Assembly (NCBI GenBank): GCA_026397505.1
Contig: JAPLUR010000043.1
Coordinates: 1-40,368, forward strand
Direction of reading: 5' to 3'
Source: Candidatus Zixiibacteriota bacterium
GTDB lineage: Bacteria; Zixibacteria; MSB-5A5; GN15; PGXB01
DNA length: 40,368 bases
The notes beneath the pieces are model-generated. The model searched no databases, was not told the origin of the DNA, and was given only the letters and a program-made list of their open reading frames with translations. This document shows positions 1 through 40,368 of the stretch, piece by piece (positions within the stretch are counted from its first letter, which is position 1; each line of letters opens with the position of its first letter). The position numbers and the translations under genes were made by a program.

Positions 1-190
1 AGATTAAGGGAACGGCGAAAAGTATTCCGCCGAATCCAAAGACAATCGTGCCGACCAGAACAGTTCCTACGGCGCCGCTTCCGGAAAGTGCCTTCAATCT
101 GAAGGCAAAAAAGGCGATAATAAGCGAGAGTATGCCGCCGATAACCAGATCCTTACAGATCATATGATTCGACAGCAGATTAAAATCCAT
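1..190 (-). CDS. DUF92 family membrane protein, N-terminal fragment
   Basis: This is the beginning of a gene that runs off the left edge of the window, so only about 63 residues are visible. From the ATG at 190 it reads as a very hydrophobic segment followed by FRLKALSGSGAVGTVLVGT and a second Gly-rich hydrophobic segment. This matches the start of DUF92 integral membrane proteins, in which a first helix is followed by a conserved R-L-x-A-L-S-x-S-G-A block. Plant VTE6, a phytyl-phosphate kinase, belongs to this family, so a prenyl-alcohol phosphate kinase role is possible but is inference. An in-frame ATG at 163 is an alternative start. The gene is separated from superoxide dismutase by a terminator and is probably its own unit. 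Confidence 0.6.
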   Translation of the reverse strand, partial: MDFNLLSNHMICKDLVIGGILSLIIAFFAFRLKALSGSGAVGTVLVGTIVFGFGGILFAVPLI

Positions 191-230
191 AATTCAAATA
201 TAGAGCAATTTCTCCGGGCGCATCAAATAA

Positions 231-267
231 AAAGGGAACCGCGACGCAAAAGGCCGCAATTCCCTTT
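231..267 (-). terminator. Rho-independent terminator after superoxide dismutase
   Basis: On the minus strand AAAGGGAA (267-260) pairs with TTCCCTTT (238-231). Inner bases extend the stem to about 15 bp if G-U pairs are counted, and a TTTTTATTT run follows. It lies about 40 bp past the superoxide dismutase stop codon. Confidence 0.75.
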
Positions 268-303
268 CCTAAACAGGGCTGAATACTTTGTTAATTCCGA
301 GCG

Positions 304-930
304 TTATTTGACAAATTTTTTGTACCGCTCGTTAATCCGTCCCCAGTGCAGGTGGGCCAGGAAATTGTCGATATATTTAGCCCGCGCCGCGCCGTCCTTA
401 TGGTAATAAGCATGCTCAAAAACATCGAGCGTTATCAGCGGAATGCCGCCCCAGATAGCGCCGTAGTGATGTTCATCGACCAGCACATTCATCAGTCGCC
501 CGCTGAAAAGCTGGTCAAAGACCAGCACCCCCCAGCCGGAGAGCTTGGCCGAAATCGCCGTGGCCTTGAGATCGGCTTTCCAGTTATCCAGGCTGCCAAA
601 CTCTTTCTCGATCGCCGCCACGACTTCTTTCCCTTTCGAGGGATCGCCGTCGCCGCCGAGCACCTCCCAATAAACGTCATGAAGAAGCGCCCCGCCATGG
701 TTCCAGGTCAGCCGGCGTTTCAATTCACCGTAATCGGAGTAATTGCCGTTGGCCGCCGAGCGGTCGGCTTTTTCCAGACCCGCTTCAATTTTGTTTAAAG
801 CGGTCACATAACCCTTCTGATGAGTATTGTAGTGCCAGTCGGTCGTTTCCGGTGACATGACTTCCTTAAGAAGGCTCTTGGCTTCTTCGTCCGAATAGGG
901 ACGTGCCTTGAATTTCCATTCGTATGACAT
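304..930 (-). CDS. sod: Fe/Mn superoxide dismutase
   Basis: Superoxide dismutase of the Fe/Mn family, 208 residues, which is the normal length. It converts superoxide to hydrogen peroxide and oxygen, and no signal peptide is visible, so it is cytoplasmic. By alignment to the family the metal ligands are H33 (DWH), H84 (LLHDVYW), D169 and H173 (LDVFEHAYY). The signature is DVFEHAYY rather than the usual DVWEHAYY. The outer-sphere Gln of E. coli MnSOD is apparently replaced by His in VDEHHYG (154-155), as in mycobacterial and archaeal Fe-type enzymes, which suggests Fe or cambialistic use (inference). A GAGGAG ribosome binding site lies 6 bases before the ATG. It follows the peroxiredoxin gene by about 19 bp and is very likely cotranscribed with it, so the peroxide formed is removed by its neighbour. 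Confidence 0.95.
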   Translation of the reverse strand: MSYEWKFKARPYSDEEAKSLLKEVMSPETTDWHYNTHQKGYVTALNKIEAGLEKADRSAANGNYSDYGELKRRLTWNHGGALLHDVYWEVLGGDGDPSKGKEVVAAIEKEFGSLDNWKADLKATAISAKLSGWGVLVFDQLFSGRLMNVLVDEHHYGAIWGGIPLITLDVFEHAYYHKDGAARAKYIDNFLAHLHWGRINERYKKFVK

Positions 931-949
931 GATAAACTCCTCTATTTGA

Positions 950-1513
950 TTAAATTTTGCCGACCAGGTCTAACCCCGGTCTGAGTGTCTTTTTCCCCGG
1001 CTCCCAACTGGCCGGACAAACTTCACCATCGCTTTCGCGGACAAATTTGCTTGCCTGCAATTTGCGGAAAATCTCGCGGGCGCTGCGGCCGATACTGTTG
1101 TCATGCACTTCCATTGCCTTAAGAACGCCATCGGGATCGATAATAAATGTACCCCGAAGCGACATCCCGGCATCCTCCATATAGGTTCCGAATTGGCGGC
1201 AGACTTTCCCCGTTGGATCCGCCAGCATCGGATATTTGATTTTACTTATTGAAGGCGAGCCATCGTGCCAGGCCTTATGAACGAAGACCGTATCGGTACT
1301 GATACTGAGAATCTCCGCGCCCTCTTTCCTGAAAGCATCATAATGCTCGGCTGCTTCCTCCAATTCGGTCGGACAAATAAAAGTGAAATCGGCCGGGTAG
1401 AAAAGCATAACCACCCACTTACCCCGATAATCAGACAGCCTGATTTTCACTGTCTGCTCATTGTGAAAAGCCTCCAGTTCGAAATCCGCAACCTTCTCGC
1501 CGACTTTTACCAT
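950..1513 (-). CDS. Typical 2-Cys peroxiredoxin (AhpC/Prx1 type)
   Basis: Thiol peroxidase that reduces hydrogen peroxide and organic peroxides in the cytoplasm, 187 residues from the chosen start. The peroxidatic cysteine is C47 in FYPADFTFICPTE and the resolving cysteine is C166 in GEVCPASW, so it is a typical 2-Cys enzyme. A third cysteine, C105, lies in GKVCRQFG. An open frame extends 14 codons further upstream to a TTG, but the ATG at 1513 is preceded by GGAGGAAGAA at ideal spacing and gives the usual family N-terminus (MVKVGEKVADFEL). It is the first gene of the unit with superoxide dismutase. The promoter about 100 bp upstream overlaps a palindrome that could bind a peroxide- or metal-responsive repressor. 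No reductase partner (AhpF) is encoded nearby. Confidence 0.93.
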   Translation of the reverse strand: MVKVGEKVADFELEAFHNEQTVKIRLSDYRGKWVVMLFYPADFTFICPTELEEAAEHYDAFRKEGAEILSISTDTVFVHKAWHDGSPSISKIKYPMLADPTGKVCRQFGTYMEDAGMSLRGTFIIDPDGVLKAMEVHDNSIGRSAREIFRKLQASKFVRESDGEVCPASWEPGKKTLRPGLDLVGKI

Positions 1514-1612
1514 TTCTTCCTCCATATTCATAATAAATTCTTCTTCAAGTTCCAAAACAACTTTTCAGTTGCTCTCCCGCCGATTCCATCCTTTAAGTAG
1601 ACCTAAAAAGTC

Positions 1613-1641
1613 ATTATTTTCAAATAATACTTTCAATACAA
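1613..1641 (-). promoter_or_regulatory. Peroxiredoxin-sod promoter with overlapping palindromic operator
   Basis: Reading the minus strand, TTGTAT (1641-1636) is followed after 17 bp by AATAAT (1618-1613). The -10 box lies inside a perfect inverted repeat, ATTATTT-TC-AAATAAT (1613-1628). Placement on the -10 element about 100 bp before the peroxiredoxin ATG fits repressor control. The -35 matches consensus weakly (3 of 6), and the palindrome is not an exact PerR or Fur box. Confidence 0.4.
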
Positions 1642-1745
1642 TGAAAAACGGCAATTGTTCCCCTAAAGTGAGAAAACTTGTGCGACCGGCCAAAAGCGTC
1701 CATGATGATTGGAGGGTATTGCCTCAGGGCAAAAACGAAGCCGGC

Positions 1746-3755
1746 TCAGTCGCTGAAATCCCAGGTGAAGCCGTAAGAGTTGAATCGACCTTCGATGGTG
1801 TAATTCTCCCGCGATGCATATTCTATCGAGGGGATATCCTGAAAAATATAATAGAACCGAAATCTCTTGATCTGGAAGGAAAGCTTCAGATTGACCACCG
1901 GCTTTTCACCCAGCCTGGTTCCATTGAAGCCGTAATATGGCCCGGAATAAACAGCCTCGATGTAGCTGTATAGATTTATATCCAGAGGCCGCAAGTAATA
2001 GTAGAGCTCCAGGCATGAAAAACCCTGATAATCGGGCGAGTACGGCGGCGTGGAGTTTTTATCGACTTCTACATATCGATAAGAGGCTCCTCCCGACCAG
2101 AAAACATTCTTGCCCAACGTTATCCTCTGGACCGCGGAAATATTCCCAAAAACTATATCTTCATTCCCGGTCCTGAAAGAATTGAGGACAAAACCGCCCG
2201 AATCAAGCCGGCTTCTCTGCCAGTCGATACCATCGAATATCTTCCCGCCGGCAAGTGACAGAGTGAAGTCGGAATTGACCTTTCCCAGGCTCAATGTAAG
2301 ATTACCGCAAAGCTGTTTCTCCGGATTAAGAGAAAAATTTCCCAATTCGAAATAATCGAGGCTGTCCGAATCAACGATCCTATCCATTCGCGGCGTAAGG
2401 TCGAGCTCATACTGGCGGGGAAATTTGGTGCTGTAACCCACTGAAATCGCAAAATATCGATCCGGAAGATTTCTGGCATAAATCAGCGCGCCGGTCGGGG
2501 TGATATTGAAACCACCCACCCTTTCCAATTTCATGTATGAAAGAAAGGTCCGACTGCTGTCACCGGCCAGAAATTTCATATCAAACAGCCCGCGGTGACG
2601 TTTATTATGAATCGCACCGTCATAGTACCGCTCCTGCGATATGGCGATTCCCGTTTTAATCCCCAACCCAGCAACTCTGATATCATGGGAAAGGGCCAGC
2701 CGGTTATCGAAAACATCCAGATTGCGTTTATATTGCCCCCCGATGCGATCCTCATTTGATTCCGAACGCTGATGACGAAATTCGATACTGCTTTTCTCTC
2801 CGGCTGAATGGGATATCTCCAACCCGGCCGACAGATCGCGGTCACGACGAAATCTGTTCAGCCCCATTCCCCCGGCATAAGGACGGATAACATATCCCCC
2901 TGACCGGCGATACAGCCGACCCGTCAGATTCAAACGGATATTTTTCTTTAATGGATAGATCAATTCTCCCCACTGGTGATAGGCATCATCACTGGCGTAC
3001 GAAATATCATCCGCCGCTTTACGATACTCGAGGGACGCTTTTAGCGATCGTCCCTTTTTCAGATACTGACTGATAACCGCTCTGGTGTTGGCGTAACCAA
3101 AGGCGCCCTTTTCCACGATCAGACGCGACTCCGGCGGTCCGGAATCGGCCCGGGGAGGAACCATAATCAACGATGAAAGTGCATTATCCCCGCCGAAAGC
3201 CAGTCCCAACGGGCCTTCAAACGCATAGATCTCATTTCCCGGAGCGGAGGGAATATCATTAAAGTCGATTTGATTGTCCGGTTCCGGCAGGTGCTCCAGA
3301 GGCTTCAGCGCCCGGGAGCCCAGTATAGCATTTATCCTGTTTCCCGGAAGACCGAATGGCGAAACGGTCTTACGTAAAGGAGTCTGCCGGTCTTCAATAA
3401 TGAAGTGGGCGGGACTGCTCCGAAAAAAATCTCCGGCATCATGCTTAAAAGATCGTTCCGTCTGCTGTCGGAGATTAAAACGCCCAATCAGAAAGCGGGC
3501 CGCCAGGCTGTCATCGAGACCATAGAAACGCTTCTCATAATCGGCGGTATCGATAGATTCCGCAGAAAGCAAAGTATCCCCGATATTCGCCGAATCCACG
3601 GCGGGAGCCGCATGATTCAAGCTATCACTCTGGACACCCTCAGGAAAATCCCCTTCCTGTGCGGCGGCCGAGGGCAGAAGCAGCGCCGTGATAACCAGGC
3701 ATCCTGCGAGTATCCTAAGAAGCTCTGTCATAAGCAGACTTTTTCTCTTTCTCAT
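1746..3755 (-). CDS. Outer-membrane beta-barrel protein, TonB-dependent-receptor-like
   Basis: Predicted outer-membrane protein of about 669 residues. From the chosen ATG the N-terminus is a Sec signal peptide: basic RKRK, a long hydrophobic run, then PSAAA before QEGD. After a spacer of about 150 residues, the segment with ALGSRALKPLEHLPEP and IYAFEGPLGLAFGG resembles a reduced TonB receptor plug. The rest is dense in alternating polar and aromatic strands with short turns, typical of a large barrel, ending GFTWDFSD. No TonB box can be named. The start is uncertain: ATG 3755 gives the best signal peptide, ATG 3731 is an alternative, and neither has a clear ribosome binding site. It overlaps the end of the ECF S-component gene and is the last gene of the long operon. 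The pairing suggests uptake of a vitamin or cofactor across both membranes (inference). Confidence 0.6.
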   Translation of the reverse strand: MRKRKSLLMTELLRILAGCLVITALLLPSAAAQEGDFPEGVQSDSLNHAAPAVDSANIGDTLLSAESIDTADYEKRFYGLDDSLAARFLIGRFNLRQQTERSFKHDAGDFFRSSPAHFIIEDRQTPLRKTVSPFGLPGNRINAILGSRALKPLEHLPEPDNQIDFNDIPSAPGNEIYAFEGPLGLAFGGDNALSSLIMVPPRADSGPPESRLIVEKGAFGYANTRAVISQYLKKGRSLKASLEYRKAADDISYASDDAYHQWGELIYPLKKNIRLNLTGRLYRRSGGYVIRPYAGGMGLNRFRRDRDLSAGLEISHSAGEKSSIEFRHQRSESNEDRIGGQYKRNLDVFDNRLALSHDIRVAGLGIKTGIAISQERYYDGAIHNKRHRGLFDMKFLAGDSSRTFLSYMKLERVGGFNITPTGALIYARNLPDRYFAISVGYSTKFPRQYELDLTPRMDRIVDSDSLDYFELGNFSLNPEKQLCGNLTLSLGKVNSDFTLSLAGGKIFDGIDWQRSRLDSGGFVLNSFRTGNEDIVFGNISAVQRITLGKNVFWSGGASYRYVEVDKNSTPPYSPDYQGFSCLELYYYLRPLDINLYSYIEAVYSGPYYGFNGTRLGEKPVVNLKLSFQIKRFRFYYIFQDIPSIEYASRENYTIEGRFNSYGFTWDFSD

Positions 3756-4257
3756 ACAAAAAGACCAGCGCCGGATAAAACAACGGGAATATAATACAAT
3801 TCGAAACAATGGTTATCAATGAAAATACCAATCCTCCGATCAAACGGGGCCAGAATGGCTGATACAGCCAGGCATCGACAATATCGACCACAACATGGTA
3901 AAGCAAACCGGTCAACAGTCCCGAGAAAATCATGATCGCCCCGATTTTGGCATTCATTTTTTGAGGACGGAATAATTTTGCGGCCACGGCACCTATCAAT
4001 GCCGAGAAAGATATCCCCAGCAGTTGGGAAATCAGAAGCGGGATTGGCGCCGGCCCGAGCGGATTGAAATTGGACCAGAGAAAAAATCCGACGATTCCGA
4101 CACCGACTCCGGCACCGGGGCCCCAGAGAAAGCCGGATATAAAAACGATGAAAAAAGCCGGATTGATATTATAGAGGAAAACCGAAGCATAGGAAAAAAT
4201 AAAAACCAGAGCCGCAAAAACTGCGACTCTGGTTATCACTTTCATATGTCCGCTCAT
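3715..4257 (-). CDS. ECF-transporter S-component-like membrane protein
   Basis: Integral membrane protein of 180 residues with about five or six hydrophobic segments and almost no soluble part. The pattern resembles substrate-binding S components of energy-coupling factor transporters: a short basic N-terminus, ISGFLWGPGAGVGVGIVG near residue 40, NPLGPAPIPLLISQLLG near 66, and a Lys-rich C-terminus. S components bind a vitamin or metal and work with a shared EcfA/EcfT module, which is not encoded here. The start codon overlaps the stop of the metalloprotease gene (ATGA), so the two are translationally coupled. Its end overlaps the barrel gene. The substrate cannot be read from the sequence. 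Another small integral membrane family is possible. Confidence 0.55.
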   Translation of the reverse strand: MSGHMKVITRVAVFAALVFIFSYASVFLYNINPAFFIVFISGFLWGPGAGVGVGIVGFFLWSNFNPLGPAPIPLLISQLLGISFSALIGAVAAKLFRPQKMNAKIGAIMIFSGLLTGLLYHVVVDIVDAWLYQPFWPRLIGGLVFSLITIVSNCIIFPLFYPALVFLYEKEKKSAYDRAS

Positions 4258-6137
4258 TTTATAATGGCCAGTTTATACTTTCTTGTAACTTCGGGCGTAC
4301 CATCGGAGAAATGGAGACGGCAGAAAGCAAGATAGACTCCTGGAGCTACTTTTTCACCCCTCCCGTTGTCGAGCTTCCATTCTGCCAGAAGGTATTCATA
4401 TCCTTCATTTGCGGTCAGTTCCTTCACTTTTTCTCCAGCGATATCAAAGATAGTAATATTGAAGATAGCTTGCTGAGTCGGCAGAACCGGCCGCTGCACG
4501 CGAAAAGTAATAAAATCTTCCGAAGAATTCACTTTCATCGGGTTGGGGAATGGGGGTAGAAGTTGATATTTCGATGTATCGGCGGCGGCGCTGTCGAATA
4601 TTATATAGGTGTAATGCTTTGAACCCGGATAAGCATCCTGATGAATTGAAGTGACTGTCGGAATAACATACATTCTATTCCAATTGCCATAGACCGAACT
4701 CGGTATGGTATCGAAGAGTCCGCCGGCGACCTGAGCACGTTTCTGGACAACCGCCACCTGCCCGGGATTAATCGGAAAGCCGACAAAGGAAAGATTCCAG
4801 TATTTATCCGCAGAGTTATCGCCGGCAAAACGGAAAACCATTGTATCAGGAATCAGAGATATGGCCCTTAATTCAAGGTAATTAGACGCAACATTCTGGG
4901 GGACGTGCGCTTGCCAGGTCGAATCAGCGCGCGGCGAACCATATATCATCGTGTCCGGATAATGATCGCGAATAAAGAAGGCCGAATCCGGTATCACCGG
5001 ATAATTGGAAGCCTCCGAGTATTTATATCCGGCCGGCGCCCGCGAAGCGCGGGAACCGGTAAAAAGGTTCCAGATGGAAAATTCCTGCATGGCATCCCGC
5101 AAACGATAGCTGTTGCCTGATATGTCGTAAATGGCATCGTCCGCCGCCCGCAGAAACTGCGGCCCGACACCGTAATCGCGGCACTTCTGCCAGATATTTT
5201 TGACTATTACCGTGTCCCACTTTTCGGTCAGAAATATGGGAAAAACGGCCGCACCATACGGGTGCAACTGCAACGGATAAGACATTGTGAAATCCTGCAA
5301 CGACACCCAGGGATAATCGAAAAAGACGGGGAGATAATCATAGTAGTCATTAATTCCGTCATAGGCCATCTCTTCCATCCAGGTGGCAGACATCTCCCAC
5401 CAATAGAGTCGCGGTTCCAGAGTGGTGCCATCATACTCGGTATAATCCATACCGAAATGAACGGCGTGAAAATATTCATGGGCCACGGTAACCCGCACGG
5501 CATCGAGAGGGCGATTGCTGTACGGGAAAAAATTATAATCATTGTCTATTTCCATAAAAGAGGTCGCCCGCTGATTATCGACCCCCTCGTCTCCCTGAGT
5601 CTGTCCATAGTACTTGGTGCCGAGATCCCTGATATAGATATCGTAGAGCGAATCGCCGCCTGAGGGATACCCATTATCTTTCGGGGGCGCCGGGTAGCCG
5701 AGATGGGTTATCTCAAACCACCAAACGGAATCGGCAATATCGGCCACTTTATTTATGAAATCGGGGACCCCGTCTCCCCCGCCGATCGTATCAATGCCGG
5801 GCTGGTAGACATTGGTGTGGTCATAGTGAATCAGAAAATGAGAGGCCGGTGACGCCAGGGAATCGGGTAATATCGGCCGAGCGACGGCCTGTGCCGCGGC
5901 AATCTTATTCTGCCCGGTAAAATTCTCGCGATTGATGAAGAGCTGAAAGCCGATTGTCGTGCCGCAATGAGGCAGAGCGCCGACGCTGTCCATCGAAGCG
6001 GGATGAGGCCCAACACCGCGCACGAAATTCAATTGATCGATCAAATCCTGCTGATATTGCTCCGAAAGAGCGGCCCCATATGATGCTCCCGTGAGCAGAA
6101 GCAGAAAAACTACCAAAAGGAATATTCTCTTTTCCAA
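4254..6137 (-). CDS. Secreted zinc metalloprotease with C-terminal sorting domain
   Basis: Exported protein of 627 residues. Residues 1-22 form a signal peptide (EKR, then a Leu-rich run ending GASYGAA). The catalytic domain carries an HExxH zinc motif, VAHEYFHAVHFG, with H220, E221 and H224. About 30 residues later ATWMEEMAYD (251-260) offers the third ligand or glutamate expected of gluzincin-like enzymes. It resembles the MXAN_6640-type putative metalloproteases. The last 100 residues form an immunoglobulin-like domain of the FlgD/T9SS type: FPNPMK, then an I-F-D-I-A-G-E-K-V strand, W-K-L-D-N-G-R-G, and APGVYLAF. Such domains direct secretion or surface anchoring in FCB-group bacteria. The start is TTG, supported by AGAGG six bases upstream. 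It lies 2 bp after the PHP gene and overlaps the ECF gene. The substrate is unknown. Confidence 0.75.
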   Translation of the reverse strand: MEKRIFLLVVFLLLLTGASYGAALSEQYQQDLIDQLNFVRGVGPHPASMDSVGALPHCGTTIGFQLFINRENFTGQNKIAAAQAVARPILPDSLASPASHFLIHYDHTNVYQPGIDTIGGGDGVPDFINKVADIADSVWWFEITHLGYPAPPKDNGYPSGGDSLYDIYIRDLGTKYYGQTQGDEGVDNQRATSFMEIDNDYNFFPYSNRPLDAVRVTVAHEYFHAVHFGMDYTEYDGTTLEPRLYWWEMSATWMEEMAYDGINDYYDYLPVFFDYPWVSLQDFTMSYPLQLHPYGAAVFPIFLTEKWDTVIVKNIWQKCRDYGVGPQFLRAADDAIYDISGNSYRLRDAMQEFSIWNLFTGSRASRAPAGYKYSEASNYPVIPDSAFFIRDHYPDTMIYGSPRADSTWQAHVPQNVASNYLELRAISLIPDTMVFRFAGDNSADKYWNLSFVGFPINPGQVAVVQKRAQVAGGLFDTIPSSVYGNWNRMYVIPTVTSIHQDAYPGSKHYTYIIFDSAAADTSKYQLLPPFPNPMKVNSSEDFITFRVQRPVLPTQQAIFNITIFDIAGEKVKELTANEGYEYLLAEWKLDNGRGEKVAPGVYLAFCRLHFSDGTPEVTRKYKLAIIK

Positions 6138-6139
6138 AT

Positions 6140-6973
6140 TTAACCTCTATTAATTAAAGCAAGCTTTGTTTTCAACGCCTCAAGTAATGCCACCGGGACA
6201 TCCTGATAGCCGATCGCACCCTGAGTCCCCTCGCGACCATGATAATCCGAGCCGCCGACAGCCAGAAGGCCCTTCGACTCGGCCATCTTCATATATGTCT
6301 TGCACTGGCTCCGGTTATGCTGGGGATGGTACACTTCGATACCATCAAGACCCAGCGTCAGAAGTTCATCGATATGGCGGGCAGCATTGTTGACACCCGG
6401 ATGGGCCAGAAATGCCAGACCGCCCGATCTGTGAATCAAATCAATCGCTTCACCGGGTGCCAGGTTTTGCTTGGCCACATATGCCGGCCCTTTATTCCCG
6501 ATAAATTTCAGAAAAGCCGATTCATAACTCCTGACCGCGCCGATCTTCAGCATGGCATCGGCAATATGCGGGCGACCGATTGCAGATCGTCCGGCAAATT
6601 CCATCACCGTCTCATAGGGAATATCGATCCTCATTTCTTTCAGCTTGGCCAGCATCTTTTTCCCCCGGTGGTCCCTTCTCAGTCGGAACTCCTCAAGGGC
6701 ATTTTTCAGTACATCGGATTCGGGGTCAAAACCGTAACCCAGTATATGAAGATCCTCATTATCTCCTCCGGCCGATAATTCCACGCCGGCAATTAGCTCG
6801 GGATCGCCGTCCGTCAGGAGCTTCCGCATCTCGAAAAAGCCGCTCAGATTATCATGGTCACAAATGGCAAACGCCTCAAGCTTTTCCTGACGAACCATTT
6901 CGAGCACTTCTTTGGGTGAGGCCAGCCCGTCGGAAAAAAAAGTATGAATATGAAGGTCAATCCGGTTGGGCAT
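6140..6973 (-). CDS. PHP-domain phosphoesterase (RNase AM/TrpH-like)
   Basis: Metal-dependent phosphoesterase of the PHP superfamily, 277 residues, cytoplasmic. Visible metal-binding motifs are DLHIHTFFSDG (6-16), CDHDNLSG (38-45), GVELSA (63-68), LAHPG near 200 and GGSDYHG near 245, the same order as in E. coli YciV/RNase AM. Members hydrolyse 3',5'-nucleotide bisphosphates or trim short RNA 5' ends, which is a plausible role here. The ATG follows the stop codon of the formiminotransferase gene directly (TAGATG), so translation is coupled. The gene lies in the middle of the eleven-gene operon. The exact substrate cannot be told from sequence. Confidence 0.85.
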   Translation of the reverse strand: MPNRIDLHIHTFFSDGLASPKEVLEMVRQEKLEAFAICDHDNLSGFFEMRKLLTDGDPELIAGVELSAGGDNEDLHILGYGFDPESDVLKNALEEFRLRRDHRGKKMLAKLKEMRIDIPYETVMEFAGRSAIGRPHIADAMLKIGAVRSYESAFLKFIGNKGPAYVAKQNLAPGEAIDLIHRSGGLAFLAHPGVNNAARHIDELLTLGLDGIEVYHPQHNRSQCKTYMKMAESKGLLAVGGSDYHGREGTQGAIGYQDVPVALLEALKTKLALINRG

Positions 6974-8500
6974 CTATAATTTGCTTTCCACAATTTTCTT
7001 TATCTCATCCGCCAAAACACCGCTTTTGGCCTGAAGTTCGGTAATTTCACGCCGAATCTTCGTTCCAAATCCCTCTTCTTCCAGAGAACCAATGTTGATT
7101 TTTACATTATAAACGGCGCCTTCGAGGGCGGCCTTGGCCATCAGAGCCGCCACCCCGGCGTCGGAAATCGAATTGACATTCCCCTTCTCCGCTATATCTC
7201 TGGTCAATTCCATGACCGCCAGCGCCATCCCGGCGGTTTGCAACGGTACCAGCGCAGCCTCCTTTGTGGCCGCAATTATCTCTTGATCCCGCTTCCTGAT
7301 TTCCTCTTCCGTATCCTTGGGCAGTCTACGAGCGGCCATCACTTTGTCGAATGCCTCACCATCTTTTTTGATCATCTCTGTCAGTTCAGCCCGCAACGCT
7401 TCCGATTTATCTCTGATTATGGTCAAATCCTTTTCCACCTCGGCATATTTCTTCTTACCAATGGTAAGACGGCAAACCATCGAATCAAGTGCAGCGGCCA
7501 GAGCGCCCGCCGAGGCAGCCACCGAGCCGCCGCCGGGTGTGGGAGTTTTCGATGCCACTTCATCATAGAACTTGGATGTTGAGGTCTGCCCGCCGACTCC
7601 CGAACGACGCATTTTTTCCTCAAGAACCTGATTGGGTGTAAAATTCTCCAGACGCAGATAGAAATCGGCCACATCAAGCAGCGCTTGCTGCGGCACCAGG
7701 CCGACGATTTCCGAGGAGAGCACATTAACACCATATCGGGCCGCTTCCGATTTGATGGTCTCAAAAATCCGGAAAATCGGCGTCTGAGGGTAATTCACCA
7801 GATTCATCGAAACCTGAGCAAGATTTCGTTCCTTTATGGAAAAACCCATGGCCTTGACGAACCGATACCCCCCCTTGGCGAAGCGAACGGCATTGGCAAT
7901 CTTCCGGGCGATAGAAACCTTGTCGGTATCCAGATAAACATTGAAGGCAACCAGCGGAAACCTGACCCCGATGGCTGTCGCCCCGGCCGCAAGATTCATT
8001 TTGGCCGGGCCATAATCGGGTTTACGATCGGGATTGGTCTCAATTTCATCCCTGATCCCTTCATATTCTCCCTTACGAACCTCAGCCAGGTTCTGGCGGT
8101 CGGGACGGGTTGCCGCCGATTCATAAAGATAAACCGGAATCTGAAGTTCCTCGCCCACCCTCTTGCCGAGTTGGTGCGCCAGTTCAATGGTCTCTGCCTC
8201 GGTAAAATCGGAAATGGGAATAAACGGACAAACATCGGTGGCCCCCATGCGAGGATGCTCACCATGATGAGTCCGCATATCAATAAGCTCCGCCGCTTTC
8301 TTTATCCCCCGAAAACAGGCCTCCACCGCGTCCTCCGGAGGACAGACAAAGGTCACGACCGCACGGTTGTGGTCGGCATCCATCTCCCTGTCCAGCAATA
8401 CCACCGTCGGCACCGAAGTTATCTCGTTTATAATTTGGTCTAAAACCTCTTTCCTTCTTCCCTCCGAGAAGTTGGGAACACACTCAACCAGTCTTATCAT
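6974..8500 (-). CDS. ftcd: Bifunctional glutamate formiminotransferase / formimidoyl-THF cyclodeaminase
   Basis: Two-domain folate enzyme of 508 residues. The N-terminal part (about 1-300) is formiminotransferase: MIRLVECVPNFSEGR start, DADHNRAVVTFV, MRTHHGEHPRMGATDVCPF and AAGATAIGVRFPLVAFNVYL. It moves the formimino group from formiminoglutamate to tetrahydrofolate. The C-terminal part (about 310-508) is the cyclodeaminase, with TPTPGGGSVAASAGALAAAL near 326 and NVNSISDAGVAAL near 440, releasing ammonia to give methenyl-THF. Bacteria often encode these separately, whereas the fused order matches the animal enzyme. No other histidine-degradation gene (hutH, hutU, hutI) lies in the window, so the one-carbon role may be the relevant one. 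GGAG lies 8 bases before the ATG. It is followed directly by the PHP gene. Confidence 0.92.
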   Translation of the reverse strand: MIRLVECVPNFSEGRRKEVLDQIINEITSVPTVVLLDREMDADHNRAVVTFVCPPEDAVEACFRGIKKAAELIDMRTHHGEHPRMGATDVCPFIPISDFTEAETIELAHQLGKRVGEELQIPVYLYESAATRPDRQNLAEVRKGEYEGIRDEIETNPDRKPDYGPAKMNLAAGATAIGVRFPLVAFNVYLDTDKVSIARKIANAVRFAKGGYRFVKAMGFSIKERNLAQVSMNLVNYPQTPIFRIFETIKSEAARYGVNVLSSEIVGLVPQQALLDVADFYLRLENFTPNQVLEEKMRRSGVGGQTSTSKFYDEVASKTPTPGGGSVAASAGALAAALDSMVCRLTIGKKKYAEVEKDLTIIRDKSEALRAELTEMIKKDGEAFDKVMAARRLPKDTEEEIRKRDQEIIAATKEAALVPLQTAGMALAVMELTRDIAEKGNVNSISDAGVAALMAKAALEGAVYNVKINIGSLEEEGFGTKIRREITELQAKSGVLADEIKKIVESKL

Positions 8501-8518
8501 CTAAACTACTCCGCTTAC

Positions 8519-9472
8519 TTATTTAATCTTGGTGACATATGCTTTCAATCCCCAGGCCAGCAGGGGAATCATTATTTCGTGATGTCCGATAAAATTGTAC
8601 CCCGCACCGCCATGGGCCGTGGGACGGGTGACGACATTCATCATGGGGCGATAGTGCGCAATCATATCAAAATTGGCGGTGGTCAGATTGCTTTTCTGCT
8701 TTTTCAAATTGCGCGCCACGGTGAGCGCTTTCAGAAATATTTCCGGCAGCACGACCGCCGACCCGATATTGGCCACTACGCCGCCTCTGTCGGCGTCAAT
8801 CATAAGATTGGCCAATATCTTGAAATCCCGATACGACGCCTCGGCGGTCGGCCCGGCCCGATAGACCGGATGCTGATTAACGATGTCGGTCCCGACCACA
8901 ACATGCACCGTGGCCGGAACACTTAATTTATCCGCCGCAGCCAGCAGCGAGAAATCCCTGTACCGCGCCTTCTTTTTATTAATATATTGACCCGCCGCTT
9001 CTCCCAGACCTAGTGATTCTTTTTCAGCCAGCCGAACGACCTCGCCAAAGCGCCCGGCTGTTTCCTCGGCCATACCGAAAGTACCGTCCGCAAGCCCGGC
9101 CGCTACATCCTCGGAGGTCTGACCGGCAAAAGCCACCTCCAGATCATGAATCAAACCCGCCGAATTAAGAGAGAGCCCGGTCACAATATGATTCTTGACC
9201 AAATCAATAATGATCGGTGCCAGACCGACCTTGATGACATGCGCCCCCATGAGAAAATGAAACGGATAACCTTTGCACCTGGCTCTGGCGGCTCTTTCAA
9301 AAAATTCAAGCAACTCCGAGGCTTTTAGAAACCGGGGCAGGCTGGCAAAAAAAGCGGCCGCGGAACTGTCGCCAAAGGGATACCCAAAATGATCCACCCT
9401 GGCCTTACTTGCACGCCGACTCAGTGGAATTGTCTTCACCCGGCCTAAATCAACTTCCTTAAAACGACCCAT
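8519..9472 (-). CDS. Deoxyhypusine-synthase-like protein, function unknown
   Basis: Protein of 317 residues without signal peptide. The segment FHFLMGAHVIKVGLAPIIID (71-90), then VTGLSLNSAGLIHDLEVAFAG (97-117), resembles the NAD-binding core of the deoxyhypusine synthase superfamily, where a Thr/Ser-x-x-A-N-L-x-H-D motif is typical. A later VVANIGSAVVLPEIFLKAL (232-250) resembles the Gly-rich loop before the active site. The S-W-G-K catalytic lysine motif is not visible: the C-terminus reads GAGYNFIGHHEIMIPLLAWG (289-308). The protein may therefore be a divergent NAD-dependent enzyme with another reaction, such as a polyamine or aminobutyl transfer. This call rests on motif likeness only. It sits 18 bp upstream of the formiminotransferase gene in the same operon. 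Confidence 0.45.
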   Translation of the reverse strand: MGRFKEVDLGRVKTIPLSRRASKARVDHFGYPFGDSSAAAFFASLPRFLKASELLEFFERAARARCKGYPFHFLMGAHVIKVGLAPIIIDLVKNHIVTGLSLNSAGLIHDLEVAFAGQTSEDVAAGLADGTFGMAEETAGRFGEVVRLAEKESLGLGEAAGQYINKKKARYRDFSLLAAADKLSVPATVHVVVGTDIVNQHPVYRAGPTAEASYRDFKILANLMIDADRGGVVANIGSAVVLPEIFLKALTVARNLKKQKSNLTTANFDMIAHYRPMMNVVTRPTAHGGAGYNFIGHHEIMIPLLAWGLKAYVTKIK

Positions 9473-9479
9473 ATCTTCT

Positions 9480-10301
9480 CTAAAAGTCCAGAATTTCTCC
9501 CAGCTTGTATTCCGTCAGTTCCGCTGAGATGGAGCCGACCAGTACTTTCGATTTCATCAGAACCGGCAGCTTGAGGCGGTCGTCGGTCAGCCAGACCGTC
9601 AGTTTTCCCTCATGCTTGAAAATGCCGGAGGTAAGCAGCAGAGGTTCCACCACGATACAGTCGAATTTTCCCGCTTTCACCTTGATCGTTTCCTTCCGAT
9701 GCACTTTCACCTCCATCGGGTATTTCTTGCCGTCGGTAAAATTATCGATAAATAGCGATTTCCCGACTTTGAGTTCCTGCGCGCGAACGAAGTACAACAC
9801 CGAAAGAGCATCCTGCACAAAAGGGGCCACGTCAACGGTGTCTTTTCCAAAGAAAGCTTTATGCGCGGCCTGATCGAAAGTATATGATAATTCCGCACGG
9901 TAACTGCCTTCACTGAGTTTCTTTTCAAAACGCCAGGAATACAACCCCACGGCATCGACAATTGACGTGACTTTATCCTCTACCCGGTAAAACGAAGAAA
10001 AAAACTTGTTCGAATTGGCGGTGGAAATCGTCAGGTAGCAGGGGCGCCCGTTGTATTCAATCAGGTCGCCGACTTCCATTATCGCCGACCCGGCATTTAT
10101 GAAACCGTAGCCGATATCGAAAGTGAGTTTTTCGCCCGGGCCGAAAGCAACATTTTCTATGTACCTATCAAGTCCCGGGTCATCGGGCGTCGCCGGTTTG
10201 GTGGATTGGGCCGAGGCCGGACTGAGTGCCAGATGCAATAAATATCCGGTTGCAATCACCGCCGACAAAAAGGCCGTTATCAGATAAATCTTCCTTTTCA
10301 T
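9480..10301 (-). CDS. Exported DUF3108 protein
   Basis: Protein of 273 residues with a Sec signal peptide (MKRK, hydrophobic run, LALSPASAQS at about 22-33). The mature part has the DUF3108 pattern: GPGEKLTFDIGYGFINAGSA (55-74), then SIVDAVGLYSWRFEKKLSEG near 111-130, and a second half of regular beta strands with KVHRKETIKVKAGKFDC. DUF3108 proteins are periplasmic beta-rich proteins of unknown role, possibly lipid or cell-envelope binding. It is 2 bp from the phosphatase gene and 7 bp before the next gene, so it is inside the operon. A GAGAG ribosome binding site precedes the ATG by 6 bases. Confidence 0.75.
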   Translation of the reverse strand: MKRKIYLITAFLSAVIATGYLLHLALSPASAQSTKPATPDDPGLDRYIENVAFGPGEKLTFDIGYGFINAGSAIMEVGDLIEYNGRPCYLTISTANSNKFFSSFYRVEDKVTSIVDAVGLYSWRFEKKLSEGSYRAELSYTFDQAAHKAFFGKDTVDVAPFVQDALSVLYFVRAQELKVGKSLFIDNFTDGKKYPMEVKVHRKETIKVKAGKFDCIVVEPLLLTSGIFKHEGKLTVWLTDDRLKLPVLMKSKVLVGSISAELTEYKLGEILDF

Positions 10302-10303
10302 AA

Positions 10304-10801
10304 TCAGCTCTCTGATTCAGCCTTCCTGCAAGCGGCTTCAATTATCAAGGGCAGGATTCTCCCCAATTCCTCCCCGATCTCAATAAAAGTCTGGTTGTAC
10401 ATATCAAGCGAGCCGCCGATGGGATCGGCCACCCCTTCCCCTTCGCAGCCCGGTTCGGGATAATTCTTGAGGAGGAAGGTCCTCTCGCGCGCTTCGGGCG
10501 CCTGTCGAATAACTTCATAGCAATGCGACGATGTCATACAGATAATGAGATCGGCCGGCTCTATCAATTCCGGGATCAGCGGATGCGAGCGATGACGGCT
10601 GATATCGGCATCCCAGATACGGCAGGCTTCGATAGCATAGACTGTGGCCGGAAAGCCGGAAGCCGCCGCAGTACCGCAGGAAAAGACCTCTATGCCGGAC
10701 ACCTTCTGATTTTCCAATAACCGGCGCAACCCCCCTTCAGCCATCGGGGAGCGACAGGTGTTTCCCGTGCACACGAACATTACTCGGAATTTATCGCCCA
10801 T
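10304..10801 (-). CDS. Low-molecular-weight protein phosphatase (Tyr/Arg type)
   Basis: Cytoplasmic phosphatase of 165 residues from the chosen ATG at 10801, which shares one base with the TsaC stop (TGATG) and is preceded by AAAGGA. The open frame extends upstream but only through the neighbouring gene. The P-loop is VCTGNTCRSPMAE: nucleophile C11, R17, S18. The general acid is D126 in VADPIGG. The P-loop threonine T15 is the residue known to favour phospho-arginine in Bacillus YwlE, and ywlE also sits close to the TsaC homologue ywlC there. An arginine phosphatase role is therefore possible; a tyrosine phosphatase role in envelope or polysaccharide control is the alternative. Confidence 0.88.
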   Translation of the reverse strand: MGDKFRVMFVCTGNTCRSPMAEGGLRRLLENQKVSGIEVFSCGTAAASGFPATVYAIEACRIWDADISRHRSHPLIPELIEPADLIICMTSSHCYEVIRQAPEARERTFLLKNYPEPGCEGEGVADPIGGSLDMYNQTFIEIGEELGRILPLIIEAACRKAESES

Positions 10802-11439
10802 CAGTTCCTTTCCAGCGATTTTGAGATTTCCTCGGCCGGTATGGCTCCGCTTCGAAGAATGCGGTATGCCTTGCCGGATGAGCAATCCACAACTGTTGAG
10901 ACCGGCGATCTCAACGGGCCGGCATCAAGATATAGCGCAACCTCCCCGCCAAACAGAGCCGCGATTTCCAGCACCGTCTGCGGCTCCGCTTTTCCCGAAA
11001 GATTGGCGCTCGTGGCGCTCAAATTACCGTCAACCTGCTCCAGTATATTTTTAATTACCGGCGAAGAGGAGTACCGAATTCCCACTTTCCCTTCTACCAC
11101 AACCGGCGGGCGCTCCGCCGAGCAGGCTTTCAGCACCAAGGTAAGCGGGCCCGGAAGAAAACAATCGGCCAGCTTCCGCGAGAAATCATTCTCCTCACCG
11201 ATTATTCCAATTTCCTTTCGTGAGCGGACAAAGACCGCCGTCGGCACGGTCTTATCTCTCTTTTTCAAATCATACAACCGCGCCATGGCGCGAATATCAT
11301 CAGTCCGTGCTATCAGACCGTACCTTGTCTCGGTCGGTGCTACCACCAGACATCCTTTTTTCAGTATTTCGGCCGTCAATATAATCAGGCTCCTGTCCGG
11401 ATGAAGGGGATCAATTTCCCGGATATAAGGTGGAATCAT
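10801..11439 (-). CDS. tsaC: L-threonylcarbamoyladenylate synthase (TsaC/Sua5/YwlC)
   Basis: Makes threonylcarbamoyl-AMP from threonine, bicarbonate and ATP, the first step of t6A37 modification of ANN-decoding tRNAs. The 212-residue protein is the short TsaC/YwlC form without the Sua5 C-terminal domain. Motifs: APTETRYGL (34-42, usually PTDTVYGL), LKKRDKTVP (58-66), PGPLTLVL near 96, LSATSANLSG near 139 and STVVD near 183. The start overlaps the upstream SPOR gene by 29 bp without an obvious ribosome binding site, so translation is probably coupled. Its stop codon overlaps the phosphatase start. The partner TsaD/B/E genes are not in the window. Confidence 0.9.
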   Translation of the reverse strand: MIPPYIREIDPLHPDRSLIILTAEILKKGCLVVAPTETRYGLIARTDDIRAMARLYDLKKRDKTVPTAVFVRSRKEIGIIGEENDFSRKLADCFLPGPLTLVLKACSAERPPVVVEGKVGIRYSSSPVIKNILEQVDGNLSATSANLSGKAEPQTVLEIAALFGGEVALYLDAGPLRSPVSTVVDCSSGKAYRILRSGAIPAEEISKSLERN

Positions 11440-12043
11440 CTGTCGGCTCTGTGCCGGGTTTGGCGCCGGCGGCGGAATCGGTCATCGGCGGCTCGGCCGC
11501 ACCGGGTTCATCCAGCGTCTTTATATTTACATTTACTCTGACCACCCAGGCCGATTCATAACCGGCATCCCTGACGGTCGAAAGATATTTCTCGGCCTCA
11601 TCCCGGCTCGAAAAATCCCCCACCCTGACTTTATAATATGGCACTTCGTAATCCATCCAAACCTTCTGATAGAATACTTCCCGGGCAATATTCAATTCCT
11701 TCGCGGCCGGGCCGTACAACTTGGACGTATAAAGCTGAATCCGATATGATTCATATGAGTCAGCCCTGATTCCAGACCGCGAGCCCGACCGATCAACCAA
11801 TGCATATTCCCGCCCGAAAGTGGTGTCATCTCCTGCGAAAAGTGGATAGTGGGCTGGAATATTCAAAGTGTCGCCATCCAGACTGAGCGGATAAGGAAAT
11901 GAGGCCGGCAGCGATTGGCGTGATATTTCCTTCTCGGCCGGCCGATGGAATGTCCCGCTGCAGCCGGAAAAGATCCCCAAAAGGAATGATGCCAGCAGTG
12001 CCGGGCCTGCCACCGTTCTATAGATATTTCTTGAGAGATTCAT
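11411..12043 (-). CDS. SPOR-domain lipoprotein
   Basis: Predicted lipoprotein of 210 residues. The signal sequence ends in a lipobox-like LLGIFSGC with cysteine at 28, so the mature protein is anchored to a membrane. After a low-complexity linker, residues about 97-172 form a SPOR domain: SYRIQLYTSKLYGPAAKELN, VPYYKVRVGDFSSRDEAEKY and YESAWVVRVNV. SPOR domains bind denuded peptidoglycan at division sites. The C-terminal tail is rich in Ala, Pro, Thr and Asp. The gene overlaps both neighbours (26 bp with the pyrophosphorylase gene, 29 bp with tsaC). Confidence 0.75.
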   Translation of the reverse strand: MNLSRNIYRTVAGPALLASFLLGIFSGCSGTFHRPAEKEISRQSLPASFPYPLSLDGDTLNIPAHYPLFAGDDTTFGREYALVDRSGSRSGIRADSYESYRIQLYTSKLYGPAAKELNIAREVFYQKVWMDYEVPYYKVRVGDFSSRDEAEKYLSTVRDAGYESAWVVRVNVNIKTLDEPGAAEPPMTDSAAGAKPGTEPTDDSTLYPGN

Positions 12044-13097
12044 CTTTGCTGAATTCCGCGAGAACTCGCTTTACCTCATCGGCCTTTGTTTTATGCGCCA
12101 CCAGAACAATATCATTGGTCTTGACAATTACCAGGTCGGATACGCCCAGGGCGACGATAATACCATCCGTCTCATTGTAAACAGTGGTCTCGTAAGAATC
12201 GGCGATATGAGCGTCTCCAACGACAACGTTGTTTTCCTGATCCCGTTCCTTGTAGCGCTCCAGAGCATTCCAGGAACCTACATCATCCCAGATCAGGTCG
12301 GCCTTTATGGTCAGCACGTTGGCCGCGTTTTCAAGCACGGCAAAATCGATCGAAATCGGCTCGCTCTTCTCATACAGCTCACTCCGGAGACTCGTCTCCG
12401 ATGCCGAACCTATTCCGGCGGCATATTTGCTCAAAAGACTCCCCATCTCCGGCTGGCATTGGTGAATCGATTCGAGCACCGATTCCACCGACCAGATAAA
12501 CATGCCGGAGTTCCATAGGTGCTGCCGCCCATAGTAGTACTGCTGCGCCACGGTCGGTTTCGGTTTTTCCGTAAAAGAATCAACCTGATAGACAGAAAGT
12601 CCATTTATTGCCTTGTACATTCCGGCCAGCTTGATATATCCATAGCTGGTCTCCGCCCTGGTCGGCTCAATACCGATCGTAATCAGGCAATCCTCTTGCG
12701 AGGCGATTTCGGCGCCGGCCCGAATTATATCAAGGAGCTTGGCCGCCGGCCGGATAATATGGTCCGCCGATAGAACGACCATAACTGCCTTCGGATCGAG
12801 CCGTTTCAGATGCTCGGCCGCCAGCCCAATGGCCAGACAGGTGTTTCTTCCCCTTGGCTCGGAAATCATATTCTCCGCTCCAAGGTCCGAAATCTCCTCC
12901 AGGATAGGTTGAACCATATTCTCTGAGGTGACCACATAGATTCTCTCTTTCGGTATCAAAGGGAGAATCCTGTCCAGGGTCTCCTGAAGCATCGTTTTAT
13001 CGGAAATCAAACGCAGAAGCTGTTTGGGCCGGCCAGCCCGGGAAAGAGGCCAGAATCGCTCTCCTTTCCCTCCTGCGAGTATAACTCCATAAATCAA
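12018..13097 (-). CDS. manC: Mannose-1-phosphate guanylyltransferase
   Basis: Sugar nucleotidyltransferase of 359 residues, making GDP-mannose from mannose-1-phosphate and GTP for surface polysaccharides. Motifs: LAGGKGERFWPLSR (7-20) with the following RPKQLL, EPRGRNTCLAIGLAA near 80, LSADHII near 108 and FTEKPK near 175. It lacks the cupin-type isomerase domain of long bifunctional ManC enzymes. The start is TTG, giving the exact family N-terminus, with GGAGG eight bases upstream. It is the first gene of the eleven-gene operon, 25 bases after the predicted transcription start. Another hexose-1-phosphate specificity cannot be excluded. Confidence 0.88.
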   Translation of the reverse strand: MIYGVILAGGKGERFWPLSRAGRPKQLLRLISDKTMLQETLDRILPLIPKERIYVVTSENMVQPILEEISDLGAENMISEPRGRNTCLAIGLAAEHLKRLDPKAVMVVLSADHIIRPAAKLLDIIRAGAEIASQEDCLITIGIEPTRAETSYGYIKLAGMYKAINGLSVYQVDSFTEKPKPTVAQQYYYGRQHLWNSGMFIWSVESVLESIHQCQPEMGSLLSKYAAGIGSASETSLRSELYEKSEPISIDFAVLENAANVLTIKADLIWDDVGSWNALERYKERDQENNVVVGDAHIADSYETTVYNETDGIIVALGVSDLVIVKTNDIVLVAHKTKADEVKRVLAEFSKDESLKKYL

Positions 13098-13128
13098 CGG
13101 TCGTTCCTCCGCTTAAATATAAACAAAT

Positions 13129-13157
13129 ATATTAGCCTATAATCTCGGCAAAGTCAA
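13129..13157 (-). promoter_or_regulatory. Sigma-70-type promoter of the eleven-gene operon
   Basis: On the minus strand TTGACT (13157-13152) is followed after exactly 17 bp by TAATAT (13134-13129). Transcription should start near 13122, giving a leader of about 25 bases with GGAGG before the TTG start. It lies in the 70-bp gap between the MEMO-AMMECR1 and manC genes. Confidence 0.7.
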
Positions 13158-13167
13158 TATCCGCAGG

Positions 13168-14679
13168 CTACTCGCCAAAAATCACGGCTTGGAATCGATA
13201 AACAACGGCGTCAGGTGATTTGTAGGCCTGCCGGTCAAGTCCGGCCTTAACACAAGTCTGTTCCAAAAATTCGGTTACGCTCCAACCATATTCAACGGCT
13301 ACCTGGGGAAGAAGCAAACCGCGCTGGGTTCCTATGAAGATCATCAATCCGTCCCGGCCGACTTTTATCTCATTGAAGGAGCCGATTTTTTCCATCGGAG
13401 TCAGCACCGAAATCTCAATATGCAGCCGATCTATCTCGTCGGCCCTGACCGGCGGGAAACGCGGATCCGAAACCGCCGCCTGCACCGCACAGATCGAGAC
13501 TGTCTTATAAAGCGGCTCGGTGGCCGTGGTATGGCCGATACAGCCCCGAAGCATTCCATTCTCCTCAAGCGTTACAAAAGCGGCCCCGAACTTCTGAAGA
13601 TTTTCCGGCACCTCAAATTCCGGGATTTTGTTGTCTTTGATATAACTCGTCAGAGATTCCCGGGCAATCTGCAGAAGTCTTTTCTTGCCCGGTTCATCGA
13701 GATTGAATTTGGCCGCCAGCTCTTTATCATTGGATGTAGTCATAGAATTTTTCACCGGTTTTTTATCTTTGATGTCCGACTCTTTATACAAAACCGCCGC
13801 GACATATCCCACCACGCTGCTCTTATCGCCGGTAACATCTCCTGAATCGCGATATTTCAGGATTTTGACCCGGTTGGCTCCTTTTGCCACAGCCGCCTTT
13901 ATCACGGCGACAGCAGCTCCCCCGCCGCAAAGCTCAGTTTTCCCATTACGCAGATACTGCAGTAACCGGTCCGCATCAAGATTCAGCAGGCAATCCATTC
14001 CCAGCGAGTCCATCTTGCCGCCGGCCGAGGCCGGACGGTAATGCTGCCAGTCGGTCGAGGCAATCATTATCGTGCGGGCATCCGAAGGCATAAGTTCCAG
14101 GGCGTCGGTCATCAGCTTGACCGCATTATCATCGGGATTGCCCATTATCAGCGGAACTATTTTAAAATCCTTGAGAACCGTTTGAAGATACGGCAACTGC
14201 ACCTCGAGGCAATGCTCACGAGAATACGCCGCCGCTATAGTATCAATCCCCCGGTCGTGTTTCAGAAGCACATTGCAGAGCGAATCGTCACAGGAGACGT
14301 TTCCCAATGGCGTTTTCCATACTACCCCCGGGCCGTAGACCGAAATCCCCTGAAATCCATATTGATGGCTCGGGCCGCATAAAATCACGCGGTTGATGGG
14401 GGAGTTTTCCAGCAGCTTATAAGCATAAGCCGCAACGTAGCCGGAATAGACAAGCCCCGCATGAGGAACAATCATGGCGATAATTTGACCGTCAATGGCC
14501 GGGATATCCTTGGCTGCGTTCAAGTGACCCGAAACCATAGCTTTTAATTCCGTCGGGTCCGATGGGTAGAATTTCCCCGCCACAGCCGGCTCCCTGATCG
14601 CCCCGTAGGATACGGCCGGACTGAGATTTATGAAGAGGGTCAGGATACTGATAAAAAACAGAAATTTTTTCATACTCAT
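13168..14679 (-). CDS. MEMO-AMMECR1 fusion with signal peptide (AmmeMemoRadiSam proteins B and A)
   Basis: Fusion protein of about 503 residues. Residues 3-26 form a Sec signal peptide (MKK, hydrophobic run, AVSYG). Residues about 28-300 are a MEMO domain: EPAVAGKFYPSDP, IVPHAGLVYSGY, CGPSHQYGF, EHCLEVQLPYLQ, STDWQHY and LCGGGAAV. The putative metal ligands H73, H105 and C251 correspond to the human MEMO1 ligands and are kept. Residues about 325-503 are an AMMECR1 domain with the hallmark LRGCIG (378-383) and DPRFPP (405-410). MEMO and AMMECR1 with a radical SAM enzyme form the AmmeMemoRadiSam set, whose reaction is unknown. The radical SAM partner is encoded divergently next door. The ATGs at 14679 and 14673 are alternative starts, neither with a strong ribosome binding site; the longer open frame adds a non-conserved tail that destroys the signal peptide. 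Confidence 0.88.
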   Translation of the reverse strand: MSMKKFLFFISILTLFINLSPAVSYGAIREPAVAGKFYPSDPTELKAMVSGHLNAAKDIPAIDGQIIAMIVPHAGLVYSGYVAAYAYKLLENSPINRVILCGPSHQYGFQGISVYGPGVVWKTPLGNVSCDDSLCNVLLKHDRGIDTIAAAYSREHCLEVQLPYLQTVLKDFKIVPLIMGNPDDNAVKLMTDALELMPSDARTIMIASTDWQHYRPASAGGKMDSLGMDCLLNLDADRLLQYLRNGKTELCGGGAAVAVIKAAVAKGANRVKILKYRDSGDVTGDKSSVVGYVAAVLYKESDIKDKKPVKNSMTTSNDKELAAKFNLDEPGKKRLLQIARESLTSYIKDNKIPEFEVPENLQKFGAAFVTLEENGMLRGCIGHTTATEPLYKTVSICAVQAAVSDPRFPPVRADEIDRLHIEISVLTPMEKIGSFNEIKVGRDGLMIFIGTQRGLLLPQVAVEYGWSVTEFLEQTCVKAGLDRQAYKSPDAVVYRFQAVIFGE

Positions 14680-14729
14680 TTTCAATTTCAGAATACTATT
14701 CTTTATACACCCGGTCAAGGAAAAAAGTG

Positions 14730-14758
14730 TTGACAGTTTTGACCTAATTGATTGTATA
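14730..14758 (+). promoter_or_regulatory. Promoter of the DUF362-radical SAM unit
   Basis: TTGACA (14730-14735) is followed after 17 bp by TGTATA (14753-14758). A transcript would start about at the ATG at 14767, so it may be leaderless. No ribosome binding site is visible before that ATG. A TATGAT at 14766-14771 is another -10 candidate but has no well-spaced -35. Confidence 0.4.
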
Positions 14759-14766
14759 TGCTTTGT

Positions 14767-15687
14767 ATGATTAGAGTTGTGATTGCAAAGGCTTCGGGCG
14801 GCGATTCCGGCAGGCATCTCAGCAAAGATGAATATCGGGGGCTTCTGGAGTCCGGGTTCAAAGCGCTGGCCGGTCTGAACGATATAAAATCATCGGTATC
14901 CAAATTCCTGCCGGGCGGGACAATCGGTCTCAAAGTCAGCTGCCTGGCCAGAAAATTCAACTCCACGCCGGTGCCGCTGGCCGATGCTCTCGTGGAACTA
15001 TTGATCCAGACCGGCATCTCGGAAAATAAAATTATCATCTGGGAGCGCACCAATCAGGAACTGGAATCGGCCGGATATGCTCTCAACACCTCGGCCGCCG
15101 GACGAAAGTGCCTGGGAACCGATACCGACGGCTATGGATACAGCCGCGATTTTTATAGCTCCGGGCCGGTCAATTCACTGGTCAGCCGGATATTGACCGA
15201 AACTGTCGATCACAATATCAATCTCCCCGTTCTTAAAGATCATTCCATCGCCGGTCTGTCTTCCGGAATGAAAAATATGTATGGAGCCATCAACAACCCC
15301 AATAAATATCATGACACCAATTGCGACCCCTTTGTCGCCCATGTTTCCAACTTAGAACCGCTGAAGGCCAAAAACCGCCTCAGCATTATCGATGCCGTCC
15401 GGGTGCAGTATAACGGCGGACCGGGGTTCGACAGCCGCTACCTGGCCCGCTATAACGGCCTTATTCTCTCCGACAATCCGGTTGCCGCCGACCGGGTGGC
15501 TCTGGAAATTCTGGAGCATTGCCGTCAGCAGAACGCCCTCCCTTCTCTGGAAAAAGCCGGACGACCGGCCAAATTTCTCAAAACCGCCGAGTCGATCGGT
15601 TTGGGTACAGCCGACCTGAGTAAAATTGATTTGAAAGTTATAGTAAAGGATGCCGGCGGCGGCGAACGACCGGGAGAAATGTTCTGA
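14767..15687 (+). CDS. DUF362 family protein
   Basis: Protein of about 306 residues with no signal peptide or added ferredoxin domain. The DUF362 hallmark is seen at about 158-190: LPVLKDHSIAGLSSGMKNMY followed by GAINNPNKYH. The N-terminal part reads IRVVIAKASGGDSGR and then TIGLKVSCLA, as in family members. DUF362 proteins are often fused to or encoded with iron-sulfur or radical SAM proteins; their activity is not established. The chosen start ATG 14767 gives the best N-terminus; TTG 14752 and ATG 14758 are in frame. The stop codon overlaps the start of the radical SAM gene (TGATG), so the two are translationally coupled and probably act together. Confidence 0.8.
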   Translation: MIRVVIAKASGGDSGRHLSKDEYRGLLESGFKALAGLNDIKSSVSKFLPGGTIGLKVSCLARKFNSTPVPLADALVELLIQTGISENKIIIWERTNQELESAGYALNTSAAGRKCLGTDTDGYGYSRDFYSSGPVNSLVSRILTETVDHNINLPVLKDHSIAGLSSGMKNMYGAINNPNKYHDTNCDPFVAHVSNLEPLKAKNRLSIIDAVRVQYNGGPGFDSRYLARYNGLILSDNPVAADRVALEILEHCRQQNALPSLEKAGRPAKFLKTAESIGLGTADLSKIDLKVIVKDAGGGERPGEMF

Positions 15688-16826
15688 TGGAACGAAGATT
15701 CTTCCTGCGCTGCCTCGGATGCAGTTTTCTGGCGTCCGCCATGCTTCAAAGCGATTTTTTCCCGGAAATTCTGGGCGGATTGAAAAGTGCCGAAGCATAC
15801 AGCCTCACCAAGAATCTCTCTTCGGTCGAGGCTCGTTACTACAAGAAATTGCCCGAAGGAGGCGTCGAATGCGGCATCTGCCCGCGCCATTGCCGGGTGA
15901 CCGACCTGGAGCGGGGATACTGCGGCACTCGGGAAAATCGCGCCAACGTGTACCATACCCTTGTTTACGGCCTCGCCTGTTCGATGAATATCGACCCCAT
16001 CGAAAAAAAACCGCTGTTTCACTTCTATCCCGGCACGACCGCCTTCTCACTGGCCACCGCGGGATGCAATGTCAACTGCAAATTTTGCCAGAATTGGGAT
16101 ATATCGCAATCGCGTCCGGAGCAGACCGATAATGTCGACCTGCCGCCAAAAGAGGTAATAGCTATCTGTCGGAATCAGAATCTGCCCACCATCGCCTATA
16201 CTTATTCCGAGCCAACCATCTTTTATGAATATATGTATGATATCGCCGAACTGGGACGCAGTAATTCTATCCGTTCGGTTATGATCAGCAACGGATATAT
16301 GGAAACAGAACCCCTCAAAAATCTTCTTCCCGTCCTCAATGCGGTCAAGGTTGACCTGAAATCAATTCGGGAGGATTACTACAAGAATATCGTTGGCGGC
16401 GAACTAAAACCGGTTCTGGATAGAATTATCCAGATAAAGAAATCGGGCACCTGGCTGGAACTGGTTTATCTGATTGTACCTACTTTGAATGACACACCCG
16501 AGGAGTTTCGGGAATTGGCCGGCTGGGTAAAAACTAATCTGGGAACCGACACCCCGCTTCATTTCTCCCGTTTCTATCCCCAGTATCTGCTGAAAAATCT
16601 CCCGCCGACACCGCAGAAAACGCTGGAAACCGCTTATCAAATCTGCCGCGAAACCGGATTGGAATATGTTTATCTCGGCAACCTCCCCGGCCATCCGGCC
16701 GAATCGACCTACTGTCCCCAGTGCGGCAAGATTCTGATAGAGCGAAAAGGTTACAGGATATATCAAAATAATATTAAGGGGAACCGGTGCTATAATTGCC
16801 AGAGGAACATACCGGGACTATTCTAA
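15687..16826 (+). CDS. amrS: AmmeMemoRadiSam system radical SAM enzyme, Tat-signal form
   Basis: Radical S-adenosylmethionine protein of 379 residues. The 4Fe-4S motif CxxxCxxC is TAGCNVNCKFCQNWD (C127, C131, C134). Before it lies ECGICPRHCRVTDLERGYCG (61-80), the four-cysteine region typical of this PflA-related subfamily. The C-terminus has zinc-ribbon-like cysteine pairs, YCPQCGKIL and NRCYNCQRNIPGLF. The N-terminus RRFFLRCLG followed by a hydrophobic run matches the twin-arginine motif RRxFLK, so the folded iron-sulfur protein may be exported by Tat (inference). This agrees with the signal peptide on the MEMO-AMMECR1 fusion encoded divergently. GGGAG lies 10 bases before the start. The next gene starts on the base after the stop codon. 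Confidence 0.9.
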   Translation: MERRFFLRCLGCSFLASAMLQSDFFPEILGGLKSAEAYSLTKNLSSVEARYYKKLPEGGVECGICPRHCRVTDLERGYCGTRENRANVYHTLVYGLACSMNIDPIEKKPLFHFYPGTTAFSLATAGCNVNCKFCQNWDISQSRPEQTDNVDLPPKEVIAICRNQNLPTIAYTYSEPTIFYEYMYDIAELGRSNSIRSVMISNGYMETEPLKNLLPVLNAVKVDLKSIREDYYKNIVGGELKPVLDRIIQIKKSGTWLELVYLIVPTLNDTPEEFRELAGWVKTNLGTDTPLHFSRFYPQYLLKNLPPTPQKTLETAYQICRETGLEYVYLGNLPGHPAESTYCPQCGKILIERKGYRIYQNNIKGNRCYNCQRNIPGLF

Positions 16827-18953
16827 ATGAATCGTAAGGCATTTTTACTTGGATTCTATTCGATCGGGGGACAGGTACTGCTTCTGCGGGAACTGGTCTC
16901 ATCGTTGCACGGTGATGAATTATTCCTCGGCACCGCCCTCTTCGGCTGGTTACTCTCGGTTGCATCGGGGGCCTATCTGGCGGGGAAATCGCGCCTATCG
17001 GTCAAAACCGGTGTCCTCTTTGTCGCCGGCGCCATAGCCCTGCCGGTGATGCTTGTTATCGTGCGTCTTTCGACCCTCATGACCGGTCATCTCATCGGCG
17101 AGATAACTCCCTTCAGCACCGCTGCGGCTATTTCCATTTTTTTCATGTCTCCGGTCGGCCTTATTTCCGGCGCCTTGTTTTCGGCTATTACCAGAGAGGG
17201 GTACCGCCCGGCGCTTTCCATAGTACAGGTCTATCTCTGGGAGGGGATCGGTGCTTTTGTCGGCGGCGGACTCTTCACGCTCTTGGTCGGCTCATACCTT
17301 TCAACTCTGGCCATGGCTCTGGTCTTGAGCTTGGTGGTTATCCTCATCCTCTTTTCTGATCTTTCGCATAAAAGGACGGTCATGCCGGTCATTGTCGCCA
17401 TGGCCCTTGTAGCCCTGATAAAATCCTATACTCCTTATCTGGATCGATATATTGATAATTTCAAATACCGACCATACCAGGTCGAGTCATCGCTTGATAC
17501 CCATTATGGACATCAGGTAATACTCTCGAAAGACAGTACACTGACATTGGTGACCGATAACAGTATCGAAGCCGCCTATCCGGATCTGCTGACAGCGGAG
17601 AATCTCCTTCTGCCGCCATTGGCTTACCGCCCCGATATAAAGAATATTCTCCATATCGGTCGCATTGAATTCGGTATCATGCAACTGGCCGATAGCCTCC
17701 CGGAAATCAAAATCACCGCCATAGACGCCCGCGGGTCGCTGACTGATGCTGTGGAAAAAATAATGTCAAAGGCCGGGCAATCTGTCCAGATCAATGATGA
17801 CCCACTGGCCTACTTCACTCTGGCCTCGCCTCTAATCAAGTATGACCTGATAATCATGAACATCGGCGAGCCGGATAGTTATCGAAGCAGCCGCTATCTT
17901 ACGGCGCGGTTTCTTAATGCTGCCCGGCGATTCCTTGCCCCCGGAGGTATTATTTTCTTCCCCTCGCACTATGATACCGATCGGAATATTTCGCAGGAGA
18001 AGGGAAAACTTCTTTCCATTATTTATAATACTCTTAAATCCTCATTCACTCACGTTGCCTCCTGGCCGGGCGATTTGACCCTGTTTTTTGCTTCGGACAG
18101 CGCCCTCTTTGAGGTTCCGGTCGATACCATTCTTCAGCGCTTCAGCGCTCTTGGCTATGCCCCGCGATTCCTGAATCAGGATTATCTCCCCGATCGTTTT
18201 GAATCGCTCAAAGTATCGCGGCTCCATGATGCCCTTAATTCTTCATCGCAAGTAAATTCTCAAGAAAAACCGGTGCTGGTTTACAATCAGGCGATATATC
18301 GTTCCAAAATCGACAACCTTGATAAGACTATCATTCCTGCCCTTTACCGGCAGCCATGGACACTTGCTGTCCCGTTAATGATAATCGTCTTCTTCCTGAC
18401 TCTGATTTTCCGAAAGCGCCGCCGGAGGGAATTCGGGCTCTTTTTGTACTTTGCGGCCGGACTTGCATCGCTTTCGCTGGAATTGATCTCCTTCTATGTT
18501 TTTCAGTCCTCCGCCGGTTCTTTATACTCTCAGATAGGGGCGCTGATTGGCGCCTTCATGCTCGGTCTGGCTCTGGGGACTTATTTCTCGGTCCGGGCCA
18601 ATAAAGAACACCTGGAGTTCCCCGCCCTGATTCTCTTCATTGCCGCGGTATTATTCTTTTCTTCCACTTACCGGAGTGTTCCGCCGCGGGCGCTATTATT
18701 ATATCATCTTCTCTTTCTCTTTACGGTGGCTGTGATCACCGGCTCTCTCTTCGTTGCCGCCACGGCCCGTTATTATTTTGGACGTTCCGAAAGCAATCGG
18801 GGCACCGGCTATGCCCTGGAATTGGTCGGCTCCGCTCTCGGCGCCCTTCTTCCCATAACCATTTTTCTCCCCTTTCTGGGAATACCGTGGCTTCTGGCCG
18901 CCATCCTGATTTTTTTGGCCCTCTCTCTGGTCGGTGCCACTATCACCAGATGA
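16827..18953 (+). CDS. Polytopic membrane protein with degenerate spermidine-synthase-like domain
   Basis: Protein of 708 residues. About six hydrophobic segments fill residues 1-200, a soluble segment of about 300 residues follows, and about seven hydrophobic segments end the protein. This is the layout of fused MFS/spermidine-synthase proteins. The soluble part has the Rossmann order of the synthase: ILHIGRIEFGIMQLAD, then ITAIDARGSLTDAVEKIM, YDLIIMNIGEPDSYRSSRYL, and FLNAARRFLAPGGIIFFPSH. The canonical glycine motif G-G-G-D-G is replaced by GRIEFG, and the Asp expected after the product-binding strand is MNIGEP. Catalysis is therefore doubtful, and a binding or transport role is possible. 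The start ATG directly follows the stop of the radical SAM gene, so it belongs to the same unit. The synthase-like reading rests on motif order. Confidence 0.7.
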   Translation: MNRKAFLLGFYSIGGQVLLLRELVSSLHGDELFLGTALFGWLLSVASGAYLAGKSRLSVKTGVLFVAGAIALPVMLVIVRLSTLMTGHLIGEITPFSTAAAISIFFMSPVGLISGALFSAITREGYRPALSIVQVYLWEGIGAFVGGGLFTLLVGSYLSTLAMALVLSLVVILILFSDLSHKRTVMPVIVAMALVALIKSYTPYLDRYIDNFKYRPYQVESSLDTHYGHQVILSKDSTLTLVTDNSIEAAYPDLLTAENLLLPPLAYRPDIKNILHIGRIEFGIMQLADSLPEIKITAIDARGSLTDAVEKIMSKAGQSVQINDDPLAYFTLASPLIKYDLIIMNIGEPDSYRSSRYLTARFLNAARRFLAPGGIIFFPSHYDTDRNISQEKGKLLSIIYNTLKSSFTHVASWPGDLTLFFASDSALFEVPVDTILQRFSALGYAPRFLNQDYLPDRFESLKVSRLHDALNSSSQVNSQEKPVLVYNQAIYRSKIDNLDKTIIPALYRQPWTLAVPLMIIVFFLTLIFRKRRRREFGLFLYFAAGLASLSLELISFYVFQSSAGSLYSQIGALIGAFMLGLALGTYFSVRANKEHLEFPALILFIAAVLFFSSTYRSVPPRALLLYHLLFLFTVAVITGSLFVAATARYYFGRSESNRGTGYALELVGSALGALLPITIFLPFLGIPWLLAAILIFLALSLVGATITR

Positions 18954-18960
18954 TATTTCC

Positions 18961-18988
18961 TTGATAAAGCCGATACTTTGCATATCTT
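18961..18988 (+). promoter_or_regulatory. Possible promoter of the D-threonine-aldolase-like gene (leaderless)
   Basis: TTGATA (18961-18966), a 16-bp spacer, then TATCTT (18983-18988), only 6 bases before the ATG at 18995. The transcript would begin at or near the start codon, and no ribosome binding site is seen. The same layout occurs at 14730-14767. Confidence 0.4.
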
Positions 18989-18994
18989 TAATTC

Positions 18995-20098
18995 ATGCCT
19001 CAATTCATAAACGATATCAGCACCCCGGCGATTGTGATTGAACGCGCGATTCTCGAAAGAAATCTGGCCGACATGCAATCTCTGGCAACAAGAAATAACA
19101 TAAATCTTCGAGTCCATATTAAGACTCATAAAATACCGGAACTGGCCCAGACGCAGTTAAAACAGGGCGCTGTCGGGATTGCGGTGGCCAAGCTGGGGGA
19201 AGCCGAAATCATGGCCGGGGCCGGCATCAAAGATATTCAGATCGCCAATATCATCGTCGGCAAAGATAAGATCCGAAGATTGGTTAAACTTAATCGGATA
19301 TGCCGCCTATCGGTCGCCATTGATTCGATTGAAAATGCCCGGGAGATTTCCGCCGCTTTTATGCGCGAACGAAATCCAATCGGTGTTCTGATCAAAGTCA
19401 ATTCCGGTTTAAACAGATGTGGTTCTGATTCATTGGAAGAAATCACTCGATTGCTTAAAGCGGCCGAAAGACTTAAGGGTCTAAATGTTCTCGGTCTGAT
19501 GACTCATGCCGGGCACGCCTATGGTGCCGGTAATCGAAAAGAGGTGCAAGCGATCGGCCGTTCCGAAGGAAAACTCCTGGTGGATTATGCGCGGAAACTC
19601 CAGACAGACGGATATGAAATGAAAGTACTGAGCGTCGGATCGACTCCGACCGCACGTTATTGCTTGAAAGTAAAGGGAATCACCGAGCTTCGTGTCGGAA
19701 ATTACATTTTTAATGACATGACACAGGTTTCCCTTGGTACAGTGCCTGTCAGCCGCTGCGCCCTGACTGTCCTGACCACCGTTATCAGTGTGCATGAGGG
19801 GAATCGGGTTGTCATCGATGCTGGAAGCAAAGCCCTGGCCCTCGATAAGGGCGCTCATGGCCGCGAAATCCTGAAAGGATACGGCCTTATCGTAAGCACC
19901 GGCGATCATATTTCCCGATTATCCGAGGAACATGGCATTATCGATACTCCCGCGCGAAGGTACAAGCTGGGGCAGAAAATTAGAATCATCCCCAACCACG
20001 CCTGTGCGGTCATGAATCTCTTTGATGAGGCTTATCTGGTCGACGGCAAGAAAGCAATCAGAAAATTCAAAATCGCCGCCAGAGGAAAAATGAATTAA
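18995..20098 (+). CDS. D-threonine aldolase/D-serine dehydratase-like PLP enzyme
   Basis: Fold-type III pyridoxal-phosphate protein of 367 residues, cytoplasmic. The N-terminal TPAIVIERAILERNL and RVHIKTHKIPELAQ (39-52) match the alanine-racemase-like barrel, with K43 the likely PLP lysine. Later motifs are NSGLNRCG (134-141), LMTHAGHAYG (165-174) and LSVGSTPTA (206-214). The C-terminal metal site typical of D-threonine aldolase and D-serine dehydratase is IIPNHACAVMNLFD, with H335 and C337. It probably cleaves or dehydrates a D-3-hydroxyamino acid; the exact substrate is not decided by sequence. No ribosome binding site precedes the ATG. The gene is 41 bp after the membrane protein gene and 11 bp before the thiamine pyrophosphokinase gene. 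Confidence 0.85.
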   Translation: MPQFINDISTPAIVIERAILERNLADMQSLATRNNINLRVHIKTHKIPELAQTQLKQGAVGIAVAKLGEAEIMAGAGIKDIQIANIIVGKDKIRRLVKLNRICRLSVAIDSIENAREISAAFMRERNPIGVLIKVNSGLNRCGSDSLEEITRLLKAAERLKGLNVLGLMTHAGHAYGAGNRKEVQAIGRSEGKLLVDYARKLQTDGYEMKVLSVGSTPTARYCLKVKGITELRVGNYIFNDMTQVSLGTVPVSRCALTVLTTVISVHEGNRVVIDAGSKALALDKGAHGREILKGYGLIVSTGDHISRLSEEHGIIDTPARRYKLGQKIRIIPNHACAVMNLFDEAYLVDGKKAIRKFKIAARGKMN

Positions 20099-20109
20099 AG
20101 AGGTACTAT

Positions 20110-20775
20110 ATGCTCAAACCGAATAGATACTTCCTTTTTCTTAATTACAAATATCCTCCCAAGGATTTCTTGTTTTATCGGAGAAAAATCAAAAGCGGCG
20201 TCACCGTTGCCGTCGATGGCGGCGTCAGATTCTTCTTGAAAAACAAGGCCCTTCCCGATATTATCATCGGCGATTTTGACTCTGCCCCTCCCCTGTCGAA
20301 AAAATATCTCGCCCAGACAGAAGTGATTGTCTTCCCAACTGCAAAGGATAAAACCGATAGCCATCTCGCCCTGGAATTGGCCCTCGAACGCGGTGCCGGC
20401 GAAATAGAAATATTCGGTGGTGTCAGCAGTTCCGAAATCGATCATACCCTTGGGAATTTATTCCTCCTGGAACTGGTCAATAAATTCAATCGTGATTATA
20501 AAAGAAAAGTCAAGGCACGTCTGGTGGGACCGGGATACGAAGCCGCCATGATTGAAAACGGCCAGGGAGATTTTGCAGGCAATAAGGGGGATTTTCTGTC
20601 AATAATTCCTCTCTCAGCCGGCCCCATTGTTGACTTCACCGGGCTGGTCTACCCGCCACCGAAAAGACCGCTTCGGATCGGCGATTCGCTCTCGCTTCGC
20701 AATCAATTTTCCGGCCGGCACGCCCATATCAAGGTAAAGGGAAAAGTGGTGGTCGTTGTTTTGCACAAAAAATAG
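20110..20775 (+). CDS. thiN: Thiamine pyrophosphokinase
   Basis: Transfers pyrophosphate from ATP to thiamine to form thiamine diphosphate. The 221-residue protein has the family motifs in order: VAVDGGVRF (33-41), IIIGDFDS (51-58), FPTAKDKTDSHLALELAL (75-92), and EIDHTLGNLFLL (109-120) for magnesium and substrate binding. The C-terminal part is the small beta domain that closes over thiamine. A GAGGT ribosome binding site precedes the ATG by 5 bases. It follows the PLP-enzyme gene by 11 bp. No other thiamine gene or TPP riboswitch is visible in the window. Confidence 0.9.
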   Translation: MLKPNRYFLFLNYKYPPKDFLFYRRKIKSGVTVAVDGGVRFFLKNKALPDIIIGDFDSAPPLSKKYLAQTEVIVFPTAKDKTDSHLALELALERGAGEIEIFGGVSSSEIDHTLGNLFLLELVNKFNRDYKRKVKARLVGPGYEAAMIENGQGDFAGNKGDFLSIIPLSAGPIVDFTGLVYPPPKRPLRIGDSLSLRNQFSGRHAHIKVKGKVVVVVLHKK

Positions 20776-20855
20776 TCTTCTCTTTGGCGAAACCCGTCCA
20801 GCACATTTTGGGACCCCTGCCAGAATAACACTACTGCAAATATCTTGATATCTTC

Positions 20856-20883
20856 TTGACAATCCTTTTCAGCCGTATATATT
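20856..20883 (+). promoter_or_regulatory. Promoter of tRNA-Gln
   Basis: TTGACA (20856-20861), a 16-bp spacer, and TATATT (20878-20883). Transcription should start near 20890, 50 bases before the mature tRNA. Confidence 0.65.
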
Positions 20884-20895
20884 GGGTGAAATTTA

Positions 20896-20923
20896 ATAGA
20901 ATCTATACCGATATAGATTCTAT
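20896..20923. repeat. Perfect 12-bp palindrome in the tRNA-Gln leader
   Basis: ATAGAATCTATA, loop CCGA, TATAGATTCTAT: two 12-bp arms with no mismatch. It lies just after the predicted transcription start and 16 bp before the tRNA. It could be an operator, or a hairpin in the precursor that guides RNase processing. Confidence 0.75.
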
Positions 20924-20939
20924 CCGGTGAATAAAAGCC

Positions 20940-21010
20940 TGGGGAATGGTCCAACGGTAGGGCACGTGGCTCTGGACCACGGAATCGGGGTTCGATTCCC
21001 TGTTCCCCAG
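20940..21010 (+). tRNA. tRNA-Gln (anticodon CTG)
   Basis: A 71-nt cloverleaf: acceptor TGGGGAA/TTCCCCA, D stem GTCC/GGGC with a short loop, anticodon stem CGTGG/CCACG with loop CTCTGGA, T stem CGGGG/CCCTG with loop TTCGATT, and discriminator G. The anticodon CTG reads CAG codons. CCA is not encoded. A run of seven T follows at once, probably ending transcription. A glutaminyl-tRNA synthetase gene lies about 6.6 kb downstream on the other strand. Confidence 0.95.
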
Positions 21011-21344
21011 CTTTTTTTATTGGCAAAATTTCTGCCAGGCAGTTTCAGCTCGGAACACCATTCCTCTTTTCTCAAGAGTTGAACTGGGTGCCTCTCTCAA
21101 AGACAAATTCGGGGCTCGGAAGCATCAAACGTAAAATTGAATAATAATCCGCAAACCGCGTATAAAGATTGACAAGAAACAAAGAATGCCTCAAATTGTG
21201 GCAGTTAATGGTCCACCTTAATTGTTGAGATAGACGACCGGCCCGCCGCATGGCGAGGCCACAGATGCTAATGATGCCGATTTCTGCCGATATATTGTAC
21301 TTGGACTTCTGGAACAACAGATTTGACCCGCGGAGTATTATAGA
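21011..21344. other. Intergenic stretch after tRNA-Gln
   Basis: About 330 bp with no gene I can support. It starts with the T run that ends the tRNA transcript. Short open frames here lack ribosome binding sites and family likeness. A weak promoter for the downstream gene could lie around 21198-21226. Confidence 0.5.
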
Positions 21345-22547
21345 TTGACTGCTTCGGATAAATCGCGCCCGGCTTTCCCCAACGAACCGCAATCGGAATT
21401 GATGCTTGATGACGGCGTAAAAATCATCGCGGTCAGCGATTTATCCGCCCTGGAATCGCATGCCGACGCCTGGAACAAACTGGCCCTGAGCATGACTGCC
21501 GCGCTGCCGATGGTATCCCATGCCTGGGTCGCCTCATATTTCGAGCACCAGTTGCGCCCACGGGAAAAATGGCTCTGCCTGATGGCCTACCGGGGTGATA
21601 AACTGCTCGGCGTTCTTCCCCTCTTGATTGTCCCGCACCCGATCTGGGGAACCAGATCCCCCCGCCTGCGGATGCCCGGCAATTACGACACCGTATCGGT
21701 TGATGCCGCCCTGAGTGAATCGGAACCCGAGAAAGCCTTTGGGTACCTGCTTTTCGCTCTCAGAAAAGCTTTCCCCTCTTTCCAGAGTCTTGAGTTCAGC
21801 CGCCTCCCCGAGAAATCTGCCACTCTGACTTCTCTTGGCCGAATAGCCGAGCATTTCTTTGCAGTTCGCGAGGCGGCCGGATTCGGCAATTATGTCCGCA
21901 TCGATGGTACCTATGAGAATTATCTCGACAGCCTTTCGCACAATTTCCGCCGCAATTTGAAAAAGAACAGCAAAAAAATAGAACAACTACCTGATCTGGT
22001 GACAGATTTTCATAGCGGCTGCGAAATCAAATGTCAGCATCTGACCACTTTTCTTGATATCGAGGCCTCCGGCTGGAAAGGCCAGGCGGGTACTTCCATA
22101 AAGCAATCTGTTTCGCTTAAGGCATTCTATGAAGCTCTTGATAGAAAATTGCGCGAACTGGGATGGCTCGAGTATCATTTCCTTCGCTCCGGTGATAAAG
22201 CCATCGCCGGGCATTTCGCCGTCAGGTTCGGCCGGACCTTGGTCCTTACCAAAATCGGCTATGATGAAACCTACGCCCAGGGCGCACCCGGTAATTATCT
22301 CTTTAATAAAAACCTCCAGAGGGCGTTTGAGAGAAATGATACTGACCTGATCGACTGCCTCTCTGATGAACCCTGGCATAATAACTGGAATACGTGCCGA
22401 CGGTCATACTATAACCTCTATCTCTATCCCAAACGAACCCTCCCTTTCATTTTCGGCATGCTCCCCCGGAGATTACATCGGGTGGCGCGGAAAATACCCA
22501 TCCTCTACAACCTCTACCACCGCATCCGCCGCGAAAAGAACAAATGA
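21345..22547 (+). CDS. FemAB/CelD-like GNAT acyltransferase
   Basis: Protein of 400 residues, no signal peptide. It fits the Acetyltransf_6 (CelD/BcsL/FemAB-like) family: an N-terminal half with LESHADAWNKLALSMTAALP (36-55), then YLDSLSHNFRRNLKKNSKKI (193-212), and a C-terminal half with AIAGHFAVRFGRTLVLTKIGY near 287, APGNYLFNKNLQRAFERN near 315 and a final W-N-x-x-R block. Such proteins are encoded in exopolysaccharide or cell-surface loci and transfer an acyl or aminoacyl group. The start may be TTG 21345 (GGAG nine bases upstream) or ATG 21402. The stop overlaps the start of the glycosyltransferase gene (ATGA), supporting a joint role in surface glycan synthesis. Confidence 0.8.
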   Translation: MTASDKSRPAFPNEPQSELMLDDGVKIIAVSDLSALESHADAWNKLALSMTAALPMVSHAWVASYFEHQLRPREKWLCLMAYRGDKLLGVLPLLIVPHPIWGTRSPRLRMPGNYDTVSVDAALSESEPEKAFGYLLFALRKAFPSFQSLEFSRLPEKSATLTSLGRIAEHFFAVREAAGFGNYVRIDGTYENYLDSLSHNFRRNLKKNSKKIEQLPDLVTDFHSGCEIKCQHLTTFLDIEASGWKGQAGTSIKQSVSLKAFYEALDRKLRELGWLEYHFLRSGDKAIAGHFAVRFGRTLVLTKIGYDETYAQGAPGNYLFNKNLQRAFERNDTDLIDCLSDEPWHNNWNTCRRSYYNLYLYPKRTLPFIFGMLPRRLHRVARKIPILYNLYHRIRREKNK

Positions 22548-23563
22548 AAATGGCCTCAAGACTGAGCGTCTCTGTCATTATTCCCACCTATAATCGCGCC
22601 CCTTTGATTGTCAGAGCGTTGAAATCGGTGCTTGGACAGATTGGCAGCGATGATGAAATCATTGTTATCGATGACGGCTCGACCGACAACACCGCAGAAG
22701 TTCTTCAGCCGTTTCAGGCTGCCATCAAATATATCAGGGTCCCCAACAAAGGAGCCGGGGCGGCCCGCAATCATGGTGTTTCTCTGGCCACCAAGGACCT
22801 CATTGCGTTTCTCGATTCCGATGATGAATGGATGCCCGGCAAACTCGAACTGCATCGTGCCATTATGCAGGCCCGGCCCGATATTCTCTTCACCTTCTCC
22901 GATTTTGCCATCACCGACAAACATGAGCAGGTGGTCAGAAAGAACCTCAGGCGCTGGCATAATGATCCAAGACCCTGGAGCGAAATACTCGGCCCTGGAA
23001 CCATCTATTCGACCATTGCACCTCTTCCCACCAGAATCGAGGACTTCTCCTTCTATGTCGGCGATCTGTACCCCCTCGAATTTCAGGCCAATTATATCTT
23101 CACCGGCACGCTTGTGGTGCGACGTGAGGCAGGTGAGGCGATCCATTTTGCCGAGGACACACCGGTTTTCGAGGACTGGGAATGTTTTGGACGACTCGCC
23201 CAAAAAGGGCCTGCCGGCTATCTCGATATTGAAACCGCCTGGCAGTACAGCCACCCCGGATTTCGCCTGACCGGCACCGATATTCTTCGTTCCGCTTTGT
23301 CGCGCATCAAAATTTCCGAGCGGGTCTGGGGAAACGATACTGCTTTTTTGCAGAAGCATTCCGGTTTATATCAATCAGTCCTTGAAGAGCAATACCTGAC
23401 TGTGGCGCGGCAATATATCGCGCAGGGGAAAAAGGCTGAGGCGATTACCGCTCTCACCAGTGTCCCCGATGCACCGTTCAAGCTCCGGGCCTTGGCATCT
23501 CTTCCCGCCCCGCTCCTTCGTACTTTCGCCGCCGCCCGAAATCTTCTGAAATCCCCCAGATAG
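22544..23563 (+). CDS. Glycosyltransferase family 2
   Basis: Inverting GT-A type glycosyltransferase of 339 residues, cytoplasmic or membrane-associated, probably acting on a surface glycan. The N-terminal domain has VSVIIPTYNRAPLIVRAL (8-25), VIDDGSTDNTAEVL (43-56), NKGAGAARNHG near 67 and IAFLDSDDEWMPGKLE (80-95) with the metal-binding DSD. A VFEDWECFGRL segment near 205 fits the catalytic acid/base ED position. The C-terminal 100 residues are helical, with no membrane span. The start overlaps the acyltransferase stop by 4 bp, so the two are coupled. The sugar donor cannot be told. Confidence 0.9.
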   Translation: MKMASRLSVSVIIPTYNRAPLIVRALKSVLGQIGSDDEIIVIDDGSTDNTAEVLQPFQAAIKYIRVPNKGAGAARNHGVSLATKDLIAFLDSDDEWMPGKLELHRAIMQARPDILFTFSDFAITDKHEQVVRKNLRRWHNDPRPWSEILGPGTIYSTIAPLPTRIEDFSFYVGDLYPLEFQANYIFTGTLVVRREAGEAIHFAEDTPVFEDWECFGRLAQKGPAGYLDIETAWQYSHPGFRLTGTDILRSALSRIKISERVWGNDTAFLQKHSGLYQSVLEEQYLTVARQYIAQGKKAEAITALTSVPDAPFKLRALASLPAPLLRTFAAARNLLKSPR

Positions 23564-23581
23564 CTTCATAAGGCGAATCTC

Positions 23582-23726
23582 TGGATGCTGGATCAAGTCC
23601 AGCATGACAGTAAATGAATATAGAGAGAATTGTCGGGTTTCTCGACTCCGCTCGCGCTTCGTCTCGGAACCTCGACCTACAAAGTGACTTGCTTCACATG
23701 TCATGCTGGCGGAAGCCAGCATCCAT
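23582..23726. repeat. Inverted pair of hairpin repeats around a GACCTAC hairpin element
   Basis: Copy one (23582-23609) contains GGATGCTGG...CCAGCATGACA. Copy two (23699-23726) is the same element in the opposite direction, TGTCATGCTGG...CCAGCATCCA, and each copy is itself a hairpin. Between them, 23632-23680 begins GTCGGGTTT and ends CGACCTAC, a member of the intergenic hairpin type repeated further right. The remaining 240 bp up to 23965 show no gene. Confidence 0.7.
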
Positions 23727-23965
23727 GGGTGGGGCGGCCAAGGATAATATAAGTTGGTGAATAATAAGCGATTGCAAATAGGCGAAAAAAGCGAAGCCAC
23801 CATTATTTCATCTAAACCCATATATAACAGCGGATTGTCAATTGGTGGGTTTGCTTTTTGAATTTTTTGCCCTTCTGACGGACGCAATTTCCCCCTCGTA
23901 ACAGATTGACAGTAAATGAAATGGATGGATTGGGAAAGGATCGTCATTTTGGGTTCGTTTTCATT

Positions 23966-24223
23966 TTAAGGGGGTGAAATGGGATGACCGCGAGAGCCTT
24001 TGCCCGAGATGTCATGTTTGAAGCTGCGAATAAGTGATAATAGGACTTTATGTTGATACTTCTCCGGCAGTAATTGGATGGCCCGGACGAGATCGAATTT
24101 GGAATAGAGACCCTGTTTTAAGCCATTGCGGCTGGAGCGGAATTTGCCCAGTGGGGTTTTAGGGCCGGTGGATTTTAGGGCGTTGAGACGATTGGCAATT
24201 AGCTTTTTTTCGCTTATAGGCAT
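23966..24223 (-). CDS. Short conserved protein with STGPKTPLGK motif
   Basis: Small protein of 85 residues. The N-terminus ANRLNALKSTGPKTPLGKF, followed by RSSRNGLKQGLYS, is a pattern I recognise from the start of many bacterial hypothetical proteins of 150-250 residues (usually N-A-x-x-S-T-G-P-x-T-x-x-G-K-x-x-S-x-x-N-A-x-x-H-G-L). Its function is unknown. Here it is less than half the usual length, so it may be a shortened relic or a small family member. An AGGAG ribosome binding site lies 9 bases before the ATG, which supports translation. It stands alone among repeats. The C-terminus GSRGHPISPP looks non-conserved. Confidence 0.6.
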   Translation of the reverse strand: MPISEKKLIANRLNALKSTGPKTPLGKFRSSRNGLKQGLYSKFDLVRAIQLLPEKYQHKVLLSLIRSFKHDISGKGSRGHPISPP

Positions 24224-24340
24224 ATCTAATTACTCCTATAAATAGGGGTAGTGGGGAGAATCACCATCGGATCAATGGTAATTTTGCGAGGCGGGGATTG
24301 AATTGCAAGCGATTAGGAAGGAAATAATGGGAGTTCCGCG

Positions 24341-24454
24341 GGGTCTTAGGTCGCCGCCTCTGGCGGCGGGCGTGACCCTGCGGTGAATGGGCGCAGCGAG
24401 ATTCCAATGAGCGCAGGGTTACATCCCGCCTGAAGTCGGGACAAGACCCTGCGC
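24341..24454. repeat. Two nested-hairpin elements
   Basis: The first (24341-24378) has outer arms GGGTC/GACCC around CGCCGCC-TCT-GGCGGCG. The second (24411-24454) has outer arms GCGCAGGGT/ACCCTGCGC around TCCCG/CGGGA. The gap 24224-24502 holds nothing else I can identify. Confidence 0.6.
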
Positions 24455-24502
24455 AACTTCGAACGTACTTCTACGGCCGGAATTTGATATCTACGTTCAT
24501 TC

Positions 24503-24997
24503 TTAAAAATGATATGATAATCCGACCTTTAACTTAACGGAATTTAGATCGTAACTCAATTCTGCCGGCATCATTTCGTTATCCTCACCATTCAGATTTA
24601 TATACATGCTTAGATAAGGAGACTCCAGTTTATTAAGCCCGAAAGAGGCATTATCTCCACACTTTGGCAAATATATTGATGTCTTCTCCGATGTTGAGTC
24701 AGGTTTTACTGAAGTCGAATCGGTGTCATGATTCTGCTTCTGCTGATCCTGCTGTTTTTCAATCTCATTCTTTTGATCTTTTTTCCCTTTGGTCGCATGG
24801 GATATTAGGACAATTGTCAAAGCCGCAGCCACGCCAACGGCAATAATGGTAACCCAGGGAAGGCCTTCTTCACCCGGAAGGTCATCGTAATGGCTCCTAT
24901 ACGCGGCACTTGCCGAGGTCGGTGCGAAAAAAAATTGCACCGAAAAGGCAGCCAGAGTAAGAAACACAATAGTGATACTTGACGATAGCTTCTTCAT
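24503..24997 (-). CDS. Hypothetical envelope protein with signal peptide and one membrane span
   Basis: Protein of 164 residues, family not recognised. The start ATG 24997 has AAAGGAAG six bases upstream; an in-frame ATG 13 codons earlier has none. Residues 1-31 are a signal peptide (MKK, hydrophobic run, SASAA). A second hydrophobic segment (about 47-67, VTIIAVGVAAALTIVLI) is followed by a charged Lys/Gln/Asp-rich linker. The last 50 residues look like beta strands and end in KVGLSYHF; a C-terminal phenylalanine is typical of outer-membrane proteins. It may be a short outer-membrane protein or the remnant of a longer one. It has no operon partner and is flanked by hairpin repeats. Confidence 0.6.
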   Translation of the reverse strand: MKKLSSSITIVFLTLAAFSVQFFFAPTSASAAYRSHYDDLPGEEGLPWVTIIAVGVAAALTIVLISHATKGKKDQKNEIEKQQDQQKQNHDTDSTSVKPDSTSEKTSIYLPKCGDNASFGLNKLESPYLSMYINLNGEDNEMMPAELSYDLNSVKLKVGLSYHF

Positions 24998-25253
24998 TTT
25001 GGACTTCCTTTGTTTATGGATTTTATTTCTCGTCATGTGCTTCGCTACTTGCTTTGGGTCTTGTTCTTTCGGCGGCAGAAATCCGCAGCCGCCTCAAACA
25101 GATCACCCGTTCACCTGCCATAATATTCGCCTCTCTTTAATGAGCCAAAGTTAAATAAGAATATCCGGAATTCTTCATTCTGTCAAGAAAATTCGGCGGA
25201 ACCGCAAGACTTCGTCTCGGGTCCCCGCTACGCATGCTGAAATATAGAAATAT

Positions 25254-25315
25254 GGATTGTCGTAACCCCCACCCATTCCGCGTAAGGCGGAATTCGGGGG
25301 TAATTAAGACCTACT
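25254..25315. repeat. Nested-hairpin repeat, type B, copy 1
   Basis: A 62-bp element starting GGATTGTCG and ending GACCTACT, with CCCCC/GGGGG and ATTCCGC/GCGGAAT arms. It is about 85% identical to 27448-27509, in the same direction. Confidence 0.8.
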
Positions 25316-25410
25316 TTAGCTTGACAAAGCGGATAAATATATTAGCTTAAAAAATATTACCATGTAATTCGGCAGGTTGAGTTTGTGATTAGCCAGGGGT
25401 GGACGTAACG

Positions 25411-25908
25411 ATGGAAGAAGAATCAAAACACGTGTCAAGATTCAGAGAAATTTATCTAAAGCCGGACGAGAATATTGTCGCATGGGGTGAGGGTTATATC
25501 GGCGAAATGATGGGCAAGGGAGATAAAACCCAGCACAACGGTGTCCTGCTTGTTACCGATAGTCGCGTGGTTTTCTATCGAAAAGGTATTTTGGGGGAAG
25601 TGTTGGAGACAATACCTATAATGAAAATCACTTCAATAGAAAGAAAATCCATCCTGGGGCACCGGACAATCCGGATTCACACTTCCCATGATGATTTGGA
25701 ATTTAAGACATTTGATAAAGAAAAAGAGCAAGCACTCTATACTGCGTTAGAAAATGGCAGGGAGAGGACTAGCGACCATTCGCCGTCTGACAGCAAACAA
25801 ACTGATGCGTTTGAAGCATTGAAAAAGCTCGCCGAATTGAAGGAGTCGGGTGTGATTACGGAAAAGGAGTTTGCTGCTAAGAAGGCAGAAATCTTATCGA
25901 AGATTTAA
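25411..25908 (+). CDS. Bacterial PH-like domain protein with SHOCT domain
   Basis: Cytoplasmic protein of 165 residues. Residues about 10-110 resemble a bacterial pleckstrin-homology-like domain: YLKPDENIVAWGEGYIG, then GVLLVTDSRVVFYRKG, and IPIMKITSIERKSILGHRTI. The last 30 residues are a SHOCT motif: ALKKLAELKESGVITEKEF, then AAKKAEILSKI. This pair is common in bacterial orphan proteins and suggests oligomerisation or membrane recruitment, but no function is established. The ATG at 25411 is preceded by an AGGGGTGG ribosome-binding-like sequence; GTG 25399 is in frame but overlaps that site. It is a single-gene unit between two hairpin repeats. Confidence 0.8.
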   Translation: MEEESKHVSRFREIYLKPDENIVAWGEGYIGEMMGKGDKTQHNGVLLVTDSRVVFYRKGILGEVLETIPIMKITSIERKSILGHRTIRIHTSHDDLEFKTFDKEKEQALYTALENGRERTSDHSPSDSKQTDAFEALKKLAELKESGVITEKEFAAKKAEILSKI

Positions 25909-25948
25909 TTCGAGTGACCCTAGTCAAGTACGCATAATGGGAGAAAGA

Positions 25949-26022
25949 TTCTCTGTTGCGTCGGGTCATAGATTCCGCATTAGCGGAAGCGAGACCTGAC
26001 GCCACCATAGAGTCTTGAGGAA
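25949..26022. repeat. 74-bp nested-hairpin repeat, type A, copy 1
   Basis: It runs from TTCTCTGTTGCGTCGGGTC to AGAGTCTTGAGGAA. Outer arms CGTCGGGTC/GACCTGACG pair with one G-U, and inner arms TTCCGC/GCGGAA pair exactly. It matches 27291-27364 at 70 of 74 positions; all four differences fall in the inner loop or just outside the arms. Confidence 0.85.
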
Positions 26023-26046
26023 CGCGATGCCACAGGATCAGACTTT

Positions 26047-26170
26047 CTCACAGCAAGCTGTGAGTTACCCGTTTTTGCAGGGGCGGGGGATATGAATGAG
26101 CGTAAGTGTCGAAACCGCAAGGGTTTCGACCTACCAAACTTTCCCACAGCCCTCCGCGGCGGATGTGTTA
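26047..26170. repeat. Cluster of three short hairpins
   Basis: CTCACAGC-AA-GCTGTGAG (26047-26064) is followed by TTACCCG. GTCGAAACC-GCAAG-GGTTTCGAC (26108-26130) is followed by CTAC, as in other type-B-like elements. A third, CCACAG...TGTG (about 26143-26167), is again followed by TTACCCG. The two TTACCCG elements look like copies of one another. Confidence 0.6.
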
Positions 26171-26199
26171 CCCGATTCTTCGTAAATAATTAATTTCCC

Positions 26200-26228
26200 T
26201 TGCTACTTGCTGACGAATACACTATATT
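26200..26228 (+). promoter_or_regulatory. Possible promoter of the dockerin gene
   Basis: TTGCTA (26200-26205), 17 bp, then TATATT (26223-26228). It would give a leader of about 235 bases before the chosen dockerin start, containing a 26-codon open frame with its own ribosome binding site. Confidence 0.4.
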
Positions 26229-26292
26229 ATTGGAGTAATAACAACTCGATAGGCATTATTGATCTAACCACATTGGCAATCGGAGGTTTTCG

Positions 26293-26373
26293 ATGAAGAC
26301 ATCCGGATTTTCGCACTGCCACATTCCGACAGTCAGATTTATATATAAAAATATTCACTTGGAGTTGACATGA
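26293..26373 (+). CDS. Possible 26-residue leader peptide
   Basis: The ATG at 26293 is preceded by CGGAGG at 6 bases. The frame reads 26 codons (MKTSGFSHCHIPTVRF start) and stops at a TGA overlapping another ATG (ATGA at 26370) that opens the frame of the dockerin protein. The site has GGAG five bases upstream. It may couple translation of the longer dockerin form. No family likeness; it may not be functional. Confidence 0.25.
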   Translation: MKTSGFSHCHIPTVRFIYKNIHLELT

Positions 26374-26471
26374 TATACCAGATTTCATCATTCTCCCGTC
26401 CGCCTCCAAGTGGATTGCTTAAAGGCATTTTAATCGAATTATTTCTTAAAACTCGATATTTCGGAGGTAAT

Positions 26472-27272
26472 ATGTGCAAAACAGATAACTATGGCAGAAT
26501 ATTCATCTATTCCGCAGCCGTCTGGCTTCTTTATTTGTGCATTGCCTATGGCAGCCCGATGACGGATAGGCAGGATGATTCGCTCTATTTCCAATTGTCT
26601 AAAGATACAGTATCTGTTACATGTTCAGCCGGAACCGAGGATACAACCGCCGTTCTCTATTTTTCTGTAAAGGATGGTGCACCCCGATCCCACATAGATG
26701 AAATCCGTTTCACATTGGCCTTGGATACTTCAGTAATCCACATAACCGAAGTATCCCCAACCGATAACTGGCCCGGCATGGATGTTTCTTACTACACATT
26801 TGTGACTTTTGATTCGGAGACAGTGATTCGGGTTGCGATGTCTCTACTTCCCAATTCCTCTATCACCACGGACACGGTATTTGTTCCTTATGCACGAATA
26901 AAAGGTCATTTAGCTTGTGTTGGCTCCGGTCAGGCGATCGTCTTTCATGATACAGAGCATGACTACAACTATATACAAGGATATGAATCGTCGGGGCGGT
27001 TGTCGGAATATCCTCCGCAGGATCTCACTCATCTCATCGCCGGCGAAATAAGGTCGGCCGACTATGTCTGCGGGGATGTGAATGCCGACCGGAAGATCAA
27101 TATCCGGGATATATCAGCCCTGATAAACTATCTATATAGAAATGGGCCGCCTCCCAACCATGATCACCCCCAGGCGGCCGATGTTGATGGTAATGGAACT
27201 CTTAATATTCAGGATGTTACCATATTAGTCAATTATTTGTATAAGTACGGTCCCGCATTGATTTGCCCGTAG
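26472..27272 (+). CDS. Exported protein with C-terminal type I dockerin domain
   Basis: Secreted protein of 266 residues. The ATG at 26472 has an ideal GGAGG four bases upstream, and the following hydrophobic stretch (IFIYSAAVWLLYLCIAYGS) is a signal peptide. An in-frame ATG at 26370 would add 34 residues before it. Residues about 40-180 form a beta-rich domain, possibly cohesin-like or immunoglobulin-like. Residues 200-266 are a type I dockerin with two calcium-binding loops: CGDVNADRKINIRDISALIN and ADVDGNGTLNIQDVTILV. Dockerins bind cohesins, but no scaffoldin or glycoside hydrolase is nearby, so this is a non-cellulosomal use. The gene is alone and is bracketed by two kinds of direct repeats. 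Confidence 0.85.
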   Translation: MCKTDNYGRIFIYSAAVWLLYLCIAYGSPMTDRQDDSLYFQLSKDTVSVTCSAGTEDTTAVLYFSVKDGAPRSHIDEIRFTLALDTSVIHITEVSPTDNWPGMDVSYYTFVTFDSETVIRVAMSLLPNSSITTDTVFVPYARIKGHLACVGSGQAIVFHDTEHDYNYIQGYESSGRLSEYPPQDLTHLIAGEIRSADYVCGDVNADRKINIRDISALINYLYRNGPPPNHDHPQAADVDGNGTLNIQDVTILVNYLYKYGPALICP

Positions 27273-27290
27273 CTATTTTATATTTAAACG

Positions 27291-27364
27291 TTCTCTGTTG
27301 CGTCGGGTCATAGATTCCGCGCTAGCGGAAGCGAGACCTGACGCCTTCATAGAGTCTTGAGGAA
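27291..27364. repeat. 74-bp nested-hairpin repeat, type A, copy 2
   Basis: Direct copy of 25949-26022 (70 of 74 identical), starting 18 bp after the dockerin stop codon. The arms are unchanged while the inner loop differs (GCTA for ATTA). Confidence 0.85.
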
Positions 27365-27369
27365 GCCGT

Positions 27370-27416
27370 CAGGTCACCATTCCCCCCCGCATAAGCGGGA
27401 GGGAATTAAGGACCTG
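27370..27416. repeat. Nested-hairpin element
   Basis: Outer arms CAGGTC/GACCTG enclose ATTCCC...CCGC-ATAA-GCGG...GGGAAT. It follows type A copy 2 at once and shares the CAGGTC arm sequence with the hairpin at 27540. Confidence 0.65.
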
Positions 27417-27447
27417 CCGGAACAAGTGACATTTTGAGTTGAAATAA

Positions 27448-27509
27448 GGATTGTCGAAACCCCCACTCATTCCGCAAATAGCGGAATTCGGGGGGAATTT
27501 CGACCTACT
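27448..27509. repeat. Nested-hairpin repeat, type B, copy 2
   Basis: GGATTGTCGAAACCCCC to GACCTACT, with three nested arms: GTCGAAA/TTTCGAC, CCCCC/GGGGG and ATTCCGC/GCGGAAT. Direct copy of 25254-25315 at about 85% identity. Confidence 0.8.
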
Positions 27510-27539
27510 GAGGCTTGCACTCCTGACAATATAATCATG

Positions 27540-27566
27540 TCAGGTCTACAAGAGACCTGACCTACT
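27540..27566. repeat. Short hairpin with GACCTAC tail
   Basis: TCAGGTCT-ACAAG-AGACCTGA followed by CCTACT. A second small hairpin, CCGCC/GGCGG (about 27583-27600), lies just after the glnS stop and may end that transcript. Confidence 0.6.
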
Positions 27567-27601
27567 ACTTCCGCCCCTCTACCGCCTTAAATTCGGCGGG
27601 A

Positions 27602-29287
<1,686 letters not shown>

Positions 29288-29443
29288 AATTTCCTCTTCA
29301 TCGCGGCATTTGCTCCATTCTACAAATTTTCGGCATTTTAAACACTTTTATTACCCGGCTACAAGGCCGGGCATGCAATAGATACGAAAGATATATTCAA
29401 TTGCCGGCGCCATCAAGGAGATTTTATACCGGGCAAGAATAGA

Positions 29444-29472
29444 AATAGGGACCGAGCTACTCAGTCCCTATT
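29444..29472 (-). terminator. Terminator of the redox operon
   Basis: On the minus strand AATAGGGAC/GTCCCTATT pairs and extends inward (GAG/CTC) to a three-base loop, giving a stem of about 13 bp. It is followed by TCTATTCTT. It begins about 25 bp after the nfnB stop. Confidence 0.6.
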
Positions 29473-29497
29473 AAAAAATGGTCTATGACAGTCTCTT

Positions 29498-30904
29498 CTA
29501 TATGGAGGAGAGATATTCGTGCATCGAGCGGGCGGCTTTGCGTCCGGCGCCCATCGCCAGAATCACCGTGGCGGCACCGGTGACCACATCACCTCCGGCC
29601 CAAACCCGGTCCATGGAGGTTTTGCCGGTGGCTTCATCGGCCACGATATTTCCCTTTTTCCCGACCTGCAAGGCCGGCGTTGCGGCCGCAATCAGTGGAT
29701 TGGGGCTGTTGCCGATGGCGCAAACTACGGCATCGACCTCGACAATGGTCTCGGAGCCTTTAATCGGTATCGGCGAGCGTCTTCCCGAAGCATCCGGCTC
29801 ACCCAGCTCCATTCTCAGGAATTCCATCTGCCGCACCCAGCCGTTCGAGTCGCCGATATAGCGGATAGGCAGGGTCAAATAATCGAATATCACGCCCTCT
29901 TCCTCGGCGTTTTCGATCTCCTCGAGACGCGCCGGCATCTCCTGACGCGAACGGCGGTAAATGATTCGGGATTCGGCGCCCAGTCGGAGCGCCGTGCGGG
30001 CGCAGTCCATGGCAACATTTCCGCCGCCGACCACCGCCACCCGCCTGTGCTTCTTGACCGGCGTATTATAAGCGGGGAACAGAAACCCTTTCATCAGGTT
30101 CATGCGGGTCAGATATTCGTTGGCTGAGTAAACGCCGTTCAAATTCTCGCCGGGAATATCCATAAACCACGGAAGGCCCGCCCCCGAACCGACAAAGACG
30201 GCATCATATTCTTTGAGGAGGCTGTCCATGGTTTTGGTTTTTCCGACCACAAAATCGGGAACCAGCTCCACGCCCAATTTCTGCAGATAATCGACCTCGC
30301 GATTGACAATGACTTTGGGAAGACGGAATTCCGGGATGCCATAAGTCAGCACTCCGCCCAGCATATGGAGAGCTTCGAAAATAGTGATCTTATGTCCCAG
30401 TTTGACGAGGTCGCCGGCTACGGTCAGCCCGGCCGGCCCGCCGCCGACCACGGCCACTTTTTTCCCGGTTGGAGCGGGAATATCCGGTATCTCCGGCTCT
30501 TTCTGGGTCGCTTCCCAGTCGGCCACGAAGCGTTCCAGTCTGCCGATCGCTATCTGCCCGCCTTTCTTGATCAGTACGCAGGTCGATTCGCACTGCTCCT
30601 CTTGCGGGCAGACCCGCCCGCAGACAGCGGGAAGAAGATTTTTCTCTTTCATTTTCTTTATCCCGGAGAGAAAATCACCGGCGGCGACCGCTTTGATGAA
30701 TCCCGGGATATCAATTTCGACCGGGCATTTTCCGACACAGAGCGGTTTCTTGCACTGCAGACAGCGTAGGGCCTCCTCGATCGCGGTCTCGGGCGTGTAT
30801 CCCAGCGCCACCTCGCTGAAATTGTACTTGCGTACATCGTGGTGCTGCTTGGGCATTTCCCGTCTATTCAAATCCAGCTTCTTTTTTGGTTGCGGTTCGG
30901 TCAT
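29498..30904 (-). CDS. nfnB: NADH-dependent ferredoxin:NADP oxidoreductase large subunit (NfnB/GltD-like)
   Basis: Flavoprotein of 468 residues. The N-terminal domain holds two 4Fe-4S sites: CLQCKKPLCVGKCPVEIDIP near 49 and CGRVCPQEEQCESTC near 94. An FAD-binding VAVVGGGPAGLTVAGDL follows near 150, and an NADPH-binding RVAVVGGGNVAMDCARTALR near 289. VWAGGDVVTGAATVILAMGAG near the end completes the FAD site. Alone it could be a glutamate synthase small subunit, but the gene directly upstream (ATGA overlap) encodes the NfnA partner, so the pair is most likely Nfn, which couples NADH and reduced ferredoxin to NADP reduction by flavin-based electron bifurcation. It is the last gene of the redox operon. 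Confidence 0.88.
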   Translation of the reverse strand: MTEPQPKKKLDLNRREMPKQHHDVRKYNFSEVALGYTPETAIEEALRCLQCKKPLCVGKCPVEIDIPGFIKAVAAGDFLSGIKKMKEKNLLPAVCGRVCPQEEQCESTCVLIKKGGQIAIGRLERFVADWEATQKEPEIPDIPAPTGKKVAVVGGGPAGLTVAGDLVKLGHKITIFEALHMLGGVLTYGIPEFRLPKVIVNREVDYLQKLGVELVPDFVVGKTKTMDSLLKEYDAVFVGSGAGLPWFMDIPGENLNGVYSANEYLTRMNLMKGFLFPAYNTPVKKHRRVAVVGGGNVAMDCARTALRLGAESRIIYRRSRQEMPARLEEIENAEEEGVIFDYLTLPIRYIGDSNGWVRQMEFLRMELGEPDASGRRSPIPIKGSETIVEVDAVVCAIGNSPNPLIAAATPALQVGKKGNIVADEATGKTSMDRVWAGGDVVTGAATVILAMGAGRKAARSMHEYLSSI

Positions 30905-31758
30905 AGGACTTTTTCCTGTACTCTAATACTATGTTCTTCGCATCGGCTCGAGGAGAGCATGATGACTTCTTCATTCATATATGTTTTGCGGCGCTGCAGC
31001 AGTTCGGCCCAATCGACCTGGTGGCCGTCAAAATCGGGGCCGTCCACACAGGCAAACTTGGTTTTGCCTCCGACCGAGACCCGGCAGACACCGCACATCC
31101 CGGTTCCGTCAATCATGATCGGATTCAGGCTGACAATGGTTTTGATGCCGTAGGGCCGGCTCATATCGGACCCACGTTTCATGAGAAAAGTACACCCGTT
31201 GATAATGACCCGGTCTATGGCAATATCGGCGGCTTTCATTATTTCCGGTATCCGCACGGCATGACCTTTGAATCCTTTGGTGCCGTCACGGGTGATGAAA
31301 ATCAATTTGTCGGAAACCTTTCGGAATTTCTCTTCCCAGTAAACCAGGTAAGAACTCCGGGCTTCAACAACCGTGGTGACCTTGTTCCCTTTTTCTTTCA
31401 GAGCGCGAGCGATAGGATAGATACTGCCGATACCGTAGCATCCGGCCAGGCAAAGCACAGAACCAAATTCCCCGATCTCGGTCGCATTACCCAGCGGTCC
31501 GACCACGGTAGGGATAGTCATACCGGCTTTGAGGGCGGCCAACTTGCCGGTAGTACCGCCCACCTCCATAAAGATAATAGTCAGAGTCCCCTTTTCGGCG
31601 TCCCAATCGGAAACAGAAAGAGGAATCCTCTCGCCGTCGTCATCGGCCCGAACAATCACAAACTGTCCCGGCTGAATCTGGGCGGCCACGGCCGGGGCCT
31701 CCACCACTATCTGGTGGATATTAGGCACGATCATCTCATTTGATATCAGCTTAAACAT
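30901..31758 (-). CDS. nfnA: NADH-dependent ferredoxin:NADP oxidoreductase small subunit (NfnA)
   Basis: Ferredoxin-NADP-reductase-like subunit of 285 residues. Order: a beta-barrel FAD domain (QPGQFVIVRADDDGERIPLS near 29), an NAD domain (LCLAGCYGIGSIYPIARAL near 101), and a C-terminal 2Fe-2S site in GTGMCGVCRVSVGGKTKFAC near 219. In characterised NfnA this cluster has an Asp plus Cys ligands. The protein binds NADH and passes electrons towards NfnB. The same family includes the sulfide dehydrogenase beta subunit. GAGG lies 7 bases before the ATG, and the start overlaps the NuoG-like gene by 8 bp. This overlap suggests balanced production with the upstream bifurcation module. Confidence 0.88.
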   Translation of the reverse strand: MFKLISNEMIVPNIHQIVVEAPAVAAQIQPGQFVIVRADDDGERIPLSVSDWDAEKGTLTIIFMEVGGTTGKLAALKAGMTIPTVVGPLGNATEIGEFGSVLCLAGCYGIGSIYPIARALKEKGNKVTTVVEARSSYLVYWEEKFRKVSDKLIFITRDGTKGFKGHAVRIPEIMKAADIAIDRVIINGCTFLMKRGSDMSRPYGIKTIVSLNPIMIDGTGMCGVCRVSVGGKTKFACVDGPDFDGHQVDWAELLQRRKTYMNEEVIMLSSSRCEEHSIRVQEKVL

Positions 31759-34276
31759 ATTTTTTCCTCATTCTGACCGCAAAGGGGTTGGTTCCGATGA
31801 CCTCATCCTGGCGCAAAATAACCGACATTGTTCCCGGAGGCTGTTCCGCCCGAATATCCGCCTTCCAGATTCTTTCAAACCGCTCGGAACTGACAACGAC
31901 TTCATCATCAAGGGCAATACCGGCCCGGTCGGCATCCTCGGGGTTAAGCTGCACGACGCCGTCGACAAAGAGCTTCTTCAATCCATCGACCCAATTGGAT
32001 AGCGGGAATCCGCGATAATTATTCTCTTCCGCATAAGTGTGAAGCAAATAAGGATACTCCTTAACGGAGCCGATCTCAGCGGAGGAAATCGATAGCGACT
32101 CGGCCAGCATGCCTTCAGAGGCCAGCGCTTCCGGGCGGCGATCAAAGAGGTCGGCCTCGCGGAACCCTTTAACAACGGCAGCTATTTCCTTCTGAATTTC
32201 GGCGACACCGGCGTAGGCAAAACCAAATTTGTCCATTTTCCGGGCAATCATAACCAGCCATTGCCAGTCGGCAAGAGCCTCACCGGGAGGGTCGACTGCC
32301 TTCCTTACCTGCTGGACCCGTCCTTCACCATTGGTGAAAGTACCGTCCACTTCCGCAAATGAGGCCGCCGGCAGAACCAGGTCGGCCCGATAGGCATCAG
32401 GGGGTGGATAAATATTCTGGAAAATCATAAAATCAGCCGGAGGGCGCTCGCTCAGAGGGACTTCGCCGATAAGATAAAGGACTTTCAGTTTCTTTTCGGT
32501 CAGCAGCGCTTCGGCATTCCACCCCGGCGCATAATTGGGAATATTGGCGGCCCATTTATCATTGAGTTCAGCCAACTTCTCTTTGTTGGAGGAAGAGAAT
32601 CCGCCCGGTAGGAGCTCGGGATAGGTACCCATCGTCAAAGAGCCGAAAAGGTTGTTCTGGGATGGCAGAGGAATGACTCCGGCATTGATATTCTGAGCGA
32701 GACTACCGATTGCCTCAAGTATCTGCCGACTGTCATGGTATTTGATGAACTCCGAGCCAACCAGAATGACCGGATTGGCCGCCTCATGAAGGATGGCCGT
32801 GACATTCTTAAGCTCGACGGCAGGGATCCCCGAAATATCCTCTGCAACAGGTGCCATTGAACCTTCCTTACCGGTCAATTTTACAAGGGCATCAAATAAT
32901 TCCCTTTCCTTTCCGATTGCTGGTTTGAGCCATCTCTCGGATATAACGGCAAAATTATGGTCCCGGGGATTGATCGAGATGATCCTGGCGCCGCGCCGGG
33001 TCGCTTTGCGAAGCTCGACACCGGCCACCGACCTTCCGAATTTGGTATCGAGACCGATGCAGAGAATCACCGAGGCTTTCCGAATGTCGGAAAGCGGGAC
33101 GCTCAGCTTCATCAAATTCAGGTAGGCATTGAAACCGGCGCCGTAGTGGAGGCGGGCGGTGGTATCGATATGATGGGAGCCGAGGGCGGCCCGAACAAAT
33201 TTCTGAGCGACATAAAGGTCTTCGTTGGTGCAATTGGGCGAAACCATCATGGCGAACTGTTCGGGCAAACAGGCGGACAATTTTTCCGCGGCGAGCGCCA
33301 CCGCCGCTTCAACCGATATCTCCGCTTTGGTATCGCCTTGGAGCTGATAAGGTTTTTTCAGGCGGCGATAATCATTGACCAGTTCGTTAATACAGAATCT
33401 CCCTTTCACACAAAGCTGCCCGTCATTAATAAGCGGATCTTCAGCCGGAAGGGAGCCGATTACCTCATTTCCCTTTATCTGCAATTCAATCTGACACCCG
33501 ATACCGCAAAGCGGACAGGTAGTGGTCTCGGTTCGCTCCGCTTTACCTTTCCACTTGCGGGTTTTTTCCGAAAGGGCTCCGGTGGGGCAAATCGAAACGC
33601 AGGCGCCGCAAAATTCACATCCGGCTTCGAGATGAGTCCGGCTGAAGGCCGGGCCGATAATAGTATGCCGGCCGCGTTCCTTGAACGAGATGGCGTTGGC
33701 GGTGCGAATCTCATGGCACATCCGCACACATCGGCCGCAGAGAATGCAGAGATTGTAGTCGCGGTCATAGAAAGGATCATCCTTCTCGACCCGGAGATTG
33801 CGGTAGTAAACCGGGTATTTCATCTCGGTGATACCGATTTTTTCCGCCACATCCTGCAATTCACACTGCCGGTCATTGGGGCAGTAGCGACAGCCGGTCG
33901 TGACGCCCACTTTGCGGATGGTGGATGAAAACTCCTGGCATTCGACCTTCTCGTCACAGATGAGGCAGCTGCAAGGATGCTCGCTCAGGATAAGATTTAA
34001 AATCTCGGTTCTGATTGTTTGAATCTGCGCGGTCTGAGTTCGGATTACCATTCCGTTTTCCGCCGGGGTGGTGCATGAGGTGGGGAAACCGCGCATCCCC
34101 TCAACTTCGACAATGCACATACGGCAGCCGCCGAAGGGGGACAGGTCCTTGTGAGCGCAGAGAGTGGGGATATAGACATTGCTCTTTTCGGCGGCCTCCA
34201 GAATGGTTGACCCTTTGGCCACTTCCAGAGTCTGGTTGTCGATCGTTACCGTTATGGTTTCAAATGACTTGCTCAT
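31751..34276 (-). CDS. NuoG/FdhA-like iron-sulfur subunit lacking the catalytic Sec/Cys
   Basis: Protein of 841 residues with many clusters. In order: a 2Fe-2S domain (C40, C51, C54, C68); an H100-x3-C-x2-C-x5-C site; extra cysteines in GCRYCPNDRQC (128-138); two 4Fe-4S ferredoxin motifs (CILCGRCVRMC at 177 and CEFCGACVSIC at 220); and the 4Fe-4S motif of the molybdopterin-oxidoreductase domain (C254, C257, C261, C289 with K291). Formate dehydrogenases have Sec or Cys after an A-R-V/L stretch; here TTARLHYGAG has H377, so formate oxidation is unlikely. The protein is therefore an electron-transfer subunit, like NuoG. The start ATG 34276 has GAGGGAGAG six bases upstream; the frame extends 13 codons further without support. 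It overlaps the hydB gene by 17 bp and nfnA by 8 bp. Confidence 0.85.
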   Translation of the reverse strand: MSKSFETITVTIDNQTLEVAKGSTILEAAEKSNVYIPTLCAHKDLSPFGGCRMCIVEVEGMRGFPTSCTTPAENGMVIRTQTAQIQTIRTEILNLILSEHPCSCLICDEKVECQEFSSTIRKVGVTTGCRYCPNDRQCELQDVAEKIGITEMKYPVYYRNLRVEKDDPFYDRDYNLCILCGRCVRMCHEIRTANAISFKERGRHTIIGPAFSRTHLEAGCEFCGACVSICPTGALSEKTRKWKGKAERTETTTCPLCGIGCQIELQIKGNEVIGSLPAEDPLINDGQLCVKGRFCINELVNDYRRLKKPYQLQGDTKAEISVEAAVALAAEKLSACLPEQFAMMVSPNCTNEDLYVAQKFVRAALGSHHIDTTARLHYGAGFNAYLNLMKLSVPLSDIRKASVILCIGLDTKFGRSVAGVELRKATRRGARIISINPRDHNFAVISERWLKPAIGKERELFDALVKLTGKEGSMAPVAEDISGIPAVELKNVTAILHEAANPVILVGSEFIKYHDSRQILEAIGSLAQNINAGVIPLPSQNNLFGSLTMGTYPELLPGGFSSSNKEKLAELNDKWAANIPNYAPGWNAEALLTEKKLKVLYLIGEVPLSERPPADFMIFQNIYPPPDAYRADLVLPAASFAEVDGTFTNGEGRVQQVRKAVDPPGEALADWQWLVMIARKMDKFGFAYAGVAEIQKEIAAVVKGFREADLFDRRPEALASEGMLAESLSISSAEIGSVKEYPYLLHTYAEENNYRGFPLSNWVDGLKKLFVDGVVQLNPEDADRAGIALDDEVVVSSERFERIWKADIRAEQPPGTMSVILRQDEVIGTNPFAVRMRKKYV

Positions 34277-36173
34277 CGGCGACTCTCCCTCGGGATCTGA
34301 TGACAATAGCATCACCGGCTATGGCATCGAAACGACAGATTTCATAACAGGCTCTGCACTTTATGCACTTGGACGGATCCAGGTTGTGTGATTGTGCTCT
34401 GGGTCCGGTAATGGCACCAGTGGGGCACGCGCTGACGCAACGCTGGCATCCGGTGCACTTCTCGGGGATTACCCGGTATTCGATAAGCTCCTTGCAGACT
34501 GAAGCCGGGCAGTGTTTCTCCTTCACATGCAAAAGGTATTCCGATCTAAAGTACCGAAGCGTCGTCAAGACCGGATTCGGAGCCGTCTGCCCTAATCCGC
34601 AAAGTGAATTGTTCTTTATAGTATTGGCGAGGTTTTCCAGCCTTTCGATGTCGGCTTCTTCCCCATTTCCTTGCGTAATGCGATTCAGAATCTCTACCAT
34701 TTGCGCGGTTCCGATTCGACAAGGGGAACACTTTCCACACGACTCCTCTTGAGTGAAATTAAGGAAATAGCGAGCCAGATCCACCATACAGGTGTCCTCG
34801 TCCATCACAATCATACCACCAGAGCCCATGATAGAACCGGCCTTAGCCAGGGTCTCATAATCTATTGGTAGATCCAGCATATCCTCCGGGAGACATCCTC
34901 CGGAAGGGCCCCCTGTCTGAACCGCCTTAAACTTCTTCTTGATCTTTTTTTCGCTCTTTATTCCACCACCGATGTCGTAAATAATCTGTCTCAGCGTGAT
35001 CCCCATGGGCACCTCAACCAAGCCCGTGTTGTTGATCTTGCCCACCAGCGAGAATATTTTTGTTCCCTTGCTGTTATCAGTGCCGATGTTTGAGTACCAG
35101 TCGGCACCGTTTTGAATGATGTGGGGAATATTAGCCCATGTTTCCACGTTGTTAATGGTGGTGGGTTTTCCCCATAAACCGACCTGGGTGGGAAAAGGTG
35201 GTCTTGATCTGGGGAAAGCGCGCCGGCCCTCTATGGAAGCCATGAGGGAAGTCTCTTCTCCGGAGACAAAGGCACCCGCCCCTTGAAACACCTGAATGTC
35301 AAATCCGAAGCCGGAGCCGAGAACGGACTCGCCCAATAGCCCGTGTTCTCTGGCCTGACTTAGAGCGATCTTCACATGTTTTACAGCAAGAGGATATTCC
35401 GCCCTGACGTAGACAAAACCGGCTGAAGCGCCAATGGCAAAGGCTCCAATGATCATACCTTCTATGACGCTGTGAGGATTACCTTCGAGCACGCTTCGAT
35501 CCATGAATGCCCCCGGGTCTCCTTCGTCTGCGTTGCAAATCACATACTTGATGTCAGAAACGGTGCTACGGCAGCTCTCCCATTTTTTCCCTGTCGGGAA
35601 GCCCGCTCCCCCCCTTCCTCTTAAGCCGGATGCTTTGATTTCAGCAATAACTTCCTCGGGTGTCATATCTCGAAGCACCTTCACCAGGGCCTGATAACCA
35701 TTGAGGGCTATGTAGTCCTTGATATCGGTCGGATCTATTAACCCGTTGTTTTCCAATACGATGCGCTTTTGTTGATTGTAGAAGGGGATATCTTTTTCGC
35801 GAACGATTCTTTTCTTTGTATTGAGATCGCGATAAAGAAGCGTTTCAATGATGTTCTTGTTTACTATTGTCTCTGAGACTATTTTTTCGACGTCCTTGAT
35901 TTTGGCCTTTTCATAGAAAATGCCCTCAGGGTGGATAACAACAATCGGCCCTCTCTCACAGAAACCATGACATCCTGTCATCCGGATGTCGACAGATTTT
36001 TCCATCCCCTGCTTCCTGATCTCTTCCCTGAATACGCCGACGAGCCCGGTGGCTCCCTGGGTCTGACAACCGGTTCCGCCGCAGACCGTTATACAAGGCT
36101 TATTCGCACTTCTGGCCTGCAAAACCTCGGCTCTAATCTCTTCCAAGTGTTTAGCATTGACGTGATTTTTCAT
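34260..36173 (-). CDS. hydB: NADH-binding diaphorase subunit (HydB/NuoF/HndC type)
   Basis: FMN- and NAD-binding subunit of 637 residues, the flavin site where NADH is oxidised or reduced in bifurcating hydrogenases and related enzymes. An N-terminal thioredoxin-like 2Fe-2S domain has C31, C36, C68 and C72 (CGGTGCQTQG, GCHGFCERG). The NuoF core has GLRGRGGAGFPTGKKW near 194, CNADEGDPGAFMDR and GAGAFVSGEETSL. A 4Fe-4S site is ESCGKCSPCRIGT with a later SLCGLGQ. The C-terminal ferredoxin domain has CTGCQRCVSACPTGAI and CIKCRACYEICRFDAI. The extra N- and C-terminal domains separate it from simple NuoF and match HydB of soluble bifurcating complexes. The start overlaps the hydC stop (ATGA). Confidence 0.92.
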   Translation of the reverse strand: MKNHVNAKHLEEIRAEVLQARSANKPCITVCGGTGCQTQGATGLVGVFREEIRKQGMEKSVDIRMTGCHGFCERGPIVVIHPEGIFYEKAKIKDVEKIVSETIVNKNIIETLLYRDLNTKKRIVREKDIPFYNQQKRIVLENNGLIDPTDIKDYIALNGYQALVKVLRDMTPEEVIAEIKASGLRGRGGAGFPTGKKWESCRSTVSDIKYVICNADEGDPGAFMDRSVLEGNPHSVIEGMIIGAFAIGASAGFVYVRAEYPLAVKHVKIALSQAREHGLLGESVLGSGFGFDIQVFQGAGAFVSGEETSLMASIEGRRAFPRSRPPFPTQVGLWGKPTTINNVETWANIPHIIQNGADWYSNIGTDNSKGTKIFSLVGKINNTGLVEVPMGITLRQIIYDIGGGIKSEKKIKKKFKAVQTGGPSGGCLPEDMLDLPIDYETLAKAGSIMGSGGMIVMDEDTCMVDLARYFLNFTQEESCGKCSPCRIGTAQMVEILNRITQGNGEEADIERLENLANTIKNNSLCGLGQTAPNPVLTTLRYFRSEYLLHVKEKHCPASVCKELIEYRVIPEKCTGCQRCVSACPTGAITGPRAQSHNLDPSKCIKCRACYEICRFDAIAGDAIVIRSRGRVADEQVI

Positions 36174-36655
36174 ATGACCGCATCACCCTCTCGTTCATCT
36201 TTAGATCCATATTTTTGAATGAGTCCCTCAACTTCCTTTATTTTCATCAGCCCGTGGTAATCGGTGTCAACTGCGACAATGGGACCCAAGGCGCAGGCTC
36301 CAAGACAGTTCACCGTTTCCAATGTAAACATTCTATCGTCAGTAGTCTTGCCCGGTTCTATGTGAAGCCATCTTCTGAATTCATCCAGGATGCTCAACGA
36401 ACCTCTTACATGGCAGGCGGTTCCCATACAAACCTTGATCGTGCATTTCCCCGGTTCGACAAACTTGAACTGCGAATAGAATGAAGCTACCCCGAAGATC
36501 TGATTCTCGGAAATTCTCAGGAATGGGGCAATGTTCCTGACGGCATCTTCGGAGATGTACCCGAATACCTCCTGAATCCTCTGGAGAATCGGGATTAATT
36601 CCCCTTCTTCACCCTGGAATTCCGTGAACAGGCCGGCAAAACTGCTGTTTATCAC
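36170..36655 (-). CDS. hydC: 2Fe-2S diaphorase subunit (HydC/NuoE/HndA type)
   Basis: Thioredoxin-like 2Fe-2S protein of 161 residues. Residues 1-65 are the helical NuoE part (LIPILQRIQEVFGYISEDAV). The cluster ligands are in VCMGTACHVRG (C86 and C91) and VNCLGACALGP, the usual C-x4-C...C-x3-C arrangement. It forms the NADH module with HydB, to which it is coupled by an ATGA overlap. It follows the hydrogenase-like gene by 42 bp. Whether it serves bifurcation or a simple NADH-ferredoxin transfer depends on the NuoG-like partner. Confidence 0.92.
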   Translation of the reverse strand: MINSSFAGLFTEFQGEEGELIPILQRIQEVFGYISEDAVRNIAPFLRISENQIFGVASFYSQFKFVEPGKCTIKVCMGTACHVRGSLSILDEFRRWLHIEPGKTTDDRMFTLETVNCLGACALGPIVAVDTDYHGLMKIKEVEGLIQKYGSKDEREGDAVI

Positions 36656-36697
36656 TGCATATCCTCCCCTTGGGGTTTAGATAGATTCTTTTTCAAG

Positions 36698-37966
36698 TTA
36701 ATCCTCGCGTCTCGTTTGAGCCAGAAAGATGCAATCGGTCAGTTGTGCCTCTCCCCGCACGACATCCTCGGCGAATGACAGGCAGGTCGGCGCTCCGCAG
36801 CAGCCGCAATCCATCTGGCGCAGTTTCTGATATATTCTTTCTCTTTCTTTCATTCTCTTGATCGATGTCTCCAGATCGGTATCGAAATACTTTGTATCAC
36901 GAGGGAGAATCGGATTCTCCAGATCGAAATATCCCTCTCGCAGACGATTGTTGATATACTCGTCATTGGTTTTTATCAGATTGGCATATTTGCTCTGCTG
37001 CTTGATACTGTTGGTACGGGCGACATAGGGGTTTTCGACTCCGAATGCTCCGCCCACGCACCCCAGCATGCAGGTCATCGCCTCCACATAATGGACATTG
37101 CGAATCCGGGAGTTTTCAATATCGTCAAAGATCTTCATCACATGGTCCAGGCCGGAGACGGCCAGCCAGTCCTCCAACGCCGAGGCGATCGTAACGGCGC
37201 CGAAAGTGGTCCAGCTGCTGTTGAATGAAAAGTCCTCGGGTACCTGACTTTCATCAAACTTTTCTCTTATTTCGGCGATCAGCGGCACGAGCGCGGAATA
37301 AACCTCTTTGATCGATACGGCCCCGTCAAAATACGATCGCGCCTTTTCCGCCGGCTGCTTAATGGAGACAATGATGGCCGGGCAAGGCGCCACATAGACT
37401 ATCCCGATATCTCTCGGCCTGAGGCCGAGGCTGCGCGGCATTTCTTTGCGTATCTCGCGGGCGGTCACCTCGCGCGGGACATCAAGGGGAACGATCTGCT
37501 CCACCAGGTCGGGAAAACGCACCTGAATCAGCCGGATAATCGACGGGCAGTGAGAAGATATCTGGGGTCGGCGGACGCCGGCCTGCTTGATGTACTTGTA
37601 AAGCGCCCGGGCCAGAGCCGCATAGGAAGTGCTGACATCGACGACTTCATCGAAGCCCATTTTTTTGAAGGCCCGATGAATGATATAAGGATGGATGCTG
37701 GAGTCGAATTGCGCATAAAGGACCGGTGAGGGAACGACTATTTTATATTTGAAATGAGATATTTCGGCGAGGGGATCGGTTATAGGCACAATGGCCCCGG
37801 AGGGACAGGCCGAAATACAGGTGCCGCAATCGACACACAACTCTTCCGATATGACCGCCTTGCCATTCCGGATTCTGATTGCCTGGGTCGGGCATTGCCG
37901 CACGCAGGCCATGTGGCCGCGGCACTTTTCCGGAATTACCTTATGAGCGTGATAATATTCAGCCAA
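36698..37966 (-). CDS. [FeFe]-hydrogenase-like protein with altered H-cluster motifs (HydS/HsfB type)
   Basis: Iron-sulfur protein of 422 residues. N-terminus: two 4Fe-4S ferredoxin motifs (C15, C21, C25 region and CVDCGTCISAC at 44-54). The centre (about 75-315) is a hydrogenase large-subunit domain. Its L1 motif is SSHCPSII (C140; usual TSCCPGW), L2 is APCPAIIVSIKQP (C195; usual MPCxxKKxE), and L3 is EAMTCMLGCVGGAFG (C299, C303; usual MACPGGCxxGGG). All four cluster-ligand cysteines remain, but the proton-transfer cysteine is H139 and the K-K-x-E of L2 is lost. The C-terminus has a PF04060-type 4Fe-4S site (MDCGCCGAPTCLSFAEDVV with C412). This is the layout of putative sensory hydrogenases encoded in Thermotoga and Clostridia beside DRTGG and kinase-like genes, as here. 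A hydrogen or redox sensor is more likely than a hydrogen producer. Confidence 0.8.
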   Translation of the reverse strand: MAEYYHAHKVIPEKCRGHMACVRQCPTQAIRIRNGKAVISEELCVDCGTCISACPSGAIVPITDPLAEISHFKYKIVVPSPVLYAQFDSSIHPYIIHRAFKKMGFDEVVDVSTSYAALARALYKYIKQAGVRRPQISSHCPSIIRLIQVRFPDLVEQIVPLDVPREVTAREIRKEMPRSLGLRPRDIGIVYVAPCPAIIVSIKQPAEKARSYFDGAVSIKEVYSALVPLIAEIREKFDESQVPEDFSFNSSWTTFGAVTIASALEDWLAVSGLDHVMKIFDDIENSRIRNVHYVEAMTCMLGCVGGAFGVENPYVARTNSIKQQSKYANLIKTNDEYINNRLREGYFDLENPILPRDTKYFDTDLETSIKRMKERERIYQKLRQMDCGCCGAPTCLSFAEDVVRGEAQLTDCIFLAQTRRED

Positions 37967-37996
37967 TTTGCGCTTACCCTCCGGTTAAGGTAGATT

Positions 37997-38812
37997 CTAA
38001 ATATAAAATTTCATCTGCAATGTCGTTCCTTTATTAACTTCGCTATTTATGATCAATTCGTCGCTGTTTCTTTTTATGTTGGGCAGTCCCATACCGGAGC
38101 CGAAGCCCATAGCCCGCATCTCTTCGGTCGCGGTGGTGTACCCTTCCTGCATGGCCAGTGAGACATCGGGAATACCTTTCCCTTCGTCGGCAATGATCAC
38201 CTCGATCACTTTCGGAGTCACCAGAAGACTGACTTTGGCTCTCCGGGCATGCATAACCACATTCATTTCCCCCTCATAGGTCGAAATAGCCACACGGCGG
38301 ACCAGTTTGTGATCGAGACCGATTTTTTTGAGGATCGATTTCACCTCGGTCGAGACCATCCCGGCGTTGGCAAAATTGCTCCCTTCGATTATCAACTCCT
38401 GGCTGAGCAGCATCTCTTCGGCTTTATGGGCCGGAAGGCTGATCTGCAGAGCCGGGGAATTACCTCTGGTCATGGCATCAATCCTAACACAGGCGTCGTA
38501 CATATCCAGGTCGGTGGAAAGAAGGATCAGATGGTTTTCTCGGGCAAATTTGGCCGAGCCGTCTTTCGGTTTCTTGCCCCGAATGAAGACAACCCCCTTG
38601 AATTCCGCCATATGGGCCGAAATAACCGCCTGCAACGTGGCCAGTCCGGTCAGAAGGATGGAATTTGGGCGGCCGAATGCCAGCACGTCACTCATCAGGT
38701 CAGAGGCATAGATATGCTCCACCGAAGCATCCAGCCGGTCATCCGACTCGATAATGGCGGCTTCCAGCGCGTCTTTAATCGATCTGATCTCTACCGTGGT
38801 CAATTTGTTCAT
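37997..38812 (-). CDS. DRTGG domain fused to RsbW/RsbT-like ATPase domain
   Basis: Cytoplasmic protein of about 271 residues. Residues about 1-110 resemble a DRTGG domain and share the SDLMSDVLAFGRPNSILLT pattern with the neighbouring 111-residue protein. Residues about 140-271 are a GHKL ATPase like anti-sigma kinases: N-box YEGEMNVVMHARRA, G1 DEGKGIPD, and G2 MGFGSGMGLPNIKR. No histidine phosphoacceptor domain is visible, so it is of the RsbT/RsbW switch type. The ATG 38812 is preferred; an in-frame TTG at 38869 with GGAAT upstream is possible. It lies between the DRTGG gene and the hydrogenase-like gene and probably relays the state of that sensor. Confidence 0.82.
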   Translation of the reverse strand: MNKLTTVEIRSIKDALEAAIIESDDRLDASVEHIYASDLMSDVLAFGRPNSILLTGLATLQAVISAHMAEFKGVVFIRGKKPKDGSAKFARENHLILLSTDLDMYDACVRIDAMTRGNSPALQISLPAHKAEEMLLSQELIIEGSNFANAGMVSTEVKSILKKIGLDHKLVRRVAISTYEGEMNVVMHARRAKVSLLVTPKVIEVIIADEGKGIPDVSLAMQEGYTTATEEMRAMGFGSGMGLPNIKRNSDELIINSEVNKGTTLQMKFYI

Positions 38813-38888
38813 GATGTCAAATATCGTTTTCCCCGGAGAATCTTCATAATTTATCGCTCCGGGAATCAACCCTTTTATTCCGCGCCGG

Positions 38889-39224
38889 CTATTTGGTCAA
38901 CGGTCCCAGTCCATATAGTTTTCCCACCAGTTCGAAAGTCGGAAGATTCGTCGACAATATGGCAATATTATATTTGCTGGCGATATCAATCGTTTCCTGC
39001 GGAACATCTTTGCCGCCGGTAACGATAATGGCGGAAACATCCACCAGATTGGCCGCGGGAACAATGCTCTTGTGCGTCTGCACGGTCAGCCAGATATTCC
39101 CCGATTTGGCTCCGGCCATAACATCACTCAACATATCCGATACAAAGACACCGTTAATATCGCGGTGCTCGAATTTGCTCAATGGTTTAAGACCAAGTTT
39201 TTCAATCAGGTCTTTGGTGGTCAT
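38889..39224 (-). CDS. Stand-alone DRTGG domain protein
   Basis: Small protein of 111 residues that is nearly all one DRTGG domain: TTKDLIEKLGLKPLSKF, FVSDMLSDVMAGAKSGNIWL near 27, NLVDVSAIIVTGGKDVPQET near 59, and IAILSTNLPTFELVGKLYG at the end. DRTGG domains occur beside CBS domains and in phosphotransacetylase-like proteins and may bind nucleotides. It appears to be a paralogue of the DRTGG part of the next gene. In Thermotoga and Clostridia such a protein is encoded with hydrogenase genes in a similar order. The sequence before the ATG has AGGAGAG, a good ribosome binding site. Confidence 0.85.
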   Translation of the reverse strand: MTTKDLIEKLGLKPLSKFEHRDINGVFVSDMLSDVMAGAKSGNIWLTVQTHKSIVPAANLVDVSAIIVTGGKDVPQETIDIASKYNIAILSTNLPTFELVGKLYGLGPLTK

Positions 39225-39269
39225 TTATTCTCTCCTGCGTAATTCTTATAAAATCAATCCGGCTTCACA

Positions 39270-39821
39270 TCAAAAAAGCGGTTTTCTTTCCGTGGGCGGT
39301 TCCGGTGAGAGCATCCCCACATCATGAATAAAATCGCCACGGCACATTGACAAATCCTTAATCAAATCAAATGATATGATTTTCATTCGTGATCGGGAGG
39401 TGTCTCGCCGCTGGTTGAAATAATCAGTCAGGATATCCAGTTTATACTGGGAAATCAACTTCCTCTGGTCTTTATGAAGGAATCCGAAGGCGACCAGTAT
39501 CCAGGTTCTCTCGGCTTCAAGTCCGGCCTGCTGGATTTCCACCTCGCAGTCAGGCAGGCAGCCGGTACAGTGCATGAGACCCATCAGGTCGTCGAATTTC
39601 TCCAAATGCCCGCACTTGATGCACTCCAAATCAAACCGGAAAGATTGGGCATTTTCGACTCGGCTCCAGAAACAATCTCCATCGCGGTATTTGTCGCCGA
39701 GAATCGGGTTATCTTCGGCCGTAAAATAGGTCCCCAGGCCGTTGCAATGAAAGCATTTCTCGAAAACAACAAAACCGAACTGAATGCTGGTCATTTCCCA
39801 CCGATGTTGACATGCGGACAT
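39270..39821 (-). CDS. Zinc-ribbon protein heading the redox operon
   Basis: Hypothetical protein of 183 residues from ATG 39821, which has GGAG nine bases upstream; the frame extends 20 codons further without a good site. Two cysteine clusters look like zinc ribbons: SACQHRW with KCFHC near the N-terminus, and LECIKCGHLEKF with HCTGC and PDC in the middle. The C-terminal half is helical and charged (DYFNQRRDTSRSRMKI). I do not recognise the family. It is 45 bp upstream of the DRTGG gene on the same strand and is probably the first gene of the operon. A regulator, a scaffold for cluster proteins or a metallochaperone are possible; none is proved. Confidence 0.55.
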   Translation of the reverse strand: MSACQHRWEMTSIQFGFVVFEKCFHCNGLGTYFTAEDNPILGDKYRDGDCFWSRVENAQSFRFDLECIKCGHLEKFDDLMGLMHCTGCLPDCEVEIQQAGLEAERTWILVAFGFLHKDQRKLISQYKLDILTDYFNQRRDTSRSRMKIISFDLIKDLSMCRGDFIHDVGMLSPEPPTERKPLF

Positions 39822-40278
39822 GGTCACTTGCTCCAAGCTCTGATATGGTTGTGGGGGTATTTGGTCATAGGCAGGTTCCAAGGCGCGATGCTAAGAAGTA
39901 TAAGGCGTATATTTAATACCTTCCCGGCAACACTTTTCGAATCGCCAAATCCTCCTGATAGCAGATACAAGGTTGACTGTTTTGGTCTTACGCAACAATA
40001 TAACCAAATCACCAAAGCAAGTCAATTATATCTTATTTCAAAAATTCGCTTTCGGCTCAATTCAGTTGGTCGGAGCCAATTTTTATTCGGTTGCCGAAAG
40101 AATTTGGTCTATACTTAGACGCGGCTGAATTAAGACAAGACAGCAGCCAGCCTTCGTTATGCATTATCGCTCTCAGGCAATTCTCTTTTTGAGCATAAAT
40201 GTCGCCCCCCAAATTCTGCGGATTCAGGGGTAATGTCAATATTAGTGTGGAAATTGGTATATCCTTTTTTTCATTTAT
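39822..40278. other. Intergenic stretch upstream of the redox operon
   Basis: About 460 bp without a supported gene. It should carry the promoter of the minus-strand redox operon, but no clear -35/-10 pair is seen. A short CCCCCC...GGGG inverted segment near 40206-40232 resembles the type B hairpins weakly. Confidence 0.4.
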
Positions 40279-40368
40279 TTAGGCTGCTTTTTGTATCATG
40301 TTTTTGATGGTTTTTATTATTTCATTGTTTCTGTGCCATTTATGATTGAAATAGTTGAATAAAGCATA
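40279..40368 (-). CDS. C-terminal fragment of an AT-rich gene, possibly a transposase
   Basis: A frame entering from the right edge runs 29 codons to TAA (40281-40279). It reads YALFNYFNHKWHRNNEIIKT, then IKNMIQKAA. The amphipathic, basic end with FNxxWHRNN is reminiscent of transposase C-termini, but the family is not recognised. Its codons are clearly AT-richer than those of the other genes (AAT, AAA, ATA), which fits a mobile or recently acquired gene. Confidence 0.35.
   Translation of the reverse strand, partial: YALFNYFNHKWHRNNEIIKTIKNMIQKAA

Follow-up and report, generated by a model that had tools for sequence, protein, structure and literature searches.

Radical SAM enzymes are regarded as cytoplasmic because S-adenosylmethionine (SAM) and low-potential electrons are found there, and in the literature searched we found no description of an extracytoplasmic radical SAM enzyme. 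The window analyzed here, a 40,368-nucleotide stretch of DNA from candidate division Zixibacteria (its closest relatives are likewise candidate division Zixibacteria genomes), raises the question of whether the AmmeMemoRadiSam triad of AmrS, MEMO, and AMMECR1 can be placed outside the cytoplasm, as the initial annotation proposed from apparent export signals. Our data strongly support, at the level of sequence, export of the triad, which we consider highly probable with translocation itself inferred. With more reservation, we favor the reading that the locus encodes a second, compartment-shifted AmmeMemoRadiSam system working on the outer face of the cytoplasmic membrane.

All four genes and their divergent arrangement were found where they had been reported, and the gap given as about 90 bp measures 78-96 bp (Table 1). 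The genes for DUF362 no. 1, AmrS, and the membrane protein form a tightly packed operon divergent from the MEMO-AMMECR1 fusion gene: the DUF362 and AmrS genes overlap by one base (TGATG, 15685-15689) and the AmrS and membrane protein genes abut directly (16826/16827). The likely start of the fusion is the ATG at 14673 (MKKFLFFISILTLFINLSPAVSYGA/IREP), and the longest-ORF start at 14817 is disfavored. A search of the divergent gap for promoters found only a weak promoter-like hit, on the minus strand and no better than chance.

Table 1 Features of the locus, in window coordinates.
Feature	Position	Strand	Evidence or remark
MEMO-AMMECR1 fusion gene (PF01875 + PF01871)	13168-14673	-	
AMMECR1 domain (TIGR04335, PF01871), C-terminal part	13168..13767	-	TIGR04335 177.9 bits, cut-off 99
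MEMO domain (TIGR04336, PF01875), N-terminal mature part	13768..14598	-	TIGR04336 249.8 bits, cut-off 26
Predicted Sec-type signal peptide of the fusion, about residues 1-25	14599..14673	-	Sequence and homologues
Divergent intergenic region	14674..14763	.	78-96 bp, depending on DUF362 start
DUF362 no. 1	14764 (or 14752 or 14770)-15687	+	PF04015 59 bits; predicted LarA-like fold
AmrS gene, TIGR04337 radical SAM enzyme	15687-16826	+	
AmrS twin-arginine signal peptide	15687..15797	+	Predicted cleavage SAEA/YSLT; RRx[FLIVMY] and x-A site in 80/80 homologues
AmrS radical SAM catalytic core (TIGR04337)	15798..16826	+	CxxxCxxC and two further four-Cys sets
Polytopic membrane protein gene	16827-18953	+	
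Membrane protein, first seven TM helices	16827..17465	+	AlphaFold2 pLDDT 90.3; positive-inside analysis
Spermidine-synthase-like domain, predicted extracytoplasmic, degenerate SAM motif	17466..18353	+	1UIR profile; Foldseek
Membrane protein, last seven TM helices	18354..18953	+	RKRRRR loop after TM8 predicted inside

The N-terminus of AmrS (MERRFFLRCLGC...GGLKSAEA/YSLT, with the start given as MERRFFLRCLGCSFLASAML) carries the Tat motif expected from the initial annotation. Across its long class, 80 of 80 homologues combine RRx[FLIVMY] with a stretch of weak hydrophobicity (best 12-residue hydropathy averaging 1.48) and an x-A cleavage-like site ahead of the catalytic core. Outside this class, 39 of 41 AmrS proteins from the same or related genomes begin directly at the catalytic core with no signal; the two exceptions (L207 and L209) are placed by the tree immediately outside the main exported clade. 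Since the signal is conserved throughout the class but missing from nearly all other AmrS, a chance origin can be excluded. The conserved twin arginine, weakly hydrophobic stretch, A-x-A site, and genomic Tat translocon (TatC is present in the window's genome) together meet the sequence criteria for a Tat substrate. A wrong start codon was ruled out, as the AmrS start overlaps the stop codon of DUF362 and amino acids from the twin arginine to the core are conserved across phyla; a lipoprotein signal at CLGC was also rejected, since the bulk of the hydrophobic stretch comes after that motif. Proteins of the long class (sharing at least about 50% identity with the window AmrS) also occur in roughly one-fifth to one-quarter of 119 genomes from the phylum of L107's genome.

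Signal-bearing AmrS have a single origin. In a tree built from core columns only, with the signal region excluded, they form one clade spanning several phyla (support 100/99, or 98/90 when L207 and L209 are included) that requires one change, and every sampled member retains the signal. Signal-less homologues with the same catalytic domains, which had been named in advance as potentially refuting evidence, do exist, but in this core-only tree they belong to a separate paralogous group. The window's own genome contains such a paralog on a different contig (MIIEASYYEKL...), and a third contig encodes a second MEMO-AMMECR1 fusion, also without a signal (MKNDIEIRRPAVAG...). The organism therefore possesses two complete triads, apparently one per side of the membrane.

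The Sec signal ascribed to the MEMO-AMMECR1 fusion was borne out by its distribution. A hydrophobic signal was present in 40 of 40 measured fusions adjoining Tat-type AmrS (median best 10-residue hydropathy 2.8) and not in second copies (median 0.35). The sole low value among the 40 (L104) reflects a hydrophobic stretch that sits further upstream, and the highest second-copy value (L130) comes from upstream of the start codon. One MEMO protein (L110) resembles a lipoprotein. An adjacent MEMO gene was not found in most Aminicenantes loci.

The exported proteins retain the residues expected of their families. All three triad parts, with MEMO and AMMECR1 in one fused protein, exceed the NCBI curated NCBIfam cut-offs used here to define membership (TIGR04335, 99; TIGR04336, 26; TIGR04337, 220 bits), the AmrS core scoring 350.4 bits. 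Conservation is 100% for eleven cysteines, those of the radical SAM CxxxCxxC among them, in 80 exported and 39 cytoplasmic AmrS, and TYSEP-type and VDLK motifs are also common to both clades. The AMMECR1 domain matches PDB 1VAJ (E 2.7e-36) and keeps the LRGCIG motif. Our literature search found no published biochemical activity for any triad member; regarding function, it returned only metal binding by MEMO1 and one remark in a review-type analysis.

The remaining soluble component, DUF362 no. 1, lacks a signal peptide in Zixibacteria and Aminicenantes; the N-termini of its counterparts in Acidobacteriota and Calditrichota carry their own Tat signal, so every soluble part of the system is marked for export in those groups. 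An overlooked upstream signal in Zixibacteria was ruled out, several genes having an in-frame stop directly before the start.

The last gene of the operon encodes a protein of 14 TM helices, in which TM7 and TM8 are separated by a spermidine-synthase-like domain (1UIR profile, E 2.7e-31; Foldseek TMt 0.70 to 1UIR). Lysine and arginine are concentrated in predicted inside loops (18.4 vs 2.9 outside), a bias with the same direction in 33 of 33 sequences and in each half separately, which predicts an extracytoplasmic position for the domain. The SAM motif of this domain has degenerated in Zixibacteria (IGRxEFG), Aminicenantes and Acidobacteriota retain it, and Asn replaces the catalytic Asp of spermidine synthase in most members. 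An active spermidine synthase was ruled out by the loss of the Asp and the SAM motif, and judging from these residues the protein is unlikely to make spermidine. It falls far below the NCBIfam cut-offs for PRK00811 (18.3 bits) and PRK03612 (16.5 bits). Distant relatives match better than the window protein does.

Many cassettes adjoin genes for three further proteins, namely a NapH-NapG fusion, another DUF362 protein (no. 2), which is of Tat type, and an exported member of DUF6599; in Aminicenantes, HdrC/HdrB-like and 2-oxoacid:ferredoxin oxidoreductase genes follow instead. In the window's genome, DUF362 no. 2, the NapH-NapG fusion, and the DUF6599 gene lie together on another contig (L166: 3383-4336, 4337-6025, and 6030-6929 hold the three genes). 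This fusion (L166:4337-6025) has a twin arginine at about residues 332-333, directly before the last TM helix, and four [4Fe-4S] motifs at 380-524, after it. Among 60 sampled genomes, the fusion was found in 35 of the 36 with exported AmrS vs 3 of the 24 without (p=5e-12), and within one family in 17 of 17 vs 1 of 17 (p 1.5e-8), co-occurring with the exported clade even when unlinked. The membrane protein (34/36 vs 1/24) and DUF362 no. 1 (34/36 vs 0/24) were distributed similarly. Because both tests ignore shared descent, the p-values overstate the evidence: the co-occurrence is not phylogeny-independent and is no proof of contact. The absences examined in this count were fragmentary genomes or contig ends.

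The NapH-NapG fusion is a concrete candidate answer to the concern over extracytoplasmic reducing power raised in the initial annotation. Quinol potential, though, is too high for SAM cleavage unless energized. NapGH-type complexes have been described as quinol dehydrogenases (PMC5449189), and the polyferredoxin family that the fusion matches, for which four [4Fe-4S] clusters are predicted outside, was shown experimentally to depend on Sec as well as Tat (Tooke et al. 2017, PMC5449189).

These observations suggest how a compartment-shifted system might operate. AmrS would fold around its Fe-S clusters inside the cell and then leave via Tat, and the MEMO-AMMECR1 fusion would exit through Sec and be loaded with metal outside. 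In Acidobacteriota and Calditrichota, DUF362 no. 1 would be exported by means of the Tat signal that it carries there, and in Zixibacteria and Aminicenantes it would probably be carried out on AmrS. Electrons may reach AmrS via the NapH-NapG fusion, which would hold [4Fe-4S] clusters at either side of the membrane and be joined by the Tat-exported DUF362 no. 2 and the DUF6599 protein; the 14-TM protein, its SAM-enzyme-like domain outside, might provide a docking site for the complex or deal with SAM or the products formed from it. That radical SAM catalysis takes place outside is plausible, yet it lacks proof, with the balance close to even, and we advance only tentatively the fuller proposal of a complete external radical SAM system with its own transmembrane Fe-S relay, SAM delivered across the membrane, and an extracytoplasmic target to modify. 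We infer the flow of electrons, the supply of SAM, and the radical modification of this unknown target, and to our knowledge there is no SAM source outside the membrane. Also counting against an outside system are the lack of a localization experiment, the quinol-type NapGH potential, the degenerate SAM motif in Zixibacteria, the signal-less DUF362 no. 1 in Zixibacteria and Aminicenantes, and the failure to find an adjacent MEMO in most Aminicenantes loci.

Some of these same points could favor other explanations. The AmrS N-terminal segment might be an uncleaved anchor holding the catalytic domain at the cytoplasmic face, with MEMO-AMMECR1 alone exported: some Tat-like segments do stay uncleaved, DUF362 no. 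1 is signal-less in the window's genome, and SAM and ferredoxin are generally known to be cytoplasmic. We find this alternative, which the initial annotation had left standing, very unlikely. An N-terminal Arg-Arg followed by a hydrophobic stretch with few positive charges right after it predicts an N-in/C-out orientation even without cleavage, and cleavage is itself suggested by the x-A site in all 80 AmrS (A-x-A in that of the window). The stretch is Tat-like rather than anchor-like in its weak hydrophobicity (1.48 over the best 12 residues vs the MEMO signal median of 2.8 over the best 10), the partner fusion bears an export signal, and in two groups the DUF362 partner itself carries a Tat signal.

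Alternatively, the radical reaction of AmrS might take place inside the cell, on a partner or to load a product with which AmrS then travels out. Tat exports folded, cofactor-loaded complexes, SAM is available inside, the AmrS gene overlaps that of a DUF362 protein with no signal in Zixibacteria, and Aminicenantes cassettes adjoin HdrCB-like and 2-oxoacid:ferredoxin oxidoreductase genes. The existence of a separate cytoplasmic triad and the co-occurrence of a membrane electron relay with predicted periplasmic clusters nonetheless make this unlikely. It is also conceivable that radical SAM chemistry has been lost and exported AmrS now serves in the periplasm as an Fe-S electron carrier or as a scaffold, which would accord with the absence of a known external SAM source and the co-occurrence with an electron-transfer fusion. 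This seems quite unlikely given that the CxxxCxxC triad, TYSEP, and VDLK residues are invariant and common with the cytoplasmic clade, and that MEMO and AMMECR1 keep their active-site motifs. The assumption that such enzymes are only cytoplasmic becomes directly testable through a conserved exported clade whose catalytic residues are intact, whose partners are also exported, and with which a transmembrane [4Fe-4S] relay is co-inherited. The AmmeMemoRadiSam triad, whose function is unknown and which has a human relative in MEMO1, also becomes open to a natural comparison between two compartments, with a small set of partners to work from.

Comparison with known systems shows both shared and distinguishing features. 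DUF362 and LarA already share a Pfam clan (CL0471; PMC11770544), and DUF362 no. 1 combines its PF04015 match with a fold match of its model to LarA-type enzymes (AlphaFold2 model pLDDT 95; Foldseek to the LarA family, E 1e-6) and invariant His160 and Lys170, whose 10-residue spacing is that of LarA His174 and Lys184. However, the TM-score is only about 0.5 (TMq 0.49), residue superposition is unchecked, and no racemase function is known, so that this model-based likeness to a LarA-type nickel-pincer enzyme is a lead, not a function. The membrane protein resembles fused MFS/spermidine synthases (NF037959, PRK03612) in combining membrane helices with a spermidine-synthase fold, as profile and fold matches indicate, but has seven TM helices on each side, a domain predicted outside, an Asp mostly changed to Asn in its class, and, in Zixibacteria, a degenerate SAM motif. 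Human MEMO1 binds iron through H49, H81, and C244 (PMC11081632), and in the match to PDB 7KQ8 these ligands align with identical residues in the window MEMO; the human protein, however, stands alone, with neither an AMMECR1 fusion nor an export signal.

The NapH-NapG fusion of the window's genome shares a NapH-like membrane part, an internal twin arginine, and four [4Fe-4S] motifs with the MLMS-1 polyferredoxin (PMC5449189), but the known family has been discussed in relation to NapGH and here it tracks the exported AmmeMemoRadiSam clade. The window system matches AmmeMemoRadiSam (TIGR04335, TIGR04336, TIGR04337) in having all three parts above the cut-offs with catalytic residues intact, and differs in the export signals on AmrS and the MEMO-AMMECR1 fusion, in a constant association with a DUF362 protein and a membrane protein that resembles spermidine synthase, and in sharing its genome with a second, signal-less triad.

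Twin-arginine N-termini were also found on the AmrS proteins of two further loci, L207 (G078:C39) and L209 (G087:C67), which together form a sister branch of the main exported AmrS clade and perhaps represent an older or separate exported lineage. The KSB1 MEMO-AMMECR1 protein may, judging from its lipobox-like start alone, be a lipoprotein. The acidobacterial protein of L069 is a gene-fusion link between the NapH-NapG fusion, the proposed electron relay, and DUF6599.

Coordinates of genes discussed here, by locus
Locus	Position	Feature	Remarks
L073 (Aminicenantes)	9344-12182	HdrC/HdrB-like and 2-oxoacid:ferredoxin oxidoreductase genes	after DUF362-AmrS-membrane protein cassette, same strand
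L110 (KSB1)	about 3809-5426	MEMO-AMMECR1 protein	lipobox-like N-terminal start, LLSASVLIGC
L166 (window's own genome)	962-1804 and 1801-2436	exosortase and EpsI pair	a short way upstream of DUF362 no. 2/NapH-NapG fusion/DUF6599 block
L069 (one acidobacterial genome)	2738-4909	NapH-NapG fusion	DUF6599 joined at C-terminus
Window	18995-20098	alanine-racemase-fold aldolase or dehydratase-like protein	first gene past cassette

Other Aminicenantes loci resemble L073 in the genes that follow the cassette and in their shared strand. In the window, the product of the gene following the cassette scored 174 bits against BhcC, below the BhcC cut-off.
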